A DNA stretch of 64,000 nt from Comamonas badia DSM 17552 (GTDB lineage: Bacteria > Pseudomonadota > Gammaproteobacteria > Burkholderiales > Burkholderiaceae_C). The notes beneath the pieces were generated by a model. The model worked only from the letters and a program-made list of their open reading frames with translations, was not told the DNA's origin and searched no databases. Numbering within the stretch: the first letter of the stretch is position 1; each line of letters opens with the position of its first letter. Made by a program: the position numbers and the translations under genes. Positions 1 through 64,000 of this stretch are shown piece by piece. Location: the NCBI RefSeq assembly GCF_000484635.1, contig NZ_AXVM01000001.1:186001-250000 (forward strand), written 5' to 3'.

Positions 1-18
1 CTGCCGCGCACGGGGGTT

Positions 19-453
19 TCAGCCACGTTCGTTCTCGGGCATGCCGGCAGCGTAGCTGCGCGTGCTGTAGCGCATCATCCGCCCGGCCTCCTCCGAGCGT
101 TCGAGCTGGAAACCCGGTTCGTATTGGGGCCGGTTGACGATGAAGCTCATCGCCACCGATTCCACGCCGCGCGTCGAATCGAACGCCATCATGCGGATGT
201 AATGGCTGGGGAAGGTCTGGCGGCAGTGGTTCACCTCCATCAGCACGCCGGCCGGGTCGCGCAGGTCGAACATGGGCATGCCGAACATGTCCCAGTACTG
301 GTTGCGCGGGTGCGGGTCGTCGGTGTATTCCACGCTCCAGGCATAGCCCTTGTCCAGTCCGTACTGGATCTGGGCGCTGATTTCCGCATCCGTCAGATCG
401 GGCAGAAAGCTGAACTGGCCCTGCGTCAGGCGCTGTGTCGGGTTGGTCATCAT
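19..453 (-). CDS. cbbS: RuBisCO small subunit, form I
   Basis: Small subunit of ribulose-1,5-bisphosphate carboxylase/oxygenase, which caps the L8S8 holoenzyme in the cytoplasm or carboxysome-free Calvin cycle. The 144-residue product has the small-subunit core motif YWDMFGMPMFDL near residue 53 and matches the usual length of form IC small subunits (about 140). It lies 26 bases downstream of cbbL on the same strand, so the two form one transcript. An AAGGAG sequence sits about nine bases before the first of two adjacent ATG codons; the first (at 453) was chosen, but starting at 450 would only remove one Met. Other cbb genes (such as cbbX) would be expected to the left, outside the window. 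Confidence 0.96.
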   Translation of the reverse strand: MMTNPTQRLTQGQFSFLPDLTDAEISAQIQYGLDKGYAWSVEYTDDPHPRNQYWDMFGMPMFDLRDPAGVLMEVNHCRQTFPSHYIRMMAFDSTRGVESVAMSFIVNRPQYEPGFQLERSEEAGRMMRYSTRSYAAGMPENERG

Positions 454-479
454 GGTGGTGTGCTCCTTGGTGGCGTGCT

Positions 480-2034
<1,555 letters not shown>

Positions 2035-2044
2035 GATTTACTGA

Positions 2045-3001
2045 ATGAAAAACGCCACCTTCCGCCAATTGCGCGTTTTCAGCGAGGTGGCGCGCCACCT
2101 GAGCTTTCGCAAGGCGGCCGATGCCCTGCACCTCACGCCCCCCGCCGTGACCATGCAGGTCAAGGAGCTGGAAGGGCAGATCGGCCTGCCGCTGTTCGAG
2201 CGCGACGGCCGCCAGGTGGCGCTGACCACCGTCGGGGAATACATGCTGGTCTATGCCCGCAAGATTCTCGCGACGCTCAAGGACGCGGAAGATGCCGCCG
2301 CGCGCCTCAAGGGCCTGCAGGCCGGGCGGCTGACGATAGGCATGGTGAGCACGGCGCAGTACTTTCTGCCGCGGCTGCTGGCGCAATTCCAGCGCGAGCA
2401 CGAGGGCATAGAGGTGCAGCTGGCCATGGGCAACCGCGCGCAGCTCTACGCGATGCTGCAGGCCAACGAGGTGGACATCGCCATCATGGGCCGGGCGCCC
2501 AAAGAGCTCGCCACGCGCGCCGAACCGTTTGCCGCGCACCCGCATGTCTTCGTCGCCCCCGCCGGCCACCCGCTGCTGGCGCGCGGCAGCGTACCGCTCG
2601 GCGCGCTGCAGCCCTGGGGCTTTCTGATGCGCGAAAGCGGCTCGGGCACGCGCGCGGCGCTGCAGGCGTTTTTCGACCAGTACCGCAGCACACCCGCCAC
2701 GCGCATGGAGATGTCCAGCAACGAGGCGCTCAAGCAGGCGGTGATCGCCGGCATGGGCCTGTCCTTCCTCTCGCTGCACACGCTGGGGCTGGAGCTTGAG
2801 CACGGCTTGCTGGGCATCATCGACGTGCAGGGCGGCCCGGTGCTGCGCTCCTGGAACGTGGTGCACACCCACGCCAAGCTGCTCTCGCCCGCGGCGGAGC
2901 GCTTTCGCTACTTCATCCTTGAGCAGGGAGAAGCCTTTCTGGCACAGCAATTCGGGCGGCACCTCTCTTTGGCGCCTTTTGAAAAATCAACGAAAGCATA
3001 G
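2045..3001 (+). CDS. cbbR: LysR-type regulator of the cbb operon
   Basis: LysR-family transcription factor of 318 residues. An N-terminal winged helix-turn-helix covers roughly residues 4-62 (FRQLRVFSEVARHLSFRKAA, then LTPPAVTMQVKELEGQIG), followed by a substrate-binding-protein-like effector domain. It is transcribed away from cbbL with about 100 bases between them, the classical arrangement for CbbR. In other autotrophs CbbR senses Calvin-cycle metabolites such as RuBP or phosphoenolpyruvate and activates cbbLS; the same role here is inferred from context. It probably also represses its own promoter through the shared operator. Confidence 0.92.
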   Translation: MKNATFRQLRVFSEVARHLSFRKAADALHLTPPAVTMQVKELEGQIGLPLFERDGRQVALTTVGEYMLVYARKILATLKDAEDAAARLKGLQAGRLTIGMVSTAQYFLPRLLAQFQREHEGIEVQLAMGNRAQLYAMLQANEVDIAIMGRAPKELATRAEPFAAHPHVFVAPAGHPLLARGSVPLGALQPWGFLMRESGSGTRAALQAFFDQYRSTPATRMEMSSNEALKQAVIAGMGLSFLSLHTLGLELEHGLLGIIDVQGGPVLRSWNVVHTHAKLLSPAAERFRYFILEQGEAFLAQQFGRHLSLAPFEKSTKA

Positions 3002-3149
3002 CTGCAGACGCATGCTGGATAGACGCAAAAGCCATTTTCATTGCTTTATTTTCAGACGCCTCGGAGCACCGGTTTGACAATGTTCCACAGTCTGCGTCCA
3101 CGGCAAACCCTAAACTGCGCCGTTTGATTTTTCCGAGGCGGGCACTCCC

Positions 3150-3968
3150 ATGAACACGCAGGACATCTGGCACTTCATCACCACCCAGGGCGCGGACTTC
3201 GGCATCAAGCTGATCACCGCCATCGCCGCCTAGATCATCGGACGCTGGCTCATCGGCCTGGCCGTGGGGCTGATGGGCAAGCTGATCGCGCGCGGCGGCA
3301 AGATCGATGCCACGCTCTCCAAGTACCTGCAGTCGGTGATTGCCGTGCTGCTCAACGTCGTCCTGATCCTCGCGATCCTGGACATCTTCGGCGTCAAGAC
3401 CACCTCGTTCGCCGCACTGCTCGCCGGCGCGGGGCTCGCCATCGGCGCCGCCTGGAGCGGCATGCTGGGCAACTTCGCCGCGGGCGTGTTCATGCAGGTG
3501 CTGCGTCCCTACAAGGTGGGCGATTTCATCAGCGCCGGCGGCACCGTGGGCACGGTGAAGGAGCTGGGGCTGTTTGCCACCACCGTCATCACGCCCGACA
3601 ACGTCGTCACTGTGGTGGGCAATGGCAAGGTGTTCGGCGACAACATCCAGAACTTCAGTGCCCTGCCGGTGCGCCGCGTCGATTGCGTGGCCAAGGTGGC
3701 CAATGGCGTGAACCCGCTGGACGCCATCGAGCGCCTGCGCCCGGCCATCGCCGCGATCGCCAACGTCTCCCAAGACCCAGCACCGGACATCGAAATTCTG
3801 GAATTCACGCCCGAAGGCCCCAAGCTCTGCGTGCGTCCCTACACCCACACCGACCACTACTGGCAGGTGTACTTCGACACGCACAAGGCCATCGTGCGCG
3901 TGTTCACCGAAGCCGGCTACCCGGTGCCCGAGACGCCGATGGCCTACCGCAACGCGCCGGTCAACTGA
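3150..3968 (+). pseudogene. MscS-family small-conductance mechanosensitive channel with in-frame amber codon
   Basis: The frame opens at ATG 3150 (MNTQDIWHFITTQGADFGIK) and is interrupted by TAG at 3231-3233 (codon 28). It then continues uninterrupted in the same frame to 3968 with a typical MscS body: a hydrophobic helix (VIAVLLNVVLILAILDIFGV), the Gly/Ala-rich pore helix (FAALLAGAGLAIGAAWSGM), and the beta domain (RPYKVGDFISAGG). Without the stop it would be a 272-residue protein, normal for the short MscS class (E. coli MscS has 286). The stop falls in the first transmembrane helix. Restart at the internal ATG (3273, MGKLIARGG) would lose that helix. It could be a genuine null allele, a sequencing error, or a suppressed stop. 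Everything after the stop looks intact and under coding constraint. Confidence 0.8.
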
Positions 3969-3973
3969 GCCTT

Positions 3974-4076
3974 ATTCCAAATCCAGATCGTTCGAGTACG
4001 CGAAGGCGAAGCGAAGACAGTGCTGTTGCACGGCGAGCGAAGCCGACAAAGTAATCGAATGATCTGGAAATGGAAT
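3974..4076. repeat. Imperfect inverted repeat between convergent genes
   Basis: Two 26-base arms (3974-3999 and 4051-4076) are inverted copies matching at 22 of 26 positions; each contains the block CCAGATC followed by a TTCGA block. They enclose about 50 bases rich in GCGAAG repeats. The element exactly fills the space between the mscS-like gene and the convergent CoA-transferase and runs into the latter's stop codon. It could act as a bidirectional terminator or be a short degenerate mobile repeat. No T-run follows either arm. Confidence 0.6.
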
Positions 4077-5305
4077 TACTGCACGATGCCGCGCTCGCGC
4101 AGCGCGGCGATCTGCCCGGGCGTGATGCCCAGAGCGGCCAGCACCGCATCGGTATCCTCGCCCAGATGCGGCGCGCTGCGGCGCACCCCGCCCGGCGTGG
4201 CCGAGAGCTTGGGCACGATGCCCGGCACCTTGACGCTGTAGCCGTCGCGCGTGGATTGATCCAGCAGCATGCCGCGCGCCGCGTAGTGCGGGTCTTCGGC
4301 GATGTCCCGCGCGGTATAGACCTTGCCCGCCGGCACCTGCGCCTGCGCCATGGCGGCCACCACCGCGTCCACCTGGCGCCCGCGTGTCCAGTCGGCGATC
4401 GCGCCGTCGATCTCGGCCACGCGCGCCACGCGCCCGGCGTTGTGCGCCAGGTCGGGCGCTTCGCCCAGGTCGTCGCGGCCAATCGCCGCCATCAAGCGCT
4501 TGAAGATGCTGTCGCCGTTGCCGGCCACCAGCACCCAGCCGTCAATGCACGGGTAGGCATTGCTCGGCGCGATGCCGGGCAGCGCGCTGCCGCCGGGCTC
4601 GCGCACGGCGCCGAAGGCGTCGTACTCCGGGATCAGGCTTTCCATGCAGTTGAAGACCGCCTCGTACAGCGCCACATCGATCACCTGCCCCGTGCCGCCG
4701 CGCGCATCGCGGTGGTAGAGCGCCATCAGCACGCCGAGCGCGCCATGCAGCGCAGCCAGCGTATCGCCGATCGACACCCCCACGCGCACCGGCACGCGGC
4801 CGGGCTCGGCCGTGAGGTGCCGCAAGCCCCCCATGGCCTCGGCGATCAGGCCGAAGCCCGGCAGATCGCGGTAAGGCCCGCTCTGGCCGTAGCCCGAGAT
4901 GCGCAGGATGATGAGGCGCGGATTGAGCGCCTGCAGCTGCCCGGGCGCCATGCCCCAGCCCTCCAGCGTGCCGGGGCGGAAGTTCTCGACCAGCACATCG
5001 GCTTCGGCCAGCAGCCTGCGCGCGATGTCCTGCGCCTGCTGCTGGCGCAAATCGAGCGCGATGGACTGCTTGTTGCGCGACTGCACCTGCCACCAGACGG
5101 AGGTGCCCTCCCTGATGAGGCGCCAGTTGCGCAGCGGATCACCCGCGCCCGTCGGCTCGATCTTGATGACCTCGGCGCCAAAATCGCCCAGTGTCTTGGC
5201 GCAGAACGGCCCGGCGATGAGCTGGCCCATTTCGATCACGCGCACGCCGGCCAGCGGCAGGGGTTTTTCTTCGGCGGGAGCAGACACGGTTGAGGCGATT
5301 CGCAT
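4076..5305 (-). CDS. CaiB/BaiF family CoA-transferase (family III)
   Basis: A 409-residue family III CoA-transferase, which moves CoA from an acyl-CoA donor to a carboxylic acid in the cytoplasm. The N-terminal nucleotide-fold motif LAGVRVIEMGQLIAGPFCAK and the sequence ENFRPGTLEGWG are typical. The region GQVIDVALYEAVFNCMESL places a Glu (LYEA) about where many family members carry the acyl-bearing Asp; this alignment was made by eye and should be treated cautiously. The substrate is unknown; relatives include succinyl-CoA-dependent transferases acting on mesaconate or similar dicarboxylates. It stands alone on this strand, and its start lies three bases from the left end of the structured repeat at 5309-5579. 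Confidence 0.88.
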   Translation of the reverse strand: MRIASTVSAPAEEKPLPLAGVRVIEMGQLIAGPFCAKTLGDFGAEVIKIEPTGAGDPLRNWRLIREGTSVWWQVQSRNKQSIALDLRQQQAQDIARRLLAEADVLVENFRPGTLEGWGMAPGQLQALNPRLIILRISGYGQSGPYRDLPGFGLIAEAMGGLRHLTAEPGRVPVRVGVSIGDTLAALHGALGVLMALYHRDARGGTGQVIDVALYEAVFNCMESLIPEYDAFGAVREPGGSALPGIAPSNAYPCIDGWVLVAGNGDSIFKRLMAAIGRDDLGEAPDLAHNAGRVARVAEIDGAIADWTRGRQVDAVVAAMAQAQVPAGKVYTARDIAEDPHYAARGMLLDQSTRDGYSVKVPGIVPKLSATPGGVRRSAPHLGEDTDAVLAALGITPGQIAALRERGIVQ

Positions 5306-5308
5306 GGT

Positions 5309-5579
5309 CTAGTGTAGGGTCGCACTCTTGGAGGTACTTATGAAACGGTCAAAAATGCTCGCAGCAAGGCGCAGCTCGCAGGCAATGGTGGTGCCCTTGT
5401 CAAGAGCTGCAACGCCGCTGTGGGCATTTTTGACCGTTCCCTTCGGGCAAGTCGCCAAGGGGCCATCTGCTTTGTTGCATGGCCTTGACAGGGAGGCACC
5501 ATGTCTGCGGCCATGCGCCGCGCATCTGGCCCCTTGGCGGCTCGTCATAAGTGCCTCCAAGAGTGCGACCCTACACTAG
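5309..5579. repeat. 271-bp element with 35-bp terminal inverted repeats and two internal hairpins
   Basis: The outer arms, 5309-5343 and 5545-5579, are inverted copies matching at 34 of 35 bases and begin CTAGTGTAGGGTCGCACTC. Inside lie two further perfect stems: AACGGTCAAAAATGC (5344-5358) with its complement at 5424-5438, and CGCCAAGGGGCCA (5453-5465) with its complement at 5527-5539. Each is extended by inner pairs (GCAGCTC 5371-5377 with 5404-5410; GCATGGCC 5477-5484 with 5509-5516). The whole could fold as a three-way, cloverleaf-like structure in DNA or RNA. The short open frames on both strands are mirror images produced by the symmetry and are unlikely to be genes. Likely a MITE-like non-autonomous mobile element; no clear target-site duplication was seen. 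Confidence 0.82.
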
Positions 5580-5603
5580 GACGATGCACCTTACCATCGC
5601 CCC

Positions 5604-6698
5604 ATGCTGTGGGATGTGTTTTGCCGCGTGGTCGACAACTGGGGCGATATCGGCGTGTGCTGGCGCCTGGCCTGCGATCTGGCGCAGCGCGGCGAGCAGG
5701 TACGGCTGTGGACCGACGATGCCTCGGCGCTCGCGTGGATGGCCCCTGACGGACACCCCGCGGTCACCGTGCTGCCCTGGCCTGACGATGGGGATCGCGG
5801 CGAACCCGGCGCCGTGGTGCTGGAAACCTTCGGCTGTGAATTGCCGCGAAATTTCGTAGCAGCCATCGCGGATGCATCAAGCGCCAGAGACCAAAAACCC
5901 TTGTGGATCAACCTGGAATACCTGAGCGCCGAACCCTATGTGGAGCGCAGCCACCGCCTGCCCTCGCCCGTCCACGGCGGGCCGGGCGCGGGCCTGACCC
6001 GCTGGTACTTCTACCCCGGCTTCACCGGGCGCACCGGTGGCCTGCTGCGCGAGAGCGATCTGGCAACCCGCCAGGCGCGGTTCGACCGCGGCGCCTGGCG
6101 CACGCGCCACGGCATCGCGCCGGATGCGCGCACCATCGCCCTGTTCTGCTATGAGCCGCCCGCGCTGCCTGGCTGGCTCGATGCGCTGGCGGCACAAACC
6201 CGGTCGCGGCTGCTGGTCACCCCCGGGCGCGCGGCAGCGGCAGTGCAAGCCTGGGAACAAAAAAAATATGGTGAAAATCCCATTTTTCTCAATCAGGTCG
6301 CATGCGGGCAGCTATCGATTCAATACCTTCCGCCCTGTTCCCAGATCAGTTTTGACGAACTGCTCTGGGCCAGTGATTTCAACTGCGTGCGCGGCGAGGA
6401 CTCCCTGGCGCGCGCGCTCTGGGCCGGGCAGCCGCTGCTCTGGCACCTCTACCCGCAGCACGACAACGCCCACCACGCCAAGCTCGATGCCTTCCTGGAC
6501 TGGCTGGATGCACCACCCCGGCTGCGGCGGCTGCACCACGCCTGGAACGGCGTGACGAACGATCCGATCCAGCCGCAGATGCTTGATGCCGGGGAATGGC
6601 AATCCTGGCGCGAATGCGTGCGGGCCGCGCGCGCGCGGCTGCTGGCGCAGGACGACCTGGTGAGCCAGCTCTTTCGCTTCGTGCAGGAAAAACGCTAA
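5604..6698 (+). CDS. earP: EF-P arginine rhamnosyltransferase EarP
   Basis: EarP adds L-rhamnose from dTDP-rhamnose to Arg32 of elongation factor P, activating it for translation of polyproline stretches. The 364-residue product starts MLWDVFCRVVDNWGDIGVCW; in this family the early Asp (DNWGD) is the catalytic base. The C-terminal half has the nucleotide-sugar-binding region (NCVRGEDSLARALWAGQPLL, with WHLYPQHDNAH following), which is the EarP hallmark. Its target gene efp lies 147 bases downstream on the same strand, the usual genomic pairing in betaproteobacteria. A short AT-rich patch around 6260-6300 interrupts the otherwise GC-rich frame but leaves it open. Confidence 0.93.
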   Translation: MLWDVFCRVVDNWGDIGVCWRLACDLAQRGEQVRLWTDDASALAWMAPDGHPAVTVLPWPDDGDRGEPGAVVLETFGCELPRNFVAAIADASSARDQKPLWINLEYLSAEPYVERSHRLPSPVHGGPGAGLTRWYFYPGFTGRTGGLLRESDLATRQARFDRGAWRTRHGIAPDARTIALFCYEPPALPGWLDALAAQTRSRLLVTPGRAAAAVQAWEQKKYGENPIFLNQVACGQLSIQYLPPCSQISFDELLWASDFNCVRGEDSLARALWAGQPLLWHLYPQHDNAHHAKLDAFLDWLDAPPRLRRLHHAWNGVTNDPIQPQMLDAGEWQSWRECVRAARARLLAQDDLVSQLFRFVQEKR

Positions 6699-6845
6699 AA
6701 TAGCAGCCTTTGCGTTTCATGCATGCCATGCGTGTGCCATGCAAGCGCCCCCGCCGGCTCCCGGCCCCGGGGTTGGAAGGCCCCAAGCGTGGCCAACCCG
6801 CCCCGCTGTCAGGCGCGGCACCACACACCCAGGACTGCACAGCCC

Positions 6846-7400
6846 ATGAAAATCGCTCAAGAAATCCGCGCCGGCAACGTGATCATGCAGGGCAAGGACC
6901 CGATGATCGTCCTCAAGACCGAATACGCCCGCGGCGGCCGCGGCGCCGCCACCGTGCGCATGAAACTCAAGGGTCTGCTCAACAACATGGGCACCGAAGT
7001 GGTCTTCCGCGCCGACGACAAGATGGACAACGTCATTCTGGACAAGAAGGATTGCACCTACTCCTACTTCGCCGATCCGATGTACGTCTGGATGGATGCC
7101 GAGTACAACCAGTACGACATCGAATCGAGCAACATGGGCGACGCCATCAACTACCTGGAAGACGGCATGGCCGCCGAAGTCGTGTTCTACGAAGGCAAGG
7201 CGATTTCAGTGGAGCTGCCCACCAGTGTCGAGCGCGAAATCACCTGGACCGAGCCGGCCGTCAAGGGCGACACCTCGGGCAAGGTGCTCAAGCCCGCCAA
7301 GATCGCCACCAATTTCGAAGTGGCCGTGCCGCTGTTCGTCGGCCAGGGCGACCGCATCGAAATCGACACCCGCACCGGTGAATACCGCAAGCGCGTCTGA
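6846..7400 (+). CDS. efp: Elongation factor P, Arg32-rhamnosylation type
   Basis: Translation factor that binds between the P and E sites and relieves stalling at consecutive prolines. The product is 184 residues, with the N-terminal KOW-like domain followed by two OB domains and the closing motif [19 protein letters not shown]. The loop [10 protein letters not shown] places Arg at position 32, the residue rhamnosylated by EarP, rather than the Lys modified by EpmA or the DHS/deoxyhypusine-like systems. This agrees with earP just upstream. The frame is open further upstream, but ATG 6846 matches the universal [12 protein letters not shown] start. Confidence 0.97.
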
Positions 7401-7418
7401 TCCCAGCCACGCCATGCC

Positions 7419-7447
7419 AAGGCTTCCCGTTCGGGAAGCCTTTTTTA
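7419..7447 (+). terminator. Rho-independent terminator after efp
   Basis: AAGGCTTCCC-GTTC-GGGAAGCCTT followed by a T-rich run gives a 10-base stem with a four-base loop. It sits 18 bases after the efp stop and precedes the convergent hydrolase gene. Confidence 0.9.
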
Positions 7448-7449
7448 TT

Positions 7450-8001
7450 TCACCGAGCCGCCTGGTATTCGCCGCATGAGATGACGCGGGCATAGGAAAA
7501 GGCCAGCGCCGACATGAAGGCCGCATGCACCTGTGCCGCCGGGACGCTCTGGCCGCCGAACTCCAGGTCGCGGGTGGCGCAGGCGTCATGGATCACGGTG
7601 ACCGGGTAGCCGATATCGGAGGCTGCGCGGGCGGTGGCATCGATGCACATCTGGCTCATCGCACCGACGATGACGACTTCTTCGATGCCGTTGCTGTCGA
7701 GGACGCTCTTCAGGTCGGTCTTGAGGAAAGAGTTGGGAAAGTGCTTGAGCACGGCAGGCTCGCCCGCCTGCGGCGTCACGTCCGCAATGAATTGCACGCC
7801 GTCCGAGCCGGGCACGAAGACCGGGATGGCCGGGTTGTCCGATTCATGGTGGATATGGACGACCAGCTCGCCCCTGGCACGCGCATCGCCAATGACCTGA
7901 ACCGCATTGGCAACGGCCTGTTCGATGCCCACCAGGGCCAGTTTGCCGGCAGGCAGATATTCTTTTTGAAGATCGACGACGAGAACGGCTCGCTTGCTCA
8001 T
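7450..8001 (-). CDS. Isochorismatase-like cysteine hydrolase
   Basis: A 183-residue member of the isochorismatase-like hydrolase superfamily (isochorismatase, nicotinamidase, N-carbamoylsarcosine amidase). The catalytic triad can be placed: Asp in LVVDLQKEY (residue 10), Lys in AVLKHFPNSF, and Cys in GAMSQMCIDATARAA. The cis-peptide region before the Cys is normal. The true substrate cannot be read from sequence. The gene is divergent from a GlxA-type regulator with 98 bases between them, so the regulator probably controls it. YcaC-like or streptothricin-hydrolase-like activities are alternatives within the fold. Confidence 0.88.
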   Translation of the reverse strand: MSKRAVLVVDLQKEYLPAGKLALVGIEQAVANAVQVIGDARARGELVVHIHHESDNPAIPVFVPGSDGVQFIADVTPQAGEPAVLKHFPNSFLKTDLKSVLDSNGIEEVVIVGAMSQMCIDATARAASDIGYPVTVIHDACATRDLEFGGQSVPAAQVHAAFMSALAFSYARVISCGEYQAAR

Positions 8002-8099
8002 GGGGTTTCCTTTGCTGGTAATGGATGGGCTCGATTGTGGGGAAACATCGCGGCTGGCGAAAGTGGCGTTATCGACAATTTAAAGTCTAAAATCGACAT

Positions 8100-9095
8100 A
8101 TGGAACCATTGCCCATCGAAATCGGACTGGTGCTTTACCCCGGTGCGCAATCAGCCGCCGTCCTGGGCCTGACCGATCTCTTTTCAGTGGCCAGCAGGGC
8201 AGCCTTGAGGCAAGGCGGCCATCAGCCCTCCCTGCGCATCAGCCACTGGCAGCCCGCACCCTCCAGGGCAAGCGCGCAGCGCATCTTCGACAGCGCACCG
8301 CAGGCACAAGACCATCTGACGGTGCTGCTCGCACCGCCCAGCCTGGATGCGCCCATTGCGCCGCAGGCGGCCGCGCCGCTCGCCGCATGGCTGCGCGGGC
8401 AGCACCAGGCGGGTGTCGTGCTGTGCTCGGTGTGCGCAGGCGCTTTCCTGCTGGGCGAAACCGGCGTGCTGAATGGCCGCCATGTCACCACGCATTGGCT
8501 GTATGCGAACGACTTTCGCGCCCGTTTTCCCAAAGCCAGGCTGGACACCGACCGCCTGGTGATCGACGACGGCGACATCGTGACCGCTGGCGGTGCGATG
8601 GCATGGACGGATCTGGGCCTGCGCCTGGTGGATCGCTACCTGGGTGGTTCCGTGATGCTGGAAACCGCGCGCCTGCTGCTGATCGACCCGCCGGGCCGCG
8701 AGCAGTGCTACTACAGCGCCTTCGCGCCCAACCTCAAACATGGCGACAGCGCCGTCCTCAAGGTGCAGCATGGGCTGCATGCCGCCGAGGGCAAGGACAT
8801 CGTCCTCGCCGAGCTGGCAAAGATGGCCGGGCTGGAAGAACGGACCTTGCTGCGCCGGTTCAAGAAGGCCACCGGCATGACCACGGGTGAATATGTGCAG
8901 CGGATGCGGGTGGGCAAAGCCAAGGAGCTGCTGCAAATGACGAAACTGCCCTTCGACCGGATCGCCTGGGATGTCGGATACGGCGATGCGAGCGCTTTGC
9001 GCAAAGTCTTCCAGAAAATCGTCGGCCTGCCGCCGGGCGAATACCGGCAGCGGTTCGCGGCCGCTTCTCAGAGCGTGTTCAAAGTCTCCGCGTAG
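8100..9095 (+). CDS. GlxA-family AraC-type transcriptional regulator
   Basis: A 331-residue protein combining an N-terminal DJ-1/PfpI-like domain (about residues 6-180, with [20 protein letters not shown] and [12 protein letters not shown]) and a C-terminal AraC double helix-turn-helix (about 220-320, ending with [16 protein letters not shown]). The DJ-1-like domain in these regulators is thought to bind a small ligand rather than catalyse. Divergent placement beside the isochorismatase-like gene suggests that gene is its target. Ligand unknown. Confidence 0.9.
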
Positions 9096-9194
9096 TGCCC
9101 GTTGCCGCGCTGAAGTTGCATGCCGCCGGGCCTTCCCGGTGCGCCACACCGCGCAGGGTTTGTTCAGCGTCACCCCTCACTTCACAGGCAACGC

Positions 9195-10676
9195 TCACGT
9201 CCGCTGCGGCTCTGCCGGCGGACGATGCAGCCGCTGCACCACCTCCGGCGCCTCGTCCGGCAGCACATCGGCACGCTTGAGCTCCACGCGGGCGACGAGC
9301 CCGCCACCCGTCGCGGCGTCTGCATTGGCCAGGGCGAATGCCCCGCCCATGCGCTGCACCGTCTTGTCCACGATCGACAGGCCCAGCCCCGCGCCGGCGG
9401 CCGCGGTGCGCGCTGCATCGCCGCGAAAGAAGGGCTGCGTCAGCCGCGCAAGCTGCTCGGGCGCCACGCCAGCGCCGTGGTCGCGCAGCTCCAGCCATAC
9501 CCACGCGCCGCTACTGCCGGCGGAAATCGCCACCTGCGTGATCTCCCGCTCCGGCGTCTTGCCGTAGCGCCGCGCGTTTTCCAGCAGGTTGGAGATGACC
9601 CGCGCCAGCTCGATCTCGTCGGCCATGACGTACAGATCGCGCGCCACCGCGGCCGTGACCTGCATCTGCGGATCGTTGCGTACCGCATAGACGCAGGTGG
9701 AAACGACAGCCTCCAGGCTCAGCGGCGACAGCGCCACCGAATCGGGGCGGGCGTAATCCAGGAATTTGTCTATCGTGGCATCCAGCTGCACGATGTCCGC
9801 CACCATGTGCTCGCGCGCCTCTTCGTCCTGCACGCTCATCTCGGTTTCCAGCCGCAGGCGCGCCAGCGGCGTGCGCAGATCGTGCGAGATGCCCGCCAGC
9901 ATCACCGCCCGGTCCTGGTCCAGCTTGGCCAGCATCTGCGCCATGCGGTTGAAGCCGATGTTGACCTCGCGGATTTCGCTGGTCACCGCCGCTTCGTCCA
10001 GCGTGCTGGCCGCAAAATCACCGCGCCGCACGCGGTTGGTGGCCTGCGACAGCTGCTTGAGCGGCAGGTTGATGAGCCGCGCCAGCGCCGCCGCGCCGGT
10101 GAGCGAAAGCACCACCGCCGTCATCAGCCAGATCAGCCAGGTGCCACCCCCAGCCACCGCCAGGCGCGAGGGATCGAGCAGCAGCCAGTTGGGATCGCCG
10201 TTGATGGTGAAGCCCACCCAAAGCCCGGTCTCGCCGTTGACCCGGCTGGCCACGACGGTGCCCGGCCCCAGGCGCTGGCCGAGCTCCAGCGACAGGCGCT
10301 GGCCCAGGGGCGAGGGAGGCAGCGGCTCGAACTGGTCCGAAGGCTCGCGCGGCACGAGGCGCACGCCCTCCTGCTCCGCCATCGCCTTGATCAGCGCCAC
10401 GCGGGCAATCGCGTCGGAATGCGTGAGCGCCGCACGGCTCAGGTTGACGAGCGAGGCAATCTGCTGCGCCGTCTGCACGGTGCGCGGTTCCAATTCGAGG
10501 GCGCGCAGCGTCTGCAGCCACACCAGAATGCTGCCCACCAGCAGCAGCAGCAGCAGGAAAAAAGTGCGCCAGAACAGGTTCAGGCCAACGCGCCGGCGCG
10601 GCCTGCGCCGGCGATCCACCCCGCCCGTCAGCGAGGCGTCGCTATGCGGGAACGAGGAATCCGCGTCGCTGCCCAT
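9195..10676 (-). CDS. EnvZ-like sensor histidine kinase
   Basis: Inner-membrane sensor kinase of 493 residues, partner of the response regulator immediately upstream. It has a cytoplasmic basic N-terminus (RRRRPRRR), a first membrane helix (FFLLLLLLVGSILVWLQ, about 38-54), a periplasmic sensing region, a second helix (WLIWLMTAVVLSLTGAAALA), HAMP, the H-box GISHDLRTPLARLRLE with the phospho-accepting His, the N-box NLLENARRYG, and G-boxes (LRDHGAGV, AGAGLGLSIV). The architecture matches EnvZ. It is 20 bases downstream of the regulator gene. Osmosensing is an inference from the family only. Confidence 0.92.
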   Translation of the reverse strand: MGSDADSSFPHSDASLTGGVDRRRRPRRRVGLNLFWRTFFLLLLLLVGSILVWLQTLRALELEPRTVQTAQQIASLVNLSRAALTHSDAIARVALIKAMAEQEGVRLVPREPSDQFEPLPPSPLGQRLSLELGQRLGPGTVVASRVNGETGLWVGFTINGDPNWLLLDPSRLAVAGGGTWLIWLMTAVVLSLTGAAALARLINLPLKQLSQATNRVRRGDFAASTLDEAAVTSEIREVNIGFNRMAQMLAKLDQDRAVMLAGISHDLRTPLARLRLETEMSVQDEEAREHMVADIVQLDATIDKFLDYARPDSVALSPLSLEAVVSTCVYAVRNDPQMQVTAAVARDLYVMADEIELARVISNLLENARRYGKTPEREITQVAISAGSSGAWVWLELRDHGAGVAPEQLARLTQPFFRGDAARTAAAGAGLGLSIVDKTVQRMGGAFALANADAATGGGLVARVELKRADVLPDEAPEVVQRLHRPPAEPQRT

Positions 10677-10696
10677 GCTGGTGCAGTGCCGCGCGT

Positions 10697-11431
10697 TCAG
10701 TTGGCGCCGTCAGGCACGAAGACGTAGCCCACACCCCAGACGGTCTGGATGAACCGCGGCGAGGCGGCATCGAGCTCCACCAGCTTGCGCAGGCGCGAAA
10801 CCTGCACATCCAGGCTGCGGTCGAAGGGCTCGAACTCGCGTCCGCGTGCCAGCAGCGCCAGCTTTTCGCGCGACAGCGGCTGGCGCGGGTGGCGCACCAG
10901 CGCCTTGAGCATGGCGAACTCTCCGGTGGTCAGCGGCAGCTCCTCGCCATTGCGCTGCAACGCGCGTGTGCCCAGGTCGAAGGTGAACGGACCGAAGTTG
11001 ACCACTTCGTTCTCGCCCGAAGGCGCGCCCGGCGCTTCCTGCGGCGGGCGCCTACGCAGCACGGCGTGGATGCGCGCCAGCAATTCGCGCGGATTGAAGG
11101 GTTTTCCCAGATAGTCGTCCGCGCCGACCTCCAGGCCGACGATGCGGTCCACGTCCTCGCCCTTCGCCGTCAGCATGATGATGGGCGTGCGGTCGTGCGC
11201 GGCGCGCAGGCGCCGGCAGATCGAGAGGCCGTCCTCGCCCGGCATCATCAGATCCAGCACGATCAGATCGGCCGTCTCGCGCAGCATCAGGCGGTTGAGC
11301 GCCTTGCCGTCCTCGGCCACCATGACCTCGAAGCCTTCCTGCGTCAGGTAGCGGCGCAGCAGGTCGCGAATGCGGGCATCGTCGTCGACGATGAGGATTT
11401 TGTCGGTGCGGGTTGCAGCGCCTGGTGTCAT
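10697..11431 (-). CDS. ompR: OmpR-family response regulator
   Basis: A 244-residue response regulator: receiver domain with acidic pocket (ILIVDDD), phospho-acceptor Asp (LIVLDLMMPGEDG), Thr (MLTAKGE) and Lys (YLGKPFNPREL), then an OmpR/PhoB winged helix ending in VSRLRKLVELD and TVWGVGYVF. Paired with the EnvZ-like kinase downstream, it probably controls outer-membrane or envelope genes. The symbol is given by similarity of both partners to OmpR/EnvZ. Candidate binding sites lie just upstream (see 11450-11527). Confidence 0.88.
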   Translation of the reverse strand: MTPGAATRTDKILIVDDDARIRDLLRRYLTQEGFEVMVAEDGKALNRLMLRETADLIVLDLMMPGEDGLSICRRLRAAHDRTPIIMLTAKGEDVDRIVGLEVGADDYLGKPFNPRELLARIHAVLRRRPPQEAPGAPSGENEVVNFGPFTFDLGTRALQRNGEELPLTTGEFAMLKALVRHPRQPLSREKLALLARGREFEPFDRSLDVQVSRLRKLVELDAASPRFIQTVWGVGYVFVPDGAN

Positions 11432-11449
11432 GAAAACGGCCTCCAGCGA

Positions 11450-11527
11450 ATTTGTAACAACGGCGATTCTGGCCTCGGAATCCGCAAAAATGCCCCGCGG
11501 ACCCGGTGCGCTGACCCACTGTTACAG
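11450..11527. promoter_or_regulatory. Paired GTAACA motifs, candidate OmpR boxes
   Basis: Upstream of the response regulator gene, TTTGTAACAA (11451-11460) and the inverted TGTTACAG (11520-11527) both contain the GTAACA core known from OmpR binding sites. They flank the stretch where the promoter must lie and suggest autoregulation. This is motif and position evidence only. Confidence 0.35.
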
Positions 11528-11553
11528 GTTTTTCGTGTGGCGGCAATGCGCGG

Positions 11554-12336
11554 CTATTGCGCCGTCCACCCGCCGTCCATGTTCCAGGCCGCGCCGCGCA
11601 CGTTGTTGGCGGCCGCAGAGCAGAAGAACACCGCCAGCTCGCCCAGCTCATCGGGTGTGGTGAACTGCATCGAAGGCTCTTTCTCGCCCAGCAGCAGCTT
11701 CTTGGCTTCTTCGTTGGAGACGCCCGCCTCCGCGGCCTTGGCGTCCACCTGTTTTTGCACCAGCGGCGTCAGCACCCAGCCCGGGCAGATGGCGTTGCAG
11801 GTCACGCCGGTCTGCGCGGTTTCCAGTGCCGTCACCTTGGTCAGGCCGATGATGCCGTGCTTGGCCGCAACGTAGGCCGACTTCTGCGCCGACGCCACCA
11901 GGCCGTGCACCGAGGCCACGTTGATGATGCGCCCCCAGTTGTTTGCGAGCATGCCGGGCAGCGCCAGGCGCGAGGTATGAAAGGCACTGGAAAGGTTGAT
12001 GGCGATGATCGCGTCCCAGCGCTCCACCGGAAAATCCTGCACCGCGCTCACATGCTGGATGCCGGCATTGTTCACCAGGATGTCCACGCGCCCGAATTCC
12101 TTCGCGGCGTACTGCATCATGGCCTCGATCTCGGCCGGACGGCTCATGTCCGCGCCGTGGTAGCCGGTACGCACGCCGTGCGCCTTGCCCGCCTGCTCGA
12201 TTTCGCCGCGCGGGCCGTCCACATCGCCGAAACCGTTCAGCACGATGTGCGCGCCCTGGCGTGCCAGCGCCTTGGCAATGCCCAGGCCAATCCCGCTGGT
12301 GGAGCCCGTGACCAATGCCGTTTTACCTTGCAACAT
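11554..12336 (-). CDS. bdhA: D-3-hydroxybutyrate dehydrogenase (SDR)
   Basis: NAD-dependent short-chain dehydrogenase interconverting 3-hydroxybutyrate and acetoacetate, used in PHB mobilisation. The 260-residue length matches bdhA exactly. The glycine motif is TGSTSGIGLGIAKALA, the NNAG motif is LVNNAGIQHVSAV, the catalytic Ser/Tyr/Lys are in NVASVHGLVASAQKSAYVAAKHG, and the C-terminus is WNMDGGWTAQ. The frame is open far upstream, but ATG 12336 gives the family N-terminus MLQGKTALVTG. A possible PhaR-like motif is found in the 60-base gap to the divergent hydrolase. A second copy of the same family lies at 38112-38927. Confidence 0.93.
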   Translation of the reverse strand: MLQGKTALVTGSTSGIGLGIAKALARQGAHIVLNGFGDVDGPRGEIEQAGKAHGVRTGYHGADMSRPAEIEAMMQYAAKEFGRVDILVNNAGIQHVSAVQDFPVERWDAIIAINLSSAFHTSRLALPGMLANNWGRIINVASVHGLVASAQKSAYVAAKHGIIGLTKVTALETAQTGVTCNAICPGWVLTPLVQKQVDAKAAEAGVSNEEAKKLLLGEKEPSMQFTTPDELGELAVFFCSAAANNVRGAAWNMDGGWTAQ

Positions 12337-12381
12337 GAAGAAACCTCCGAATGAATTAGGATGCAACACAGCCATTATTGA

Positions 12382-12397
12382 TCGCTGCGCTGCAACA
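12382..12397. promoter_or_regulatory. TGC-rich motif resembling the phaP upstream repeats
   Basis: TCGCTGCGCTGCAACA matches 13 of 16 bases of the motif duplicated upstream of phaP (28998-29072). It lies between divergent bdhA and the alpha/beta hydrolase gene, abutting the latter's start codon. It could link bdhA to the PHA regulon if the motif is a PhaR site. The base pattern is GC-rich, so chance similarity is possible. Confidence 0.3.
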
Positions 12398-13341
12398 TGG
12401 ATACACCGATTGAACCCACCCTGCACCACGTCACCTGCCCCGGTGCTGTCGCCCAAGGCAGGGCCGAGGGTCACCGCATGGCGTACTGGGAATGGAACGC
12501 CACCGGCGACCCGGCACACCCGCACGTCATCGTCTGCGTGCATGGCCTGTCGCGCCAGGGGCGGGATTTCGACACGCTGGCGCGCGCGCTGGCGCCGCAG
12601 GCCCGCGTCATCTGCCCCGACGTGGTCGGCCGCGGCGAAAGCGACTGGCTGCAAGACCCGCAGGGCTACCAGATTCCGCTGTACGGCGGCGACATGCTGG
12701 CCATGCTGGCGCAGGTGCACAGCGAAGGCGCGATCCAGGCGCTGGACTGGGTCGGCACCAGCATGGGCGGGCTGATCGGCATGGGGCTCGCGGGGCAGCC
12801 CGGCCTGCCCCTGCCCGCGCCGATACGCCGGCTGGTGCTCAACGACGTCGGGCCTTCGCTCAACTGGGAGGCGCTGCAGCGCATCGGCCAATACCTGGGC
12901 GCCCCGCTGCGCTTTGCCAGCGAGCAGCAGGGCGCCGACGCGCTCTGGGCCATCTCCACCTCCTTCGGTCCGCATACGCCCGGGCAATGGCTGGCGCTGA
13001 GCCGCCCCATGCTGCGCCCCGCGCCGGAAGGCGGCTTCAGGCTGCACTACGACCCGGCGATCGCCATCCCGTTCAAAAGCCTCACGCCGCAGATGGCCAG
13101 GGACGGCGAAACGCTGGTATGGCAGCTCTACGACCAGATCAAGGCCGGCACCCTGCTGCTGCGCGGCGCTGTGTCCGATCTGCTCACGCCCGACACCGCG
13201 GCGCAGATGCTGCAGCGCGGTCCGCGCCCGCGCATGATGGAGTTTGCCGGCATAGGACATGCCCCCACGCTGGTGGCCGCCGATCAGGTGGCCGCCGTCA
13301 CGCAATTTCTGTTCGCGCCGGAGGCAACGCAGAACGCATGA
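12397..13341 (+). CDS. Alpha/beta-fold hydrolase
   Basis: A 314-residue cytoplasmic hydrolase. The oxyanion motif is CVHGLSRQGRDFDTLA, the nucleophile Ser lies in VGTSMGGLIGM (GxSxG), the acid is probably in LLLRGAVSDLLTP, and the His in GIGHAPTLVA. Substrate unknown. Its stop overlaps the relA start in ATGA (13338-13341), so the two proteins are likely translated in a coupled manner. It is divergent from bdhA, which raises the possibility of a role in 3-hydroxybutyrate oligomer or ester hydrolysis; this is inference only. Confidence 0.88.
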   Translation: MDTPIEPTLHHVTCPGAVAQGRAEGHRMAYWEWNATGDPAHPHVIVCVHGLSRQGRDFDTLARALAPQARVICPDVVGRGESDWLQDPQGYQIPLYGGDMLAMLAQVHSEGAIQALDWVGTSMGGLIGMGLAGQPGLPLPAPIRRLVLNDVGPSLNWEALQRIGQYLGAPLRFASEQQGADALWAISTSFGPHTPGQWLALSRPMLRPAPEGGFRLHYDPAIAIPFKSLTPQMARDGETLVWQLYDQIKAGTLLLRGAVSDLLTPDTAAQMLQRGPRPRMMEFAGIGHAPTLVAADQVAAVTQFLFAPEATQNA

Positions 13342-15614
13342 AGAGCAGCACGCTCCCGTTGACGACAGCGACCGCGACCGCGGCAGCGGCAGCGACGACA
13401 GTGCGCAGCGAGGCACAGCGCCCGGAGCCGCTGCCGCATCTGATCGCCGCCACGGCCAACGCCGTCGCGGATCTGGACCTGCACCCGCAGGAAGCACTGC
13501 GGCGCGCGCGCGCCTTTGCCGAACCGCTGCTGGCGGGCGAAACGCTGGACTCCGGTGAAAACACGCTGGCGCATGCCGACGCGATCGCGCAAATCCTGCG
13601 CCAGCTCGGCAGCTCCGAGACCATGCAGGCTGCCATCTACCTGGTGCACACCTGCGCCCACCTGGCGCGGCCCGAGGAGATCATCGCCAAGGCCTTCAGC
13701 CCCAACTTCGCGCAGCTGGCGGTGGAAACCACCAAGCTCATGCGCGTGCAGCGCGTGGCGCGCGAAGCGCACACCACGCGCATGCCGATGGACAGCACGC
13801 AGCTGCAGACCGAGAACGTGCGCAAGATGCTGCTCGCATTCTCGCGCGACCTGCGCGTGGTGCTGCTGCGCCTGGCCTCGCGCCTGCAGACCATGCGCTA
13901 CTACGCGTCGGTCAAAAAGCCTGTTTCGCCCGCGATGGCCAGCGAGACGCTGCAGGTCTTCGCGCCGCTGGCCAACCGCCTGGGCATCTGGCAGCTCAAA
14001 TGGGAGCTGGAAGACCTGGCGTTTCGCGGGCTCGAACCCGACACCTACCGCGACGTGGCGCGCCTGCTCGACGAAAAGCGCACCGAACGCGAGGCCTATG
14101 TCGAGCAGCTGCGCACGCGGCTGGAACACGAGTTGCGGGCGCAGGGCATACAGGCCAAGGTCTCGGGCCGGCCCAAGCACATCTACAGCATCGTCAAGAA
14201 GATGCGCGGCAAATCGCTCAGCTTCGACCAGGTCTATGACCTGCACGCGCTGCGCGTCATCGTGCCCAGCGTGAAGGAGTGCTACGCCACGCTGAGCTGG
14301 GTGCACAGCCACTACCAGTCGATCGAATCCGAATTCGACGACTACATCGCCAAGCCCAAGCCCAATGGCTACCAGTCGCTGCACACCGTGGTGCGCGACG
14401 CGGATGGCAAGGCGATCGAGATCCAGATCCGCAGCCAGGCCATGCACGACCATGCCGAAAGCGGCGTGGCGGCCCACTGGGCCTACAAGGAAGCGGGGAC
14501 CAAGGGCTACGCCGGCGTGAGCGCGGCGAGCGACTACGACGCCAAGATCGCCGTGCTGCGCCAGCTGCTCGCGTGGGAGCGCGACCTGGCCGGCAGCGCC
14601 AGCCACAGCACGCTGTTCGAGGATCGCATCTACGTGCTCACGCCCGACGCCGCGGTGATCGAGCTGCCGCAGGGCGCCACGCCGGTGGACTTCGCCTATG
14701 CGGTGCACACCAGCGTCGGTCACCGCTGCCGCGGCGCCAAGGTGGACGGCAGCATGGTGCCGCTCAACACCGCGCTGCAGAACGGCCAGACGGTGGAAAT
14801 CACCACCGCCAAGGAAGGCCGCCCCTCGCGCGACTGGCTCAACCCGGAACTGGGCTACTTGACCAGCCCGCGCGCCAAGGCCAAGGTGCGCGCCTGGTTC
14901 AACGCCGAACAGCTGGAGCACACCATCGCCCGCGGACGCGAGCTGGTGGAAAAACTGCTGCAGCGCGAGGGCAAGACCGCCCTCAGGCACGACGACCTCG
15001 CGGCGCAGCTGGGTTTCAAGACGGCGGAAGCCTTGTTTGAAGTAGTGGGCAAGGACGAGCTCTCGCTGCGCTCCATCGAACAGCTGCTGCGCCCGCAGCC
15101 CGCGGACGCGTCAGTGGTGCCGGAGCCCTCCACGCGCAGAAAGGCCCGCAGCGATGCCGCCGGCCAGGGCGCCGTGCTGGTCGTCGGCATAGGCTCGCTG
15201 ATGACGCAGCTGGCCAAGTGCTGCAAGCCCGCGCCGCCCGACGACATCCGCGGCTTCGTCACGCGCGGCAAGGGCGTGAGCGTGCACCGCGCCGATTGCA
15301 GCAACTTCCGCGAGCTCGCCGCACGCCACGAAGAGCGCGTGATCGACGTCGCCTGGGGCCATGACGCACGCCCCGAGCGCGAGGTCTACCCCATGGACGT
15401 GGCCATCGAAGCCACCGACCGCCAGGGCCTGCTGCGCGACATCTCGGATGTCTTCACGCGCGAGAAGACCAACGTCATCGGCGTGCAGACGCAATCCGTC
15501 AAGGGCAGCGCCTGGATGGTCTTCACGGTGGAGGTGCCCGACACCGAGCGGCTGAACAAGGTGCTCGCCATCGTTGCCGCCGTGCCGGGCGTGCGCACGG
15601 CCCGCAGGCGCTGA
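13338..15614 (+). CDS. relA: RelA-type (p)ppGpp synthetase
   Basis: Ribosome-associated GTP/GDP pyrophosphokinase of the stringent response; 758 residues from ATG 13338. Domain order: degenerate HD domain (about 60-200), synthetase (about 240-380), TGS (about 430-490, YVLTPDAAVIELPQGATPVD), and C-terminal zinc-finger/ACT region. Where bifunctional Rel/SpoT proteins carry HDxxED, this protein reads LVHTCAHLARPEE, so hydrolase activity is probably lost. The synthetase has the EFDDY signature of RelA rather than the RFKDY of SpoT. Start choice: the frame runs open upstream through the hydrolase gene, but the ATGA overlap marks the start. A separate SpoT should exist elsewhere in the genome. Confidence 0.94.
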   Translation: MKSSTLPLTTATATAAAAATTVRSEAQRPEPLPHLIAATANAVADLDLHPQEALRRARAFAEPLLAGETLDSGENTLAHADAIAQILRQLGSSETMQAAIYLVHTCAHLARPEEIIAKAFSPNFAQLAVETTKLMRVQRVAREAHTTRMPMDSTQLQTENVRKMLLAFSRDLRVVLLRLASRLQTMRYYASVKKPVSPAMASETLQVFAPLANRLGIWQLKWELEDLAFRGLEPDTYRDVARLLDEKRTEREAYVEQLRTRLEHELRAQGIQAKVSGRPKHIYSIVKKMRGKSLSFDQVYDLHALRVIVPSVKECYATLSWVHSHYQSIESEFDDYIAKPKPNGYQSLHTVVRDADGKAIEIQIRSQAMHDHAESGVAAHWAYKEAGTKGYAGVSAASDYDAKIAVLRQLLAWERDLAGSASHSTLFEDRIYVLTPDAAVIELPQGATPVDFAYAVHTSVGHRCRGAKVDGSMVPLNTALQNGQTVEITTAKEGRPSRDWLNPELGYLTSPRAKAKVRAWFNAEQLEHTIARGRELVEKLLQREGKTALRHDDLAAQLGFKTAEALFEVVGKDELSLRSIEQLLRPQPADASVVPEPSTRRKARSDAAGQGAVLVVGIGSLMTQLAKCCKPAPPDDIRGFVTRGKGVSVHRADCSNFRELAARHEERVIDVAWGHDARPEREVYPMDVAIEATDRQGLLRDISDVFTREKTNVIGVQTQSVKGSAWMVFTVEVPDTERLNKVLAIVAAVPGVRTARRR

Positions 15615-15666
15615 ATTTCGGCGATCCTCCGTTTTTTCTTGCTAGAATCGCATGCTTCGGTAGAAC

Positions 15667-15743
15667 AGGCGCGTAGCTCAGCTGGTTAGAGCACCACCTT
15701 GACATGGTGGGGGTCGTTGGTTCGAGTCCAATCGCGCCTACCA
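15667..15743 (+). tRNA. tRNA-Val (anticodon GAC)
   Basis: A complete 77-base cloverleaf: acceptor AGGCGCG pairs with CGCGCCT; D arm GCTC..GAGC; anticodon stem CCACC/GGTGG with loop TTGACAT (anticodon GAC at 15701-15703); T arm with TTCGAGT loop; encoded CCA end. A -10-like TAGAAT lies at 15643-15648. It follows relA and ends before a terminator hairpin, so it appears to be a single-tRNA unit. Confidence 0.97.
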
Positions 15744-15751
15744 ATGAAATC

Positions 15752-16917
<1,166 letters not shown>

Positions 16918-16924
16918 TCACCGC

Positions 16925-17647
16925 ATGACAAGTACCGAAGCACCGCGCGAAATCGCGCCTGGCCTCGTCGTGCAGGGCATCGCCACGCCGCTCTGCCTGG
17001 GCGATTTCAAACTGCTGGCCTGCGACATGGATTCGACGCTGATCAGCATCGAATGCGTGGACGAAATCGCCGCCGCCGTCGGCAGGAAGGCCGAGGTCTC
17101 GGCCATCACCGAAGCGGCGATGCAAGGCCATATCGCCGATTACAAGGAAAGCCTGCGCCAGCGCGTGGCGCTGCTCGCGGGCGTGACGCTGGCGCAGCTC
17201 GAAGCCATCTACGCCGAGCGCCTGCGCATCAACCCCGGCGCCGAGGCGCTGATGCGGGCGGCGCAGGCCGCGGGCCTGGCAACGCTGCTGGTCTCGGGCG
17301 GTTTCACGTTTTTCTCGGACCGCGTCAAGGCACGGCTCGGCATCCGGTTCGCGCGCTCCAACGTGCTTGAAATTTCCAACGGGCGCCTGACCGGGCGCAT
17401 GGTGGACCAGAGCTGGGGCGACATCTGCGACGGCGCCGAAAAGCGCCGCGCCCTGCTGGAGCTGGCCTCCCTCATGGGCATCGCGCCGCAGCAGGCGATT
17501 GCCATGGGCGACGGCGCCAACGACCTGCCCATGATGGGCGTTGCCGGCCTTTCCGTGGCCTACCACGCCAAGCCCGCGGTGCGCGCGCAGGCGAATGTGG
17601 CCATCAACGAAGGCGGACTGGACCGCCTGTTGGACGTTTTTGCATGA
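16925..17647 (+). CDS. serB: Phosphoserine phosphatase
   Basis: HAD-superfamily phosphatase performing the last step of serine synthesis. The 240-residue protein has the nucleophile motif ACDMDSTLISIECVDE (catalytic DxD), motif II (LLVSGGFTFFSDRV), the Lys region, and motif III (AMGDGANDLPMMGVAG). Length and motifs match SerB without the N-terminal ACT domain found in some relatives. It is seven bases downstream of the deaminase gene and likely co-transcribed. Confidence 0.95.
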   Translation: MTSTEAPREIAPGLVVQGIATPLCLGDFKLLACDMDSTLISIECVDEIAAAVGRKAEVSAITEAAMQGHIADYKESLRQRVALLAGVTLAQLEAIYAERLRINPGAEALMRAAQAAGLATLLVSGGFTFFSDRVKARLGIRFARSNVLEISNGRLTGRMVDQSWGDICDGAEKRRALLELASLMGIAPQQAIAMGDGANDLPMMGVAGLSVAYHAKPAVRAQANVAINEGGLDRLLDVFA

Positions 17648-17704
17648 ACAGGCGCGCGGTCCCTGCGCTTTTGCACTCGGGTCACGCAATACGATCGTGC
17701 TAAA

Positions 17705-17729
17705 GACTGCGCGACAAACCCGCGCAGTC
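17705..17729 (+). promoter_or_regulatory. Hairpin between serB and the phosphotransferase gene
   Basis: GACTGCGCG-ACAAACC-CGCGCAGTC is a perfect nine-base stem with a seven-base loop. It lacks a T-run, so it may be a weak terminator of serB or part of the 5' leader of the following gene. Confidence 0.5.
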
Positions 17730-17764
17730 CAGCAATGCAAAATCACACAGAAAGAGGGAGCACC

Positions 17765-18740
17765 ATGACCAGCGACACACCGCCGACTTGGGAAGAGCAA
17801 CTGGGCGAGCAGGCTGCTGCTGCCCTGGCAGCCAACCCATCCCTTCCCCGATCGCGCCAGCGCCCGACGCTCACGCTGATCAGCTGGAACCGCTCGGTGG
17901 CGGATTCACAGAAGGTCTACCGGATCGAGCACGGCGCACGCCCCAGTGACCGCTACGTGTTGCTGGTATCACCGCAAGACTTCCCCGACGCAAGCGCCGA
18001 CGAGGCCGCGCGAATGCAGGCCATGAAGGCCAGGCTGGGACCGCGCACCGGGCGCGTCATCCTTGACGTGCTTGGCCAAGGCCGGGTTGGCGGCCGTTCG
18101 TTTTTCATCGTGCCGCACTGCAGGCCGCTGCCGCACGGACGCTTCGCGGGCCGCATCGCGCGCTGGCGCGCGCAAGGCCCGGTACTGCAGTGGCTGCGCG
18201 AGGTCTGCGCGCTGGGCGTCGGCACACCGCACACCGCACACCGCACACCGCACACCGCACACCGCACACCGCACACCGCACACCGCACACCAGGAGTTTC
18301 TCGCTTCTCTCGCCGCCTTGCAGGACATGGCCGCGCTGCCTGATGGGCTGCGCCGCGCCGCACAGGAGCAGGCACGCCTGCTGAATGCGGGCGAGGTGCG
18401 CGCCCACCACGTCCCGATGCACGGCGACCTGTGGAAAGGCAACATCCTGCGCCAGCACGACGGCAGCCTCGCACTCATCGACTGGGCAGGCAGCGAAGTC
18501 CAGGGCTATGCGATGTACGGGCTGATCCGCGCCGCCATTTCGCTGGGCGTGTCGCGGCGGCGCCTGGCCGTCGAGATCGAGTGGCATCGCCAGGCCCTGG
18601 GCGGCTCAAGACACCTGCCGGAGCTGCACCTGCTGGGCGCGCTCGGGCACTACGCACGGCACCTGGGGGAATTTCCGCCGGATCGATTCGCCACGTCGGC
18701 GCAAGAATGTTACGCCGTGTTCCTGTCGGCGCAAGCCTGA
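17765..18740 (+). pseudogene. APH/choline-kinase-like phosphotransferase split by a 7-bp tandem repeat (probable phase-OFF allele)
   Basis: The first half (17765 to a stop at 18341-18343, 192 residues) and the second half (frame of 18063-18740) are two pieces of one kinase. The second half carries the phosphotransferase Brenner motif HGDLWKGNILRQHDG, then LALIDWAGSEVQG with the metal-binding Asp. The frames switch inside the tandem repeat 18223-18291. As sequenced, translation enters a wrong frame after the repeat and stops; loss of one 7-base unit (or gain of two) would restore a 322-residue protein. Start ATG 17765 has a good GGGAG ribosome site. Substrate unknown; the family includes choline and aminoglycoside kinases. 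A glycosyltransferase begins six bases later. It could equally be a dead gene or an assembly error in the repeat. Confidence 0.78.
18223..18291 (+). repeat. Heptanucleotide tandem repeat (CACACCG, 9 full copies plus 6 bases)
   Basis: Sixty-nine bases of perfect CACACCG units. Since seven is not divisible by three, all three frames encode rotations of the same heptapeptide (HTAHRTP), and none contains a stop. The opposite strand is also open, giving GVRCAVC. Copy-number change by slipped-strand mispairing would therefore shift the frame of the surrounding kinase gene without any other damage. Unit counts congruent to 2 modulo 3 (5, 8, 11) read through; nine, as here, does not. Confidence 0.95.
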
Positions 18741-18746
18741 ACCACC

Positions 18747-19913
18747 ATGCCTGCAGCACACGCCATGTCCCATGCCTCAGCATGCCTGATCGTCTCTCCC
18801 ATTCCCGTCCTGCGCGCCGGCGATCAATGGCGCACGCTGGACCTGTGGGCGCGCGACGTGAACGCGCAATGCACGCAGATTCCCGTGACGCTGGTCTGCC
18901 CGGTCGCCGCCCAGCTGTCGCACCACCACGCGCCACTGGCCCCCGCGATCCGCGTCATCGCGCAGGACGACCGCGATGCGCTGGCACATGCCATCGCCCG
19001 CGCCCGCTTCGTGCAGATTCCAGGACACACAGGCTGGCGCAATTCGGCCCTGGCACGCCAGGTCCTGAAGCTCGCACGCAGCCAGGGCAAGCCGGTGTTC
19101 CTCGGCATCTCCAGCAACCGCGCGCGCACGGCGCTGCTCAACAGCCGCCAGCACGGTGTGGCACGCTACGCCCTGGGACTGCTGCGTTATGCCGACATCC
19201 GCTTCACCCAGCGCTGGCTGGCGCGGCGTTGCACCGGCGTTTTCGTGGTCGGGGCCGGGCTCACCGCGCTGGTGCGCGGTGCCAACGCCAACGTGCATGT
19301 GGGCATTGCCAGCTGGGTCAGCGCACAGGACATCCAAACCGAGCGCCCACCCGCGCCGCCCACACTGCGCATCTGCATGGCGGGGCGGCTTGAGCCGATG
19401 AAGGGCTTTTCCGTCGGACTGGCGGCGCTTGAAGCCCTCAAGGCGCGGATGGCCATGGACATCACGCTGATCGGCAGCGGGCCCGAGGAAGCGGCGCTCA
19501 AGGCAGCCGCATCACAGCGCGGGCTGCACGTGCGGTTTCTCGCGCCCATCGCCTACCCCGGGCCGTTTTTTGCGCTGCTGGACCAGCAGGACCTGGTCTT
19601 GCTGACCAACCTGAACGACGAGCAGCCACGCCTGGTGTTCGACGCGCTGTGCCGCGGCGCCCTGCCCGTATGCCCCGATGCGGCGGCCTATGCCGCGCTC
19701 GGTCTGGACCGGCTCCTGCTTTACCGCCAGGGCGATGCACAGGCGCTGGCACAATGCGTCCGCGGTCTTGAAGATCCCGATGTGCGCGGGGAATTGCGTG
19801 TGCTGTCCGCCGCACTGCTGCAACGCCATACCCTCGATGCCATGCATAGCGATCGCCTCGCATGGATGCAGACTTCGGCCGCACGTATTGGCTCCGCACC
19901 AGCCAGCCCCTGA
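18747..19913 (+). CDS. Glycosyltransferase, GT4-like
   Basis: A 388-residue glycosyltransferase with GT-B character. The C-terminal domain opens RICMAGRLEPMKGFSVGLAA, the usual sugar-nucleotide domain entry of GT4 enzymes, and continues with ITLIGSGPEEAALK; the later DEQPRLVFDALCRGALPV is the acceptor/donor loop region. The donor and acceptor are not recognisable. An alternative start is ATG 18765. It follows the repeat-split phosphotransferase after six bases, so the pair probably acts on one surface polysaccharide or lipid, and switching the kinase frame may also affect its expression by polarity. Confidence 0.8.
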   Translation: MPAAHAMSHASACLIVSPIPVLRAGDQWRTLDLWARDVNAQCTQIPVTLVCPVAAQLSHHHAPLAPAIRVIAQDDRDALAHAIARARFVQIPGHTGWRNSALARQVLKLARSQGKPVFLGISSNRARTALLNSRQHGVARYALGLLRYADIRFTQRWLARRCTGVFVVGAGLTALVRGANANVHVGIASWVSAQDIQTERPPAPPTLRICMAGRLEPMKGFSVGLAALEALKARMAMDITLIGSGPEEAALKAAASQRGLHVRFLAPIAYPGPFFALLDQQDLVLLTNLNDEQPRLVFDALCRGALPVCPDAAAYAALGLDRLLLYRQGDAQALAQCVRGLEDPDVRGELRVLSAALLQRHTLDAMHSDRLAWMQTSAARIGSAPASP

Positions 19914-19926
19914 CCTGTCCAGCCCC

Positions 19927-20334
19927 ATGCCCGCCAGCCTGCCCGCCGTCCTCGCCATCTGCATCGGCGCAAGCGCAGGCGCACTGTCGCGCTGGGTGCT
20001 GGGCATCTGGCTCAACACCCCTGGCGCCTTCCTGCCCTGGGGCACGCTGGCCGCCAACCTGATCGGCGGCTACCTGATCGGGCTGGCCATTGGCGCCTTT
20101 GAAGCCTGGCCGCAGATCGATCCCGTCTGGCGGCTGGCGCTGGTCACCGGCTTTCTGGGTGCACTCACCACGTTTTCCACCTTCTCCGCCGAGGTGGTGG
20201 GCCTGCTCACCCAGGGGCGGCTGGGCCACGCGCTGGTGGTCGCCACGCTGCACCTGGCAGGGTCGCTGACCATGACCTGGCTTGGGCTGCAGACACTCGC
20301 GCCGCTCATGGCCCACGCAAGGTCTGGGTTATAA
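19927..20334 (+). CDS. crcB: Fluoride ion channel CrcB/Fluc
   Basis: Small inner-membrane fluoride exporter, a dual-topology dimer; 135 residues with four hydrophobic segments. Family motifs: GALSRWVLGIWLN, GTLAANLIGGYLIG (the conserved Asn), and TGFLGALTTFSTFSAEV (the phenylalanine-box region). Length is typical. It starts 13 bases after the glycosyltransferase, and no fluoride riboswitch is seen upstream, so it is expressed from that transcript or a promoter inside it. Confidence 0.92.
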   Translation: MPASLPAVLAICIGASAGALSRWVLGIWLNTPGAFLPWGTLAANLIGGYLIGLAIGAFEAWPQIDPVWRLALVTGFLGALTTFSTFSAEVVGLLTQGRLGHALVVATLHLAGSLTMTWLGLQTLAPLMAHARSGL

Positions 20335-20403
20335 CGCTATTTTTTGTGGAGCTGCCAGCGCAACAGTGACGCGCGGCAGTGGCATTTTTTATCAAATTTC
20401 GCC

Positions 20404-21270
20404 ATGGAATCCAATACCGAACTGCAGGACGCCCGCCTCACCGAAATGTGGGGTGAGCTGCACCGCAACACCACCAACGGCGATCCGTTCCAGCCCAACG
20501 CCTACCGGCTCGCGTTCATCGATCCGGAGTTTCTGCAGCGGCGCGAAACCCGTGGCATCCGCTTTCAGCTGGAGCTGCTCAAGCCGGACCTGAACCTGAT
20601 GGAGCAGGGCATAGAAAGCACCGTCGTCGTCTACGGCAGCGCGCGCACCCTGGCGCCGGACGAGGCCGCGGAGCAGCTGGCCCAGGCACGCGCAAGCGAA
20701 GACGCCGAGCGCATCCGGCTGGCCGAGCGCGCCGTGAAGAACAGCCACTACTACGCGCAGGCCCGGCACTTCGCGCGGCTGGTGGCCGAGTACAGCCAGA
20801 CCCGCCCAACCAGCGAACGCCTGACGATCTGCACCGGCGGCGGCCCCGGCATCATGGAAGCCGCCAACCGCGGCGCGCACGATGTGGGCGCGCCCAACAT
20901 CGGGCTCAACATCACGCTGCCGCACGAGCAGAGCGGCAACCGCTTCATCACGCCGTCGCTGTCGTTCAAGTTCCATTACTTCGCGCTGCGCAAGATGCAC
21001 TTCATGATGCGCGCCAAGGCGCTGGTGGTGTTTCCGGGCGGCTTCGGCACGCTGGATGAACTCTTCGAGGTGCTCACGCTGGTGCAGACGCGCAAGGCCA
21101 AGCCGGTGCCCATCGTGCTGTTTGGCAGCAGCTTCTGGCAGCGCGTGCTGCATCCGGAGGTGATGGTGGAAGAAGGCACGATTTCCGCCCAGGATCTCGA
21201 ACTCTTTCACCTGACCGATGACCCGCAGGAGGCGTGGGAGCTGATCCGCGGCTTTTACAGCCTGCCGTAA
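20404..21270 (+). CDS. LOG-family (TIGR00730-type) nucleotide phosphoribohydrolase
   Basis: A 288-residue Rossmann-fold protein with both LOG signatures: CTGGGPGIMEAANRGA and FPGGFGTLDELFE. Family members hydrolyse the N-glycosidic bond of nucleoside 5'-monophosphates such as cytokinin ribotides or AMP. The extra N-terminal about 70 residues place it in the longer bacterial class. The true substrate here is unknown. ATG 20404 was chosen over upstream in-frame codons because family similarity begins there. It sits alone between crcB and fccA. Confidence 0.88.
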   Translation: MESNTELQDARLTEMWGELHRNTTNGDPFQPNAYRLAFIDPEFLQRRETRGIRFQLELLKPDLNLMEQGIESTVVVYGSARTLAPDEAAEQLAQARASEDAERIRLAERAVKNSHYYAQARHFARLVAEYSQTRPTSERLTICTGGGPGIMEAANRGAHDVGAPNIGLNITLPHEQSGNRFITPSLSFKFHYFALRKMHFMMRAKALVVFPGGFGTLDELFEVLTLVQTRKAKPVPIVLFGSSFWQRVLHPEVMVEEGTISAQDLELFHLTDDPQEAWELIRGFYSLP

Positions 21271-21381
21271 GAGCGCGTTCAAAGAGCGCAGGCGTGGCTG
21301 CCGCGTGCATCCACCGTAAATTCAGGGGTAAACCCTCAGCCTTGCGAGCGGCGCACGCCTCTAAGATACATAAGGCAGCAC

Positions 21382-21411
21382 TGAAACTGGCTGTTGTTGC
21401 AGCAGCCAGTT
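21382..21411 (+). promoter_or_regulatory. Perfect 11-bp hairpin in the fccA 5' region
   Basis: GAAACTGGCTG and its complement CAGCCAGTTTC enclose a short TTGTTGCAG-type loop. No T-run follows, so it may be a terminator remnant for the LOG gene or a leader structure controlling fccAB. Confidence 0.5.
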
Positions 21412-21474
21412 TCAAGACTGCCACGGCCATCACTGATTTTCCGCCCCCTACTGTCCAAAGGAGGACGCCAAACC

Positions 21475-21783
21475 ATGAACCGAGCACTCGCTCTCGCATT
21501 GACCGCCGCGCTGGCAAGCGCAGCCCCTCTCTCCCAGGCCCAGACTTCGCCCACGCAGGTAAAAAGCTGGGCCGCGGGCTGTGCCAGCTGCCATGGCACC
21601 AACGGCCAGGCCCAGCCCGGCATGCCGCCGCTGGCCGGCAAGAACGCCGCCGACATGACGGACAAGCTGCTCGCCTACAAGAGCGGTGCGGCGCCGTCAA
21701 CCATCATGACGCAGCTCGCCAAGGGCTACTCCGACGATCAGCTCAAGGCGATCGCCGGCTATTTCGCAGCGCAGAAGAAGTGA
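21475..21783 (+). CDS. fccA: Flavocytochrome c sulfide dehydrogenase, monohaem cytochrome c subunit
   Basis: Periplasmic class I cytochrome c, 102 residues, with signal peptide (RALALALTAALASAA, cleavage after SQA), one haem site GCASCHG (about residue 36), and the sixth ligand Met in GMPPLAGK. It should accept electrons from FccB during sulfide oxidation and pass them to the respiratory chain. ATG 21475 is preceded by a strong AAAGGAGG. fccB starts 11 bases downstream, so the pair forms an operon. Confidence 0.88.
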   Translation: MNRALALALTAALASAAPLSQAQTSPTQVKSWAAGCASCHGTNGQAQPGMPPLAGKNAADMTDKLLAYKSGAAPSTIMTQLAKGYSDDQLKAIAGYFAAQKK

Positions 21784-21794
21784 GGAGCAGCACC

Positions 21795-23078
21795 ATGGAT
21801 CGTCGTCAATTCATTCGTGCGGGTTCTGCCGCTTCCGCCGTCTCCGTGCTGGGCATCACCGCCGGCTGCGCTTCCGTCGGCGGCGGCGCGGGCGGCAAGG
21901 TGGTCGTCGTCGGTGGCGGCTACGGCGGCGCCACGGCCGCCAAGTACATCCGCATGTGGTCCGAGGGCAAGATCGAAGTCACCCTGGTGGAGCCCAACGC
22001 CACCTTCATCTCCTGCCCCATCTCCAATCTGGTGCTGGGCGGTACCAAGACCATGGCCGACATCACCACGCCGTACGACAACCTCAAGGCGCGCCACGGG
22101 GTCAGGATCGTGGCGGACCGGGTCAGCGGCATCGACATGGACAAGCGCCAGGTCAGCCTGGCCGGCGGCGGCACCCTGCCCTATGACCGCCTGATTCTCT
22201 CGCCCGGCGTGGATTTCATGTGGGAGAGCCTGCCCGGCATGAACAAGCCCGGCGCGCAAGAGAAGATCATGCACGCATGGAAGGCCGGTCCGCAGACCGT
22301 CACGCTGCGCCAGCAGCTCGAAGCCATGCCCGATGGCGGCGTGTTCGCCATGGCCATACCGCTGGCGCCCTACCGCTGCCCGCCCGGTCCGTATGAGCGG
22401 GCCTGCCAGGTGGCCAGCTACTTCCAGAAGGCAAAACCCAAATCCAAGGTGCTGGTGCTGGACGCCAACGACGACGTCACCTCCAAGGGGCCGCTGTTCA
22501 AGAAGGCCTGGGCCGACCGCTACAAGGGCGTGATCGAATACATGCCCAAGCACCGCCTGGTCGATGTCGATGCCGTCACCAACACCCTGAAGTTCGATTT
22601 CAACGACGACGTGAAGGCGACGGTGCTCAACGTCATCCCGCCGATGCGCGCGGGCGACGTGGTGGCCAAGGCGGGGCTTGCCACCGCCAACAACCGCTGG
22701 AGCGAAGTGGATTGGATCACGATGGAGCATGCCAAGGCCAAGGGCGTGCACATCCTGGGCGACAGCACGCTGAGCGCGCCGCAGATGCCCAAGTCGGGCC
22801 ACATGGCCAACCAGCATGGCAAGGTGGCAGCGGCGGCCGTGGTCGCCATGCTCTCGGGCCGTGCGCCGGATCAGCTCCCGATCTACAACAACACCTGCTA
22901 CAGCTTCGTCAGCGCCACCGATGTGGTGCACGTGGCCAGCGTGCACCGCTACGAGGCCGACAAGAAAACCATGGTTCCGGTGCAGGGCTCGGGCGGCGTT
23001 TCCGGCGCCGCCAGCGAGATCGAAGGCCGCTTTGCCATGGCCTGGGCGCGCAACATCTGGGCCGACTCGCTCGCCTGA
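21795..23078 (+). CDS. fccB: Flavocytochrome c sulfide dehydrogenase, flavoprotein subunit
   Basis: FAD-binding subunit oxidising sulfide to sulfur or polysulfide in the periplasm; 427 residues. The N-terminus DRRQFIRAGSAASAVSVLGI is a twin-arginine export signal. The dinucleotide fold is VVVVGGGYGGATAAKYIR. The redox-active cysteines are expected in YRCPPGPYERAC (about residue 200) and NNTCYSF (about 370). The C-terminal FCSD-type flavin region is complete. It is related to SoxF. With fccA and RuBisCO, it supports sulfide-driven autotrophy. Confidence 0.93.
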   Translation: MDRRQFIRAGSAASAVSVLGITAGCASVGGGAGGKVVVVGGGYGGATAAKYIRMWSEGKIEVTLVEPNATFISCPISNLVLGGTKTMADITTPYDNLKARHGVRIVADRVSGIDMDKRQVSLAGGGTLPYDRLILSPGVDFMWESLPGMNKPGAQEKIMHAWKAGPQTVTLRQQLEAMPDGGVFAMAIPLAPYRCPPGPYERACQVASYFQKAKPKSKVLVLDANDDVTSKGPLFKKAWADRYKGVIEYMPKHRLVDVDAVTNTLKFDFNDDVKATVLNVIPPMRAGDVVAKAGLATANNRWSEVDWITMEHAKAKGVHILGDSTLSAPQMPKSGHMANQHGKVAAAAVVAMLSGRAPDQLPIYNNTCYSFVSATDVVHVASVHRYEADKKTMVPVQGSGGVSGAASEIEGRFAMAWARNIWADSLA

Positions 23079-23088
23079 TGGCTTTGCC

Positions 23089-23123
23089 TTGACAACGCAA
23101 GGGGCGCCTGGCGCCCCTTTTTC
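23089..23123 (+). terminator. Rho-independent terminator after fccB
   Basis: AGGGGCGC-CTG-GCGCCCCT (stem arms near 23100-23118) followed by TTTTT. It lies 20 bases beyond the fccB stop, between the convergent fccB and rmuC. Confidence 0.88.
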
Positions 23124-23143
23124 ATGCGAATTCCGGCGCCCGC

Positions 23144-24763
23144 CTACTCCTGCGGCAGCCCGTCCAGCGGCGGTACGTCGGGCGCGGGCAGCTCCTGCAC
23201 GTCGCGCAGCTTGCGCTGGATGGCGCGGGTGCGCACGTCCACCTGCTCGAACTTCTTCGCCGCCGCGTCGATCGACTTGCGCGTGGCGTCCACGGCCTCG
23301 CCGAATTTGGCGAATTCGGTCTTGACCTGGCCGAGCACGCCCCAGACTTCGGAAGAGCGCTTCTCGATCGCCAGCGTCTTGAAGCCCATCTGCAGGCTGG
23401 AAAGCATGGCGGCGAAATTGGCCGGGCCGGTGATCATCACGCGCGCCTCGTTCTGCAGCGCCTCCACCAGCCCGGGGCGGCGCATCACCTCGGCAAACAG
23501 GCCCTCGGTGGGCAGGTAGAGCACGGCAAAGTCGGTGGTGTATGGCGGCGCCACGTACTTGGCGTGGATTTTTCTGGCCTCCAGCCGGATCGAGTTCTCG
23601 AAGGCATTGCCCGCGGCGGCGATGGCGCCGCGGTCGGCCGCCTCCTGCGCATCGATCAGGCGCTGGTAATGCTCCACCGGGTACTTGGAATCGACCGGCA
23701 GCCACACCGGCGCCTCCTCGCTCTTGCCCGGCAGGCGGATGGCGAATTCCACCAGTTCGTCGCTGCCCGGCACGGTCTTGACGTTGCGCCCGTACTGGTC
23801 GGCCGTGAGCACGTTGTCGATCAGCGCCGCCAGCTGCATCTCGCCCCAGGTACCGCGCGTCTTGACGTTGGTCATCACGCGCTTCAGATCGCCCACGCTG
23901 CCGGCCAGCGTCTGCATTTCGCCCAGCCCTTTGTGGACCTGCTCCAGCCGCTCGCTCACCAGCTTGAAGGATTCGCCCAGGCGCTGCTCCAGCGTGGCGT
24001 GCAGCTTTTCATCGACGGTGCGGCGCATTGCTTCGAGCTTGGCGGCGTTGTCCGTCTGGATGGCCGCCAGGCGCTCGTTGAGCGCCTGGCGCAGCGCCTC
24101 GCCACCCTGCTGGTGGCTGGCAACCAGGCCCGTCAGCTGGCGCGTGAGCTCCTCGGTCGTCAGGCCGAGCTGCTGGCGCAACGCGCCCGACATGGTGGCA
24201 AGCTGCCCCTGGATATCGCCCTTGAGCGAATCCAGCGTGCCGCGCGTCACCTGTCCCAGCGCATCGAAGCGCTCCTGGATCTGCTGTCCCATGGCCTGCG
24301 TGCCGGCCGCCATGCCTTCGCGCGATTGCGCGCTGTCGCTGGCGAGCTGCTGCGCGGTGCCCGTCAGTTCCGTGCGGAAGGCGGTCAAGGCCTGGGTCTG
24401 CTCGGCACGCGACTGCACCAGCAGTTGTTCCAGGCGGGTCTGCAGCGCGCCAAAAGCCGACAGCAGCTCGCCGCGGCTGGCCCGCGCATCAACCGCCGCC
24501 TGCGCCAGGCGTTCGTCCAGCACCTCGCGCGTGACCTGGGTGAAGGCGCGCAATTGCTCGCCCATGCTGGCCAGCGCGCCGTCGTTGCGCGCCACCGCCA
24601 GCTGCGTGGCCTGCGTGGCGGCTTCCAGTGCCTGCAGCCGCTCGGGCCATTCGGCTGGCAAGGCCACGCGCGGGCGGCGCAGCAGCAGCACGAGGAGCAG
24701 CAGCACGACCAGCGCCAGCATGCCCAGCGCTACCAGCCACTCCAGAGGCAAATTACTACTCAT
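23144..24763 (-). CDS. rmuC: DNA recombination protein RmuC
   Basis: A 539-residue RmuC family protein, thought to limit inversions at short inverted repeats. It has an N-terminal membrane anchor (WLVALGMLALVVLLLLVLLL, residues 9-28), a long coiled-coil/helical region (about 40-290), and the nuclease-like RmuC domain (about 300-480, with TRGTWGEMQLAALIDNVL, VDSKYP, and YLPTEGLFAEV). VDSKYP carries the PD-(D/E)xK-like acidic/lysine core. It is the first gene of a leftward block. Confidence 0.93.
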   Translation of the reverse strand: MSSNLPLEWLVALGMLALVVLLLLVLLLRRPRVALPAEWPERLQALEAATQATQLAVARNDGALASMGEQLRAFTQVTREVLDERLAQAAVDARASRGELLSAFGALQTRLEQLLVQSRAEQTQALTAFRTELTGTAQQLASDSAQSREGMAAGTQAMGQQIQERFDALGQVTRGTLDSLKGDIQGQLATMSGALRQQLGLTTEELTRQLTGLVASHQQGGEALRQALNERLAAIQTDNAAKLEAMRRTVDEKLHATLEQRLGESFKLVSERLEQVHKGLGEMQTLAGSVGDLKRVMTNVKTRGTWGEMQLAALIDNVLTADQYGRNVKTVPGSDELVEFAIRLPGKSEEAPVWLPVDSKYPVEHYQRLIDAQEAADRGAIAAAGNAFENSIRLEARKIHAKYVAPPYTTDFAVLYLPTEGLFAEVMRRPGLVEALQNEARVMITGPANFAAMLSSLQMGFKTLAIEKRSSEVWGVLGQVKTEFAKFGEAVDATRKSIDAAAKKFEQVDVRTRAIQRKLRDVQELPAPDVPPLDGLPQE

Positions 24764-24811
24764 TTAATAGCTTGTAGCACTTGCTGGGCATGCGCGAACG
24801 CCGGTTTTCAC

Positions 24812-25777
24812 TCAATTGACTGGCGTGAGCGCGCCACGCCCATCGAAAAAGGCAATCAGGTTGTCCGCCGCCAGCCGCGCCATCGCCAGGCGCGTGGGCA
24901 CGGTGGCACTGGCAATGTGCGGCGTCAGCACCACGTTGGGCAGCTCCAGCAGCGCCGGGTTCACATGCGGCTCGCCCTCGAACACATCCAGGCCCGCCGC
25001 GGCCAATCGCCCTGCCTTGAGCGCTGCCGCCAGTGCGTCTTCATCCACCAGCCCGCCGCGCCCGATGTTCACCAGCGTCGCCGTCGGCTTCATGCGCGCC
25101 AATTCGGGGGCGCCGATGATGTGGTGCACCTTTGGGGTGTAGGGCAGCACCAGCACGAGGTGGTCAGACTGCTCGAGCAGCGCGTCCATGCCCACATGGC
25201 GCGCCTTGCACAGGTTCTCGGTGTGCACATCGAGCCGGCTGCGGTTGTGGTAGATCACCTCCATGCCAAAGCCGTAGGCGCCGCGCTGGGCAATCCCCTG
25301 CCCTATGCGCCCCATGCCCAGAATGCCGAGCGTGCTGCCATGCACCTCGCAGCCGGCAAACATGTCGTAGCGCCAGCGCTTCCACTCCCCGGCGCGCAGG
25401 AATTTCTCGGACTCGAGCATGCGTCGCGCCGCCGCCATCAGTAGCGCAAAACCGAAGTCGGCCGTGGTCTCGGTCAGCACATCGGGCGTGTTGCTGCCGA
25501 CCACGCCTGTCGCGCTCATCGCGGCCACGTCGAAATTGTTGTAGCCCACCGCCATGTTGGCCACGATCTTCAGCTGCGGGCACACGGCCAGCAGCGCTGC
25601 ATCGATGCGGTGCCCGCCGGTGATGTAGGCGCCCTGCTTGTCGGCCAGACGCCGCGCAAATTCATCCTGGTGCCAGACCTCACCCTCAGCGATGGCCTCG
25701 ACCTCGAAATGCTGCCTGAGCTTGTCCAGCACCTCGGGGAAAACAACACAGGCCACCAGCACGCGCGGTTTGGGCAC
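24812..25777 (-). CDS. D-2-hydroxyacid dehydrogenase (GhrB-like)
   Basis: NAD(P)-dependent reductase/dehydrogenase of 321 residues. The cofactor fold is GILGMGRIGQGIAQRGA, the catalytic Arg lies in NIGRGGLVDEDAL, the Glu in DVFEGEP, and the His in LTPHIASAT. Glyoxylate/hydroxypyruvate reductase (GhrB type) is the nearest named activity; substrate not fixed by sequence. Ten bases separate it from nhaD on the same strand. Confidence 0.9.
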   Translation of the reverse strand: MPKPRVLVACVVFPEVLDKLRQHFEVEAIAEGEVWHQDEFARRLADKQGAYITGGHRIDAALLAVCPQLKIVANMAVGYNNFDVAAMSATGVVGSNTPDVLTETTADFGFALLMAAARRMLESEKFLRAGEWKRWRYDMFAGCEVHGSTLGILGMGRIGQGIAQRGAYGFGMEVIYHNRSRLDVHTENLCKARHVGMDALLEQSDHLVLVLPYTPKVHHIIGAPELARMKPTATLVNIGRGGLVDEDALAAALKAGRLAAAGLDVFEGEPHVNPALLELPNVVLTPHIASATVPTRLAMARLAADNLIAFFDGRGALTPVN

Positions 25778-25787
25778 GACAAACTCC

Positions 25788-27200
25788 TCAGAAGAACAGC
25801 CAGGTGATGACGATGAACAGCGGAATCAGAATGCCGCCCGACCACAGCATGTAGCCGAAGAACCCCGGCATCTTCACCCCGCGGTCCTCGGCGATCGCCT
25901 TCACCATCAGATTGGGGGCATTGCCAATATAGGTATTGGCACCCATGAAGACCGAACCGGCCGAAATCGCCGCCAGCGTCGCCGCGTGCGTGGTCATCAG
26001 GGTCGCGGCGTCGCCGCCGGCGGTGTTGAAGAACACCAGATAGGTGGGCGCGTTGTCCAGCACCGACGACAGCAGTCCCGTGGCCCAGAAGTACATGGCC
26101 GGCAGCGGTTCGCCGTCGGCGCCGGTCACGGCCGCGACGATGGGGCCGAACGCTCCGTCGACGCCGGCGCGCAGCATCGCAATCACCGGAATGATGGTGA
26201 GAAAGATGCCCGCGAACAGCTTGGCCACCTCCTGCATCGGCCCCCAGCTGAACTGGTTGGCCTCATGCACCGCGCGCGGCGTGAGCGCCAGCGAGATCAG
26301 CGTGATGGCAACCATCCCGGCGTCGCGCACCAGCCCCGGCAGGCCGACAGCGGTGCCCGCCAGCTCCCACTGCACCGGCGATTGCCACAGGCCGCTCATC
26401 AGCACCAAACCGACGATAGCCAGCAGCAGCACGAAGTTGATCTTGCCGTCAAAGCCCAGCGCGTCCTGCGGCGAATCGGGCGTGGGGTCTGCCTGGTTGC
26501 GCTCGCCCTGCTGGCGAAAGTACCAGGAATCCAGCGCAAAGAACAAGGCCAGCAGCACACCCACGAGCAACAGCGTCTCGAAGACGATGTGATCCACGGT
26601 CCAGAAAAACGTCACACCCTTCAGGAAGCCAAGGAACAGCGGCGGATCGCCCAGTGGGGTCAGCGAGCCGCCGGCGTTGGAGACGATGAAGATGAAGAAA
26701 ACCACCACGTGCGCCACATGCTTGCGGTTGTCGTTGGCGCGAATCAAGGGGCGAATCAAGAGCATCGAAGCCCCCGTCGTCCCCATGAAGCTCGCCAGCA
26801 CCGCGCCTATGGCCAGAATGCCCGCGTTGAGCAGCGGCGTGCCGCGCAGGTTGCCACGGATATAGATGCCGCCGGCCACGGTGAACAGCGCCGTCAGCAG
26901 GATGACGAACGGCAGGTATTCGGCCACCAGCGCATGCACCAGGCCCTGGCCTGCGGCGCCCCAGCCGAACACCAGCGCAAAGGGGATGAAGAAAGCCAGC
27001 GCCCAGGCCGCCGTGACCTTGCCAAAGTGGTGGTGCCAGAAGATCGGTGCCAGCATGGGCAGCAGCGCGATCGAAAGCAGCACGCCGGCGAACGGCACAC
27101 CCCACCAGCCGGCCAGCTGGCTGCCATCGATCTCGCTGGCTGCCGCCAGCATCGGCAGCAGACCCAGGCTGGCCAGCAGCCAGCAACGCAGTGACTTCAC
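25788..27200 (-). CDS. nhaD: NhaD-type Na+/H+ antiporter
   Basis: Inner-membrane sodium/proton antiporter of the ion-transporter superfamily; 470 residues, about 13 hydrophobic segments. Conserved stretches are LLTALFTVAGGIYIRGNLRG, NAGGSLTPLGDPPLFLGFLK, and SSVLDNAPTYLVFFN, all typical of NhaD. The N-terminal segment SLRCWLLASLGLLPMLAAAS may be a signal or first helix. GTG 27200 has an AAGGA site; longer upstream starts would run into pncB. It is 22 bases from pncB. Confidence 0.9.
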   Translation of the reverse strand: MKSLRCWLLASLGLLPMLAAASEIDGSQLAGWWGVPFAGVLLSIALLPMLAPIFWHHHFGKVTAAWALAFFIPFALVFGWGAAGQGLVHALVAEYLPFVILLTALFTVAGGIYIRGNLRGTPLLNAGILAIGAVLASFMGTTGASMLLIRPLIRANDNRKHVAHVVVFFIFIVSNAGGSLTPLGDPPLFLGFLKGVTFFWTVDHIVFETLLLVGVLLALFFALDSWYFRQQGERNQADPTPDSPQDALGFDGKINFVLLLAIVGLVLMSGLWQSPVQWELAGTAVGLPGLVRDAGMVAITLISLALTPRAVHEANQFSWGPMQEVAKLFAGIFLTIIPVIAMLRAGVDGAFGPIVAAVTGADGEPLPAMYFWATGLLSSVLDNAPTYLVFFNTAGGDAATLMTTHAATLAAISAGSVFMGANTYIGNAPNLMVKAIAEDRGVKMPGFFGYMLWSGGILIPLFIVITWLFF

Positions 27201-27222
27201 CGGGAAATTCCTTGGACAGAGG

Positions 27223-28422
27223 TTACGCAGGACTCGGAATATCGAACACCTGGCGCAGGTAGGCCAAATATTTTTCATCGTTGCACATGTTCTTGCCGGG
27301 CGCATCCGAGAGTTTGGCGACCGGCTGGCCGTTGCACCGCGTCATCTTGATGACGATTTGCAGCGGCTCGTAGCCCAGATCATTGGTCAGGTTGGTGCCT
27401 ATGCCGAAGGCCAGCAGGCAGCGGCCATGAAACCGCTGGTAGAGCTCGATGATGCGCGGCACCGTCAGCCCGTCGCTGAAGATCAGCACCTTGGTCAGCG
27501 GATCGACCCGGTTGTCGCGGTAGTGCTGCAGCATGCGCTCGCCCCAGGCGAAGGGGTCGCCGCTGTCGTGGCGCGCGCCGTCAAACAGCTTGCAGAAGTA
27601 CAGATCAAAATCGCGCAGGAAGGCCGACATGCCGTACACGTCCGACAGCGCAATGCCCAGGTCGCCGCGGTACTCCTTGGCCCAGACTTCAAAACCATAG
27701 ATCTGCGTGTCGCGCAGGCGCGGACCCAGCGACTGGCAGGCCTGCAGGTACTCATGCGCCATCGTGCCCAGCGGTGTCAGGCCCAGCTTCATCGCATACA
27801 GCACGTTGCTGGTGCCGGCGAATTTGCCACTCAAGCCGCGACGCTTGTCTTCCACGCCCAGCCGCCCCGCCAGGGTGCGCAGCAGCTCTGCGTGCCAGTC
27901 ACGCGAAAAGCGCCGGCGCGTGCCGTAATCGGCAATCTTCAGCTCCGTCAGACCGGCGCCATGCAGCTGATCGATCTTGACCCCCAGGCGTTTTCTGCCT
28001 TCCTCGTAATCCGGCCGGGGATGCTGGTTGCGAAAGTACACCTCATTGACGATGGACAGCACCGGTATCTCGAACAGGATGGTGTGCAGCCACGGGCCGA
28101 CGATGACAATGTCGATCTCGCCGCTTGGCAGAGGCGTCACCCGGATGTACTTCTCATTGAGTCGAAACAGCCCGAGGAAATCAACGAAATCGCTCTTGAT
28201 GAAGCGCATCGAGCCCAGGTAGGCCAGCTCCTGCTCGCTGAGCTGCAGCTGACACAGCGCGCGGATTTCCTCGCGGATTTCATCGACGTAAGGCGCAAGC
28301 GCCACACCGGGCGTGCGGCACTTGAAGCGGTACTCCACCTGGGCACCGGGGAAGTGATGCAGCACCACCTGCATCATGGTGAATTTGTACAGATCGGTGT
28401 CGAGCAGGCTCTGGATAATCAT
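27223..28422 (-). CDS. pncB: Nicotinate phosphoribosyltransferase
   Basis: Makes nicotinate mononucleotide from nicotinate and PRPP in NAD salvage; 399 residues, the usual bacterial size. Motifs: [20 protein letters not shown] near the N-terminus, the phosphorylated-His region [15 protein letters not shown], and [22 protein letters not shown]; near the C-terminus [12 protein letters not shown]. Co-directional with the thioesterase upstream (gap 10 bases). Confidence 0.95.
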
Positions 28423-28432
28423 GAAAAGGCGA

Positions 28433-28906
28433 TCAACGGGGTATCAACAGACCTTGCAGCGCCTGCCTCAACGTATCGGGCAGCGGCCTTGGACGACGGT
28501 CTTCGCGCCCGACATACACATGCACAAAATGCCCGCAGGCCGCCGCCAGCGCCTCGCCCTGCGCAAACAGACCGACTTCGTAGCGCACGCTGCTTTTGCC
28601 CAGATGGGCCACGCGCAGCCCGGCCTCCACCGTCTGCGGGAAGGCCAGCGGGGCGAAATAATTGCACTGCGTCTCTATCACCAGGCCAATGGTGTCGCCG
28701 TGGTGGATATCCAGCGCACCCTGCTCGATCAACCAGGCGTTGACGGCGGTATCAAACCAGCTGTAATAGACCACGTTGTTGACGTGACCGTAGACATCGT
28801 TGTCCATCCAGCGCGTGCCGATGGGTCGAAAGACGCGATAGGCCTCTCTCGCGGGAGGCGCCAAACGGGGACCAGACGAAGGGGACGCAGGGGAAGCAGC
28901 AGACAT
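28433..28906 (-). CDS. Hotdog-fold acyl-CoA thioesterase (4HBT family)
   Basis: A 157-residue single hotdog-domain enzyme. The 4-hydroxybenzoyl-CoA thioesterase-type signature [20 protein letters not shown] contains the catalytic Asp, followed by FDTAVNAWL. It should hydrolyse a short or aromatic acyl-CoA. ATG 28906 gives a Ser/Ala/Pro-rich head before similarity begins (about residue 22), and no strong ribosome site is seen, so the start is uncertain. First gene of the thioesterase-pncB-nhaD run. Confidence 0.85.
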
Positions 28907-28997
28907 GATTGGGCCATTGTGCCAGCAGCCCCGAGCACGCTGGCCGCAGAGGGTTGCCGCTGCGGCAGCCGATGAAAACACACTTGGCAACAAATAA

Positions 28998-29072
28998 ATG
29001 CTGCAGCGCAACAAAAACCGCTTGCAATCCCGTGGAGCACCCCTATAATTCGATCCATGCTGCACTGCAACA
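28998..29072 (+). promoter_or_regulatory. phaP promoter with duplicated TGC-rich motif (candidate PhaR sites)
   Basis: TTGCAA (29022-29027) and TATAAT (29044-29049) with a 16-base spacer form a strong sigma-70 promoter. Two copies of one motif flank it: ATGCTGCAGCGCAACA (28998-29013) upstream and ATGCTGCACTGCAACA (29057-29072) at the start of transcription, matching at 14 of 16 bases. In other PHA producers PhaR represses phasin genes by binding TGCA-rich sites around the promoter. The layout fits, but the identity of the binding protein is inferred. Confidence 0.65.
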
Positions 29073-29137
29073 TAAGTTGATCAGAGCAGTCCCATGAATC
29101 GCGCCAACTGGCGTACTGTCAACTTAGGAGTTCCATC

Positions 29138-29680
29138 ATGTCGTTGCCCCAAGAACAATTCCTGGCCGCCCAGAAGGCCAACCTCGAAACCCTGTTCGGC
29201 CTGACCAGCAAGGCCTTCGAAGGCGTCGAGAAGCTCGTCGAACTGAACGTGACCGCCTCGCGCGCCGCGCTGTCGGAAGCCAACGCCCACGCCCAGGCCG
29301 TGCTGTCCGCCAAGGATGCGCAAGAGCTGCTGACGCTGCAAGCCAGCCTGTTCCAACCCCTGGCCGAAAAGACCCTGGCCTACAGCCGTCACGTGTACGA
29401 CATCGCGTCCAACACCAGCACTGAGTTCGGCAAGGCGTTCGAAGTCAAGGCTGCCGATGCACAGCGCACCTTCTCCGAATTTGTCGAGAACACCGCCAAG
29501 AACGCTCCCGCCGGTACCGAAACCACCGTCGCCGTGTTCAAGAGCGCCGTCTCGGCCGCCAACAACGCGTTTGAATCGGTGCAAAAGGCTGTCAAGCAAG
29601 CCACCGACATGGCTGAAGCCAACTTCAACGCCGCGACCGCCAGCGCCACCAAGGTTGCTGCCGCTGGCCGCAAGCGCTGA
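29138..29680 (+). CDS. phaP: PHA granule-associated phasin
   Basis: Phasin family protein of 180 residues that coats polyhydroxyalkanoate granules. It is almost wholly alpha-helical and amphipathic, with no signal peptide and no Cys, beginning [20 protein letters not shown] and ending in an Ala/Lys-rich tail ([14 protein letters not shown]). Length fits PhaP of Burkholderiales (about 185). It has its own strong promoter and putative PhaR sites, plus an AGGAG ribosome site, consistent with a highly expressed monocistronic gene. Its GC content is slightly lower than the neighbours. Confidence 0.93.
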
Positions 29681-29808
29681 TCGCAGAAATACAACAGGGC
29701 GCTTGAACCGATAAAGGGTTTTCCCTTATACTGGCGCCACGTGACTTCGGTCACCTGTTTCGGTTGTCTCCTTGGATCCTCACGAAATGTCAATTTCTGG
29801 ATCCCTTC

Positions 29809-29838
29809 AAGCCCGGTCTCGTACCGGGCTTTTTTTTG
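29809..29838 (+). terminator. Rho-independent terminator between phaP and the downstream dehydrogenase
   Basis: AGCCCGGT-CTCGT-ACCGGGCT followed by eight T residues: an eight-base stem and a five-base loop. A smaller hairpin GTGACTTCGGTCAC lies 70 bases before it. Both fall in the 220-base gap after phaP. Confidence 0.9.
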
Positions 29839-29869
29839 CCTGCATCGCGTCCGCGTCTCTCGGCCATAA

Positions 29870-29885
29870 TTGACGTTCACGTCAA
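29870..29885. promoter_or_regulatory. Palindrome TTGACGT-TC-ACGTCAA upstream of the dehydrogenase
   Basis: A perfect seven-base dyad with a two-base spacer, ending 15 bases before the start codon of the 3-hydroxyacyl-CoA dehydrogenase. It resembles operators of regulators of branched-chain and fatty acid breakdown in proteobacteria (LiuR or similar). No such regulator gene is in the window. Confidence 0.55.
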
Positions 29886-29900
29886 CTCATCGAGGTTTCC

Positions 29901-30659
29901 ATGGACATCAAGGGCAAGGTATTCATTGTCACCGGGGGCGCATCCGGTCTGGGCGAAGGCACGGCGCGCATGCTGGCCGCAGCCGGCGCCACCGTGGTGA
30001 TCGCCGACATGCAGGCAGAACGTGGCGAAGCCGTGGCGCGCGAAATCAACGGCCAGTTCGTACGCTGCGATGTCAGCAGCGAGGCAGATGCCCAGGCCGC
30101 CGTGGACAAGGCGGTATCGCTGGGCAAGCTGATGGGGCTGGTGAACTGCGCCGGCATCGCTCCGGCAGAAAAGACGGTGGGCAAGAAAGGCGCGCACCCA
30201 CTGGCGACATTCAGCAAGACCGTCACCGTGAACCTCATCGGCACCTTCAACATGATCCGCCTGGCCGCCGAGGCCATGAGCAAGAATGAGCCCGAAGCCA
30301 CGGGCGAGCGCGGCGCAATCGTCTCGACCGCCAGCGTCGCCGCCTACGATGGCCAGATCGGCCAGGCCGCATACGCAGCATCCAAGGGTGGCGTCGTCGG
30401 CATGACATTGCCGATCGCGCGCGACCTGGCGCGCAGCGGCATCCGCAACATGACGATTGCCCCGGGCATCTTCGGCACCCCGATGCTGTTCGGCATGCCG
30501 CAGGAAGTGCAAGACGTACTCGCCGCCAGCGTCCCCTTCCCCAGCCGGCTGGGAACACCCCAGGATTACGCCAAGCTGGTGCACCACATCTTCGAGAACG
30601 ACATGCTCAATGGCGAGGTAATCCGCCTCGACGGCGCGATTCGCATGGCACCCAAATGA
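29901..30659 (+). CDS. 3-hydroxyacyl-CoA dehydrogenase type II (SDR family)
   Basis: A 252-residue short-chain dehydrogenase resembling human HSD17B10 and bacterial type II 3-hydroxyacyl-CoA dehydrogenases. Cofactor motif [21 protein letters not shown] motif [12 protein letters not shown]; catalytic Ser and Tyr-x3-Lys in [20 protein letters not shown] with SKGG following; C-terminus [12 protein letters not shown]. Probably oxidises short or branched 3-hydroxyacyl-CoA in isoleucine or fatty acid breakdown. The ribosome site is ATCGAGG. Regulated perhaps by the palindrome at 29870-29885. Confidence 0.92.
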
Positions 30660-30661
30660 CA

Positions 30662-30681
30662 CATGGCCCCTCGGGGCCATG
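30662..30681. terminator. Hairpin between convergent dehydrogenase and pbpG
   Basis: CATGGCCCC-TC-GGGGCCATG is a perfect nine-base inverted repeat immediately after the dehydrogenase stop. There is no T-run, so efficient termination is uncertain. Confidence 0.5.
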
Positions 30682-30709
30682 CTGCACGGGGCGCGAAAAA
30701 GGCGGGGGG

Positions 30710-31780
30710 TCAGCCGTTGGACGCAAAGCCGCTGGCTGCCGTCGGGCCGCCCAGGCGCGAGCTGCGCTGCACCCAGGAGCGCACGCGTTCGGCGTCGGCA
30801 ATCCGGCTGAACTTGCCGGCGGAATCCAGGAACACCATGATGAGCTTGCGCCCGGCAATTTCCGCCTGCATCACCAGGCAGCGGCCGGCTTCGGAGATAT
30901 AGCCCGTCTTCTGCAGGCCGATATCCCAGGCCGGGCTCTTCACGAGGCGATTGGTGTTGTTGAACTGCAGCGTGCGGCTGCCCACTTCGACCTCATAGCC
31001 CGGGGATGTGGTGAGCTCGCGCAGCAAAGGATCGTGGTAGGCCACACCCACCAGGCGCGCAAGGTCACGCGCACTGGACCGGTTCTGGCTCGACAGGCCC
31101 GTAGGCTCCACGTAGCGGGTGTCGTGCATGCCCAGCAACTGGGCCTTGGCATTCATGCGCTCGACGAACATCGGCATGCCGCCCGGGTAGGTGCGTCCCA
31201 GCGCATGCGCGGCTCGGTTCTCGCTGGCCATCAGCGCCAGGTGCAAAAGCTCGCCGCGCGTCAGCGTCGCGCCCACGACGAGGCGGGAGCGGCTGTGTTT
31301 TTCGGTATCCACATCGTCCTGGGTGATCGTGATCGGCGTATCCATGGGCAGATGCGCTTCGGAGATCAAGAGACCCGTCATCAGCTTGGTGATGGAAGCG
31401 ATCGGCAGGACCGCCTCATCGTTCTTGCTGAGCAACACCTCGTGCGTATCCTGATCCATCACCAGCGCCACGCTGGAGGCCAGGTCCAGTGGATCCGAGG
31501 CCGAGTGCAAGCCCATCTTCTGCCCCACCGACAACACCGCCGGTGCCGCTGCCACATGCGCTCGCACCCGGCTGCGCCTGGTCGTTGCGGTCTTGCGCTT
31601 GGCAGTCACCGCCCTGGCACTCTTGGTGGGCGTGTGTTTGGCCTGGCTGGCGGCCACCGCTTTCTTGGGCTGGTGCTTCTTGCCAGCCGCTTGCACCCCC
31701 GGGCTTGCCAGCGCTATCGCCATCGCCAGCAACGAGACCCAGCGCAGCCAACGAGAACCAAGGGAAAGGGTGATGCGCAT
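30710..31780 (-). CDS. pbpG: D-alanyl-D-alanine endopeptidase (PBP7 type)
   Basis: Periplasmic low-molecular-weight penicillin-binding protein that cleaves peptidoglycan cross-links; 356 residues. Signal peptide (WLRWVSLLAMAIALASPGVQ, cleavage near AA|GKKH), then a Lys/Arg/Ala-rich linker (about 35-85), then the S11 peptidase domain with SxxK (LPIASITKLMTG), SxN (MASENRAAHAL), and KTG (LQKTGYISEAG). All catalytic boxes are intact. ATG 31780 was chosen; a slightly longer start at 31795 is possible. The basic linker is unusually rich in charged residues and may bind the cell wall. Confidence 0.92.
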   Translation of the reverse strand: MRITLSLGSRWLRWVSLLAMAIALASPGVQAAGKKHQPKKAVAASQAKHTPTKSARAVTAKRKTATTRRSRVRAHVAAAPAVLSVGQKMGLHSASDPLDLASSVALVMDQDTHEVLLSKNDEAVLPIASITKLMTGLLISEAHLPMDTPITITQDDVDTEKHSRSRLVVGATLTRGELLHLALMASENRAAHALGRTYPGGMPMFVERMNAKAQLLGMHDTRYVEPTGLSSQNRSSARDLARLVGVAYHDPLLRELTTSPGYEVEVGSRTLQFNNTNRLVKSPAWDIGLQKTGYISEAGRCLVMQAEIAGRKLIMVFLDSAGKFSRIADAERVRSWVQRSSRLGGPTAASGFASNG

Positions 31781-31888
31781 TCGAGACTCCAGCACAGGCG
31801 AAAAAGTGTGCGCAAGTGTACAGATTCAAAAAAAGCCGCGCAAGAACAATATCTTGCGCGGCATACCTAAAAATGACTTGAAGCTCGT

Positions 31889-33427
31889 TCAGCCCTGCGC
31901 CGCTATCCGGTCGCTGCCATGGTGCAAGCGGTTGAGCGCGCTCAGATACGCCTTGGCGGAGGCGACGATGATGTCCGGATCGGCCCCGGAACCGTTGACC
32001 ACATGCCCACCGCTGGCAAGGCGCACCGTCACCTCCCCCTGCGCATCGGTCGAGCCGTTGATGGCGTTGACCGAGTACAGCGTCATCTCCGCGCCGCTCT
32101 TGACATAGGATTCGATCGCCTTGAGCGAGGCATCCACCGGTCCATTGCCCTCGGCCTCGCTGCGCACCTCCTTGCCGCTGACCGTGAACACGATGTTCGC
32201 CTTCGGGCGTTCGCCGGTCTCGCTGTGCTGCGACAGCGATACAAAACCGTACTGCTCCTGCCCCTGGGCATGCGCTCCGTCGCTCACCAGCGCCAGAATG
32301 TCTTCGTCGAAGATCTCGCTCTTGCGGTCCGCCAGCTCCTTGAAACGCGCGAATGCCGCCAGGATTTCCGCTTCGGACTCAAGCTCCACGCCCAAATCCT
32401 GCAAGCGCTGCTTGAAGGCATTGCGCCCCGAAAGCTTGCCCAGCACGATCTTGTTGGTGCTCCAGCCCACATCCTCGGCGCGCATGATCTCGTAGGTATC
32501 GCGCGCCTTGAGCACGCCGTCCTGGTGGATGCCGCTGGCATGCGCGAAGGCGTTCGCCCCCACCACCGCCTTGTTCGGCTGCACGACAAAGCCGGTGGTC
32601 GAGCTCACCAGCTTGCTCGCGGCCAGAATTTGCGAGGTATCGATGCCCACCTGCAGGCCGAAATAGTCCTTGCGGGTTTTCACCGCCATCACCACCTCTT
32701 CGAGCGAGCAGTTGCCCGCGCGCTCGCCCAGGCCATTGATGGTGCATTCGACCTGGCGCGCGCCGCCGATCTTCACACCCGCCAGGCTGTTGGCCACGGC
32801 CATGCCCAAGTCGTTGTGGCAATGCACGCTCCAGATCGCCCTGTCGCTGTTGGGCACTTTTTCACGCAGGGTTTTGATGAAATTGCCGTAGAGCTCGGGA
32901 ATGCCGTAGCCGACGGTGTCGGGGATATTGATGGTGGTCGCGCCTTCCTGGATGACGGCCTCGCAGACACGGGCGAGAAAATCGATCTCGCTGCGGTAGC
33001 CGTCCTCGGCGCTGAATTCGATGTCGTCGCGCAAATTGCGCGCAAAACGCACCGCCAGCTTGGCTTGCTCGAACACCTCGTCGGGCGTCATGCGCAGCTT
33101 CTTTTCCATGTGCAGCGGGCTGGTGGCGATGAACAGGTGGATGCGCGCATTGCTCGAATCCTTGAGCGCCTCGGCCGAGCGCGCGATGTCGCGGTCGTTG
33201 GCGCGCGCCAGCGAGCAGATGGTGGAATCCTTGATGGTGCGCGCAATCGCCTGCACGCACTCGAAGTCGCCGTTGCTGCTGGCGGCAAAGCCGGCCTCGA
33301 TCACGTCCACCTTCAGGCGTTCAAGCTGGCGCGCGATGCGCAGCTTTTCGTCGCGGGTCATCGAGGCGCCGGGCGATTGCTCGCCGTCACGCAAGGTGGT
33401 GTCGAAGATGATAAGTTTGTCGGTCAT
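31889..33427 (-). CDS. leuA: 2-isopropylmalate synthase
   Basis: First committed enzyme of leucine biosynthesis, condensing acetyl-CoA with 2-ketoisovalerate; 512 residues. N-terminal TIM barrel with [16 protein letters not shown] (metal Asp and catalytic Arg), [13 protein letters not shown], and the [16 protein letters not shown] metal-binding His pair with [19 protein letters not shown]-terminal allosteric LeuA dimer domain (about 390-510), which binds leucine. It is preceded by a short leader peptide gene with leucine codons and an attenuator hairpin. Confidence 0.96.
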
Positions 33428-33456
33428 GGTTTTTGCTCCTTGCCACCAGCAACGCG

Positions 33457-33493
33457 AATGAAAACGGCCCGCTGCTGGAGCATGCGGGCCGTT
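33457..33493 (-). terminator. Attenuator terminator in front of leuA
   Basis: Reading toward leuA, AACGGCCCGC and GCGGGCCGTT form a perfect 10-base stem (33463-33472 with 33484-33493) followed by TTTTCATT. It lies between the leader peptide stop (33540) and the leuA start (33427). Together with the leucine-rich leader it has the layout of transcription attenuation. Confidence 0.82.
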
Positions 33494-33539
33494 GGGTATT
33501 CGAATCGTTGAAAAAAGAGTGAACGCGCCAGCCCGCTAC

Positions 33540-33623
33540 CTATGGCAGTAGCGCCAGTAGAGCCAGCAGCGGCGACGCCGCGGGTGCGGTGGCGCGAAGG
33601 TGCATGGTGGCGAGGGCGTTCAT
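33540..33623 (-). CDS. leuL: leuA leader peptide (27 codons, Leu-rich)
   Basis: A 27-residue open frame, starting ATG 33623 (or ATG 33605 after six codons) and ending TAG, whose last codons read LLALLALLP. Six of the last nine codons are leucine, two of them the rare CTA. In a GC-rich genome such codon choice at exactly this place points to ribosome stalling under leucine shortage. About 45 bases after its stop is the leuA attenuator hairpin. The leader would control leuA by charged tRNA-Leu. The peptide itself likely has no function. The alternative pairing that would prevent the terminator was not worked out. Confidence 0.8.
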   Translation of the reverse strand: MNALATMHLRATAPAASPLLALLALLP

Positions 33624-33648
33624 GCGCGCAAATGTAGCACAGCCGCCG

Positions 33649-34161
33649 TCACGCAGTGCGCCGGATCGCCGCGCGCGCCAGCATCGCGATCAGCACCAGC
33701 GCAAAGAGCGTGAAGCAGATGAAGGACCAGTTGGCGATCGAGCCGCCGAGAAAGCGCCAATCGACCACCGTGCAATCGCCCGAGCCGCGAAAGATCATCG
33801 GGATGGCGCGGCTCAAGGCGTAGTTTTCGATGATGCCGTAGAAGTCGCGCCCGCAGGTGGCGATCTCGGGCGGGTACCACTGCAGCCAGCTCTGGCGCGC
33901 GGCGACGAAAGCGCCAAAGCCGGCGCTGGCCAGCGCCAGTAGGCTCCAGACGATGCGCCAGAGCGCGCCGCCCCGGCTCGCGGCCATGCCCGTGAAGACC
34001 GCCACCGCGATCAGCGCGTAGCGCTGCACGATGCACATCGGGCAAGGCTCCAGGCCCTGGCCGTATTGCAGGTAGAGGCCAAAGAGCAGCATCGCCACAC
34101 AGGCGGCGCTGATCAGCGCCAGCAGGCGGCGCGGTGAATTCCACAATCCATTGACCAACAC
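33649..34161 (-). CDS. dsbB: Disulfide bond formation protein DsbB
   Basis: Inner-membrane quinone reductase that reoxidises DsbA; 170 residues from GTG 34161 (AAGGA site just upstream). Four hydrophobic helices. First periplasmic redox pair in LEPCPMCIVQRYALIA (CxxC), second pair in IATCGRDF and GSGDCTVVDW. The Arg after the first pair (VQRY), needed for quinone binding, is present. Upstream in-frame start at 34254 would add unrelated residues. The gene is co-directional with the leuA leader, 26 bases apart. Confidence 0.92.
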   Translation of the reverse strand: MLVNGLWNSPRRLLALISAACVAMLLFGLYLQYGQGLEPCPMCIVQRYALIAVAVFTGMAASRGGALWRIVWSLLALASAGFGAFVAARQSWLQWYPPEIATCGRDFYGIIENYALSRAIPMIFRGSGDCTVVDWRFLGGSIANWSFICFTLFALVLIAMLARAAIRRTA

Positions 34162-34300
34162 GTTTTTCCTTGTTCTGCGATAAGAGAGACGCCAATTTTC
34201 CTGCACTCGCAAGCTCCGCATGGGTATCCTCGGGCAGCAGTGGGCGCACGCCATGCTCGGAGTGTGCCCGCGTGACAGAGTTCAACCAGGAGTTCTCACC

Positions 34301-34744
34301 ATGTACAAACGCATCCTGATCGCCACCGATGGCTCGCCGCTTTCGCAAAAAGCCGTGGCCAGCGGACTGGCGTTGGCCGCCATGACCCGTGCCCGGGTCA
34401 TCGCGCTCAAGGTCGTCCCGCGCTATCCGCGCAATTTCTTCGACGGTGGCCTGACGCTGGACGTGCTCGAGATCAAGCGCATTGAAGAGCAATGGAGCGC
34501 ACAGGCGCATGAGCTGCTGGCCAAGGTGAAAAAGGCCGGCACCGAGGACGGCGTGATGGTCAAGACCATCGTCGCCAAGTCAGACCTGGTGGCCGAGGCC
34601 ATCATCGCCGCCGCAAAGAAGCACGATTGCGACCTGATCGTGATGGCCTCGCACGGGCGCAAAGGCGTCAAGCGCGTGCTGCTGGGCAGCGAGACGCTGA
34701 ACGTGCTGACGCACTCGGAAATTCCGGTGCTGGTGCTGCGCTGA
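34301..34744 (+). CDS. Universal stress protein (UspA family)
   Basis: A 147-residue single Usp domain, starting YKRILIATDGSPLSQKAVAS, with the ATP-binding loop MASHGRKGVKRVLLGSETLN and C-terminal EIPVLVLR. The nucleotide-binding type is indicated by the GRKG...GS pattern. ATG 34301 has CAGGAG eight bases ahead. Monocistronic, divergent from dsbB with about 140 bases between them. Confidence 0.93.
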   Translation: MYKRILIATDGSPLSQKAVASGLALAAMTRARVIALKVVPRYPRNFFDGGLTLDVLEIKRIEEQWSAQAHELLAKVKKAGTEDGVMVKTIVAKSDLVAEAIIAAAKKHDCDLIVMASHGRKGVKRVLLGSETLNVLTHSEIPVLVLR

Positions 34745-34792
34745 GATTCAAGCCAAATCTGGCTCTGGCGCCCGCCAGTCAAGCGCGAACAG

Positions 34793-36358
34793 CTATGCTT
34801 TCAGGAACAAACCCTGGTACTGCTCGCGCAGCAGGTTTTTCTGCACCTTGCCCATGCTGTTGCGCGGCAGCTCGGCGGCGATGAAGCAGCGCTTGGGCAC
34901 CTTGAAGTGCGCGAGCTGCCCGCGCAGCTTGGCGATGATGGCCTCGGCGTCCGGCGTGGCCCCGGCGCGCGGCACGATGATGGCCACCCCCACCTCGCCG
35001 AAATCGGCATGCGGCACGCCGACGACGGCGCTCTCCATCACGCCGGGCAGCTCGTTGATGAAGCTCTCGATCTCGGCCGGGTAGACGTTGAAGCCGCCGC
35101 TGATGATGAGATCCTTGCTGCGCCCGACGATGGTGACGTAGCCGCGCGCATCCTGCTGGCCCACGTCGCCGGTCTTGAACCAGCCGCCTGCGGCAAACTC
35201 CTGCGCGGTTTTCTCGGGCATGTGCCAGTAGCCCTGGAACACATTGGGGCCGCGCACCTGGATGTTCCCGATCTCGCCCGCGGGCAGCATCTGGCCTGCA
35301 TCGTCCACCACGCGCAGATCGGTGCCCGGCAGCGGAAAGCCGACGGTGCCGCCCCGGCGCTCGTTCTGGCCCGCGTAGCGCGCGTCCGCGCGGTAGGGGT
35401 TGGAGCAGAGCATGGCCGTCTCGCTCATGCCGTAGCGCTCCAGGATGGTGTGGCCGGTGCGCTGCTGCCAGGCGGCAAAGGTATCGACCAGCAGCGGCGC
35501 AGAGCCCGAGATGAACAGCCGCATGTGCGCCGCCGCCTCGCGCGTGAGCGCGGACTCGGCCAGCATGCGCACGTAGAGCGTGGGCACGCCCATGAACACC
35601 GTTGCACGCGGCATGGCGGCGATCGTCGCCCTCGGATCAAACTTGTTGAACCAGAGCATGGGGCTGCCGTTGATGAGCGCACCATGCACGCCGACGAACA
35701 GGCCATGCGCGTGGTAGATCGGCAGCGCGTGGACCAGCACGTCATCCTTCTGCCAGCCCCAGTAATCCTGAAGCACCAGCGCGTTGGAGAGCAGGTTGCC
35801 GTGCGAGAGCATCGCGCCCTTGCTGCGCCCGGTGGTGCCGCTGGTGTAGAGGATGCAGGCCAGATCGTCCTTGCCGCGCACCACCGGCAGGTGCTGATCG
35901 CTGCAATGCGCGGCGCGCTCCAAAAGGCTGCCGCCGCGGTCCTGCCCCAACGTGAAGACGTTGCGCGTGCCCGCCTTGAAGGCGATTTTCGATACCCAGC
36001 CAAAATGCTCTGGCGAGCAGACCACCACGGCGGGCTGCGCGTCGCCGATGAAGTACTCGATCTCGGCCTTCTGGTACGCGGTGTTGAGCGGCAGAAAAAT
36101 ACAGCCCACGCGCAGCGTGGCCAGGTAGAGCAGCAGGGCCTCGACCGATTTTTCCACCTGTACCGCGATGCGGCTGCCTTCGGGCAGTTGGAGCGACACG
36201 AGCAGGTTGGCGATGCAGGCGCTGGCGCGCTCCAGATCACGCCAGGAGTAATTCAGCGGCGCGCCATCGGGCGTGCTGGCAAACACCGCCGTCTGGTCCA
36301 GATCCTGGGGAAAGGCGGCGCGCAGCGCGCTGAACAGGTTTTGGGAAGGAAACTGCAT
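34793..36358 (-). CDS. matB: Malonyl-CoA synthetase (MatB-like)
   Basis: ANL-superfamily acyl-CoA ligase of 521 residues, likely forming malonyl- or methylmalonyl-CoA from the diacid, ATP and CoA. AMP-binding P-loop LACILYTSGTTGRSKGAML; A5 motif ERYGMSETAMLCSNPY; A7 GWFKTGDVG; A10 Lys in ELPRNSMGKVQK. The RYGMSE context with MRLFISGSAPL matches characterised MatB proteins. The preceding gene (enoyl-CoA hydratase) is eight bases away on the same strand. Confidence 0.85.
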   Translation of the reverse strand: MQFPSQNLFSALRAAFPQDLDQTAVFASTPDGAPLNYSWRDLERASACIANLLVSLQLPEGSRIAVQVEKSVEALLLYLATLRVGCIFLPLNTAYQKAEIEYFIGDAQPAVVVCSPEHFGWVSKIAFKAGTRNVFTLGQDRGGSLLERAAHCSDQHLPVVRGKDDLACILYTSGTTGRSKGAMLSHGNLLSNALVLQDYWGWQKDDVLVHALPIYHAHGLFVGVHGALINGSPMLWFNKFDPRATIAAMPRATVFMGVPTLYVRMLAESALTREAAAHMRLFISGSAPLLVDTFAAWQQRTGHTILERYGMSETAMLCSNPYRADARYAGQNERRGGTVGFPLPGTDLRVVDDAGQMLPAGEIGNIQVRGPNVFQGYWHMPEKTAQEFAAGGWFKTGDVGQQDARGYVTIVGRSKDLIISGGFNVYPAEIESFINELPGVMESAVVGVPHADFGEVGVAIIVPRAGATPDAEAIIAKLRGQLAHFKVPKRCFIAAELPRNSMGKVQKNLLREQYQGLFLKA

Positions 36359-36366
36359 GACGGCCC

Positions 36367-37173
36367 TCAGAACTCGGGTGTGCGTTTGGCAAGAAAGGCC
36401 TCTATGCCTTCGCGGTGCTCGCGACTACTGGCATAGGCGTAGGGATCATGATTATCAAAAACAGTAGCTTCCTGCGCATATCCATCCTGCGCTATTGCCG
36501 CATTTGACTGATGCAATTTACGCAGCGTGCGCTTGTTCAGGCGTGCGGCCTGCGGCGCCAGGCGCGCGATGCGCAAGGCCGTCTCGTGCGCCTGCTGCGC
36601 CAGCGCATCCGCCTGCACCACAGCGGCGAGAAAGCCGCGCTGCGCCATCTGCGGCGCATCCAGCACCGCCGCCGCGAGCAGCATCTGCCGCGCCGTGGCG
36701 TCACCCACGCTGCTGGCCACCAGCGCCGCCTCGCGCGGCGCCATCGGAAAGCCCAGCCTGGCGATCGGCGCGCCAAAGCGGGCGCCCTCTTGCGCAATGC
36801 GGATATCGCAGCAGCTGGCGATCTCCACGCCCGCGCCCATGCAGGCGCCGCGAATGGCGGCGACGATGGGAACGTCACACGCCAGCATGGCCGAGAGACC
36901 GCCCCAGACCTCTTCCTCATGAAAGGCGCGCAATTGCGCGGCATCGAAGCGAAACGCCGGGTATTCGGAGATGTCGCCCCCGGCGCAGAAGGCAGCACCC
37001 TCGCCCTCCACGACCACGCAGCGCGCATCGGGATCGCGCTGGATGCTCTCGAAAACACTGCGCAGTTCGCGCCACATGGCACGCGTCATGGCGTTCAGGC
37101 GCCCCTCATTCGCCAGCGTGACGCGGGCTATGCCAGCGTCGTCTGCCTCCCGCAGCAGCACGCTACCGGGCAT
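36367..37173 (-). CDS. Enoyl-CoA hydratase/isomerase family protein
   Basis: Crotonase-fold enzyme of 268 residues: CoA-binding segment with [15 protein letters not shown], oxyanion [17 protein letters not shown], and [13 protein letters not shown]. The position of the second catalytic Glu in hydratases is occupied in [11 protein letters not shown] with no Glu, so true hydratase activity is doubtful; isomerase or hydrolase is possible. It overlaps lgt by 11 bases and precedes matB by eight bases, so it is embedded in an lgt-ech-matB transcript. It may act on the same diacid pathway as MatB. Confidence 0.87.
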
Positions 37174-37984
37174 GTGCCACTCCCTTGCGCCGCGCCCACA
37201 GCCACAGGCCCACGCCCACCGCGATCATCGGCAGGCACAGCCACTGGCCCATGCTCAGGCCCAGCGAGAGCAAGCCCAGAAAATCGTCGGGCTCGCGGAA
37301 ATATTCGGCGATGAAGCGCAGGCAGCCATAGCCCACGAGGAACGCCGCGGTCACCTCGCCGCGCTTGCGCGGGCGCCGGGCATACAGCCACAGCAGCACG
37401 AAGAGCAGCAGCCCTTCGAGCAGGAACTGGTAGATCTGCGACGGATGGCGCGGCTGCATGGAGCCGCTTTGCGGAAACACCATGGCCCAGGGCAGATCGG
37501 GCGAGGCAAAACGCCCCCAGAGCTCGCCATTGATGAAGTTGCCCACGCGCCCCGCAGCAAGGCCCGTGGGAACGCAGGGCGCCACGAAATCCACCACCTG
37601 CAGCCACGGCCGCTTGCGCGACCAGGCGTACCAGACCATGGCCGCGCCCACGCCGAGCATGCCGCCGTGAAAGCTCATGCCGCCATGCCAGACCTGGAAA
37701 ATCTCCAGCGGGTGCGCGGCGTAGTACCCGGGTTTGTAGAAAAAACAATAGCCCAGCCGCCCACCGAGGATCACGCCCAGCACGCCAAGAAAAAGGATGT
37801 CTTCCACATCCTTGCGGCTCCAGGCCTGATCACCGGCCAGCGAGGCATAGGGCTGGTGCTTCAGGCGCAGCGTGCCCAGCCACATGAAGAGTCCGAACGC
37901 GGCCAGATAGGTCAGGCCGTACCAGTGGATGGCCAGCGGCCCGATCTGCAGCGCCACTGGATCGATATGGGGGTACATCAACAT
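37163..37984 (-). CDS. lgt: Prolipoprotein diacylglyceryl transferase
   Basis: Inner-membrane enzyme attaching diacylglycerol to the lipobox Cys of prolipoproteins; 273 residues, seven hydrophobic helices. Motifs: [42 protein letters not shown], and the Lgt signature [15 protein letters not shown]-terminal ending is intact. ATG 37984 (MLMYPH) or ATG 37978 fit equally. It is the first gene of a three-gene leftward unit. Confidence 0.95.
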
Positions 37985-38111
37985 GGCAGGGATTGTGCAG
38001 CAGGGCACCCCCTACCCTGCCGCACCCATGTCGCCCGAACGAGGCTTGCGGCGACGCTGAACAAGTTGTCGCGGTGGTGCGCGACAGGCGCGGGACCTGT
38101 TCCGCGCCGCC

Positions 38112-38927
38112 TTACTGCATGAACCAGCCGTGGCTCACCACCAGCGACTGGCCGGTGAGCGCATTGCTCGGCCAGGCGGCAAAGGTGAGCGCCGCCTGGG
38201 CGATGTCGTCCACGGTGGTGAATTCGCCATCGACGGTGTCCTTAAGCATCACGTTCTTGATCACGTCGGCCTCGCTGATGCCGAGTTCCTGCGCCTGCTC
38301 GGGAATCTGCTTTTCCACCAGCGGCGTGCGCACGAAGCCCGGGCAGATGACGTTGCTGCGGATGTTGTGCGCGGCGCCTTCCTTGGCGATGACCTTGGCC
38401 AGGCCCTCCAGGCCGTGCTTGGCGGTGACATAGGGGCTCTTGAGTTTGGACGCCTCCTTGGAGTGCACCGAGCCCATGAAGATGATGGAGCCGCCGCGGC
38501 CCGACGCGATCATCTGGCGCACCGCCGCGCGCGAGGTGAGAAAGCCGCCATCCAGGTGCACCGCCAGCAGCTTCTTCCAGTTGGCGAAGGTGAAATCCTG
38601 GATCGGCGCGACGATCTGGATGCCGGCGTTGCTGACCAGGATGTCCACCGCGCCGAGCTGTTTCTGCACCTGCGCAAAGCCGTCATCGACCGCCTGCTCG
38701 CTGGTCACGTCCATGGCGATGCCCAGGGTCTTGACACCCTTTCTGGCAATTTCATCGGCCGTCGCCTGCGCATCGGCCTGCCTGAGGTCCGCCACGACGA
38801 CATTGGCCCCGGCGTCGCCGAACACCTCGGCGATGCGTTTGCCGAGACCACTCGCGGCACCGGTGACGAGGGCCGTCCTGCCCTTGAGGCTCAGCGTGGT
38901 GGATGCCTGAACTTGTTGATCACTCAT
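38112..38927 (-). CDS. 3-hydroxybutyrate dehydrogenase-like SDR (second copy)
   Basis: A 271-residue short-chain dehydrogenase. N-terminus [20 protein letters not shown], cofactor motif [14 protein letters not shown], catalytic region [21 protein letters not shown]-terminus [10 protein letters not shown]. It resembles the 3-hydroxybutyrate dehydrogenase group but is clearly divergent from bdhA at 11554-12336. It lies 68 bases downstream of the AidB-like acyl-CoA dehydrogenase, so both may be controlled by the TetR regulator at 40742. Confidence 0.86.
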
Positions 38928-38995
38928 GATTCACTCCTTTATCCATGTTCAATTGGGGAGCCTGAGCAGGTTGTCAAGACCATGAGCAGAACTGT

Positions 38996-40720
38996 TCAAG
39001 CCTCCTGAACCATGGCGCGGCGCACCATCCTGCTGGCACCCTCCTGGGTGATGGCAGCACCGGCCAGCGTGCCGTAATGGGCACCCCACATGCCAGCGGG
39101 GTTGAGCCCACGCGTTGCCAGAAAAAGATCTGCCACCTCGGACGTGCTGTGGCGCAGCAGCTCGGCGGCCTGCATCGTGCGGGCGATGGCCTCGGTCATC
39201 GGGCGGGTGAGGAATTCATCCGCCACCGACTGGCGCATGAGCTGTTCGGCATGCGCCACCATGGCATCAAAACGGGCGTCCTGGCCCCTCAAGGGCTGGA
39301 ACTCGTGCAGCACGGCATCGATGACCTGCGGCTCCTTGGTCAACGAACGGCGCACATCCAGGCACATCATGTTGGCCGCGCCTTCCCAGACGCTGTTGAG
39401 CGGCGATTCGCGGAACACCCGGGCGATCGGGTTTTCTTCGATGAAGCCATTGCCGCCGTGGCATTGCAGCGCTTCGTTGGCGATCGAAGGAGCGCGCGAG
39501 CAATTGAAGAACTTGGCCGCGGGCGTGGCAACACGCGCCAGCAGGCGCTGCATCTCGTCGCTCTCCATGTGGTCGGTGGCGCGGGCCACGCGAAGCGCCA
39601 TCAGCGTTGCCGCTTCCACCTCCACGGCCATGTCCGCGAGCACGTTCACCATCATCGGCCGCTCGGCAATCGACGTTCCCCAGGCCTTGCGCGTGGTGGT
39701 GTGGCGCAGCGCTAGCGTCAGTGCCTGGCGCATCTGCCCGGCCGAGCCGATGGCGAAATCCAGCCGGGTCAGGTGCGAATGCGAAAGGATTTCACGCAGA
39801 CCATGGCCTTCTTCGCCTACCCGGATGGCCAGCGTGCCGGAGTACTCCACCTCGCTCGACGCGTTGGACTTGTTGCCCGACTTGTCCTTGAGCCGCTGGA
39901 TGAAGAAACGGTTGTAGCTGCCATCGGGCAGGGTGCGCGGCAGGAAAAAGCAGGTCACGCCGCCATTGACCGTGGCCAAGGTGAAGAAGCCATCGGACTG
40001 CGGCACCGAACAGAACCACTTGTGCCCCGTCAGCTCATACCAGTGCGCGACGGCGCCGTGGTAGTCACCCGCATGCGAATAGCGCGCCGTGGTCTGCGTT
40101 GCACGCAGGTCCGAGCCACCCTGCTTTTCCGTCATTCCATAGCCGATCACGACCGAAGGCTTCAGGCCCACTTCCCTGCGGCTGAATTCGTAGGTCGTGC
40201 CCTTGACCTTCTCGGCCCAGATCGCCAGCGCCGGCTCGCGCTCGAACCCCGGGTAGGCCGCGTAGGCCATGCCCATGGGGCAGGCAGTGCCATGCTCGAC
40301 CTGGTTCCACAGGTAGGACAGCACGGCGCGTGCCACATGTCCGTGCTGCTCTCTGGTCCGCCAGGCAAGACTAGGCACTTCATGCTTCCAGCAAAGCGCC
40401 ATCAGCTGGTGCCAGCTCGGATGAAAATCCACCCAATCGATGCGGTTGCCAAAGCGATCGTGGGTCTTGAGCTCGGGCAGATTGCGGTTGGCCAGGCGAG
40501 CCAGCTCCTGCACCTCCTCCTCTCCGGCCACCGCACCCAGCGCCGCGCAGCGCTCGGCCGCCCAGGGCGCTTCTCGCTCAATCACGCCACGCACCACTGC
40601 GTCGCCACTGAATGCGTTAAACCCAGCAGCGGGCTTGGCCTGGTTGTAGACCGCATGGGTGCCGTAGCGGTCGGAGGCGGTCGCAAGAATTTCGGGGGAC
40701 AGAGGCTTGTTCATGGTCAT
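38996..40720 (-). CDS. AidB-like acyl-CoA dehydrogenase
   Basis: A 574-residue flavoprotein of the AidB subgroup: N-terminal segment with KHEVPSLAWRTREQHGHVAR, the FAD-binding GYGMTEKQGGSDLRATQTT, the substrate/FAD region with SHSHLTRLDFAIGSAG, and LQCHGGNGFIEENPIARVFR. In E. coli AidB belongs to the adaptive response to alkylation; here a role in acyl-CoA oxidation is equally plausible. Length matches the family (about 540-580). It is 21 bases downstream of the TetR regulator gene. Confidence 0.88.
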   Translation of the reverse strand: MTMNKPLSPEILATASDRYGTHAVYNQAKPAAGFNAFSGDAVVRGVIEREAPWAAERCAALGAVAGEEEVQELARLANRNLPELKTHDRFGNRIDWVDFHPSWHQLMALCWKHEVPSLAWRTREQHGHVARAVLSYLWNQVEHGTACPMGMAYAAYPGFEREPALAIWAEKVKGTTYEFSRREVGLKPSVVIGYGMTEKQGGSDLRATQTTARYSHAGDYHGAVAHWYELTGHKWFCSVPQSDGFFTLATVNGGVTCFFLPRTLPDGSYNRFFIQRLKDKSGNKSNASSEVEYSGTLAIRVGEEGHGLREILSHSHLTRLDFAIGSAGQMRQALTLALRHTTTRKAWGTSIAERPMMVNVLADMAVEVEAATLMALRVARATDHMESDEMQRLLARVATPAAKFFNCSRAPSIANEALQCHGGNGFIEENPIARVFRESPLNSVWEGAANMMCLDVRRSLTKEPQVIDAVLHEFQPLRGQDARFDAMVAHAEQLMRQSVADEFLTRPMTEAIARTMQAAELLRHSTSEVADLFLATRGLNPAGMWGAHYGTLAGAAITQEGASRMVRRAMVQEA

Positions 40721-40741
40721 CTCCTGGGTTACGGGCGGGTC

Positions 40742-41389
40742 TCACGGGACATCGGGGTGACTTGCCACACTGGCACAGGCCAATCGGGCAATCTGGTGGG
40801 CCAGCATGGCGACTTCCTGCTGGTGGTTTTCCGCTGCGGGGTGCGGCTGGCGATTCAGGGGCGACAGCGGGCCGATCAGGCCTTCCATGAAGCCACCCAC
40901 AATTACCGTGGCCGCGACGTCACTGCGCACATCCCTGCGTATTTGTCCGTCGGACTGCCCGGCTTCAATGATGGAACGAATCACCTCACTGATGGCAGCC
41001 CGGTAACGCAGCCGCGCCTCGTCAATCTCTTTGTCGCAAGGCTCTGCGATCAGGGCATACGCCAGTCGGGGGCTGCGCATCGCCCGGCAGACAAAAGAGG
41101 TCACGGCCGAGTGCAAACGCTCCAGGGCCGAATCGTCCGACAGGGCAATTTCGGAAAGCACATCCACCTCGCGCTGCGAGACGGCCGAAAGCACCTCGGC
41201 AAACAACTCTGCCTTCGACGGGAAATAGCGGTACACGCTCCCCGTGGCCATGCCCGCCGACGCCGCGACACTCGCCACCTGGGCCTCCATCCATCCACCT
41301 TCTTTGACGAGTGCGCGCGCCGCCGCCAGGATACGCAGGCGGTTGTCCTGCAGGCGTGCTTCAACGGAAGGGGTTTGTCGGTAGGCCAC
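40742..41389 (-). CDS. TetR-family transcriptional regulator
   Basis: A 215-residue regulator with an N-terminal helix-turn-helix (RILAAARALVKEGGWMEAQV and AGMATGSVYRYFPSKAELFA). The C-terminal ligand domain is Ala/Leu-rich and unassigned. The first codon is GTG 41389, which lies within an inverted repeat (41388-41438) and has no clear ribosome site, so translation may be leaderless. It precedes the AidB-like dehydrogenase and the SDR, which are its likely targets. Confidence 0.86.
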   Translation of the reverse strand: MAYRQTPSVEARLQDNRLRILAAARALVKEGGWMEAQVASVAASAGMATGSVYRYFPSKAELFAEVLSAVSQREVDVLSEIALSDDSALERLHSAVTSFVCRAMRSPRLAYALIAEPCDKEIDEARLRYRAAISEVIRSIIEAGQSDGQIRRDVRSDVAATVIVGGFMEGLIGPLSPLNRQPHPAAENHQQEVAMLAHQIARLACASVASHPDVP

Positions 41390-41439
41390 AAAAAATGAAT
41401 TTCAGTTCACGGCGGTGTGAATCGTAATTCATTTTTTGT
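41388..41439. promoter_or_regulatory. TetR-type operator: 23-base inverted repeat at the regulator's start
   Basis: Left arm (41388-41410) and right arm (41417-41439), with a six-base centre, match at 20 of 23 positions. The arms share ACAAAAAATGAATT outside and TTCAC inside. The dyad covers the GTG start codon of the TetR gene itself, so bound regulator would block transcription or initiation of its own gene. AT-rich content contrasts with the GC-rich surroundings. Confidence 0.7.
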
Positions 41440-41568
41440 TTTTGCAAATTTTTCGCTCTTTCGCCGCCCGGATTGACGGTATCGAGCTGACGGCACCGGG
41501 CACCACGCAAGGCCATCCGCGAAACGTGCGAAGCCGGACAAGGCGACGGGAACAGGTTGATCTCCGGC

Positions 41569-42000
41569 TCAGGCGCCTGGATCGAAATACATGAACGTGG
41601 CCTGCATCAGCGCAACCACCTTGTACGTCTCCCCATCATCGCCATACGCGCGCACCTCCCCCGTGCCAACCGCAATCGTGCGTCCTGCCTGCACCACCGT
41701 GCCCACCGCCACAAAGCGCGATCCCAACGCTGGACGCATGAAATTGACTTTGAACTCCGCGGTGACGATTTCGTGGCGATCCGTTGGCGCGCGGGTCAGC
41801 GCCGCATAGCCGCAGGCGCTGTCGACGATGCTGGTGATAGCCCCGGCGTGCGCATAGCCATGCTGCTGCGACAGCGCGCTGCTGAAGGGCATTTCAATCT
41901 CGACCACGCCATCGGCCACCTGCGTGAGGCGCGCGCCTAGGGTTTTCATCAAGCCCTGGGCATTGAAGCTGGTGCTGATCCGCTCGGTCAGAGCATTCAT
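41569..42000 (-). CDS. PaaI-type hotdog thioesterase
   Basis: A 143-residue thioesterase of the PaaI family: [20 protein letters not shown] contains the His/Gly-rich catalytic loop and the Asp that follows. Likely hydrolyses aromatic or short acyl-CoA. ATG 42000 is preceded by GGAGG at correct spacing; the frame is open farther upstream opposite ilvD, but that is a shadow. Divergent from ilvD. Confidence 0.88.
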
Positions 42001-42165
42001 TTGGGTCCTCCGGAAATATGCATTTCGATAGCTGCATGCGCTTGGGGCACAAGCCTCAACCCTGATTTTGATGCAAATTCCGCCGCCCGCGCCGGGCCAA
42101 TCGGCTCGCACTACACTTGCAGGCGTTTCTTTCAACCGGTGGCCGCTGCGCCACCCCTGCGAGCC

Positions 42166-43860
<1,695 letters not shown>

Positions 43861-43873
43861 CCCCCCCGTTGCC

Positions 43874-43902
43874 GCCGGCCGCGCTGCTTCAGCGCGGCCG
43901 GC
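43874..43902. terminator. Strong bidirectional hairpin at the ilvD/Trp-rich gene boundary
   Basis: GCCGGCCGCGCTG (43874-43886) and its exact complement (43890-43902) form a 13-base stem with a three-base loop. It overlaps the final codons and stop of the small Trp-rich gene. No T-run, but as a symmetrical, very stable stem it could serve both convergent genes. Confidence 0.6.
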
Positions 43903-44131
43903 GCGGCGCCATGCCCAGCGTTTCCTTCTGCCGCTCGATGCGATCTTTCTTGCGTTCGTCCATTTTTTCCATCGCCTTGCGCTTGGTGTAGCCCGTCATG
44001 TCCGCCCAGGCCCACCACAGCAGCGTGACGGCGAAGGGCGACAGCACCCACCACCAGGACCACTGCGCCACCGGGCCGATTTCCAGGTATTTCAGCGCCA
44101 CCAGCAGGATGCCCAGAATCAAGGTGTACAC
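43889..44131 (-). CDS. Small Trp-rich membrane protein (TIGR04438-like)
   Basis: An 80-residue protein from GTG 44131, whose ribosome site GGAG sits seven bases ahead. One hydrophobic N-terminal helix (YTLILGILLVALKYLEIGPV) and a Trp-dense second helix (WSWWWVLSPFAVTLLWWAWA) are followed by a highly charged tail (KRKAMEKMDERKKDRIERQK). The pattern matches the small Trp-rich proteins widespread in Burkholderiales, function unknown. A longer start at 44176 is open but unsupported. Convergent with ilvD. Confidence 0.75.
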   Translation of the reverse strand: MYTLILGILLVALKYLEIGPVAQWSWWWVLSPFAVTLLWWAWADMTGYTKRKAMEKMDERKKDRIERQKETLGMAPRRPR

Positions 44132-44238
44132 AAGCTGCTCCAAGGTAAATAATCGTGAACGCGCTGGCCAAGTCAACGCCTGTTACTAGAATAGCGTTAT
44201 CTGAACCGTATTTCCAGCCAACCGTAAAGGAAGTCACC

Positions 44239-44544
44239 ATGAAAGCTGCTTTGATTGCCATGACCCTGGCATTTGCCGCGTCTTCTCCCGCCTTCGCCAA
44301 CGAGGCGCTGGCCAAATCCAAGAACTGCATGGCCTGCCACAGCATCGACAAAAAAGTCGTGGGTCCAGCCTACAAGGATGTGGCCAAGAAGTTCGCCGGC
44401 CAGAAAGATGCCGAAGCCCAGCTGATCAAGGCCGTGCTCAAGGGCAGCTCGGGCGTCTGGGGCCCGGTGCCCATGCCCGCCAATGCCAATGTCAGCGATG
44501 CGGAAGCCAAGCAGCTGGTCGACTGGATCCTGTCGCTCAAGTAA
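44239..44544 (+). CDS. Cytochrome c-551/c-552 family protein
   Basis: Periplasmic monohaem cytochrome c of 101 residues: signal peptide (KAALIAMTLAFAASSPAFA, cleaved before NEALA), haem site NCMACHSIDKK, and distal Met in VPMPANANVSD (the PMP context typical of c551/c552). It should carry electrons to a terminal oxidase or nitrite reductase. ATG 44239 is preceded by AAAGGAAG. Monocistronic, with its own terminator at 44589-44618. A second cytochrome c (fccA) is at 21475. Confidence 0.92.
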   Translation: MKAALIAMTLAFAASSPAFANEALAKSKNCMACHSIDKKVVGPAYKDVAKKFAGQKDAEAQLIKAVLKGSSGVWGPVPMPANANVSDAEAKQLVDWILSLK

Positions 44545-44588
44545 ACCCGCTGAAACCGGCTGCGCCTTGGCGCGCAGTTTCCACAAAA

Positions 44589-44619
44589 GGCCGCACGGAA
44601 TTCCCTGCGGCTTTTTTTG
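44589..44619 (+). terminator. Rho-independent terminator after the cytochrome c gene
   Basis: GGCCGCACGG and CCCTGCGGC form an imperfect stem over AATT, followed by TTTTTTT. It lies 45 bases beyond the stop codon. Confidence 0.85.
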
Positions 44620-44643
44620 CGCGCGCCTGCGGCATGAAACTGC

Positions 44644-44713
44644 GCGAATATCAGGGTTTTTCGCTAATGCCCATTCGGTGAAAGCAGGAAATACTTTAGA
44701 ACGGGATATTCGC
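44644..44713. promoter_or_regulatory. Split inverted repeat upstream of cfa
   Basis: GCGAATATC (44644-44652) and GATATTCGC (44705-44713) are exact inverted copies 52 bases apart, straddling the likely cfa promoter. The spacing (about six helical turns centre to centre) would suit a looping operator. Purely pattern-based. Confidence 0.35.
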
Positions 44714-44739
44714 AACAGACAAGCAAGGAGACCCGTGCG

Positions 44740-46041
44740 ATGAAACTGCCGTACGACGCTTTGGAAACCCGGTTGGCGCAGTCCCCGGTGCCTATGCGCA
44801 TACAGCTGCCTGGCGGAGACTGCGTTGGTCCGGCCGACGCGGCCCTCTCGCTCACGCTGCGCGATCAGACGGCGATCGCGGCGCTTGCCACCGGCGCCAT
44901 CGGCACGGTGGGCGCTGACATCGTCGAGGGGCGTGTTCAATTCGAAGGCAGCGTGCGCGATCTGATGGTGGCCGCGCAAGCGCTGCTGAGCACCGATCCG
45001 GCGCAGGACGAACACGCCAGCTGGTGGCGCCAGGCGCTGGCCTGGTATGTCTCCAGGGCCAGGCACACCACGGCCAGGGACGCGCAGAACATCCAGTTCC
45101 ATTACGACATTTCCGACGATTTCTACGCCCTGTGGCTGGACCCGTACCGGGTCTATTCCTGCGCCTACTACCGCACGCCCGAGATGACGCTGGCGCAGGC
45201 GCAGGAGGCCAAACTCGATCACATCTGCCGCAAGCTGCAGCTCAAGCCGGGCGAACGGCTGCTGGACATCGGCTCGGGCTGGGGCGGCATGCTGCTGTGG
45301 GCGGCGGAGCATTACGGCATCGATGGCATCGGCATCACGCTCTCGCACAACCAGTACACCTATGTGCAGCAGCAGATCGAGGCACGCGGTCTCACGGGCC
45401 GCGTGCGCGTGCTGCTGCAGGATTACCGCGAGTTGCAGGTGGACGAGCCCTTCGACAAGATCTCCTCGATCGGCATGTTCGAGCATGTGGGCCGCGCGCA
45501 GATGCCCACCTACTTCGGCACCCTGCGCCGCCTGCTCAAGCCCGGAGGCCTGGCGATGAACCACGGCATCACCGCCGGCGGCGTGGACAACACCGAGCTG
45601 GGCGCCGGCATGGGCGAGTTCATCGACCGCTACATCTTCCCGGGCGGCGAGCTGCTGCACGTGAGCGTGGCGCTGCACGAAATCGCCAGAGCGGGGCTGG
45701 AGATGGTGGATACCGAGAACATCCGCCCGCACTACGCAAAAACCCTCTGGGCCTGGTCGGATGCGCTGGAAGCGCAGCTGCCCCGGGCGCGCGAGATTCT
45801 CAACACGCAGCACGGCACGGAGAACGGCGAAAAAGTCCTGCGCGCCTACCGCCTCTACCTTGCGGGCTGCGCGCTGGGCTTTGAGCAAGGCTGGGTGGCG
45901 CTGCACCAGATTCTGATGATCCACCCCGACGGGCGGCAGGAGACAGGCACAATGCCCGGAGCGCAATCGTGCTATCCCTTCAACCGCGAATACATCTACA
46001 CGCCGCCGCAGGCCGGCGCCACCCCCAAGAGAGAGCCATGA
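44740..46041 (+). CDS. cfa: Cyclopropane-fatty-acyl-phospholipid synthase
   Basis: S-adenosylmethionine-dependent enzyme that cyclopropanates unsaturated acyl chains of membrane phospholipids; 433 residues. SAM fold RLLDIGSGWGGMLLWAAEHY; acyl/bicarbonate region with FEHVGRAQMPTYFG; FIDRYIFPGGELLH; YRLYLAGCALGFEQGWVALH. The N-terminal helical domain (residues 1-110) is also present. ATG 44740 has AAGGAG upstream. It is coupled to the next gene by an ATGA overlap at 46038-46041. Confidence 0.94.
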   Translation: MKLPYDALETRLAQSPVPMRIQLPGGDCVGPADAALSLTLRDQTAIAALATGAIGTVGADIVEGRVQFEGSVRDLMVAAQALLSTDPAQDEHASWWRQALAWYVSRARHTTARDAQNIQFHYDISDDFYALWLDPYRVYSCAYYRTPEMTLAQAQEAKLDHICRKLQLKPGERLLDIGSGWGGMLLWAAEHYGIDGIGITLSHNQYTYVQQQIEARGLTGRVRVLLQDYRELQVDEPFDKISSIGMFEHVGRAQMPTYFGTLRRLLKPGGLAMNHGITAGGVDNTELGAGMGEFIDRYIFPGGELLHVSVALHEIARAGLEMVDTENIRPHYAKTLWAWSDALEAQLPRAREILNTQHGTENGEKVLRAYRLYLAGCALGFEQGWVALHQILMIHPDGRQETGTMPGAQSCYPFNREYIYTPPQAGATPKREP

Positions 46042-46616
46042 CCGAACGCTACCCCGCCCCCACTCTGGACAGCCTGCCCGAGGACATCCGCACCCGCATC
46101 CTGGAGGTGCAGGAGAAGGCCGGCTTCATCCCCAATGTCTTCCTCGGCTTCGCGCGGCGTCCGGCGGAGTGGCGCGCGTTCTTCGCCTACCACGATGCGC
46201 TGATGCTGAAGGAAGAAGGCCACCTCACCAAGGGCGACCGCGAGATGATCGTGGTGGCCACCAGCGCGGTGAACCAGTGCCTGTACTGCGTGGTGGCGCA
46301 CGGCGCCATCCTGCGCATCTACGAGAAAAAGCCGCTGGTGACCGACCAGGTGGCGGTGAACTACCGCAAGGCCGACATCACGCCGCGCCAGCGTGCCATG
46401 CTCGATTTCGCCCTCAAGGTCTGCCAGCAGTCCAGCGCCATCGAGGAGGCCGACTTCGAGCGGCTGCATGCGCACGGCTTTGATGACGAGGACATCTGGG
46501 ACATTGCCGCCATCACCGCGTTCTTTGGTCTCTCCAACCGCATGGCGAGCTTTTCCGGGATGATGCCCAACCCCGAGTTCTACCTGATGGGCCGTCAGCC
46601 GCGCGAGAAGAAGTAA
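46038..46616 (+). CDS. AhpD-like peroxidase-related protein
   Basis: A 192-residue carboxymuconolactone-decarboxylase/AhpD-fold protein of the uncharacterised peroxidase-related class. The redox CxxC lies in VNQCLYCVVAHGAILR (His present three residues later). No catalytic partners are nearby. Start ATG 46038 overlaps the cfa stop by four bases, so it is probably translated with cfa and may protect membrane lipids from peroxides; that link is inference. Confidence 0.85.
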   Translation: MTERYPAPTLDSLPEDIRTRILEVQEKAGFIPNVFLGFARRPAEWRAFFAYHDALMLKEEGHLTKGDREMIVVATSAVNQCLYCVVAHGAILRIYEKKPLVTDQVAVNYRKADITPRQRAMLDFALKVCQQSSAIEEADFERLHAHGFDDEDIWDIAAITAFFGLSNRMASFSGMMPNPEFYLMGRQPREKK

Positions 46617-46680
46617 AAAAATAGCTGCTGGCGCTTTGCAGAAAAGCGCCAATGCCCGAAATCTCTGCGTTCTCCGGCCG

Positions 46681-48135
46681 CTACCCCGCCACCAGTGCAG
46701 GCCCTGCGGCCAGCTGGCTAGCCAGGCGCTGCTCCAGCCGCTCGCGCTCTTCGCCGCCGCGGGCACGTCGGCCCTTGCGCTCCCAATCCGGGTGGCTGCG
46801 CGCCACCGACAGCGTGGACAGCAGCGCGCGCGGCAGGGCTGCCGCCTTCTCCATCGGCTCCGTGTCCGCACCATCGATGGGGGCCAGCGGCACGCGCAGC
46901 GCGTCCTGCGCTGCGTGGCTGCGGCTGGCCAGCGCCAGCGCCAGCGCATGCAGATGCCGCGCCAGCAGCCACAGCAGCGCATCTTCCGCGGTCAGTTCCT
47001 GCACGCCCTGCATGCGGTTCTCCAGCTTGCGCCAGAGCGGGCGCCAGCCGCCCGAGAGCGCACCGCCCACGGTGGCGCCCAGCGTGGTGGCGGCGCCCAG
47101 CGACAGCCCGGCCAGCATCAGGTCGGCGATCACACCCACGCCCGCGCCCAGCACGCTGCCCAGGCCCAGCCGCATGCCGGCCTGCGCGAGCAGCTCGGGG
47201 TCGAACAGGTCATCCTTCCAGCGGCCTTCCAGCTCGGGCAGATCGCTGAGCTCCGCATCGCCCGCGCGAAACGCGTGCAGCGCCAGCAGCGCGTCCATCC
47301 CCGCCTGCACATGGGCGCGCAAGTCGCTGCGAAAGTCGAGCACGCATTGCTGGCGCCGCGCCGCGTCCTGCAGCACCTCGGCGGCCACCTGGCGGCGCAT
47401 CGCGGCGACGTCGATCAGCGTGCCGGCCACGATGCGCCAGCCGGCCTGCTCGCGCTCGTGCGCGGCCTGCGTGAGCGCGGCGCCTATGGCGGCGACCTGG
47501 CTGCGGCGCGCGGGCGGCAGCAGCGTGGCCAGGTCGGCATAGAGCTGCTGCTCGCTGCCATGCAGCGGCGCCACCACGTCAAACTGCGCCTGCGCGTGCA
47601 GGCTGCATTCGCGCAGCATGGCCTGCCAATCGAGCACGCGGCTGCCGGCATCGGCGGTGAAGTTGAGCACCGGCATGATGGGCCGCGCGCACCAGCCGAG
47701 GATTTCGATCTCGGCGCGGTATTTGGGCAGCACCGGCGCGCGGGTGTCCATCACCAGCATGGCGCAGTCCGCCGCATCGAGCAGCGCGCGCAGCACCTTG
47801 GCCTCCTGCTCGAACGCGGCGCGCGCCTCGGGGCCGGCGAGGAAGGCGCGGATTTTTTCGAGCCGCGTCTCGCCCGGCTGCTGCGCGAGGAAGGCGTGCA
47901 GCGCAATGGAATCCTCCAGCCCCGGCGTATCGGTGAAGCGCGCCAGTACCTCGCCCGCAACGCGCAAGTCCACCACCTGCGCGTGGCGCGTGGTGCCGGG
48001 CCGGTCGGAGACTTCGCCGAAATCACGCTGGCGCGTGAGCGCGCGCAGCAGCGAGGTCTTGCCCACGTTGGTGTGGCCGACGACGACGGCGGTCAGGGGC
48101 TCGCCCGTCACGATGGATTCCTTTGTGCTATCCAC
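46681..48135 (-). CDS. GTPase with DUF3482-like C-terminal domain
   Basis: A 484-residue protein: an N-terminal TRAFAC GTPase (P-loop VVVGHTNVGKTSLLRALT at about residue 17, switch region RPGTTRHAQVVD, G3 FTDTPG, and an N/TKxD-like site degenerate at NFTAD), then a helical domain with Gly/Ala-rich hydrophobic segments (GSVLGAGVGVIADLMLAGLS and GAATTLGATVGGALSGG) that look membrane-associating. It resembles the GTPase/DUF3482 family. It overlaps the next upstream gene by 28 bases, which implies a fixed pair. Function unknown. Confidence 0.82.
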   Translation of the reverse strand: MDSTKESIVTGEPLTAVVVGHTNVGKTSLLRALTRQRDFGEVSDRPGTTRHAQVVDLRVAGEVLARFTDTPGLEDSIALHAFLAQQPGETRLEKIRAFLAGPEARAAFEQEAKVLRALLDAADCAMLVMDTRAPVLPKYRAEIEILGWCARPIMPVLNFTADAGSRVLDWQAMLRECSLHAQAQFDVVAPLHGSEQQLYADLATLLPPARRSQVAAIGAALTQAAHEREQAGWRIVAGTLIDVAAMRRQVAAEVLQDAARRQQCVLDFRSDLRAHVQAGMDALLALHAFRAGDAELSDLPELEGRWKDDLFDPELLAQAGMRLGLGSVLGAGVGVIADLMLAGLSLGAATTLGATVGGALSGGWRPLWRKLENRMQGVQELTAEDALLWLLARHLHALALALASRSHAAQDALRVPLAPIDGADTEPMEKAAALPRALLSTLSVARSHPDWERKGRRARGGEERERLEQRLASQLAAGPALVAG

Positions 48136-49547
48136 TCCATAGCTTGCTGCGCTTGCTCCATCAGCGGTAAAGCCTCAAAACCTTCTGCATTCATCCAGGC
48201 GCGCCAGCGCGCCGCGCCCTCTGCTTCGGAGGCCAGCACGGCAAGGTCGGGCACGCTCTGGCGCAGTTCGCGCAGCCAGCGCGCCGTGCCGCGGTCGGGA
48301 CTGCCGGGCGCGTGCACCAGCACCAGCGCGCACGCAGGCGGCGCCTGCATGAGGCGCGCGCGCAAGGCCTCGCGCTCCTCGGCGCTGCCCGTCAGATTCA
48401 CGCTCCAGACCCAGCCCGCGCCCGCGAGCGCAGCCGGGGGCCAGGCCGTTTGCGGCGGCAGCTCGAAGCCGATCAAGACCGCGCCTGCCGCGGTGCGGCC
48501 CCAATCGCGCGGGGACTGCGCAGGGTGTGCCGCAGCGCGCTGCTCGGCATCGACCACTTGCGGCGGCGGCTCCAGCGCGTCCAGGCGCCGCACCACGCTC
48601 TGGATATGCGGATCGGCCATATCCACCGCCGCCAGGCGCGCCAGGCCGCTGCGCCAGCGCGCCAGACTGAGCAGCGCCAGCAGCACGCGCGGCAGCACGC
48701 CGTAGGCCAGCACGCAGCCGATCAGCCACCAGGCCCAGGCGCGCTGCTGCGCGGCATCGGCGCTGTGCTGGGCGGCGACGGCGCGCACCGCGTCGGCATC
48801 GGGCACGGCAAAGCCCAGCAGCGCGGGCAAGGCCCCCGTCCACTGCACGAAGCGCTGGAAAAACGCAGCGCTCAGGATGGTGGTTTCCCAATGCAGCGCG
48901 TAGGCCTGAAAGGCAAACCCCGCCACCAGCACCGCCAGCGTGAGCGTGAGCGACACCGCCCAGATGCTGTGGCTGAGCAGGCCCGCCAGCCAGGGCCACA
49001 GGCGCTGGCGCTGCACCAGCGCGGCAAAGGCCTGCCAGAGTTCGGGCGCATACCGGCCCCGGTCCGGGGGCAGGCGCGCCGCCCAGGCCAGCGCCCAGCG
49101 GCCCAGAGACCAATCGCCGTGGCTGCTGTCGCCCTTCAATCCCCACAGCAGGCCGATGAGCCACAGCCCCAGCATCAGCAGGTGCAGCCCCAGCAGGCTG
49201 GCAAAGGCCGCGATCGCGTTGATGCTGCGCCCCTCGCCCAGCACGGCGCGCCCGGCCAGCAGCCCGGCCAGCGCCAGCAGCAGCGCCAGCAGGAAGGCGG
49301 TGAGGCGCGTGGCGCGGCGCCAGCGCGCGAGCTCGGCCACCACGCCCAGGCGTTCACCCAGCAGCCAGGCGCGCTGCTGCACCTGCAGGGGGCGGGTAGG
49401 CGCGGCGGCAAAGGCCTGGCGCAGCTCGGCGCCGTCTTCCAGCGCCCCGCCCTGCTCGATGCGCGCCAGCGTGGCCACCACCACGGCGCGGTCCAGCGCG
49501 GAGGCCGAGGCGAACGAATCCTGGGAGGTGTGCAAGGCGGTATTCAT
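48108..49547 (-). CDS. DUF2868-like membrane protein
   Basis: A 479-residue membrane protein. About five hydrophobic segments can be seen (TAFLLALLLALAGLLAGRAV; ASLLGLHLLMLGLWLIGLLW; SIWAVSLTLTLAVLVAGFAF; WWLIGCVLAYGVLPRVLLAL), with an N-terminal cytoplasmic segment of about 90 residues and a C-terminal soluble domain (from about residue 300) predicted to be Rossmann-like in outline. Resembles the DUF2868 family, partner of DUF3482 GTPases. Start ATG 49547 was chosen over longer alternatives. The stop codon is inside the GTPase gene (28-base overlap). Confidence 0.78.
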   Translation of the reverse strand: MNTALHTSQDSFASASALDRAVVVATLARIEQGGALEDGAELRQAFAAAPTRPLQVQQRAWLLGERLGVVAELARWRRATRLTAFLLALLLALAGLLAGRAVLGEGRSINAIAAFASLLGLHLLMLGLWLIGLLWGLKGDSSHGDWSLGRWALAWAARLPPDRGRYAPELWQAFAALVQRQRLWPWLAGLLSHSIWAVSLTLTLAVLVAGFAFQAYALHWETTILSAAFFQRFVQWTGALPALLGFAVPDADAVRAVAAQHSADAAQQRAWAWWLIGCVLAYGVLPRVLLALLSLARWRSGLARLAAVDMADPHIQSVVRRLDALEPPPQVVDAEQRAAAHPAQSPRDWGRTAAGAVLIGFELPPQTAWPPAALAGAGWVWSVNLTGSAEEREALRARLMQAPPACALVLVHAPGSPDRGTARWLRELRQSVPDLAVLASEAEGAARWRAWMNAEGFEALPLMEQAQQAMEWIAQRNPS

Positions 49548-49702
49548 GGCGGGCAGCGCGCCATTATCCCCAGCCGCGCAGTGCCTGCCTTGGATGCGGG
49601 GCTGCCGCGCAGCCGCACAAAACGATAGCTGCAGCGGCATCCCGTATCAGGGCCAAGACAAGGTTTTTTGGATTGGCGACATGCCTCAGTCAAGCGCGTT
49701 GG

Positions 49703-49738
49703 CCCTCACCCCCACCCTCTCCCAGAGGGAGAGGGAGC
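49703..49738. repeat. REP-like palindrome
   Basis: CCCTCTCCC-AGA-GGGAGAGGG (49715-49735) is a perfect nine-base stem with a three-base loop, preceded by GGCCCTCACCCCCA. This form is common as an extragenic palindrome in beta- and gammaproteobacteria. It sits in the 268-base gap between eptA and the DUF2868 gene, and may also terminate eptA. Confidence 0.65.
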
Positions 49739-49814
49739 AAAACCCGCGCAACTGGCCGCACGCCCCCCTTTGGGTAGAGCGAGGATGTATCTGGACTGCA
49801 AGGTTGGAGCGCCA

Positions 49815-51443
49815 TCACCGCGCCTGTCGGCAAGGCGCGAACATATCCAGCGCCGGCTTGTAGCTGGGCGAGCGCACATCGACCAGCGTGAGCACCGACG
49901 GGTACAGGTTGTCGTGCGTCAGCGGCGCATCCAGCCCCCTGCGCAAACAGGCATCCGAGAGCCCCAGGCGCTTTTGCAATGGCGCGCTGAACCAGCCCAC
50001 CATGGGCACATGCTTTTGCACGTCGGGCGCCACCGCATAGGGCATGCCGTGCAGATACAGGCCGTATTCGCCCAGCGATTCGCCATGGTCGCTCACGTAC
50101 AGCAGGCCGGTGTCACTCTCCGCGGACCGCTGCCGAAGCCAATCCACCGCCCCGGCCAGAAAGGCATCGGTGGCGACGATGGAGTTGTCGTAGGCATTGA
50201 TGAGCGCCTGCTGGCCGCATTCGGAGAGCACCTCGGTGCGGCATTCAGGCTCGAATTTTTTCTGCGCCGGCGTCGAGCGCTTGTAGTAGGCCGGGCCGTG
50301 GCTGCCCATCTGGTGCAGCACCAGCAGCACGCCGCGCGCACGCTCGGCCTCGGGCAAGGCGGCGATGCGCGCATCCAGCCCGATCAGCATGGCCTCGTCG
50401 CTGCATTCGCCACCGGGGCAGAGCTCCTGGCGCTGCTGTGGGTTCAGGCCGTCGATCGCATCCGCGTGGTGCACACGGTCGCAGACATCCTTGCAGCCGC
50501 TCTGGTTGTCCAGCCACAGTACCGCCAGGCCGGCCGCCTGCACGACATCGAGCAGGTTTTCGTAGTCCTCGCCGCGCGAGAGAAACGCATCGCGCCCCAG
50601 CGGCGAAAACATGCACGGCAGCGATGCCGCGGTGCTGGTGCCGCACGAAAACACGCCGCGCCAGCTCAGCACGTCGCGGCGCGCCAGTTCGGGGTTGGTG
50701 GCGCGCGCATAGCCGTTGAGCGAGAAGTGGTCCGCGCGCGCGGTCTCGCCCACCACCAGCGCCAGCAGCAGCGGCCGCCGGTCGCCGGCGTAGCTCGCGC
50801 CAAGCGCCGCGCCGTCGGTCATCTTCACCAGGGTGCGCGGGCGGCTGAACCATTGGTCATGCACCGCCATCGCCGTCGAAAACAGCGGCGCTGCCGGGTT
50901 CATCAGGTAGCGCAGCTCGGTGTGGTTGCGCATCAGCGGCGCCAGGCTGCGCGAGCCCAGCGCGATGGTGGCGCCTGCCAGCGCCAGCGCCAGCGCGATC
51001 AAACCCGCATTGCGCAACAGCTGGCGCCACCAGGGCGCGGGCAGGATCTGCAGGCGCGCCAGCCACCAGGTCGGCAGCGCCATCACCAGCAGCACCGACA
51101 GCAGCAGGCGGGCGGTGAGCAGGTCGCGCGCCTCGCGCACGTCGGTCTGCATCACGTTGGCGAGCATGCCCGGGTCCATCACCACCCGGTAGGTGAGCAT
51201 GTAGTACTGCGCGAGCGCCGCTATCAGAGCCAGCAGCCACCAGATCCAGCGCATGCCGCGCGGCCAGGCGGTCAGGCCCAGCACCGCCACCGTCGCACTG
51301 GCGAGCAGTCCCAGCAGGGGGGCACCCAGTGAAAAAACATCGCCCGGCCCCTGGGCAATGCGCGCCAGGCCCAGCCACAACGGCCAGTTGGCCGCGAGCA
51401 GCAGGTACAGCGCGAGCAGCAGCACCGCGCGCTGCGCGCTCAT
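49815..51443 (-). CDS. eptA: Phosphoethanolamine transferase (EptA-like)
   Basis: Inner-membrane enzyme with a periplasmic catalytic domain adding phosphoethanolamine to lipid A; 542 residues from ATG 51443. Five N-terminal helices (about 5-190), then the alkaline-phosphatase-like domain: GETARADHFSLNGYARATNP, catalytic Thr in SCGTSTAASLPCMFS, LHQMGSHGPAYYKRS, and YVSDHGESLGEYGLYLHG. Metal ligands are intact. Upstream TTG/GTG starts at 51494-51500 would add a basic tail (FTRKKRWWAGP). Such enzymes can lower susceptibility to cationic peptides; this says nothing about actual resistance. Confidence 0.9.
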   Translation of the reverse strand: MSAQRAVLLLALYLLLAANWPLWLGLARIAQGPGDVFSLGAPLLGLLASATVAVLGLTAWPRGMRWIWWLLALIAALAQYYMLTYRVVMDPGMLANVMQTDVREARDLLTARLLLSVLLVMALPTWWLARLQILPAPWWRQLLRNAGLIALALALAGATIALGSRSLAPLMRNHTELRYLMNPAAPLFSTAMAVHDQWFSRPRTLVKMTDGAALGASYAGDRRPLLLALVVGETARADHFSLNGYARATNPELARRDVLSWRGVFSCGTSTAASLPCMFSPLGRDAFLSRGEDYENLLDVVQAAGLAVLWLDNQSGCKDVCDRVHHADAIDGLNPQQRQELCPGGECSDEAMLIGLDARIAALPEAERARGVLLVLHQMGSHGPAYYKRSTPAQKKFEPECRTEVLSECGQQALINAYDNSIVATDAFLAGAVDWLRQRSAESDTGLLYVSDHGESLGEYGLYLHGMPYAVAPDVQKHVPMVGWFSAPLQKRLGLSDACLRRGLDAPLTHDNLYPSVLTLVDVRSPSYKPALDMFAPCRQAR

Positions 51444-51652
51444 GGGGCCTGCCCACCAGCGCTTTTTTCGGGTGAATGCGTCGGAATTTTTCACAAGCAA
51501 TTACGCGTAGGTGGCCGTGCCCGCCGCACGCAGGCGCACCCCATCGGTCAAATACAGGCGGGAGTCCATGGCGGAAAAGCGTGAAACCCGCAGGACACCC
51601 ACCCTGTGCGGGCGCGGCGATTTTATGCAGGCGCCGCCCATTCTGCCGGCAT

Positions 51653-52144
51653 TCAGAAAATGCCCAGCGCCAGCCCGGTCGCCAGCGCCTCGCCCAGCGC
51701 GCGGCAGCGCTCGCGATCGGCCTCGGCTATGCGCTTGGGCGCCGCGATCGCCTCGGGCGTCTGCGCATGGGTGCAGACGATGAGCGGCTCGGCCACGGGC
51801 TTCAGGCGCCAGCCCATGGCAATGCGCGCAATCTGGCGCGCCGCGCCTTCGCCATCGCTGCCGGCACAGACCATGCTCGCATACGGGCGCCCCTCGATGC
51901 GCTCCAGCGCGCCGTAGTACGTGCGGTCAAAAAAATCCTTCATCACGCCGGCCATGCTGGCAAGGTTCTCCGGCGTGGCGAACAGATAGCCCGCCGCGGC
52001 CAGCACGTCCTGCACACCGGCCTCCTGGGCGCGCAGCATGCGCACCTGCACGCCCGCTTCCGCCGCCCCGCCCTCGGCCGCCGCCTGCGCCATCTGCAGC
52101 GTGCCGCCGGTGAGCGTGTGATGGACGATGAGCAGGGTAGGCAT
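51653..52144 (-). CDS. Flavodoxin-like NAD(P)H-dependent FMN reductase
   Basis: A 163-residue flavodoxin-fold protein. N-terminus PTLLIVHHTLTGGTLQMAQA (phosphate-binding loop with TGGT), then YLFATPENLASMAGVMKDFFDRTYY, the typical flavin-reductase region. The redox partner is unknown. It lies 61 bases downstream of no co-directional gene; the next gene rightward ends 62 bases away on the same strand. Start ATG 52144. Confidence 0.85.
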   Translation of the reverse strand: MPTLLIVHHTLTGGTLQMAQAAAEGGAAEAGVQVRMLRAQEAGVQDVLAAAGYLFATPENLASMAGVMKDFFDRTYYGALERIEGRPYASMVCAGSDGEGAARQIARIAMGWRLKPVAEPLIVCTHAQTPEAIAAPKRIAEADRERCRALGEALATGLALGIF

Positions 52145-52205
52145 GGCGCGATTGTGCGTCACAAATGCCATAAAGGCATGCGTGTCAATTGGCTGAAGCT
52201 ATCAC

Positions 52206-54086
52206 TTAAAAAGCATCGGCTGGCAGCGCCGCACAAGTGGCATCGCGCCGCGCCACCGGTGCCAGCCAGGCGGCTATCCTGGGCAATTCATAATGGTAAA
52301 AATACCTGCAAGCGCCCATCCTGCCTGCGCTGGCAGCTATCTTCAATGAAGCATCGCCGCGCAGCGTCGCCAACGCCAGGTCGAGCCACACCCAGGCCAG
52401 CACCACATGGCCGAAGGCCTGCAGATAGGGCACGGCGTTGGCCAGCGCTTCCGCTGGCTTGCCCGTGCTCCAGGCCGCCTGCGTGGCCTGCGCCACCTGG
52501 GCGAGCGCGTCGGAGAGCTGCGCGGCATGCGGCGCCAGCGCCTCGATCTGCCGGGCCTTTGCCGCCGTCGCCTGCACCCGCGCGGCCAGCAGCCGCAGGG
52601 CCTTGCCCTCCTGCATCAGCACCTTGCGTCCAAGCAGATCCATGGCCTGGATGCCGTGCGTGCCCTCGTGGATCATGTTCAGCCGGTTGTCGCGCCAGTA
52701 CTGCTCGACCGGAAAATCACGCGTATAGCCGTAGCCGCCGTGGATCTGGATGGCGAGCGAATTGGCCTCCAGGCAGTTCTCGCTCGGCCAGCTCTTGGCG
52801 ATCGGCGTGAGCAGTTCCAGCAGCAATTTCGCCTCTGCCGCCGCCGGTGCATCGCCCGTCCGGCCGTCGTCCACCAGGCGCGCGCAGTACAGGTTGAGTG
52901 CCAGCGCGCCCTCGCAGTAGCTCTTTTGCGCCAGCAGCATGCGCTTGATGTCGGCGTGCTCAATCAATGGCACCTGCGGCGCCGCCGCGTCCTTGCCGCC
53001 CGCGCCCACGGGCCGGCCCTGCAGCCGTGCCTTGGCGTAGTCCAGGCTGGCGTAATAGCCCGCCAGGCCCAGCGCGGTCGCCGCCATGCCGATGGCGATG
53101 CGCGCCTCGTTCATCATGTGGAACATGCACCTGAGGCCATCGCCGGGCTGGCCGACGAGGTAGCCGATGGCGCCCGCGGCACCACGCACCGGGTAGGCGC
53201 CCTCGCCGAAATTGAGCAGCGTGTTCGTCGTTCCGCGCCAGCCCAGCTTGTGGTTCAGCCCGGCAAGCGCGATGTCGTTCCTCTCGCCGGTCAGCCGCCC
53301 ATCGGCATCGACCAGCCGCTTGGGCACGATGAACAGCGAAATCCCCTTCACCCCCGCCACCGGCCTGCCGTCCGGCCCCGGAATCTTGGCCAGCACCAGG
53401 TGCACGATGTTCTCGGTCAGCTCGTGCTCGCCGGCGCTGATCCACATCTTGCTGCCCGTCAGGCGGTAGCGCGGGCCCAGCGGGTCTTGATTCCAGGACG
53501 CCGAGCCGTCGGCGGCTAGCGCGGGGGCCTCATCAGGTTGCGCGCGCGTGGCGATGTCCGACAGGCTGGAGCCCGCCTGCGGCTCCGACAGACACATCGT
53601 CCCGGCCCAGCGGCCATTGAATTCATTGGCGGCGAACACCTGCTGCTGCAGCGGCGTGCCGTGCGCCAGGATGGCGTTGGCGTTGCCGGTGGTCAGCAGG
53701 TTGCTGCCGATGCTGACCGACGCCACGCCAAAAAAAGTATTGGCCACCGCCTCCACCAGATAAGGCAGCTGCATGCCGCCCAGTTCATAGTCCTGCGCGG
53801 CAGCCAGCATGCCGCTGCCGGCATAGGCAAGCCGCGCATCGTGCGTGCACCGCGGCAGCACCACGCGCAGGCCGCCGGCGCCATCGGGTTCGGTACGCGG
53901 CTCCTCGGTGTCCACCTGGCGGTTGAACGGCGCGTACCTGTCGCGCGCGATGCGCTCGCAGGTGTCGAGCACGGCATCAAACGTCTCACGCGAATGGTCG
54001 GCAAAGCGCGCGCGCGTGGTGAGCGCATCGGCCTGGAGCCAGTCGTGGAGCAAGAAATCGAGGGTGGATCGCAGCGGTGAAGTCAT
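52206..54086 (-). CDS. Acyl-CoA dehydrogenase (long C-terminal type)
   Basis: A 626-residue FAD-dependent dehydrogenase of the long class with an extra C-terminal domain. GTMCLSEPQAGSSLSDIATR (FAD/substrate), LTGSKMWISAGEHELTENIV, and IHGGYGYTRDFPVEQYWRD are present; the catalytic base is expected in the YTRDFPVEQYWR context. Similar proteins dehydrogenate fatty-acyl-CoA, some with nitroalkane-like or methylthio substrates. ATG 54086 was chosen; the frame opens earlier at 54113. Monocistronic. Confidence 0.9.
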   Translation of the reverse strand: MTSPLRSTLDFLLHDWLQADALTTRARFADHSRETFDAVLDTCERIARDRYAPFNRQVDTEEPRTEPDGAGGLRVVLPRCTHDARLAYAGSGMLAAAQDYELGGMQLPYLVEAVANTFFGVASVSIGSNLLTTGNANAILAHGTPLQQQVFAANEFNGRWAGTMCLSEPQAGSSLSDIATRAQPDEAPALAADGSASWNQDPLGPRYRLTGSKMWISAGEHELTENIVHLVLAKIPGPDGRPVAGVKGISLFIVPKRLVDADGRLTGERNDIALAGLNHKLGWRGTTNTLLNFGEGAYPVRGAAGAIGYLVGQPGDGLRCMFHMMNEARIAIGMAATALGLAGYYASLDYAKARLQGRPVGAGGKDAAAPQVPLIEHADIKRMLLAQKSYCEGALALNLYCARLVDDGRTGDAPAAAEAKLLLELLTPIAKSWPSENCLEANSLAIQIHGGYGYTRDFPVEQYWRDNRLNMIHEGTHGIQAMDLLGRKVLMQEGKALRLLAARVQATAAKARQIEALAPHAAQLSDALAQVAQATQAAWSTGKPAEALANAVPYLQAFGHVVLAWVWLDLALATLRGDASLKIAASAGRMGACRYFYHYELPRIAAWLAPVARRDATCAALPADAF

Positions 54087-54151
54087 GCGCGGATTTTGAG
54101 AGCGCGGCAGCACAAACGCGTGTCAGCTCGGCGACGTATTGGCTCACCCGT

Positions 54152-55039
54152 TCACGCCGTCCGCGCCCGCGTCCCCACCCAGCACAGAATCGCCCCGCCG
54201 CAGACCATGAAGGCGCCGATCCAGAACGGCGCCGCCAGCGGCACCCGCAGCATGGCGGCGGCCAGCGCCGCCGACAGCACCGGAATGAAGTACGAAGCCC
54301 CCGCCAGCAGCGTCACGTTGCCATGCAGGATGCCCACGTTCCATGCCGCGTAGCCAAAGCCCATGGCACAGGCCGCCAGCGCAAGGTAAACCGCGGTTGA
54401 CCAGCTCCAGTGCATCGCGCCGCCGCCCCCCAGCAGGTATTTGGCCCACAGCGCCAGCGCGGTCAGCATGAAGAACAGCGTGATCGCGTTGCTGCCCCGG
54501 GCGATGCGCGCGGTGACGGCGCAGTACGCGGCCCAGATCACCGCGCCAGCAAACGCCAGGCCGTAGCTCAGCGGGTTGTCCTGCACATTGGCCCACATGC
54601 CGACCGGGTCCACGCCGCGATCACCGCCCAGCACCTGCACGATGCCGAGCATGGACACCAGCGCGCCCGGCGCCACCAGCCAGTTGGCGCGCTGGCCGTT
54701 GAAGGCAATCGCCGCCAGCAGCGTGAAGGTGGGCCAGAGGTAGTTGACCATGCCCACCTCGATCGCCTGCTGGCCGGTGTGCGCGTAGCCGATGGAGAGC
54801 GACAGGCACAGCTCATAGCCCACGAACAGCAGGCTGCCCCAGAACAGATAGCGCCGCGGCATGCCGCGCAGGCCCTGCATGCCGACGGTGAAGACCAGCA
54901 GCACCGAGGCAGCGGTATAGATCATCGCGGCGCCGCCGGTGGCGCCCAGACCGTCGCTCACGCTGCGGATCAGGCCGACGATGGAGGCCCAGAGGACGAC
55001 GGCGATCAGGCCGATGAGGGTGGCGGTGCGGTGTGGCAT
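54152..55039 (-). CDS. yddG: YddG-like DMT-family amino acid exporter
   Basis: A 295-residue ten-helix drug/metabolite transporter. N-terminus PHRTATLIGLIAVVLWASIV and the matched pair GQQAIEVGMVNYLWPTFTLL and LAGASYFIPVLSAALAAAML resemble the aromatic amino acid exporter YddG. Exports aromatic amino acids or related metabolites in E. coli. Ten predicted helices are all seen. Divergent from the ThDP enzyme gene (131 bases between). Confidence 0.85.
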   Translation of the reverse strand: MPHRTATLIGLIAVVLWASIVGLIRSVSDGLGATGGAAMIYTAASVLLVFTVGMQGLRGMPRRYLFWGSLLFVGYELCLSLSIGYAHTGQQAIEVGMVNYLWPTFTLLAAIAFNGQRANWLVAPGALVSMLGIVQVLGGDRGVDPVGMWANVQDNPLSYGLAFAGAVIWAAYCAVTARIARGSNAITLFFMLTALALWAKYLLGGGGAMHWSWSTAVYLALAACAMGFGYAAWNVGILHGNVTLLAGASYFIPVLSAALAAAMLRVPLAAPFWIGAFMVCGGAILCWVGTRARTA

Positions 55040-55170
55040 GGGGCGCGATTATTGGCACTTCTGATGGAACTGTTTCTGCAGCGTCAGGCCGCCACAGCGC
55101 GCGCCGTGGTCCAGAATCCGCCCGGAGCCGCGCTGTCAGCGACCGGCCTTGAGCAACGCAAGGAGCAAAC

Positions 55171-56820
55171 ATGAAAGTCTATGAAGCCATCGCCCACGGC
55201 CTGTGGGACATGGGGTGCACCGAGCTGTTCGGCGTGCTGGGCGACGGCTGCGTGTATGTGGTGGACAGCTTCCGCCGCGACACCAAAGGCCACTACTTTC
55301 CCGCCGTCAACGAAGGCGGCGCGGTGCTGATGGCGCAGGGCTGGGCGCGCGTCACCGGCAGGATCGGCGTGGCCACGGTCACCCACGGGCCGGGGCTGGC
55401 CAACACCGTCACCGCGCTGATCGAGGGCGTGAAGGCCGCCACCCCCATGGTGCTGCTGGCCGGCGTCACCCCGGCGACCGACCTGGAGCATGCGCAGCAC
55501 ATCAACCACGTGGAGCTGGTGACCGCCACCGGCGCAGGCGTCGTCAATCTGCGCGGCACGGACACCGTGGCCGAAGACCTGGTGCGGGCGTTTCACCGCG
55601 CCTGGACCGAGCGCCGGCCCATCGTCTTCAACATGCCCATTGAGTTTCAGTGGCAGGAGATCGAATACGAAAAACCCGTGCTGCGCCTGCCGCAGACGCG
55701 CGCCGCCATCCCCAGCAGCACCGACATGGACGACGCGATCGGCATCATCGCCTCGGCGCACCTGCCGGTGGTGATTGGCGGGCGCGGCGTCGATACGCCC
55801 GAGGCCGAGGCGGCGGTGCTGCGCTTTGCCCAGCGCATCGAGGCGCCGGTGGCGACCTCCCTGCGCGGCAAGGGCCTGTTCGCGGGCGATCCGTTTCACC
55901 TCGGCGTCTCCGGCACCGTGAGCCATGAGGTGGCGCTCGATGCCATCGGCAAGGCCGATTGCCTGGTCGTCTTCGGCGCCAGCCTGAACAAATACACATC
56001 GGGCCACCGCGGCCTCACGCGCGGCAAGCGCATCGTCCAGGTCAACCCGCTGGCGAGCGAGATCGGGCGCTGCACGCCGGTGACGGTGGGCCTGGTGGGC
56101 GATCCGGGCCTGACGGCCGACGCCATGGTCAAGTGGCTGGACGAGGCGGAAATCCCCGGTTCCGGCGCGCGCAGCGAGCATCTGCGCGAGCAGTTGCAGG
56201 CCTGGGATGCGCAAAAGCGCCAGAAGCTGATGCACAAGACGCCGGCCGGCACGGTGGACCTGTACGAGATCGCCTTCGCGCTGGAAGAAGCACTGCCCAA
56301 GGACCGCGTTTTCCTCACCGACTCCGGGCGCTTCATGTTCGCCTTCTGGAACGTGCTCTCGGTGCCCAACCCGCATTCCTACGTGGATTGCAACGGCTTT
56401 TCCTCCATCGGCCTGGGCCTGGCCACCGCGATAGGCGCCGCCCGGGCCGCGGGCGAGCGCCCCACGCTGCTGGTCGTCGGCGACGGCGGCTTTACCCTGA
56501 GCGGCCTGAGCGAGCTGGCCACCGCCGTGGATGAAAAGCTCGATCTCGTCATCGTCGTGCCCAACGACGGCAGCTACGGCGCCGAGCACATCGCGCTCTC
56601 GGCGCACAACATGGACCCCAGTCTCTCGCTGCTGCCGCAGCGCGATTTCGCGCGCATCGCCGAGGCCTTCGGCGCCAAGGGCCTCACGGTCACCAGCAGC
56701 GCCGAGCTGCAATCGGCCATGCAGGCGATCGCCACGCGCGACCGCAAGCGCCCGATGGTGATCGATGTCAAGGTCGATCCCGCATCCGTCTACGGCGGCG
56801 CGCCGATTTCGCGGCCCTGA
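55171..56820 (+). CDS. Thiamine-diphosphate-dependent enzyme (acetolactate-synthase-like)
   Basis: A 549-residue three-domain ThDP enzyme. The catalytic Glu is in NEGGAVLMAQGWARVTG (about residue 48); the cofactor motif is VGDGGFTLSGLSELA, ending in PNDGSYG (GDG...N). Similar in layout to acetolactate synthase, benzoylformate or oxalyl-CoA decarboxylases, and to sulfoacetaldehyde acetyltransferase; the 2-keto acid substrate is unknown. It opens a five-gene run with 13, 51, 16 and 28 base gaps. Because downstream genes encode a phosphate acyltransferase and an acyl kinase, release of an acyl-phosphate or acyl-CoA is plausible. Inference. Confidence 0.82.
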   Translation: MKVYEAIAHGLWDMGCTELFGVLGDGCVYVVDSFRRDTKGHYFPAVNEGGAVLMAQGWARVTGRIGVATVTHGPGLANTVTALIEGVKAATPMVLLAGVTPATDLEHAQHINHVELVTATGAGVVNLRGTDTVAEDLVRAFHRAWTERRPIVFNMPIEFQWQEIEYEKPVLRLPQTRAAIPSSTDMDDAIGIIASAHLPVVIGGRGVDTPEAEAAVLRFAQRIEAPVATSLRGKGLFAGDPFHLGVSGTVSHEVALDAIGKADCLVVFGASLNKYTSGHRGLTRGKRIVQVNPLASEIGRCTPVTVGLVGDPGLTADAMVKWLDEAEIPGSGARSEHLREQLQAWDAQKRQKLMHKTPAGTVDLYEIAFALEEALPKDRVFLTDSGRFMFAFWNVLSVPNPHSYVDCNGFSSIGLGLATAIGAARAAGERPTLLVVGDGGFTLSGLSELATAVDEKLDLVIVVPNDGSYGAEHIALSAHNMDPSLSLLPQRDFARIAEAFGAKGLTVTSSAELQSAMQAIATRDRKRPMVIDVKVDPASVYGGAPISRP

Positions 56821-56833
56821 AGGTGAAGCGCCC

Positions 56834-57670
56834 ATGCTGACGCCACCCACCCCTGCACAGCTCGACGCCCGCCACGCGCAGTTTCGCGCGCTGCATGCCT
56901 CGGGCTGCTTCGTCATCCCCAACCCCTGGGATGTCGGCTCGGCCCGCTACCTGGCGAGCCTGGGCTTCAAGGCGCTGGCCACCACCAGCTCGGGGTTTGC
57001 CTGGTCACACGGCAGGCCGGACAACGCCATGGCGCGTGATGCCGTGCTGGATTACCTGCGCGCCATCGTCGCCGCAACCGATCTGCCGGTGAATGCGGAT
57101 TTTGAAAGCGGCTTTGCAGATACTCCTGAAGGTGTAGCTGATAACGTAACACTGGCATGCGCTACGGGCGTATCCGGCTTGTCGATTGAAGATTCCACCG
57201 GCACGCCTGATGCGCCCCTGATGGAAATTCCGCGTGCAGTGGAGCGCCTGCGCGCTGCGCGCGCGGCGATTGACGCCAGCGGCCAGAACGTGATGCTGAT
57301 TGGCCGTGCGGAAAACTTCTTCGTCGGCCGGCCGGACATCGCCGACGCCATCGCCCGCCTGCGCGCCTACGCCGAGGCGGGCGCCGACTGCCTCTACGCC
57401 CCGGGCATCCACACGCGCGAGCAGATCGCCGCCGTGGTCGCGGCCTGCGCGCCCAAGCCGGTCAACGTGCTGATCGGCGGCACCAGCGCCTTCACCATGG
57501 CCGACATGGCAGCGCTCGGCGTGCGCCGCGTGAGCGTGGGCGGCGGCCTGGCGCGCGCCGCCTGGGGCGGCTTCATGCGCGCGGCAAGGGAACTGGCCGA
57601 GCAAGGGCGTTTTGACGGCTTCGCGGGCGCCGCGTCGGGGCGCGACCTCAACACGCTGTTTCAACCCTGA
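56834..57670 (+). CDS. Isocitrate lyase/PEP mutase family protein
   Basis: A 278-residue TIM-barrel protein of the PEP mutase/isocitrate lyase superfamily. The metal-binding residues are in VNADFESGFADTPEGVAD and SIEDSTGTP (the ED pair). The nucleophilic Cys loop of true lyases (KKCGH) is absent, and the PEP mutase EDK signature is replaced by EDS, so the chemistry (2-methylisocitrate-like cleavage, oxaloacetate decarboxylation or other) is open. GTTSSGFAWSHGRPDN-like N-terminal sequence (TTSSGFAWSHGRPDN) is the typical lead. Thirteen bases after the ThDP gene. Confidence 0.85.
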   Translation: MLTPPTPAQLDARHAQFRALHASGCFVIPNPWDVGSARYLASLGFKALATTSSGFAWSHGRPDNAMARDAVLDYLRAIVAATDLPVNADFESGFADTPEGVADNVTLACATGVSGLSIEDSTGTPDAPLMEIPRAVERLRAARAAIDASGQNVMLIGRAENFFVGRPDIADAIARLRAYAEAGADCLYAPGIHTREQIAAVVAACAPKPVNVLIGGTSAFTMADMAALGVRRVSVGGGLARAAWGGFMRAARELAEQGRFDGFAGAASGRDLNTLFQP

Positions 57671-57721
57671 CGCCGTGCCAGCGGGTAGCATCCGGGTTCT
57701 TCCCCAAGCACCACGGACCGC

Positions 57722-58666
57722 ATGAGCACCACCCCGGCACCCGCCCTGCGCGAGGGCATCACCCGTCTGTTGAACCAGGTGCGCGGCATGGCGCCGATGC
57801 GCACCGCCGTCGTCCACCCCTGCGATGCGCTGAGCCTTGCCGGTGCGCTGGATGCGCGCGACGCGGGCGTGATCGCCCCGGTGCTGGTCGCGCCAAGGGC
57901 GAAACTCGAACATCTGGCACAGGCAGGCGGGCTGAACCTCTCCGGCTGCGACATCGTCGATGCGCCGCACAGCCACGCCGCCGCCGCCGCCGCCGCGCAG
58001 CTGGCCGGCAAGGGCGAGGTGCAGGCGCTGATGAAGGGCAGCCTGCACACCGATGAATACCTGGCCGCGGTGCTCGCGTCCGAGGCCGGCTTGCGCACCG
58101 AGCGGCGCCTGTCGCACTGCTACGTGATGCAGACACCCAGCTACCCGCGGCCCTTCCTCATCACCGACGCCGCCATCAACATCGCCCCCACGCTGGTGGA
58201 CAAGGCCGACATCATCCGCAACGCCATCGCGCTGGCACAGGTGCTGGGCGTGGCGCGGCCCAAGGTGGCGATCCTTGCCGCGGTGGAGACGGTGAACCCG
58301 CGCATGCCGGCCACGCTCGATGCCGCCGCGCTGTGCAAGATGGCCGACCGCGGGCAAATCACGGGCGGCGTGCTCGACGGGCCGCTGGCATTCGACAACG
58401 CCGTCTCGCCCGAGGCGGCGCAGGTCAAGGGCATCAGCTCGCCGGTCGCCGGGCAGGCGGATGTGCTGGTGGTGCCGGATCTGGAAAGCGGCAACATGCT
58501 GGCCAAGCAGCTCGAATACCTGGGCGGCGCCGAGAGCGCCGGCATCGTGATGGGCGCGCGCGTGCCGCTGGTGCTCACCAGCCGCTCCGATTCGCGCGCC
58601 ACGCGCCTGGCCTCCTGCGCGATCGCGCGCCTGCTCGCCAGCCAATGGCAGACCGCGCCACGCTGA
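57722..58666 (+). CDS. Phosphate acyltransferase (acetyl/butyryl type)
   Basis: A 314-residue phosphotransacylase of the Pta/Ptb family, converting acyl-CoA and phosphate to acyl phosphate. Motifs: ALMKGSLHTDEYLAAVL, YPRPFLITDAAINIAPTL, and DLESGNMLAKQLEYLGGAES. The lack of the extra N-terminal domain and overall length (about 300) favour a phosphate butyryltransferase-like or short Pta class. It belongs to the five-gene run with the acyl kinase two genes downstream. Confidence 0.88.
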   Translation: MSTTPAPALREGITRLLNQVRGMAPMRTAVVHPCDALSLAGALDARDAGVIAPVLVAPRAKLEHLAQAGGLNLSGCDIVDAPHSHAAAAAAAQLAGKGEVQALMKGSLHTDEYLAAVLASEAGLRTERRLSHCYVMQTPSYPRPFLITDAAINIAPTLVDKADIIRNAIALAQVLGVARPKVAILAAVETVNPRMPATLDAAALCKMADRGQITGGVLDGPLAFDNAVSPEAAQVKGISSPVAGQADVLVVPDLESGNMLAKQLEYLGGAESAGIVMGARVPLVLTSRSDSRATRLASCAIARLLASQWQTAPR

Positions 58667-58682
58667 TGCGTGCCGCCCCGTG

Positions 58683-60248
58683 ATGAGCCTGGCACCCATC
58701 GTCCTCGCCATCGCGCTGCTGGCGCTGCTCTCGCTGGCGGCGCTGTGGTCCTGGGGCAGATTCGCGCATGCGGCACGCGGAAAGCCCAGCAGCGCCCTGC
58801 CGATTGCCGGCAGCGCCACCGGGCTCGATCGCCTGGTGCAGCCGCTGCTGGATACCCGCCCCGAGGACGAAAGCGCCGCCGTGCTGATCGACGACGCGCT
58901 GGACGCCTTCCTCGCGCGCGCCCACAGCGCCCGCATGGCCGAACGCAGCCTGGATCTGCAGTACTACATCTGGAACCACGACCTGAGCGGCCACCTGCTC
59001 GACGACGAGCTGCTGCGGGCCGCCGAACGCGGCGTGCGCGTGCGGCTGCTGCTCGACGACATGAACGCCGCCGGCAAGGACCCGGCGCTGCTGCTGCTGG
59101 CCGAGCAGCCGAACATCGAGGTGCGCCTGTTCAACCCCGCGCGCAACCGCGATGCCGGGCTGCGGCGCGCGCTGGAGATGGGCTTGCGCTTCGTCGGCTT
59201 CAACCGGCGCATGCACAACAAGGCCTGGATCGCGGACAACCGGCTGGCGATCGTGGGCGGGCGCAACGTGGGCGACGAATACTTCGGCGCGGCGCGCACC
59301 AACTTCCGCGATACCGACCTGCTGCTGCTCGGCCCGGCGGTGGCGCAGGCGAGCGGCATCTTCGATGCCTTCTGGAACTCCGACGCGGTGGTGCCGCTGC
59401 GCCGCCTCACCCCGCGGCGGGCCCGCATCACGCTGGCGCAGCAGGAGACGCGGCAGGCCGAGTGGCAGGCCCAGGCGGCGGGCAGCCCATGGCTGGCCGC
59501 GCTGCACGGGCACGAGCAATGGCTGACGCGCACCTTGCAGGGCGCCAACCTCGCGCTGCACTGGTCCGCGCACTACCAGGTGCTGTCCGACCCGCCCGAA
59601 AAAGCCTCGCCACTGCGCCGCCGCCGCGACCGCGCACAGTGGCTGCTCTATGACGTGATGGCGCTGCTGTTCTCGGCGCGCACGCACAGCCGCATCATGT
59701 CGCCCTACTTCATCCCTGGCGAGGCGGGCGCGCTGATGATCAGCGGCCAGGCACGGCGCGGCGTGGAGGTGCGGGTGCTGACCAACTCGCTGGCTGCCTC
59801 GGACGTGCCGATGGTGCACGCGGGTTATCGGAAATACCGCGAAAACCTGCTGCGCCACGGCGTGCGGCTGTACGAACTCAAACCCGCCGCGCACCGCACC
59901 AGCCGCGCCCTGGTCGGCGCCAGCGGCGCCAGCCTGCACTCCAAATTCATCATGGTGGACGGCGCGCGCGGCTTTGTCGGCTCGTTCAACTTCGACCCGC
60001 GCTCGGTGCAGCTCAACACCGAAATGGGCGTGCTGTTCGACCAGCCCGCGCTGGCGCAGGCGCTGGCCCGCTTTTTCGATGAAAGCACCGCCCCGGAGCT
60101 CGCCTGGCAGGTCACGCAGTCCGACGCCGGCGCGCTGCGGTGGCTGGACCAGACCGACACCCGCCACGCCACCGAGCCGCAGACGCGCGCCGGGCTGCGC
60201 GCCCTGGTGTGGCTGCTGGGCCTGCTGCCACTGGAATCACAACTGTGA
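58683..60248 (+). CDS. Phospholipase D-family (cardiolipin synthase C-like) enzyme
   Basis: A 521-residue PLD-superfamily enzyme with two HKD sites, MHNKAWIADNRLAIVGGRN (about residue 178) and LHSKFIMVDGARGFVGSFN (about 420), in two repeats, plus an N-terminal hydrophobic segment (LAPIVLAIALLALLSLAALW, about 3-22). The layout matches ClsC, which joins phospholipids to cardiolipin, but substrate is not certain. It is sandwiched between phosphate acyltransferase and acyl kinase genes, which is unusual. ATG 58683 or GTG 58680 could both start. Confidence 0.88.
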   Translation: MSLAPIVLAIALLALLSLAALWSWGRFAHAARGKPSSALPIAGSATGLDRLVQPLLDTRPEDESAAVLIDDALDAFLARAHSARMAERSLDLQYYIWNHDLSGHLLDDELLRAAERGVRVRLLLDDMNAAGKDPALLLLAEQPNIEVRLFNPARNRDAGLRRALEMGLRFVGFNRRMHNKAWIADNRLAIVGGRNVGDEYFGAARTNFRDTDLLLLGPAVAQASGIFDAFWNSDAVVPLRRLTPRRARITLAQQETRQAEWQAQAAGSPWLAALHGHEQWLTRTLQGANLALHWSAHYQVLSDPPEKASPLRRRRDRAQWLLYDVMALLFSARTHSRIMSPYFIPGEAGALMISGQARRGVEVRVLTNSLAASDVPMVHAGYRKYRENLLRHGVRLYELKPAAHRTSRALVGASGASLHSKFIMVDGARGFVGSFNFDPRSVQLNTEMGVLFDQPALAQALARFFDESTAPELAWQVTQSDAGALRWLDQTDTRHATEPQTRAGLRALVWLLGLLPLESQL

Positions 60249-60276
60249 AACGCCGGCACACCGGCCGCCCGACACC

Positions 60277-61467
60277 ATGACCGACCAAGGCCTGATTCTC
60301 GTTCTGAACTGCGGCTCATCGAGCATCAAGTTCGCGCTGTTCGATGCCGGCGGCACAGCGCCGCCGCGCGCCGCGCTCCACAGCGGCAAGGTGCAGGGCA
60401 TAGGCCAGGCGCAACCCACGCTGGACGAAGCGGGCAGCGCGCCGCAGCCTGTCGCGCTGGATGCCGAGCACCCCACCACCGCCGCGCTGCAGCTCATTCT
60501 TGCACGCATCGCCACGCGGCTGCGGGGCACGCCGCTCAAGGCCGTGGCCCATCGCGTGGTGCATGGCGGGCAGCATTACTTCGCGCCGACGCGCATCACG
60601 CCGGCGGTGATCGCCGAACTGCGCGCGCTGATCCCGCTGGCGCCGCTGCACCAGCCCTTTCCGCTCAAGGCCATGAGCCTGATCCTGCAGCAGCACCCGG
60701 GCACGGCGCAGGTGGCCTGCTTTGACACCGCGTTCCACCGCACCGTGCCCCAGGTGGAGCAGCTGTTCGCCCTGCCCTGGTCGGCCTGGGAATCCGGCAT
60801 ACGCCGCTACGGCTTTCACGGCCTGTCGTACGACTTCATGAGCCGCGCCCTGCCCGAACGCCATGGCGATGCCGCGCGCGGACGCACCATCGTCGCGCAC
60901 CTGGGCAGCGGCGCCAGCCTGTGCGCGATGCAGGATCTCAAGAGCGTGGCGACCACCATGGGGTTTTCCGCGCTCGACGGGCTGATGATGGGCACGCGCT
61001 GCGGCCTGCTGGACCCCGGCGCGGTGATCTACCTGATGCAGGAGCAAAAGCTGAGCACGGACGAAGTGGCCGCCATGCTCTACCACGACAGCGGGCTGCT
61101 GGGCATCTCTGGCGTCTCGCCCGACCCGCGCGAGCTGCTGCCGCTGGAAGCCGGCAACCAGCGCGTGCGGCTGGCGCTGCAGCTGTACGTGCAGCGCATC
61201 GTGCGCGAGATCGGCGCACTCACCGCCGTGCTGGGGGGCCTGGACATGCTGGTCTTCACCGCCGGCATCGGCGAGCACAACGATGTGCTGCGCGCACGCA
61301 TCTGCGAGCGGCTGCAATGGCTGGGCGTGCAGATGGATGCAGAGGCCAACGCCCGCCACGCCGCGACGATCTCCGCCAGCGGCAGCCGCGTGACCGTGGG
61401 CGTGGAAAAGACCAACGAGGAATGGGTGGCGGCGCAGCAGGCGCTGGAGCTGCTGGCGGCGCCCTGA
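60277..61467 (+). CDS. ackA: Acetate/propionate-family kinase
   Basis: A 396-residue acyl kinase of the ASKHA fold, making ATP from an acyl phosphate. Motifs: LVLNCGSSSIKFALF, AHRVVHGG, HLGSGASLCAM, GVSPDPRELL and VFTAGIGEHND. The usual GTRSGDLDP of acetate kinases reads GTRCGLLDP here, so substrate preference may differ. It is the last gene of the ThDP-to-kinase run, 28 bases after the phospholipase-D-like gene. The symbol reflects the family, not a proven substrate. Confidence 0.88.
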   Translation: MTDQGLILVLNCGSSSIKFALFDAGGTAPPRAALHSGKVQGIGQAQPTLDEAGSAPQPVALDAEHPTTAALQLILARIATRLRGTPLKAVAHRVVHGGQHYFAPTRITPAVIAELRALIPLAPLHQPFPLKAMSLILQQHPGTAQVACFDTAFHRTVPQVEQLFALPWSAWESGIRRYGFHGLSYDFMSRALPERHGDAARGRTIVAHLGSGASLCAMQDLKSVATTMGFSALDGLMMGTRCGLLDPGAVIYLMQEQKLSTDEVAAMLYHDSGLLGISGVSPDPRELLPLEAGNQRVRLALQLYVQRIVREIGALTAVLGGLDMLVFTAGIGEHNDVLRARICERLQWLGVQMDAEANARHAATISASGSRVTVGVEKTNEEWVAAQQALELLAAP

Positions 61468-61483
61468 ACCACTCTGGAAAGGG

Positions 61484-62248
61484 TCAGGCCGGCACGCCCG
61501 CGAGGAATTTCTCGATTACCGTCGCCAGCCACACCGGCGTCTCGTCCATGGGGTAGTGCCCGGCGTTCTTCAGCACCTGCAGCTCGGCCTGCGGAAATTG
61601 CTCCATCCAGGTGGCGCGCGCCGTCGCCTCGCCCAGCGCCGGGTCGTGCTCGCCGGGCAGCACCAGCACCGGCAGCTTCCGGCCCCTGACCTGCTCCACG
61701 GCATTGGTCCTGGCCCACGATGGCAGGTAGCCGCCAACGGCCGCGTTGTCCGAATGCGCCTCGGTGCTGGCCGCCATCGCATCCAGCCAGGTGCCGCTCA
61801 GGCGGTTGCCGGTGGTGAAGTCGATGATGCCGCGGCGCGCGGCCATGGTGGTTTCGGCCGAGCTGAAGAGCTGCCAGCCCTGTTCGTCAAACGGCACGCC
61901 CGACGCGGGCACCGCCGTGATGCCGACGAGCGCGCGCACCCGCTCGGGCGCCGCAGCCAGCACCTGCAGGATGGCCGCGCCGCCCATCGAGTGCCCGACG
62001 AGCGAGAAGCGCTGCCAGCCCAGGTGGTCGGCCAGCGCCAGCGCGTCCTGCGCGATCTGCTCCACGGTGTAGGGCCCGCCCGAGCCGCGCATGCCGCCGT
62101 AGCCGCGGTAATCCATGAAGGCATAGCTGAAGGCCTTGCCATCGAGGTGCTGCGGCAAGCCGCCCCAGCCGTTCGCATGGCCGAACCAGCCATGCAGCGC
62201 GATGACCTTGTGCGCGCCGTCGCCGACGAGAAGATGGGTGTTGGGCAT
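61484..62248 (-). CDS. Alpha/beta hydrolase
   Basis: A 254-residue hydrolase. Oxyanion HGWFGHANGWGGLPQHL, nucleophile Ser in LVGHSMGGAAILQ, acid in VLPGEHDPALG, and His in AGHYPMDETPV. The substrate is unknown; family includes esterases and C-C hydrolases. Start ATG 62248 fits the length best. Divergent from the LLM-class oxidoreductase with about 120 bases between them, which hints at a shared pathway such as breakdown of an organic compound. Confidence 0.87.
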   Translation of the reverse strand: MPNTHLLVGDGAHKVIALHGWFGHANGWGGLPQHLDGKAFSYAFMDYRGYGGMRGSGGPYTVEQIAQDALALADHLGWQRFSLVGHSMGGAAILQVLAAAPERVRALVGITAVPASGVPFDEQGWQLFSSAETTMAARRGIIDFTTGNRLSGTWLDAMAASTEAHSDNAAVGGYLPSWARTNAVEQVRGRKLPVLVLPGEHDPALGEATARATWMEQFPQAELQVLKNAGHYPMDETPVWLATVIEKFLAGVPA

Positions 62249-62370
62249 GCGTCTGTCTCCTGAAAAGCCTTGTGGATGATCTGCATCATACGCAGGCTGG
62301 CCCGCACGAAAAACACCATCGCTACACTGCGGCAAACGCCACGCACGCACGCAAAAACAGGAGACAGGCC

Positions 62371-63390
62371 ATGCGTTTTTCGATCTTTTCCGTCAACGAC
62401 CATTACCCGCCGGAGAAATTCCCGGGCTTCAGCCGCACGGTGGCCGACATCTACAAGGAAATCACCGACCAGGCCGCGCTGGCCGACCGGCTTGGCTACG
62501 ACACCTTCTTCGTCGCCGAGCACCATTTCCACGAATACGGCGCCATCCCCAATGCCGCCATCATGATGGCGCACCTGGCCAACCACACGCAGCGCATCCG
62601 CGTGGGCTCGGCGATTTCGGTGCTCACGCTGCACAACCCGCTGGAGGTGGCCGAGAATTTCGCGATGGTCGACGTGCTCTCGGGCGGGCGGCTGTTCCTG
62701 GGCGTCGGCTCGGGCTACCTCAAGCACGAGTTCGAGGGCTATGGCATTGCGCTGGAGGAAAAGCGCGACCGCTTCGACGAGAACCTGGAAATCGTCACCC
62801 GCCTGCTGGCCGGCGAGCGGCTGACCTACCACGGCAAACACAACCACATTGATGCGGTGCAGCTCAATGTGCTGCCACTGCAAAAGCCCCCGATGATCGC
62901 CGTAGCCATCCTGCGCCGCGAGGCGGCCTTCCATGTCGGGCGCGCAGGGCACGCCATCATCTCCGTCCCTTATGCCTCGGTCGATGACTGGGCCGATGTG
63001 GCGCAGATCGTGGACGAATTCAAGCGCGGGCGAGCCGAGGCGGGCAAGCCCTATCAGCCGGGCGATGCCGTGGTCAGCCTGCACACGCATGTGGCCGAGA
63101 CCGACGAACGTGCGCGTGCGCTCGCGGCCGATCCGTTTGATCTGTACGTCAAGACCCGGCTGTATGCCAGGCGCCAGACCTATGACGACATCCTCCAAAG
63201 CGGCCTGTCGCTGTTCGGCTCGGTCGATCGCGTCGTGGACAAGGTGGTTCAGCTGCACCAGATGGGCGTGGATCACCTGATGACGCAGCATTATTTCGGC
63301 GGTCTGGCGCCCGAGCACGTCGCGCATTCCATGCGTCTTTTTGCTCTGGAAGTCATGCCGCGTGTGCGCGTCAAGCTCTCAAAAGCATAG
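62371..63390 (+). CDS. LLM-class flavin-dependent oxidoreductase
   Basis: A 339-residue luciferase-like monooxygenase (TIM barrel, FMNH2 or F420-type). N-terminus RFSIFSVNDHYPPEKFPGFS, the motif EVAENFAMVDVLSGGRLFLG, and VGSGYLKHEFEGYGI are typical of bacterial LLM proteins. The substrate is unknown. ATG 62371 has ACAGGAGA just ahead. It shares an intergenic region with a hydrolase on the other strand. Confidence 0.88.
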   Translation: MRFSIFSVNDHYPPEKFPGFSRTVADIYKEITDQAALADRLGYDTFFVAEHHFHEYGAIPNAAIMMAHLANHTQRIRVGSAISVLTLHNPLEVAENFAMVDVLSGGRLFLGVGSGYLKHEFEGYGIALEEKRDRFDENLEIVTRLLAGERLTYHGKHNHIDAVQLNVLPLQKPPMIAVAILRREAAFHVGRAGHAIISVPYASVDDWADVAQIVDEFKRGRAEAGKPYQPGDAVVSLHTHVAETDERARALAADPFDLYVKTRLYARRQTYDDILQSGLSLFGSVDRVVDKVVQLHQMGVDHLMTQHYFGGLAPEHVAHSMRLFALEVMPRVRVKLSKA

Positions 63391-63519
63391 TAATGAAGCC
63401 ATAACCGGGTGGGCTCGTTGCGTGCATAACAGCCCCCGGCTCCGGCAGAATCCGCATGCGCCAGCCGGTCAGAAAGGCCGGCGATTCCGCCCCCCGCACC
63501 ACACGCAAGGAGACTCTCC

Positions 63520-63774
63520 ATGGCCACTTTGAAAGCCCAGTTCAAGACCGCCGTCGCCAACTCGAAGAAACTTTCCGAGCGGCCGGACAACAAAACGCTG
63601 CTGAAAATCTATGCGCTGTACAAGCAGGCCACCGAGGGCGACAGCAGCGGCAAGCGCCCCGGGCTGCTCGACCCGGTGGGCCGCGCCAAATGGGATGCGT
63701 GGGACGGCCTCAAGGGTACCAGCGCCGATCAGGCGATGCAGGGGTATGTGGACCTGATCGAATCGCTGAGCTGA
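63520..63774 (+). CDS. Acyl-CoA-binding protein
   Basis: An 84-residue four-helix acyl-CoA-binding protein. Signature residues: DNKTLLKIYALYKQATEGD and the tail LLDPVGRAKWDAWDGLKGTS with KWDAW (the acyl-CoA contact region). Buffers intracellular acyl-CoA. Strong ribosome site AAGGAG at eight bases. Beside a PHA-granule-region protein, so it probably relates to acyl-CoA supply for PHA. Confidence 0.93.
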   Translation: MATLKAQFKTAVANSKKLSERPDNKTLLKIYALYKQATEGDSSGKRPGLLDPVGRAKWDAWDGLKGTSADQAMQGYVDLIESLS

Positions 63775-63795
63775 AAACCGCCCGACAGACCCGGA

Positions 63796-64000
63796 TCAGG
63801 CCTTTGCCCTGGGCCTGGCCCTGGGTTTTGGCTTGGCCTTGGATTCGGCCGCGTGCGCGCTCAGCAGTTGATCGAGGTTGTCGATGATCTCGCTCTCGAT
63901 GCGCTGCTTGAAGACACCCATCAGCAGGCCCAGCTGCACCTGCAGATCAAAGTGCGACGCGGTCACCCGCAGCCGCCCTTTCAGGCCCGGGCGCTCGAAA
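63796..64000 (-). CDS. PHA-granule-region protein (TIGR02610-like), 3' end only
   Basis: Only the last 67 codons are in the window; the start lies beyond the right edge. The visible segment (GLKGRLRVTASHFDLQVQLG and GVFKQRIESEIIDNLDQLL) matches the pattern of the polyhydroxyalkanoic-acid-system family, small proteins often encoded near PHA genes. The C-terminus is a basic Lys/Pro/Arg/Ala tail (KPKPRARPRAKA). Convergent with the acyl-CoA-binding protein gene. Confidence 0.7.
   Translation of the reverse strand, partial: FERPGLKGRLRVTASHFDLQVQLGLLMGVFKQRIESEIIDNLDQLLSAHAAESKAKPKPRARPRAKA

Follow-up and report, generated by a model that had tools for sequence, protein, structure and literature searches.

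We found an array of ten perfect GCACACC heptamers inside a kinase gene of Comamonas badia DSM 17552, with the N-terminal and C-terminal parts of the gene on either side of it in different reading frames. We give a probability of roughly 0.6 to the reading that this is a phase-variable (contingency) locus based on a simple sequence repeat (SSR) and now OFF, which would control the kinase and possibly the adjacent GT4-type glycosyltransferase (GT). The analysis covered the window, a stretch of 64,000 nucleotides (contig NZ_AXVM01000001.1, positions 186,001 to 250,000) to which all plain coordinates refer, and related genomes designated by G numbers, G000 being the window's own genome.

A heptamer array divides a kinase gene between two reading frames

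The kinase gene and its neighbours lie on the forward strand in the following order.

16904..17647, + strand: upstream HAD phosphatase, SerB-like (PF12710, 72.8 bits); a neighbour, not considered part of the switch
17751..17760, + strand: Shine-Dalgarno-like sequence AAAGAGGGAG ahead of the kinase ATG at 17765 (anti-SD duplex −7.7 kcal/mol)
17765..18343, + strand: N-terminal part of the kinase gene, which reads across the array and stops 16 codons past it, giving 192 aa in the present sequence (from the ORF list; the N half aligns to four homologues)
18222..18291, + strand: GCACACC array, ten perfect copies (TRF score 140), the sole site in its genome with at least three copies
18294..18740, + strand: C-terminal part of the kinase gene in another frame (EFLASL ... 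HGDLWKGN ... IDW ... stop; PF01636), aligning to homologues
18747..19913, + strand: GT4-type glycosyltransferase, 6 nt past the kinase stop (PF00534, 29.9 bits), with a weak Shine-Dalgarno sequence of its own (−1.7 kcal/mol)

TRF reported the array as 10.0 copies with period 7 and 100% match; the nine CACACCG units plus six bases described in an earlier note on this DNA (18223-18291) are the same stretch minus its first base. That note had also placed the N-terminal half and the HGDLWKGN half in different frames, and indeed the C-terminal ORF, which contains HGDLWKGN and stops at 18738-18740, is shifted by +1 relative to the N-terminal ORF, which stops at 18341-18343 and has an alternative start at ATG 17735. 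The joined product of 322 residues given there agrees with a start at 17765. The Shine-Dalgarno score was taken over the 22 bases before the ATG against the anti-SD, and 4% of 500 random 22-mers from the window reach −7.

Past the array, 148 codons can be read in the kinase frame before a stop, against 16 and 30 in the other two frames; the homologues described below confirm the 148-codon frame as the full kinase frame. By coordinate arithmetic, this frame is restored by unit numbers divisible by three, and the window has ten. The locus thus presents the picture of a frameshift-type SSR, that is, a long perfect non-triplet SSR within an ORF, with one frame giving the full protein and the others stopping early. 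It is true, as noted earlier, that all three frames of the repeat encode one heptapeptide without stops, but this is generic to any unit length that is not a multiple of three, and the absence of stops alone is particular to the array. An ATG in the C-terminal frame lies at 18327, 14 nt ahead of the OFF-frame stop, and re-initiation there is conceivable.

In the mechanism that we propose, slipped-strand mispairing in (GCACACC)n would add or remove whole 7-base units, and one unit number in three would keep the two parts of the APH-fold kinase in a common frame. Ten units would be an OFF state, in which translation is predicted to stop 16 codons past the array, ahead of HGDLWKGN and IDW. We infer that such slippage occurs in living cells, that it is reversible, and that the protein tolerates the resulting loop lengths.

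Homologues are intact and carry no array

The C-terminal part of the kinase was matched in five of 60 relatives, own genome included (G000, G001, G002, G003 and G005; E 0.001), all of them from the window's genus. At the same threshold G004, G006, G007 and G008, that is four of the nine genus genomes, gave no kinase match, suggesting that loss of the kinase is tolerated, which counts against a contingency locus. Kinase profile A1 matched eight of 399 family genomes (E 1e-8), the own genome and G002 among them, in a draw that apparently does not include G001, G003 and G005.

The four same-genus homologues (G001, G002, G003 and G005) are uninterrupted and lack a tandem array at the corresponding site. 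Their linker between WLRxx and EFL is 13 residues (39 nt) long in all four cases, against 88 nt in the window, and the excess of 49 nt corresponds to exactly 7 units. Growth from about three units would therefore explain both the length and the frame, without a need for any further indel there. Six more distant homologues, with 28-37% identity to that of G002, align through the linker region as well, some with two additional residues, and this difference in linker length fits a loop. We take the linker to be a surface loop, in which in-frame lengths of the array should be tolerated. This assignment comes from the alignment, because searches of solved structures gave no useful template: none was found with profile A1 at 0.001, and alignment A2 at E up to 1 returned ten sequences, the best of which were designed repeat proteins matched over short pieces, with weak kinase matches to the fructosamine-3-kinase-like 3f7w (E 0.43) and a 4-hydroxytryptamine kinase (E 0.97).

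The array could instead tune loop length or GT expression, through polarity or re-initiation at ATG 18327, and not switch the kinase, the two halves perhaps being made as separate chains. The position of that ATG just before the OFF-frame stop is in keeping with this idea. However, kinases of the APH fold need both lobes, and a split kinase was seen in none of the ten aligned homologues, and we regard this explanation as very improbable.

Both halves of the window's kinase look undamaged. Among residues on which the other four sequences agree, the window keeps 36/37 in the N half and 60/62 in the C half, while the same count for the intact homologues gives 36/37, 36/44, 36/41 and 36/42 (N) and 60/62, 60/63, 60/64 and 60/67 (C). 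In either half, it is third codon positions at which the window and the homologues differ most, as is also the case among the intact homologues, and comparison of the halves with the four same-genus homologues revealed no damage elsewhere in the gene. At 52-61% identity between the window halves and these homologues, this is a distant comparison for decay. The possibility raised in the earlier note, that the homologous gene in relatives is broken in other places too, was not borne out: four intact homologues lack the repeat, the break consists of whole units, and we found nothing else damaged. As read from these sequences, the comparison says that the frame break is recent or reversible, and the homologues are too distant for it to tell which.

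A recent one-way inactivation would be compatible with part of these data. In that case the tract grew in a dispensable gene and left the frame, and decay is now starting, with no selected switching. The missing kinase match in four of nine genus genomes fits such a course, whereas the state of the two halves, neither of which shows decay, does not.

The array stands out from the repeat background of its genome

GCACACC at at least three copies occurs at a single site in the 3.68-Mb genome, and a genome-wide family of this repeat was therefore rejected. For the SSR background we surveyed the window together with 20 stretches of 20 kb each, in total 464,000 bases or about one eighth of the genome. 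In this sample the runner-up among perfect heptamer tracts has 2.57 copies, hexamer tracts reach at most 4.17 copies and mononucleotide runs at most 9, and besides the GCACACC array there is no perfect tract of more than 26 bases with units of 1-12. The array is thus far beyond the SSR background of the sample, which counts for a contingency locus, and at the same time a single long SSR in one eighth of the genome gives no hint there of a wider contingency programme, which counts against it.

No second copy of the array in a kinase gene was found in the own genome, in the scan of the named genomes or in the 399 family genomes. The scan of named genomes, from which close records may be missing, yielded one distant gammaproteobacterial MAG, and a search of plasmids yielded short matches only, the best of them to Variovorax. 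Two of these 399 have the GCACACC unit at at least four copies, the own genome and G347. The latter belongs to another genus of the family and has six copies in the CCGCACA register (L045:3421-3462) at a site unrelated to the kinase, so the heptamer unit as such can occur independently of the kinase.

The array is known as one allele from one assembly, which also counts against a contingency locus. The unit count in this assembly might be wrong, through read slippage or assembly, in which case the cells would be in frame and the gene intact with a repeat-lengthened loop. Repeats are prone to sequencing error and the genome is a draft of 24 contigs; however, the array is located 204 kb into a contig of 862 kb, and its 70 bases fit within one ordinary short read. 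We consider a miscount improbable.

Lin and Kussell, as cited in PMC4692102, reported suppression of SSRs in the middle of ORFs, and the mid-gene position of the array accordingly counts against a contingency locus. This position, being unusual for an SSR (PMC4692102), and the fact that the sampled eighth of the genome has a single long SSR both favour the one-way inactivation described above. Against it, the ten perfect copies with zero point mutations suggest a young or active array, and the homologue in G002 has a different slippage-prone tract. Taken together, we think a one-way loss rather unlikely, and retain the phase switch as the preferred reading.

The kinase is an APH-family member next to a glycosyltransferase gene

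The C half of the kinase matches Pfam APH (PF01636) with 29.4 bits at a cut-off of 23.2, and the G002 homologue matches it with 37.6 bits; seven of the ten members of alignment A2 match APH at E 0.01, and the N half alone matches no family in Pfam. Of the earlier description as an APH/choline-kinase-like gene, the APH part is upheld and the choline kinase part is not (Choline_kinase 12.5 bits, cut-off 29). Since the families that A2 members match at E 0.01 do not include Choline_kinase either, membership of the choline kinase or LicA group was rejected. We likewise rejected an aminoglycoside-resistance APH, NCBIfam resistance models matching neither window piece at E 0.01. The G002 homologue scores 17.1 bits with NCBIfam APH(3') (cut-off 205), and that of G003 scores 16.4 bits with the macrolide-binding ATPase MABP-1 (cut-off 800).

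Orthologues of the GT follow directly after the kinase in G002 (68% identity) and G001 (65%), and in G002 the likely start of the GT overlaps the stop of the kinase in the sequence ATGA. A GT4 gene adjoins the kinase in seven of 11 loci (G000, G001, G002, G003, G231, G170 and G381), which agrees with the kinase/glycosyltransferase pair proposed before; in G005, G366, G223 and G227 there was none among the scanned neighbours, in a survey with crudely called genes that covered part of the neighbours. The surroundings of the G003 kinase include several glycosyltransferase genes as well as an ABC transporter and a WecG/TagA/CpsF gene. The GT4 linkage and this context support a glycan-related kinase. 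Because the GT gene starts 6 nt past the kinase stop with a weak Shine-Dalgarno sequence, the OFF state may also reduce GT4 output. We infer this coupling, and likewise a role of the kinase in surface-glycan phosphorylation.

A second slippage-prone tract lies in the orthologous kinase of G002

The G002 kinase gene, whose ATG is preceded by a Shine-Dalgarno sequence (−8.4 kcal/mol), starts with ATG CCA GCC GA followed by C11, T and C7, the C11 extending over codons 4-8 with the frame open (G002:C12:82816-82826, L009 minus strand 2323-2313). C/G tracts of at least 10 number three in G002, the kinase C11 being the longest, and none in G000; the nine genus genomes (about 30 Mb) have 13, tracts less than 100 bases from a contig end being left out of the count. 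Rough arithmetic that does not allow for post hoc choice gives a chance of about 0.002 for one such tract to fall within any one of four homologous genes, each about 0.9 kb long. Among the best four tracts per unit length, none comparable was found in the kinases of G001, G003 and G005 or at the six distant loci, which counts against a contingency locus.

We inspected the reading frames at all 13 C/G tracts and scanned most of them with Pfam (L097 excepted). For several tracts the location is the 5' end of an ordinary gene or the bases immediately ahead of it (leucyl-tRNA synthetase, S4-domain protein, response regulator). Such cases make the G002 parallel weaker, and we grade the C11 as moderate support for a slippage switch. 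Ordinary-gene tracts of 10-12 were seen at L101:1549-1560, L081:1501-1510 and L086:1501-1510, and in G004 a VapE-like ORF has a tract at its 3' end. In G008, a C11 (L068:1501-1511) lies in the middle of a flagellin gene, between Flagellin_N and Flagellin_C; this is possibly a second phase-variable surface gene.

A broader reading, which we put forward tentatively and hold to be somewhat doubtful, is that the kinase-GT4 unit is a recurrent target of slippage switches. Two species would have separately placed unrelated SSRs in orthologous kinases, one a mid-gene heptamer and the other the C11 behind the start codon, and an environmental-type Burkholderiales lineage would in this way vary surface-glycan phosphorylation, perhaps under pressure from phages or grazers. 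If true, a GC-rich, Burkholderiales-type heptamer frame switch, with a possible second type in a sister species, would mark the kinase activity as worth turning on and off, and the substrate of the kinase could be found by comparing ON and OFF cells.

Comparison with known systems

Most known contingency loci come from pathogens with small genomes (PMC11475388). Heptamer tracts are described as over-represented and little studied, and those of Xanthomonas and Nostoc were judged unlikely agents of phase variation (PMC4692102). The word 'heptanucleotide' does not appear in the part of the review PMC11868660 available to us. Our PMC searches found no literature on heptanucleotide repeats in Burkholderiales, on phase variation with tandem-repeat frameshift in Comamonadaceae or on phase variation by simple sequence repeat in Acidovorax, and no such kinase switch appeared, by title and start of abstract, among the PMC matches listed; absence is unproven in each case.

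The licA gene of Haemophilus influenzae is choline-kinase-like and has its tract in its reading frame, and oafA of the same species is tied to glycan modification. The present locus resembles licA in combining a kinase-like glycan-modification enzyme with an SSR, and resembles oafA and pgt1, a putative glycosyltransferase gene, in that the SSR of a glycan-modification-linked gene lies away from the 5' end. It differs from licA, whose tetranucleotide tract (CAAT)n varies in unit number between strains (PMC2651432), in having a mid-gene heptamer known as a single allele, in a protein that does not reach the Choline_kinase cut-off. For oafA (GCAA, mid-gene) and pgt1 (GACA, 3' region) the authors suggest possible protein modulation over switching (PMC2651432), whereas here the out-of-frame states would lose the catalytic motifs. 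The promoter heptamers of hmw1A/hmw2A are similar in that unit number affects expression, but they bring about no frame switch (PMC2651432, PMC8262952).

The intragenic heptamers of H. influenzae, (AATTTTG)14 in the hmw1a gene of strain PittAA and (AACAACC)n in a homologue of HI1369, have a 7-base unit within an ORF, with frameshifts attributed to unit number, as proposed here; that of hmw1a likewise lies in mid-gene, at 3.5 kb of 7.3 kb (PMC2651432). They differ in their genes, hmw1a and one for a putative TonB-dependent channel, and in belonging to an SSR-rich species, whereas the present array lies in an APH-fold kinase gene of a GC-rich genome, in whose surveyed part it is the one long array. 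The earlier note had spoken of a new contingency locus; in view of these tracts (PMC2651432), the intragenic heptamer frameshift tract is of a known kind, and it is the kinase gene and the lineage that are unfamiliar for it.
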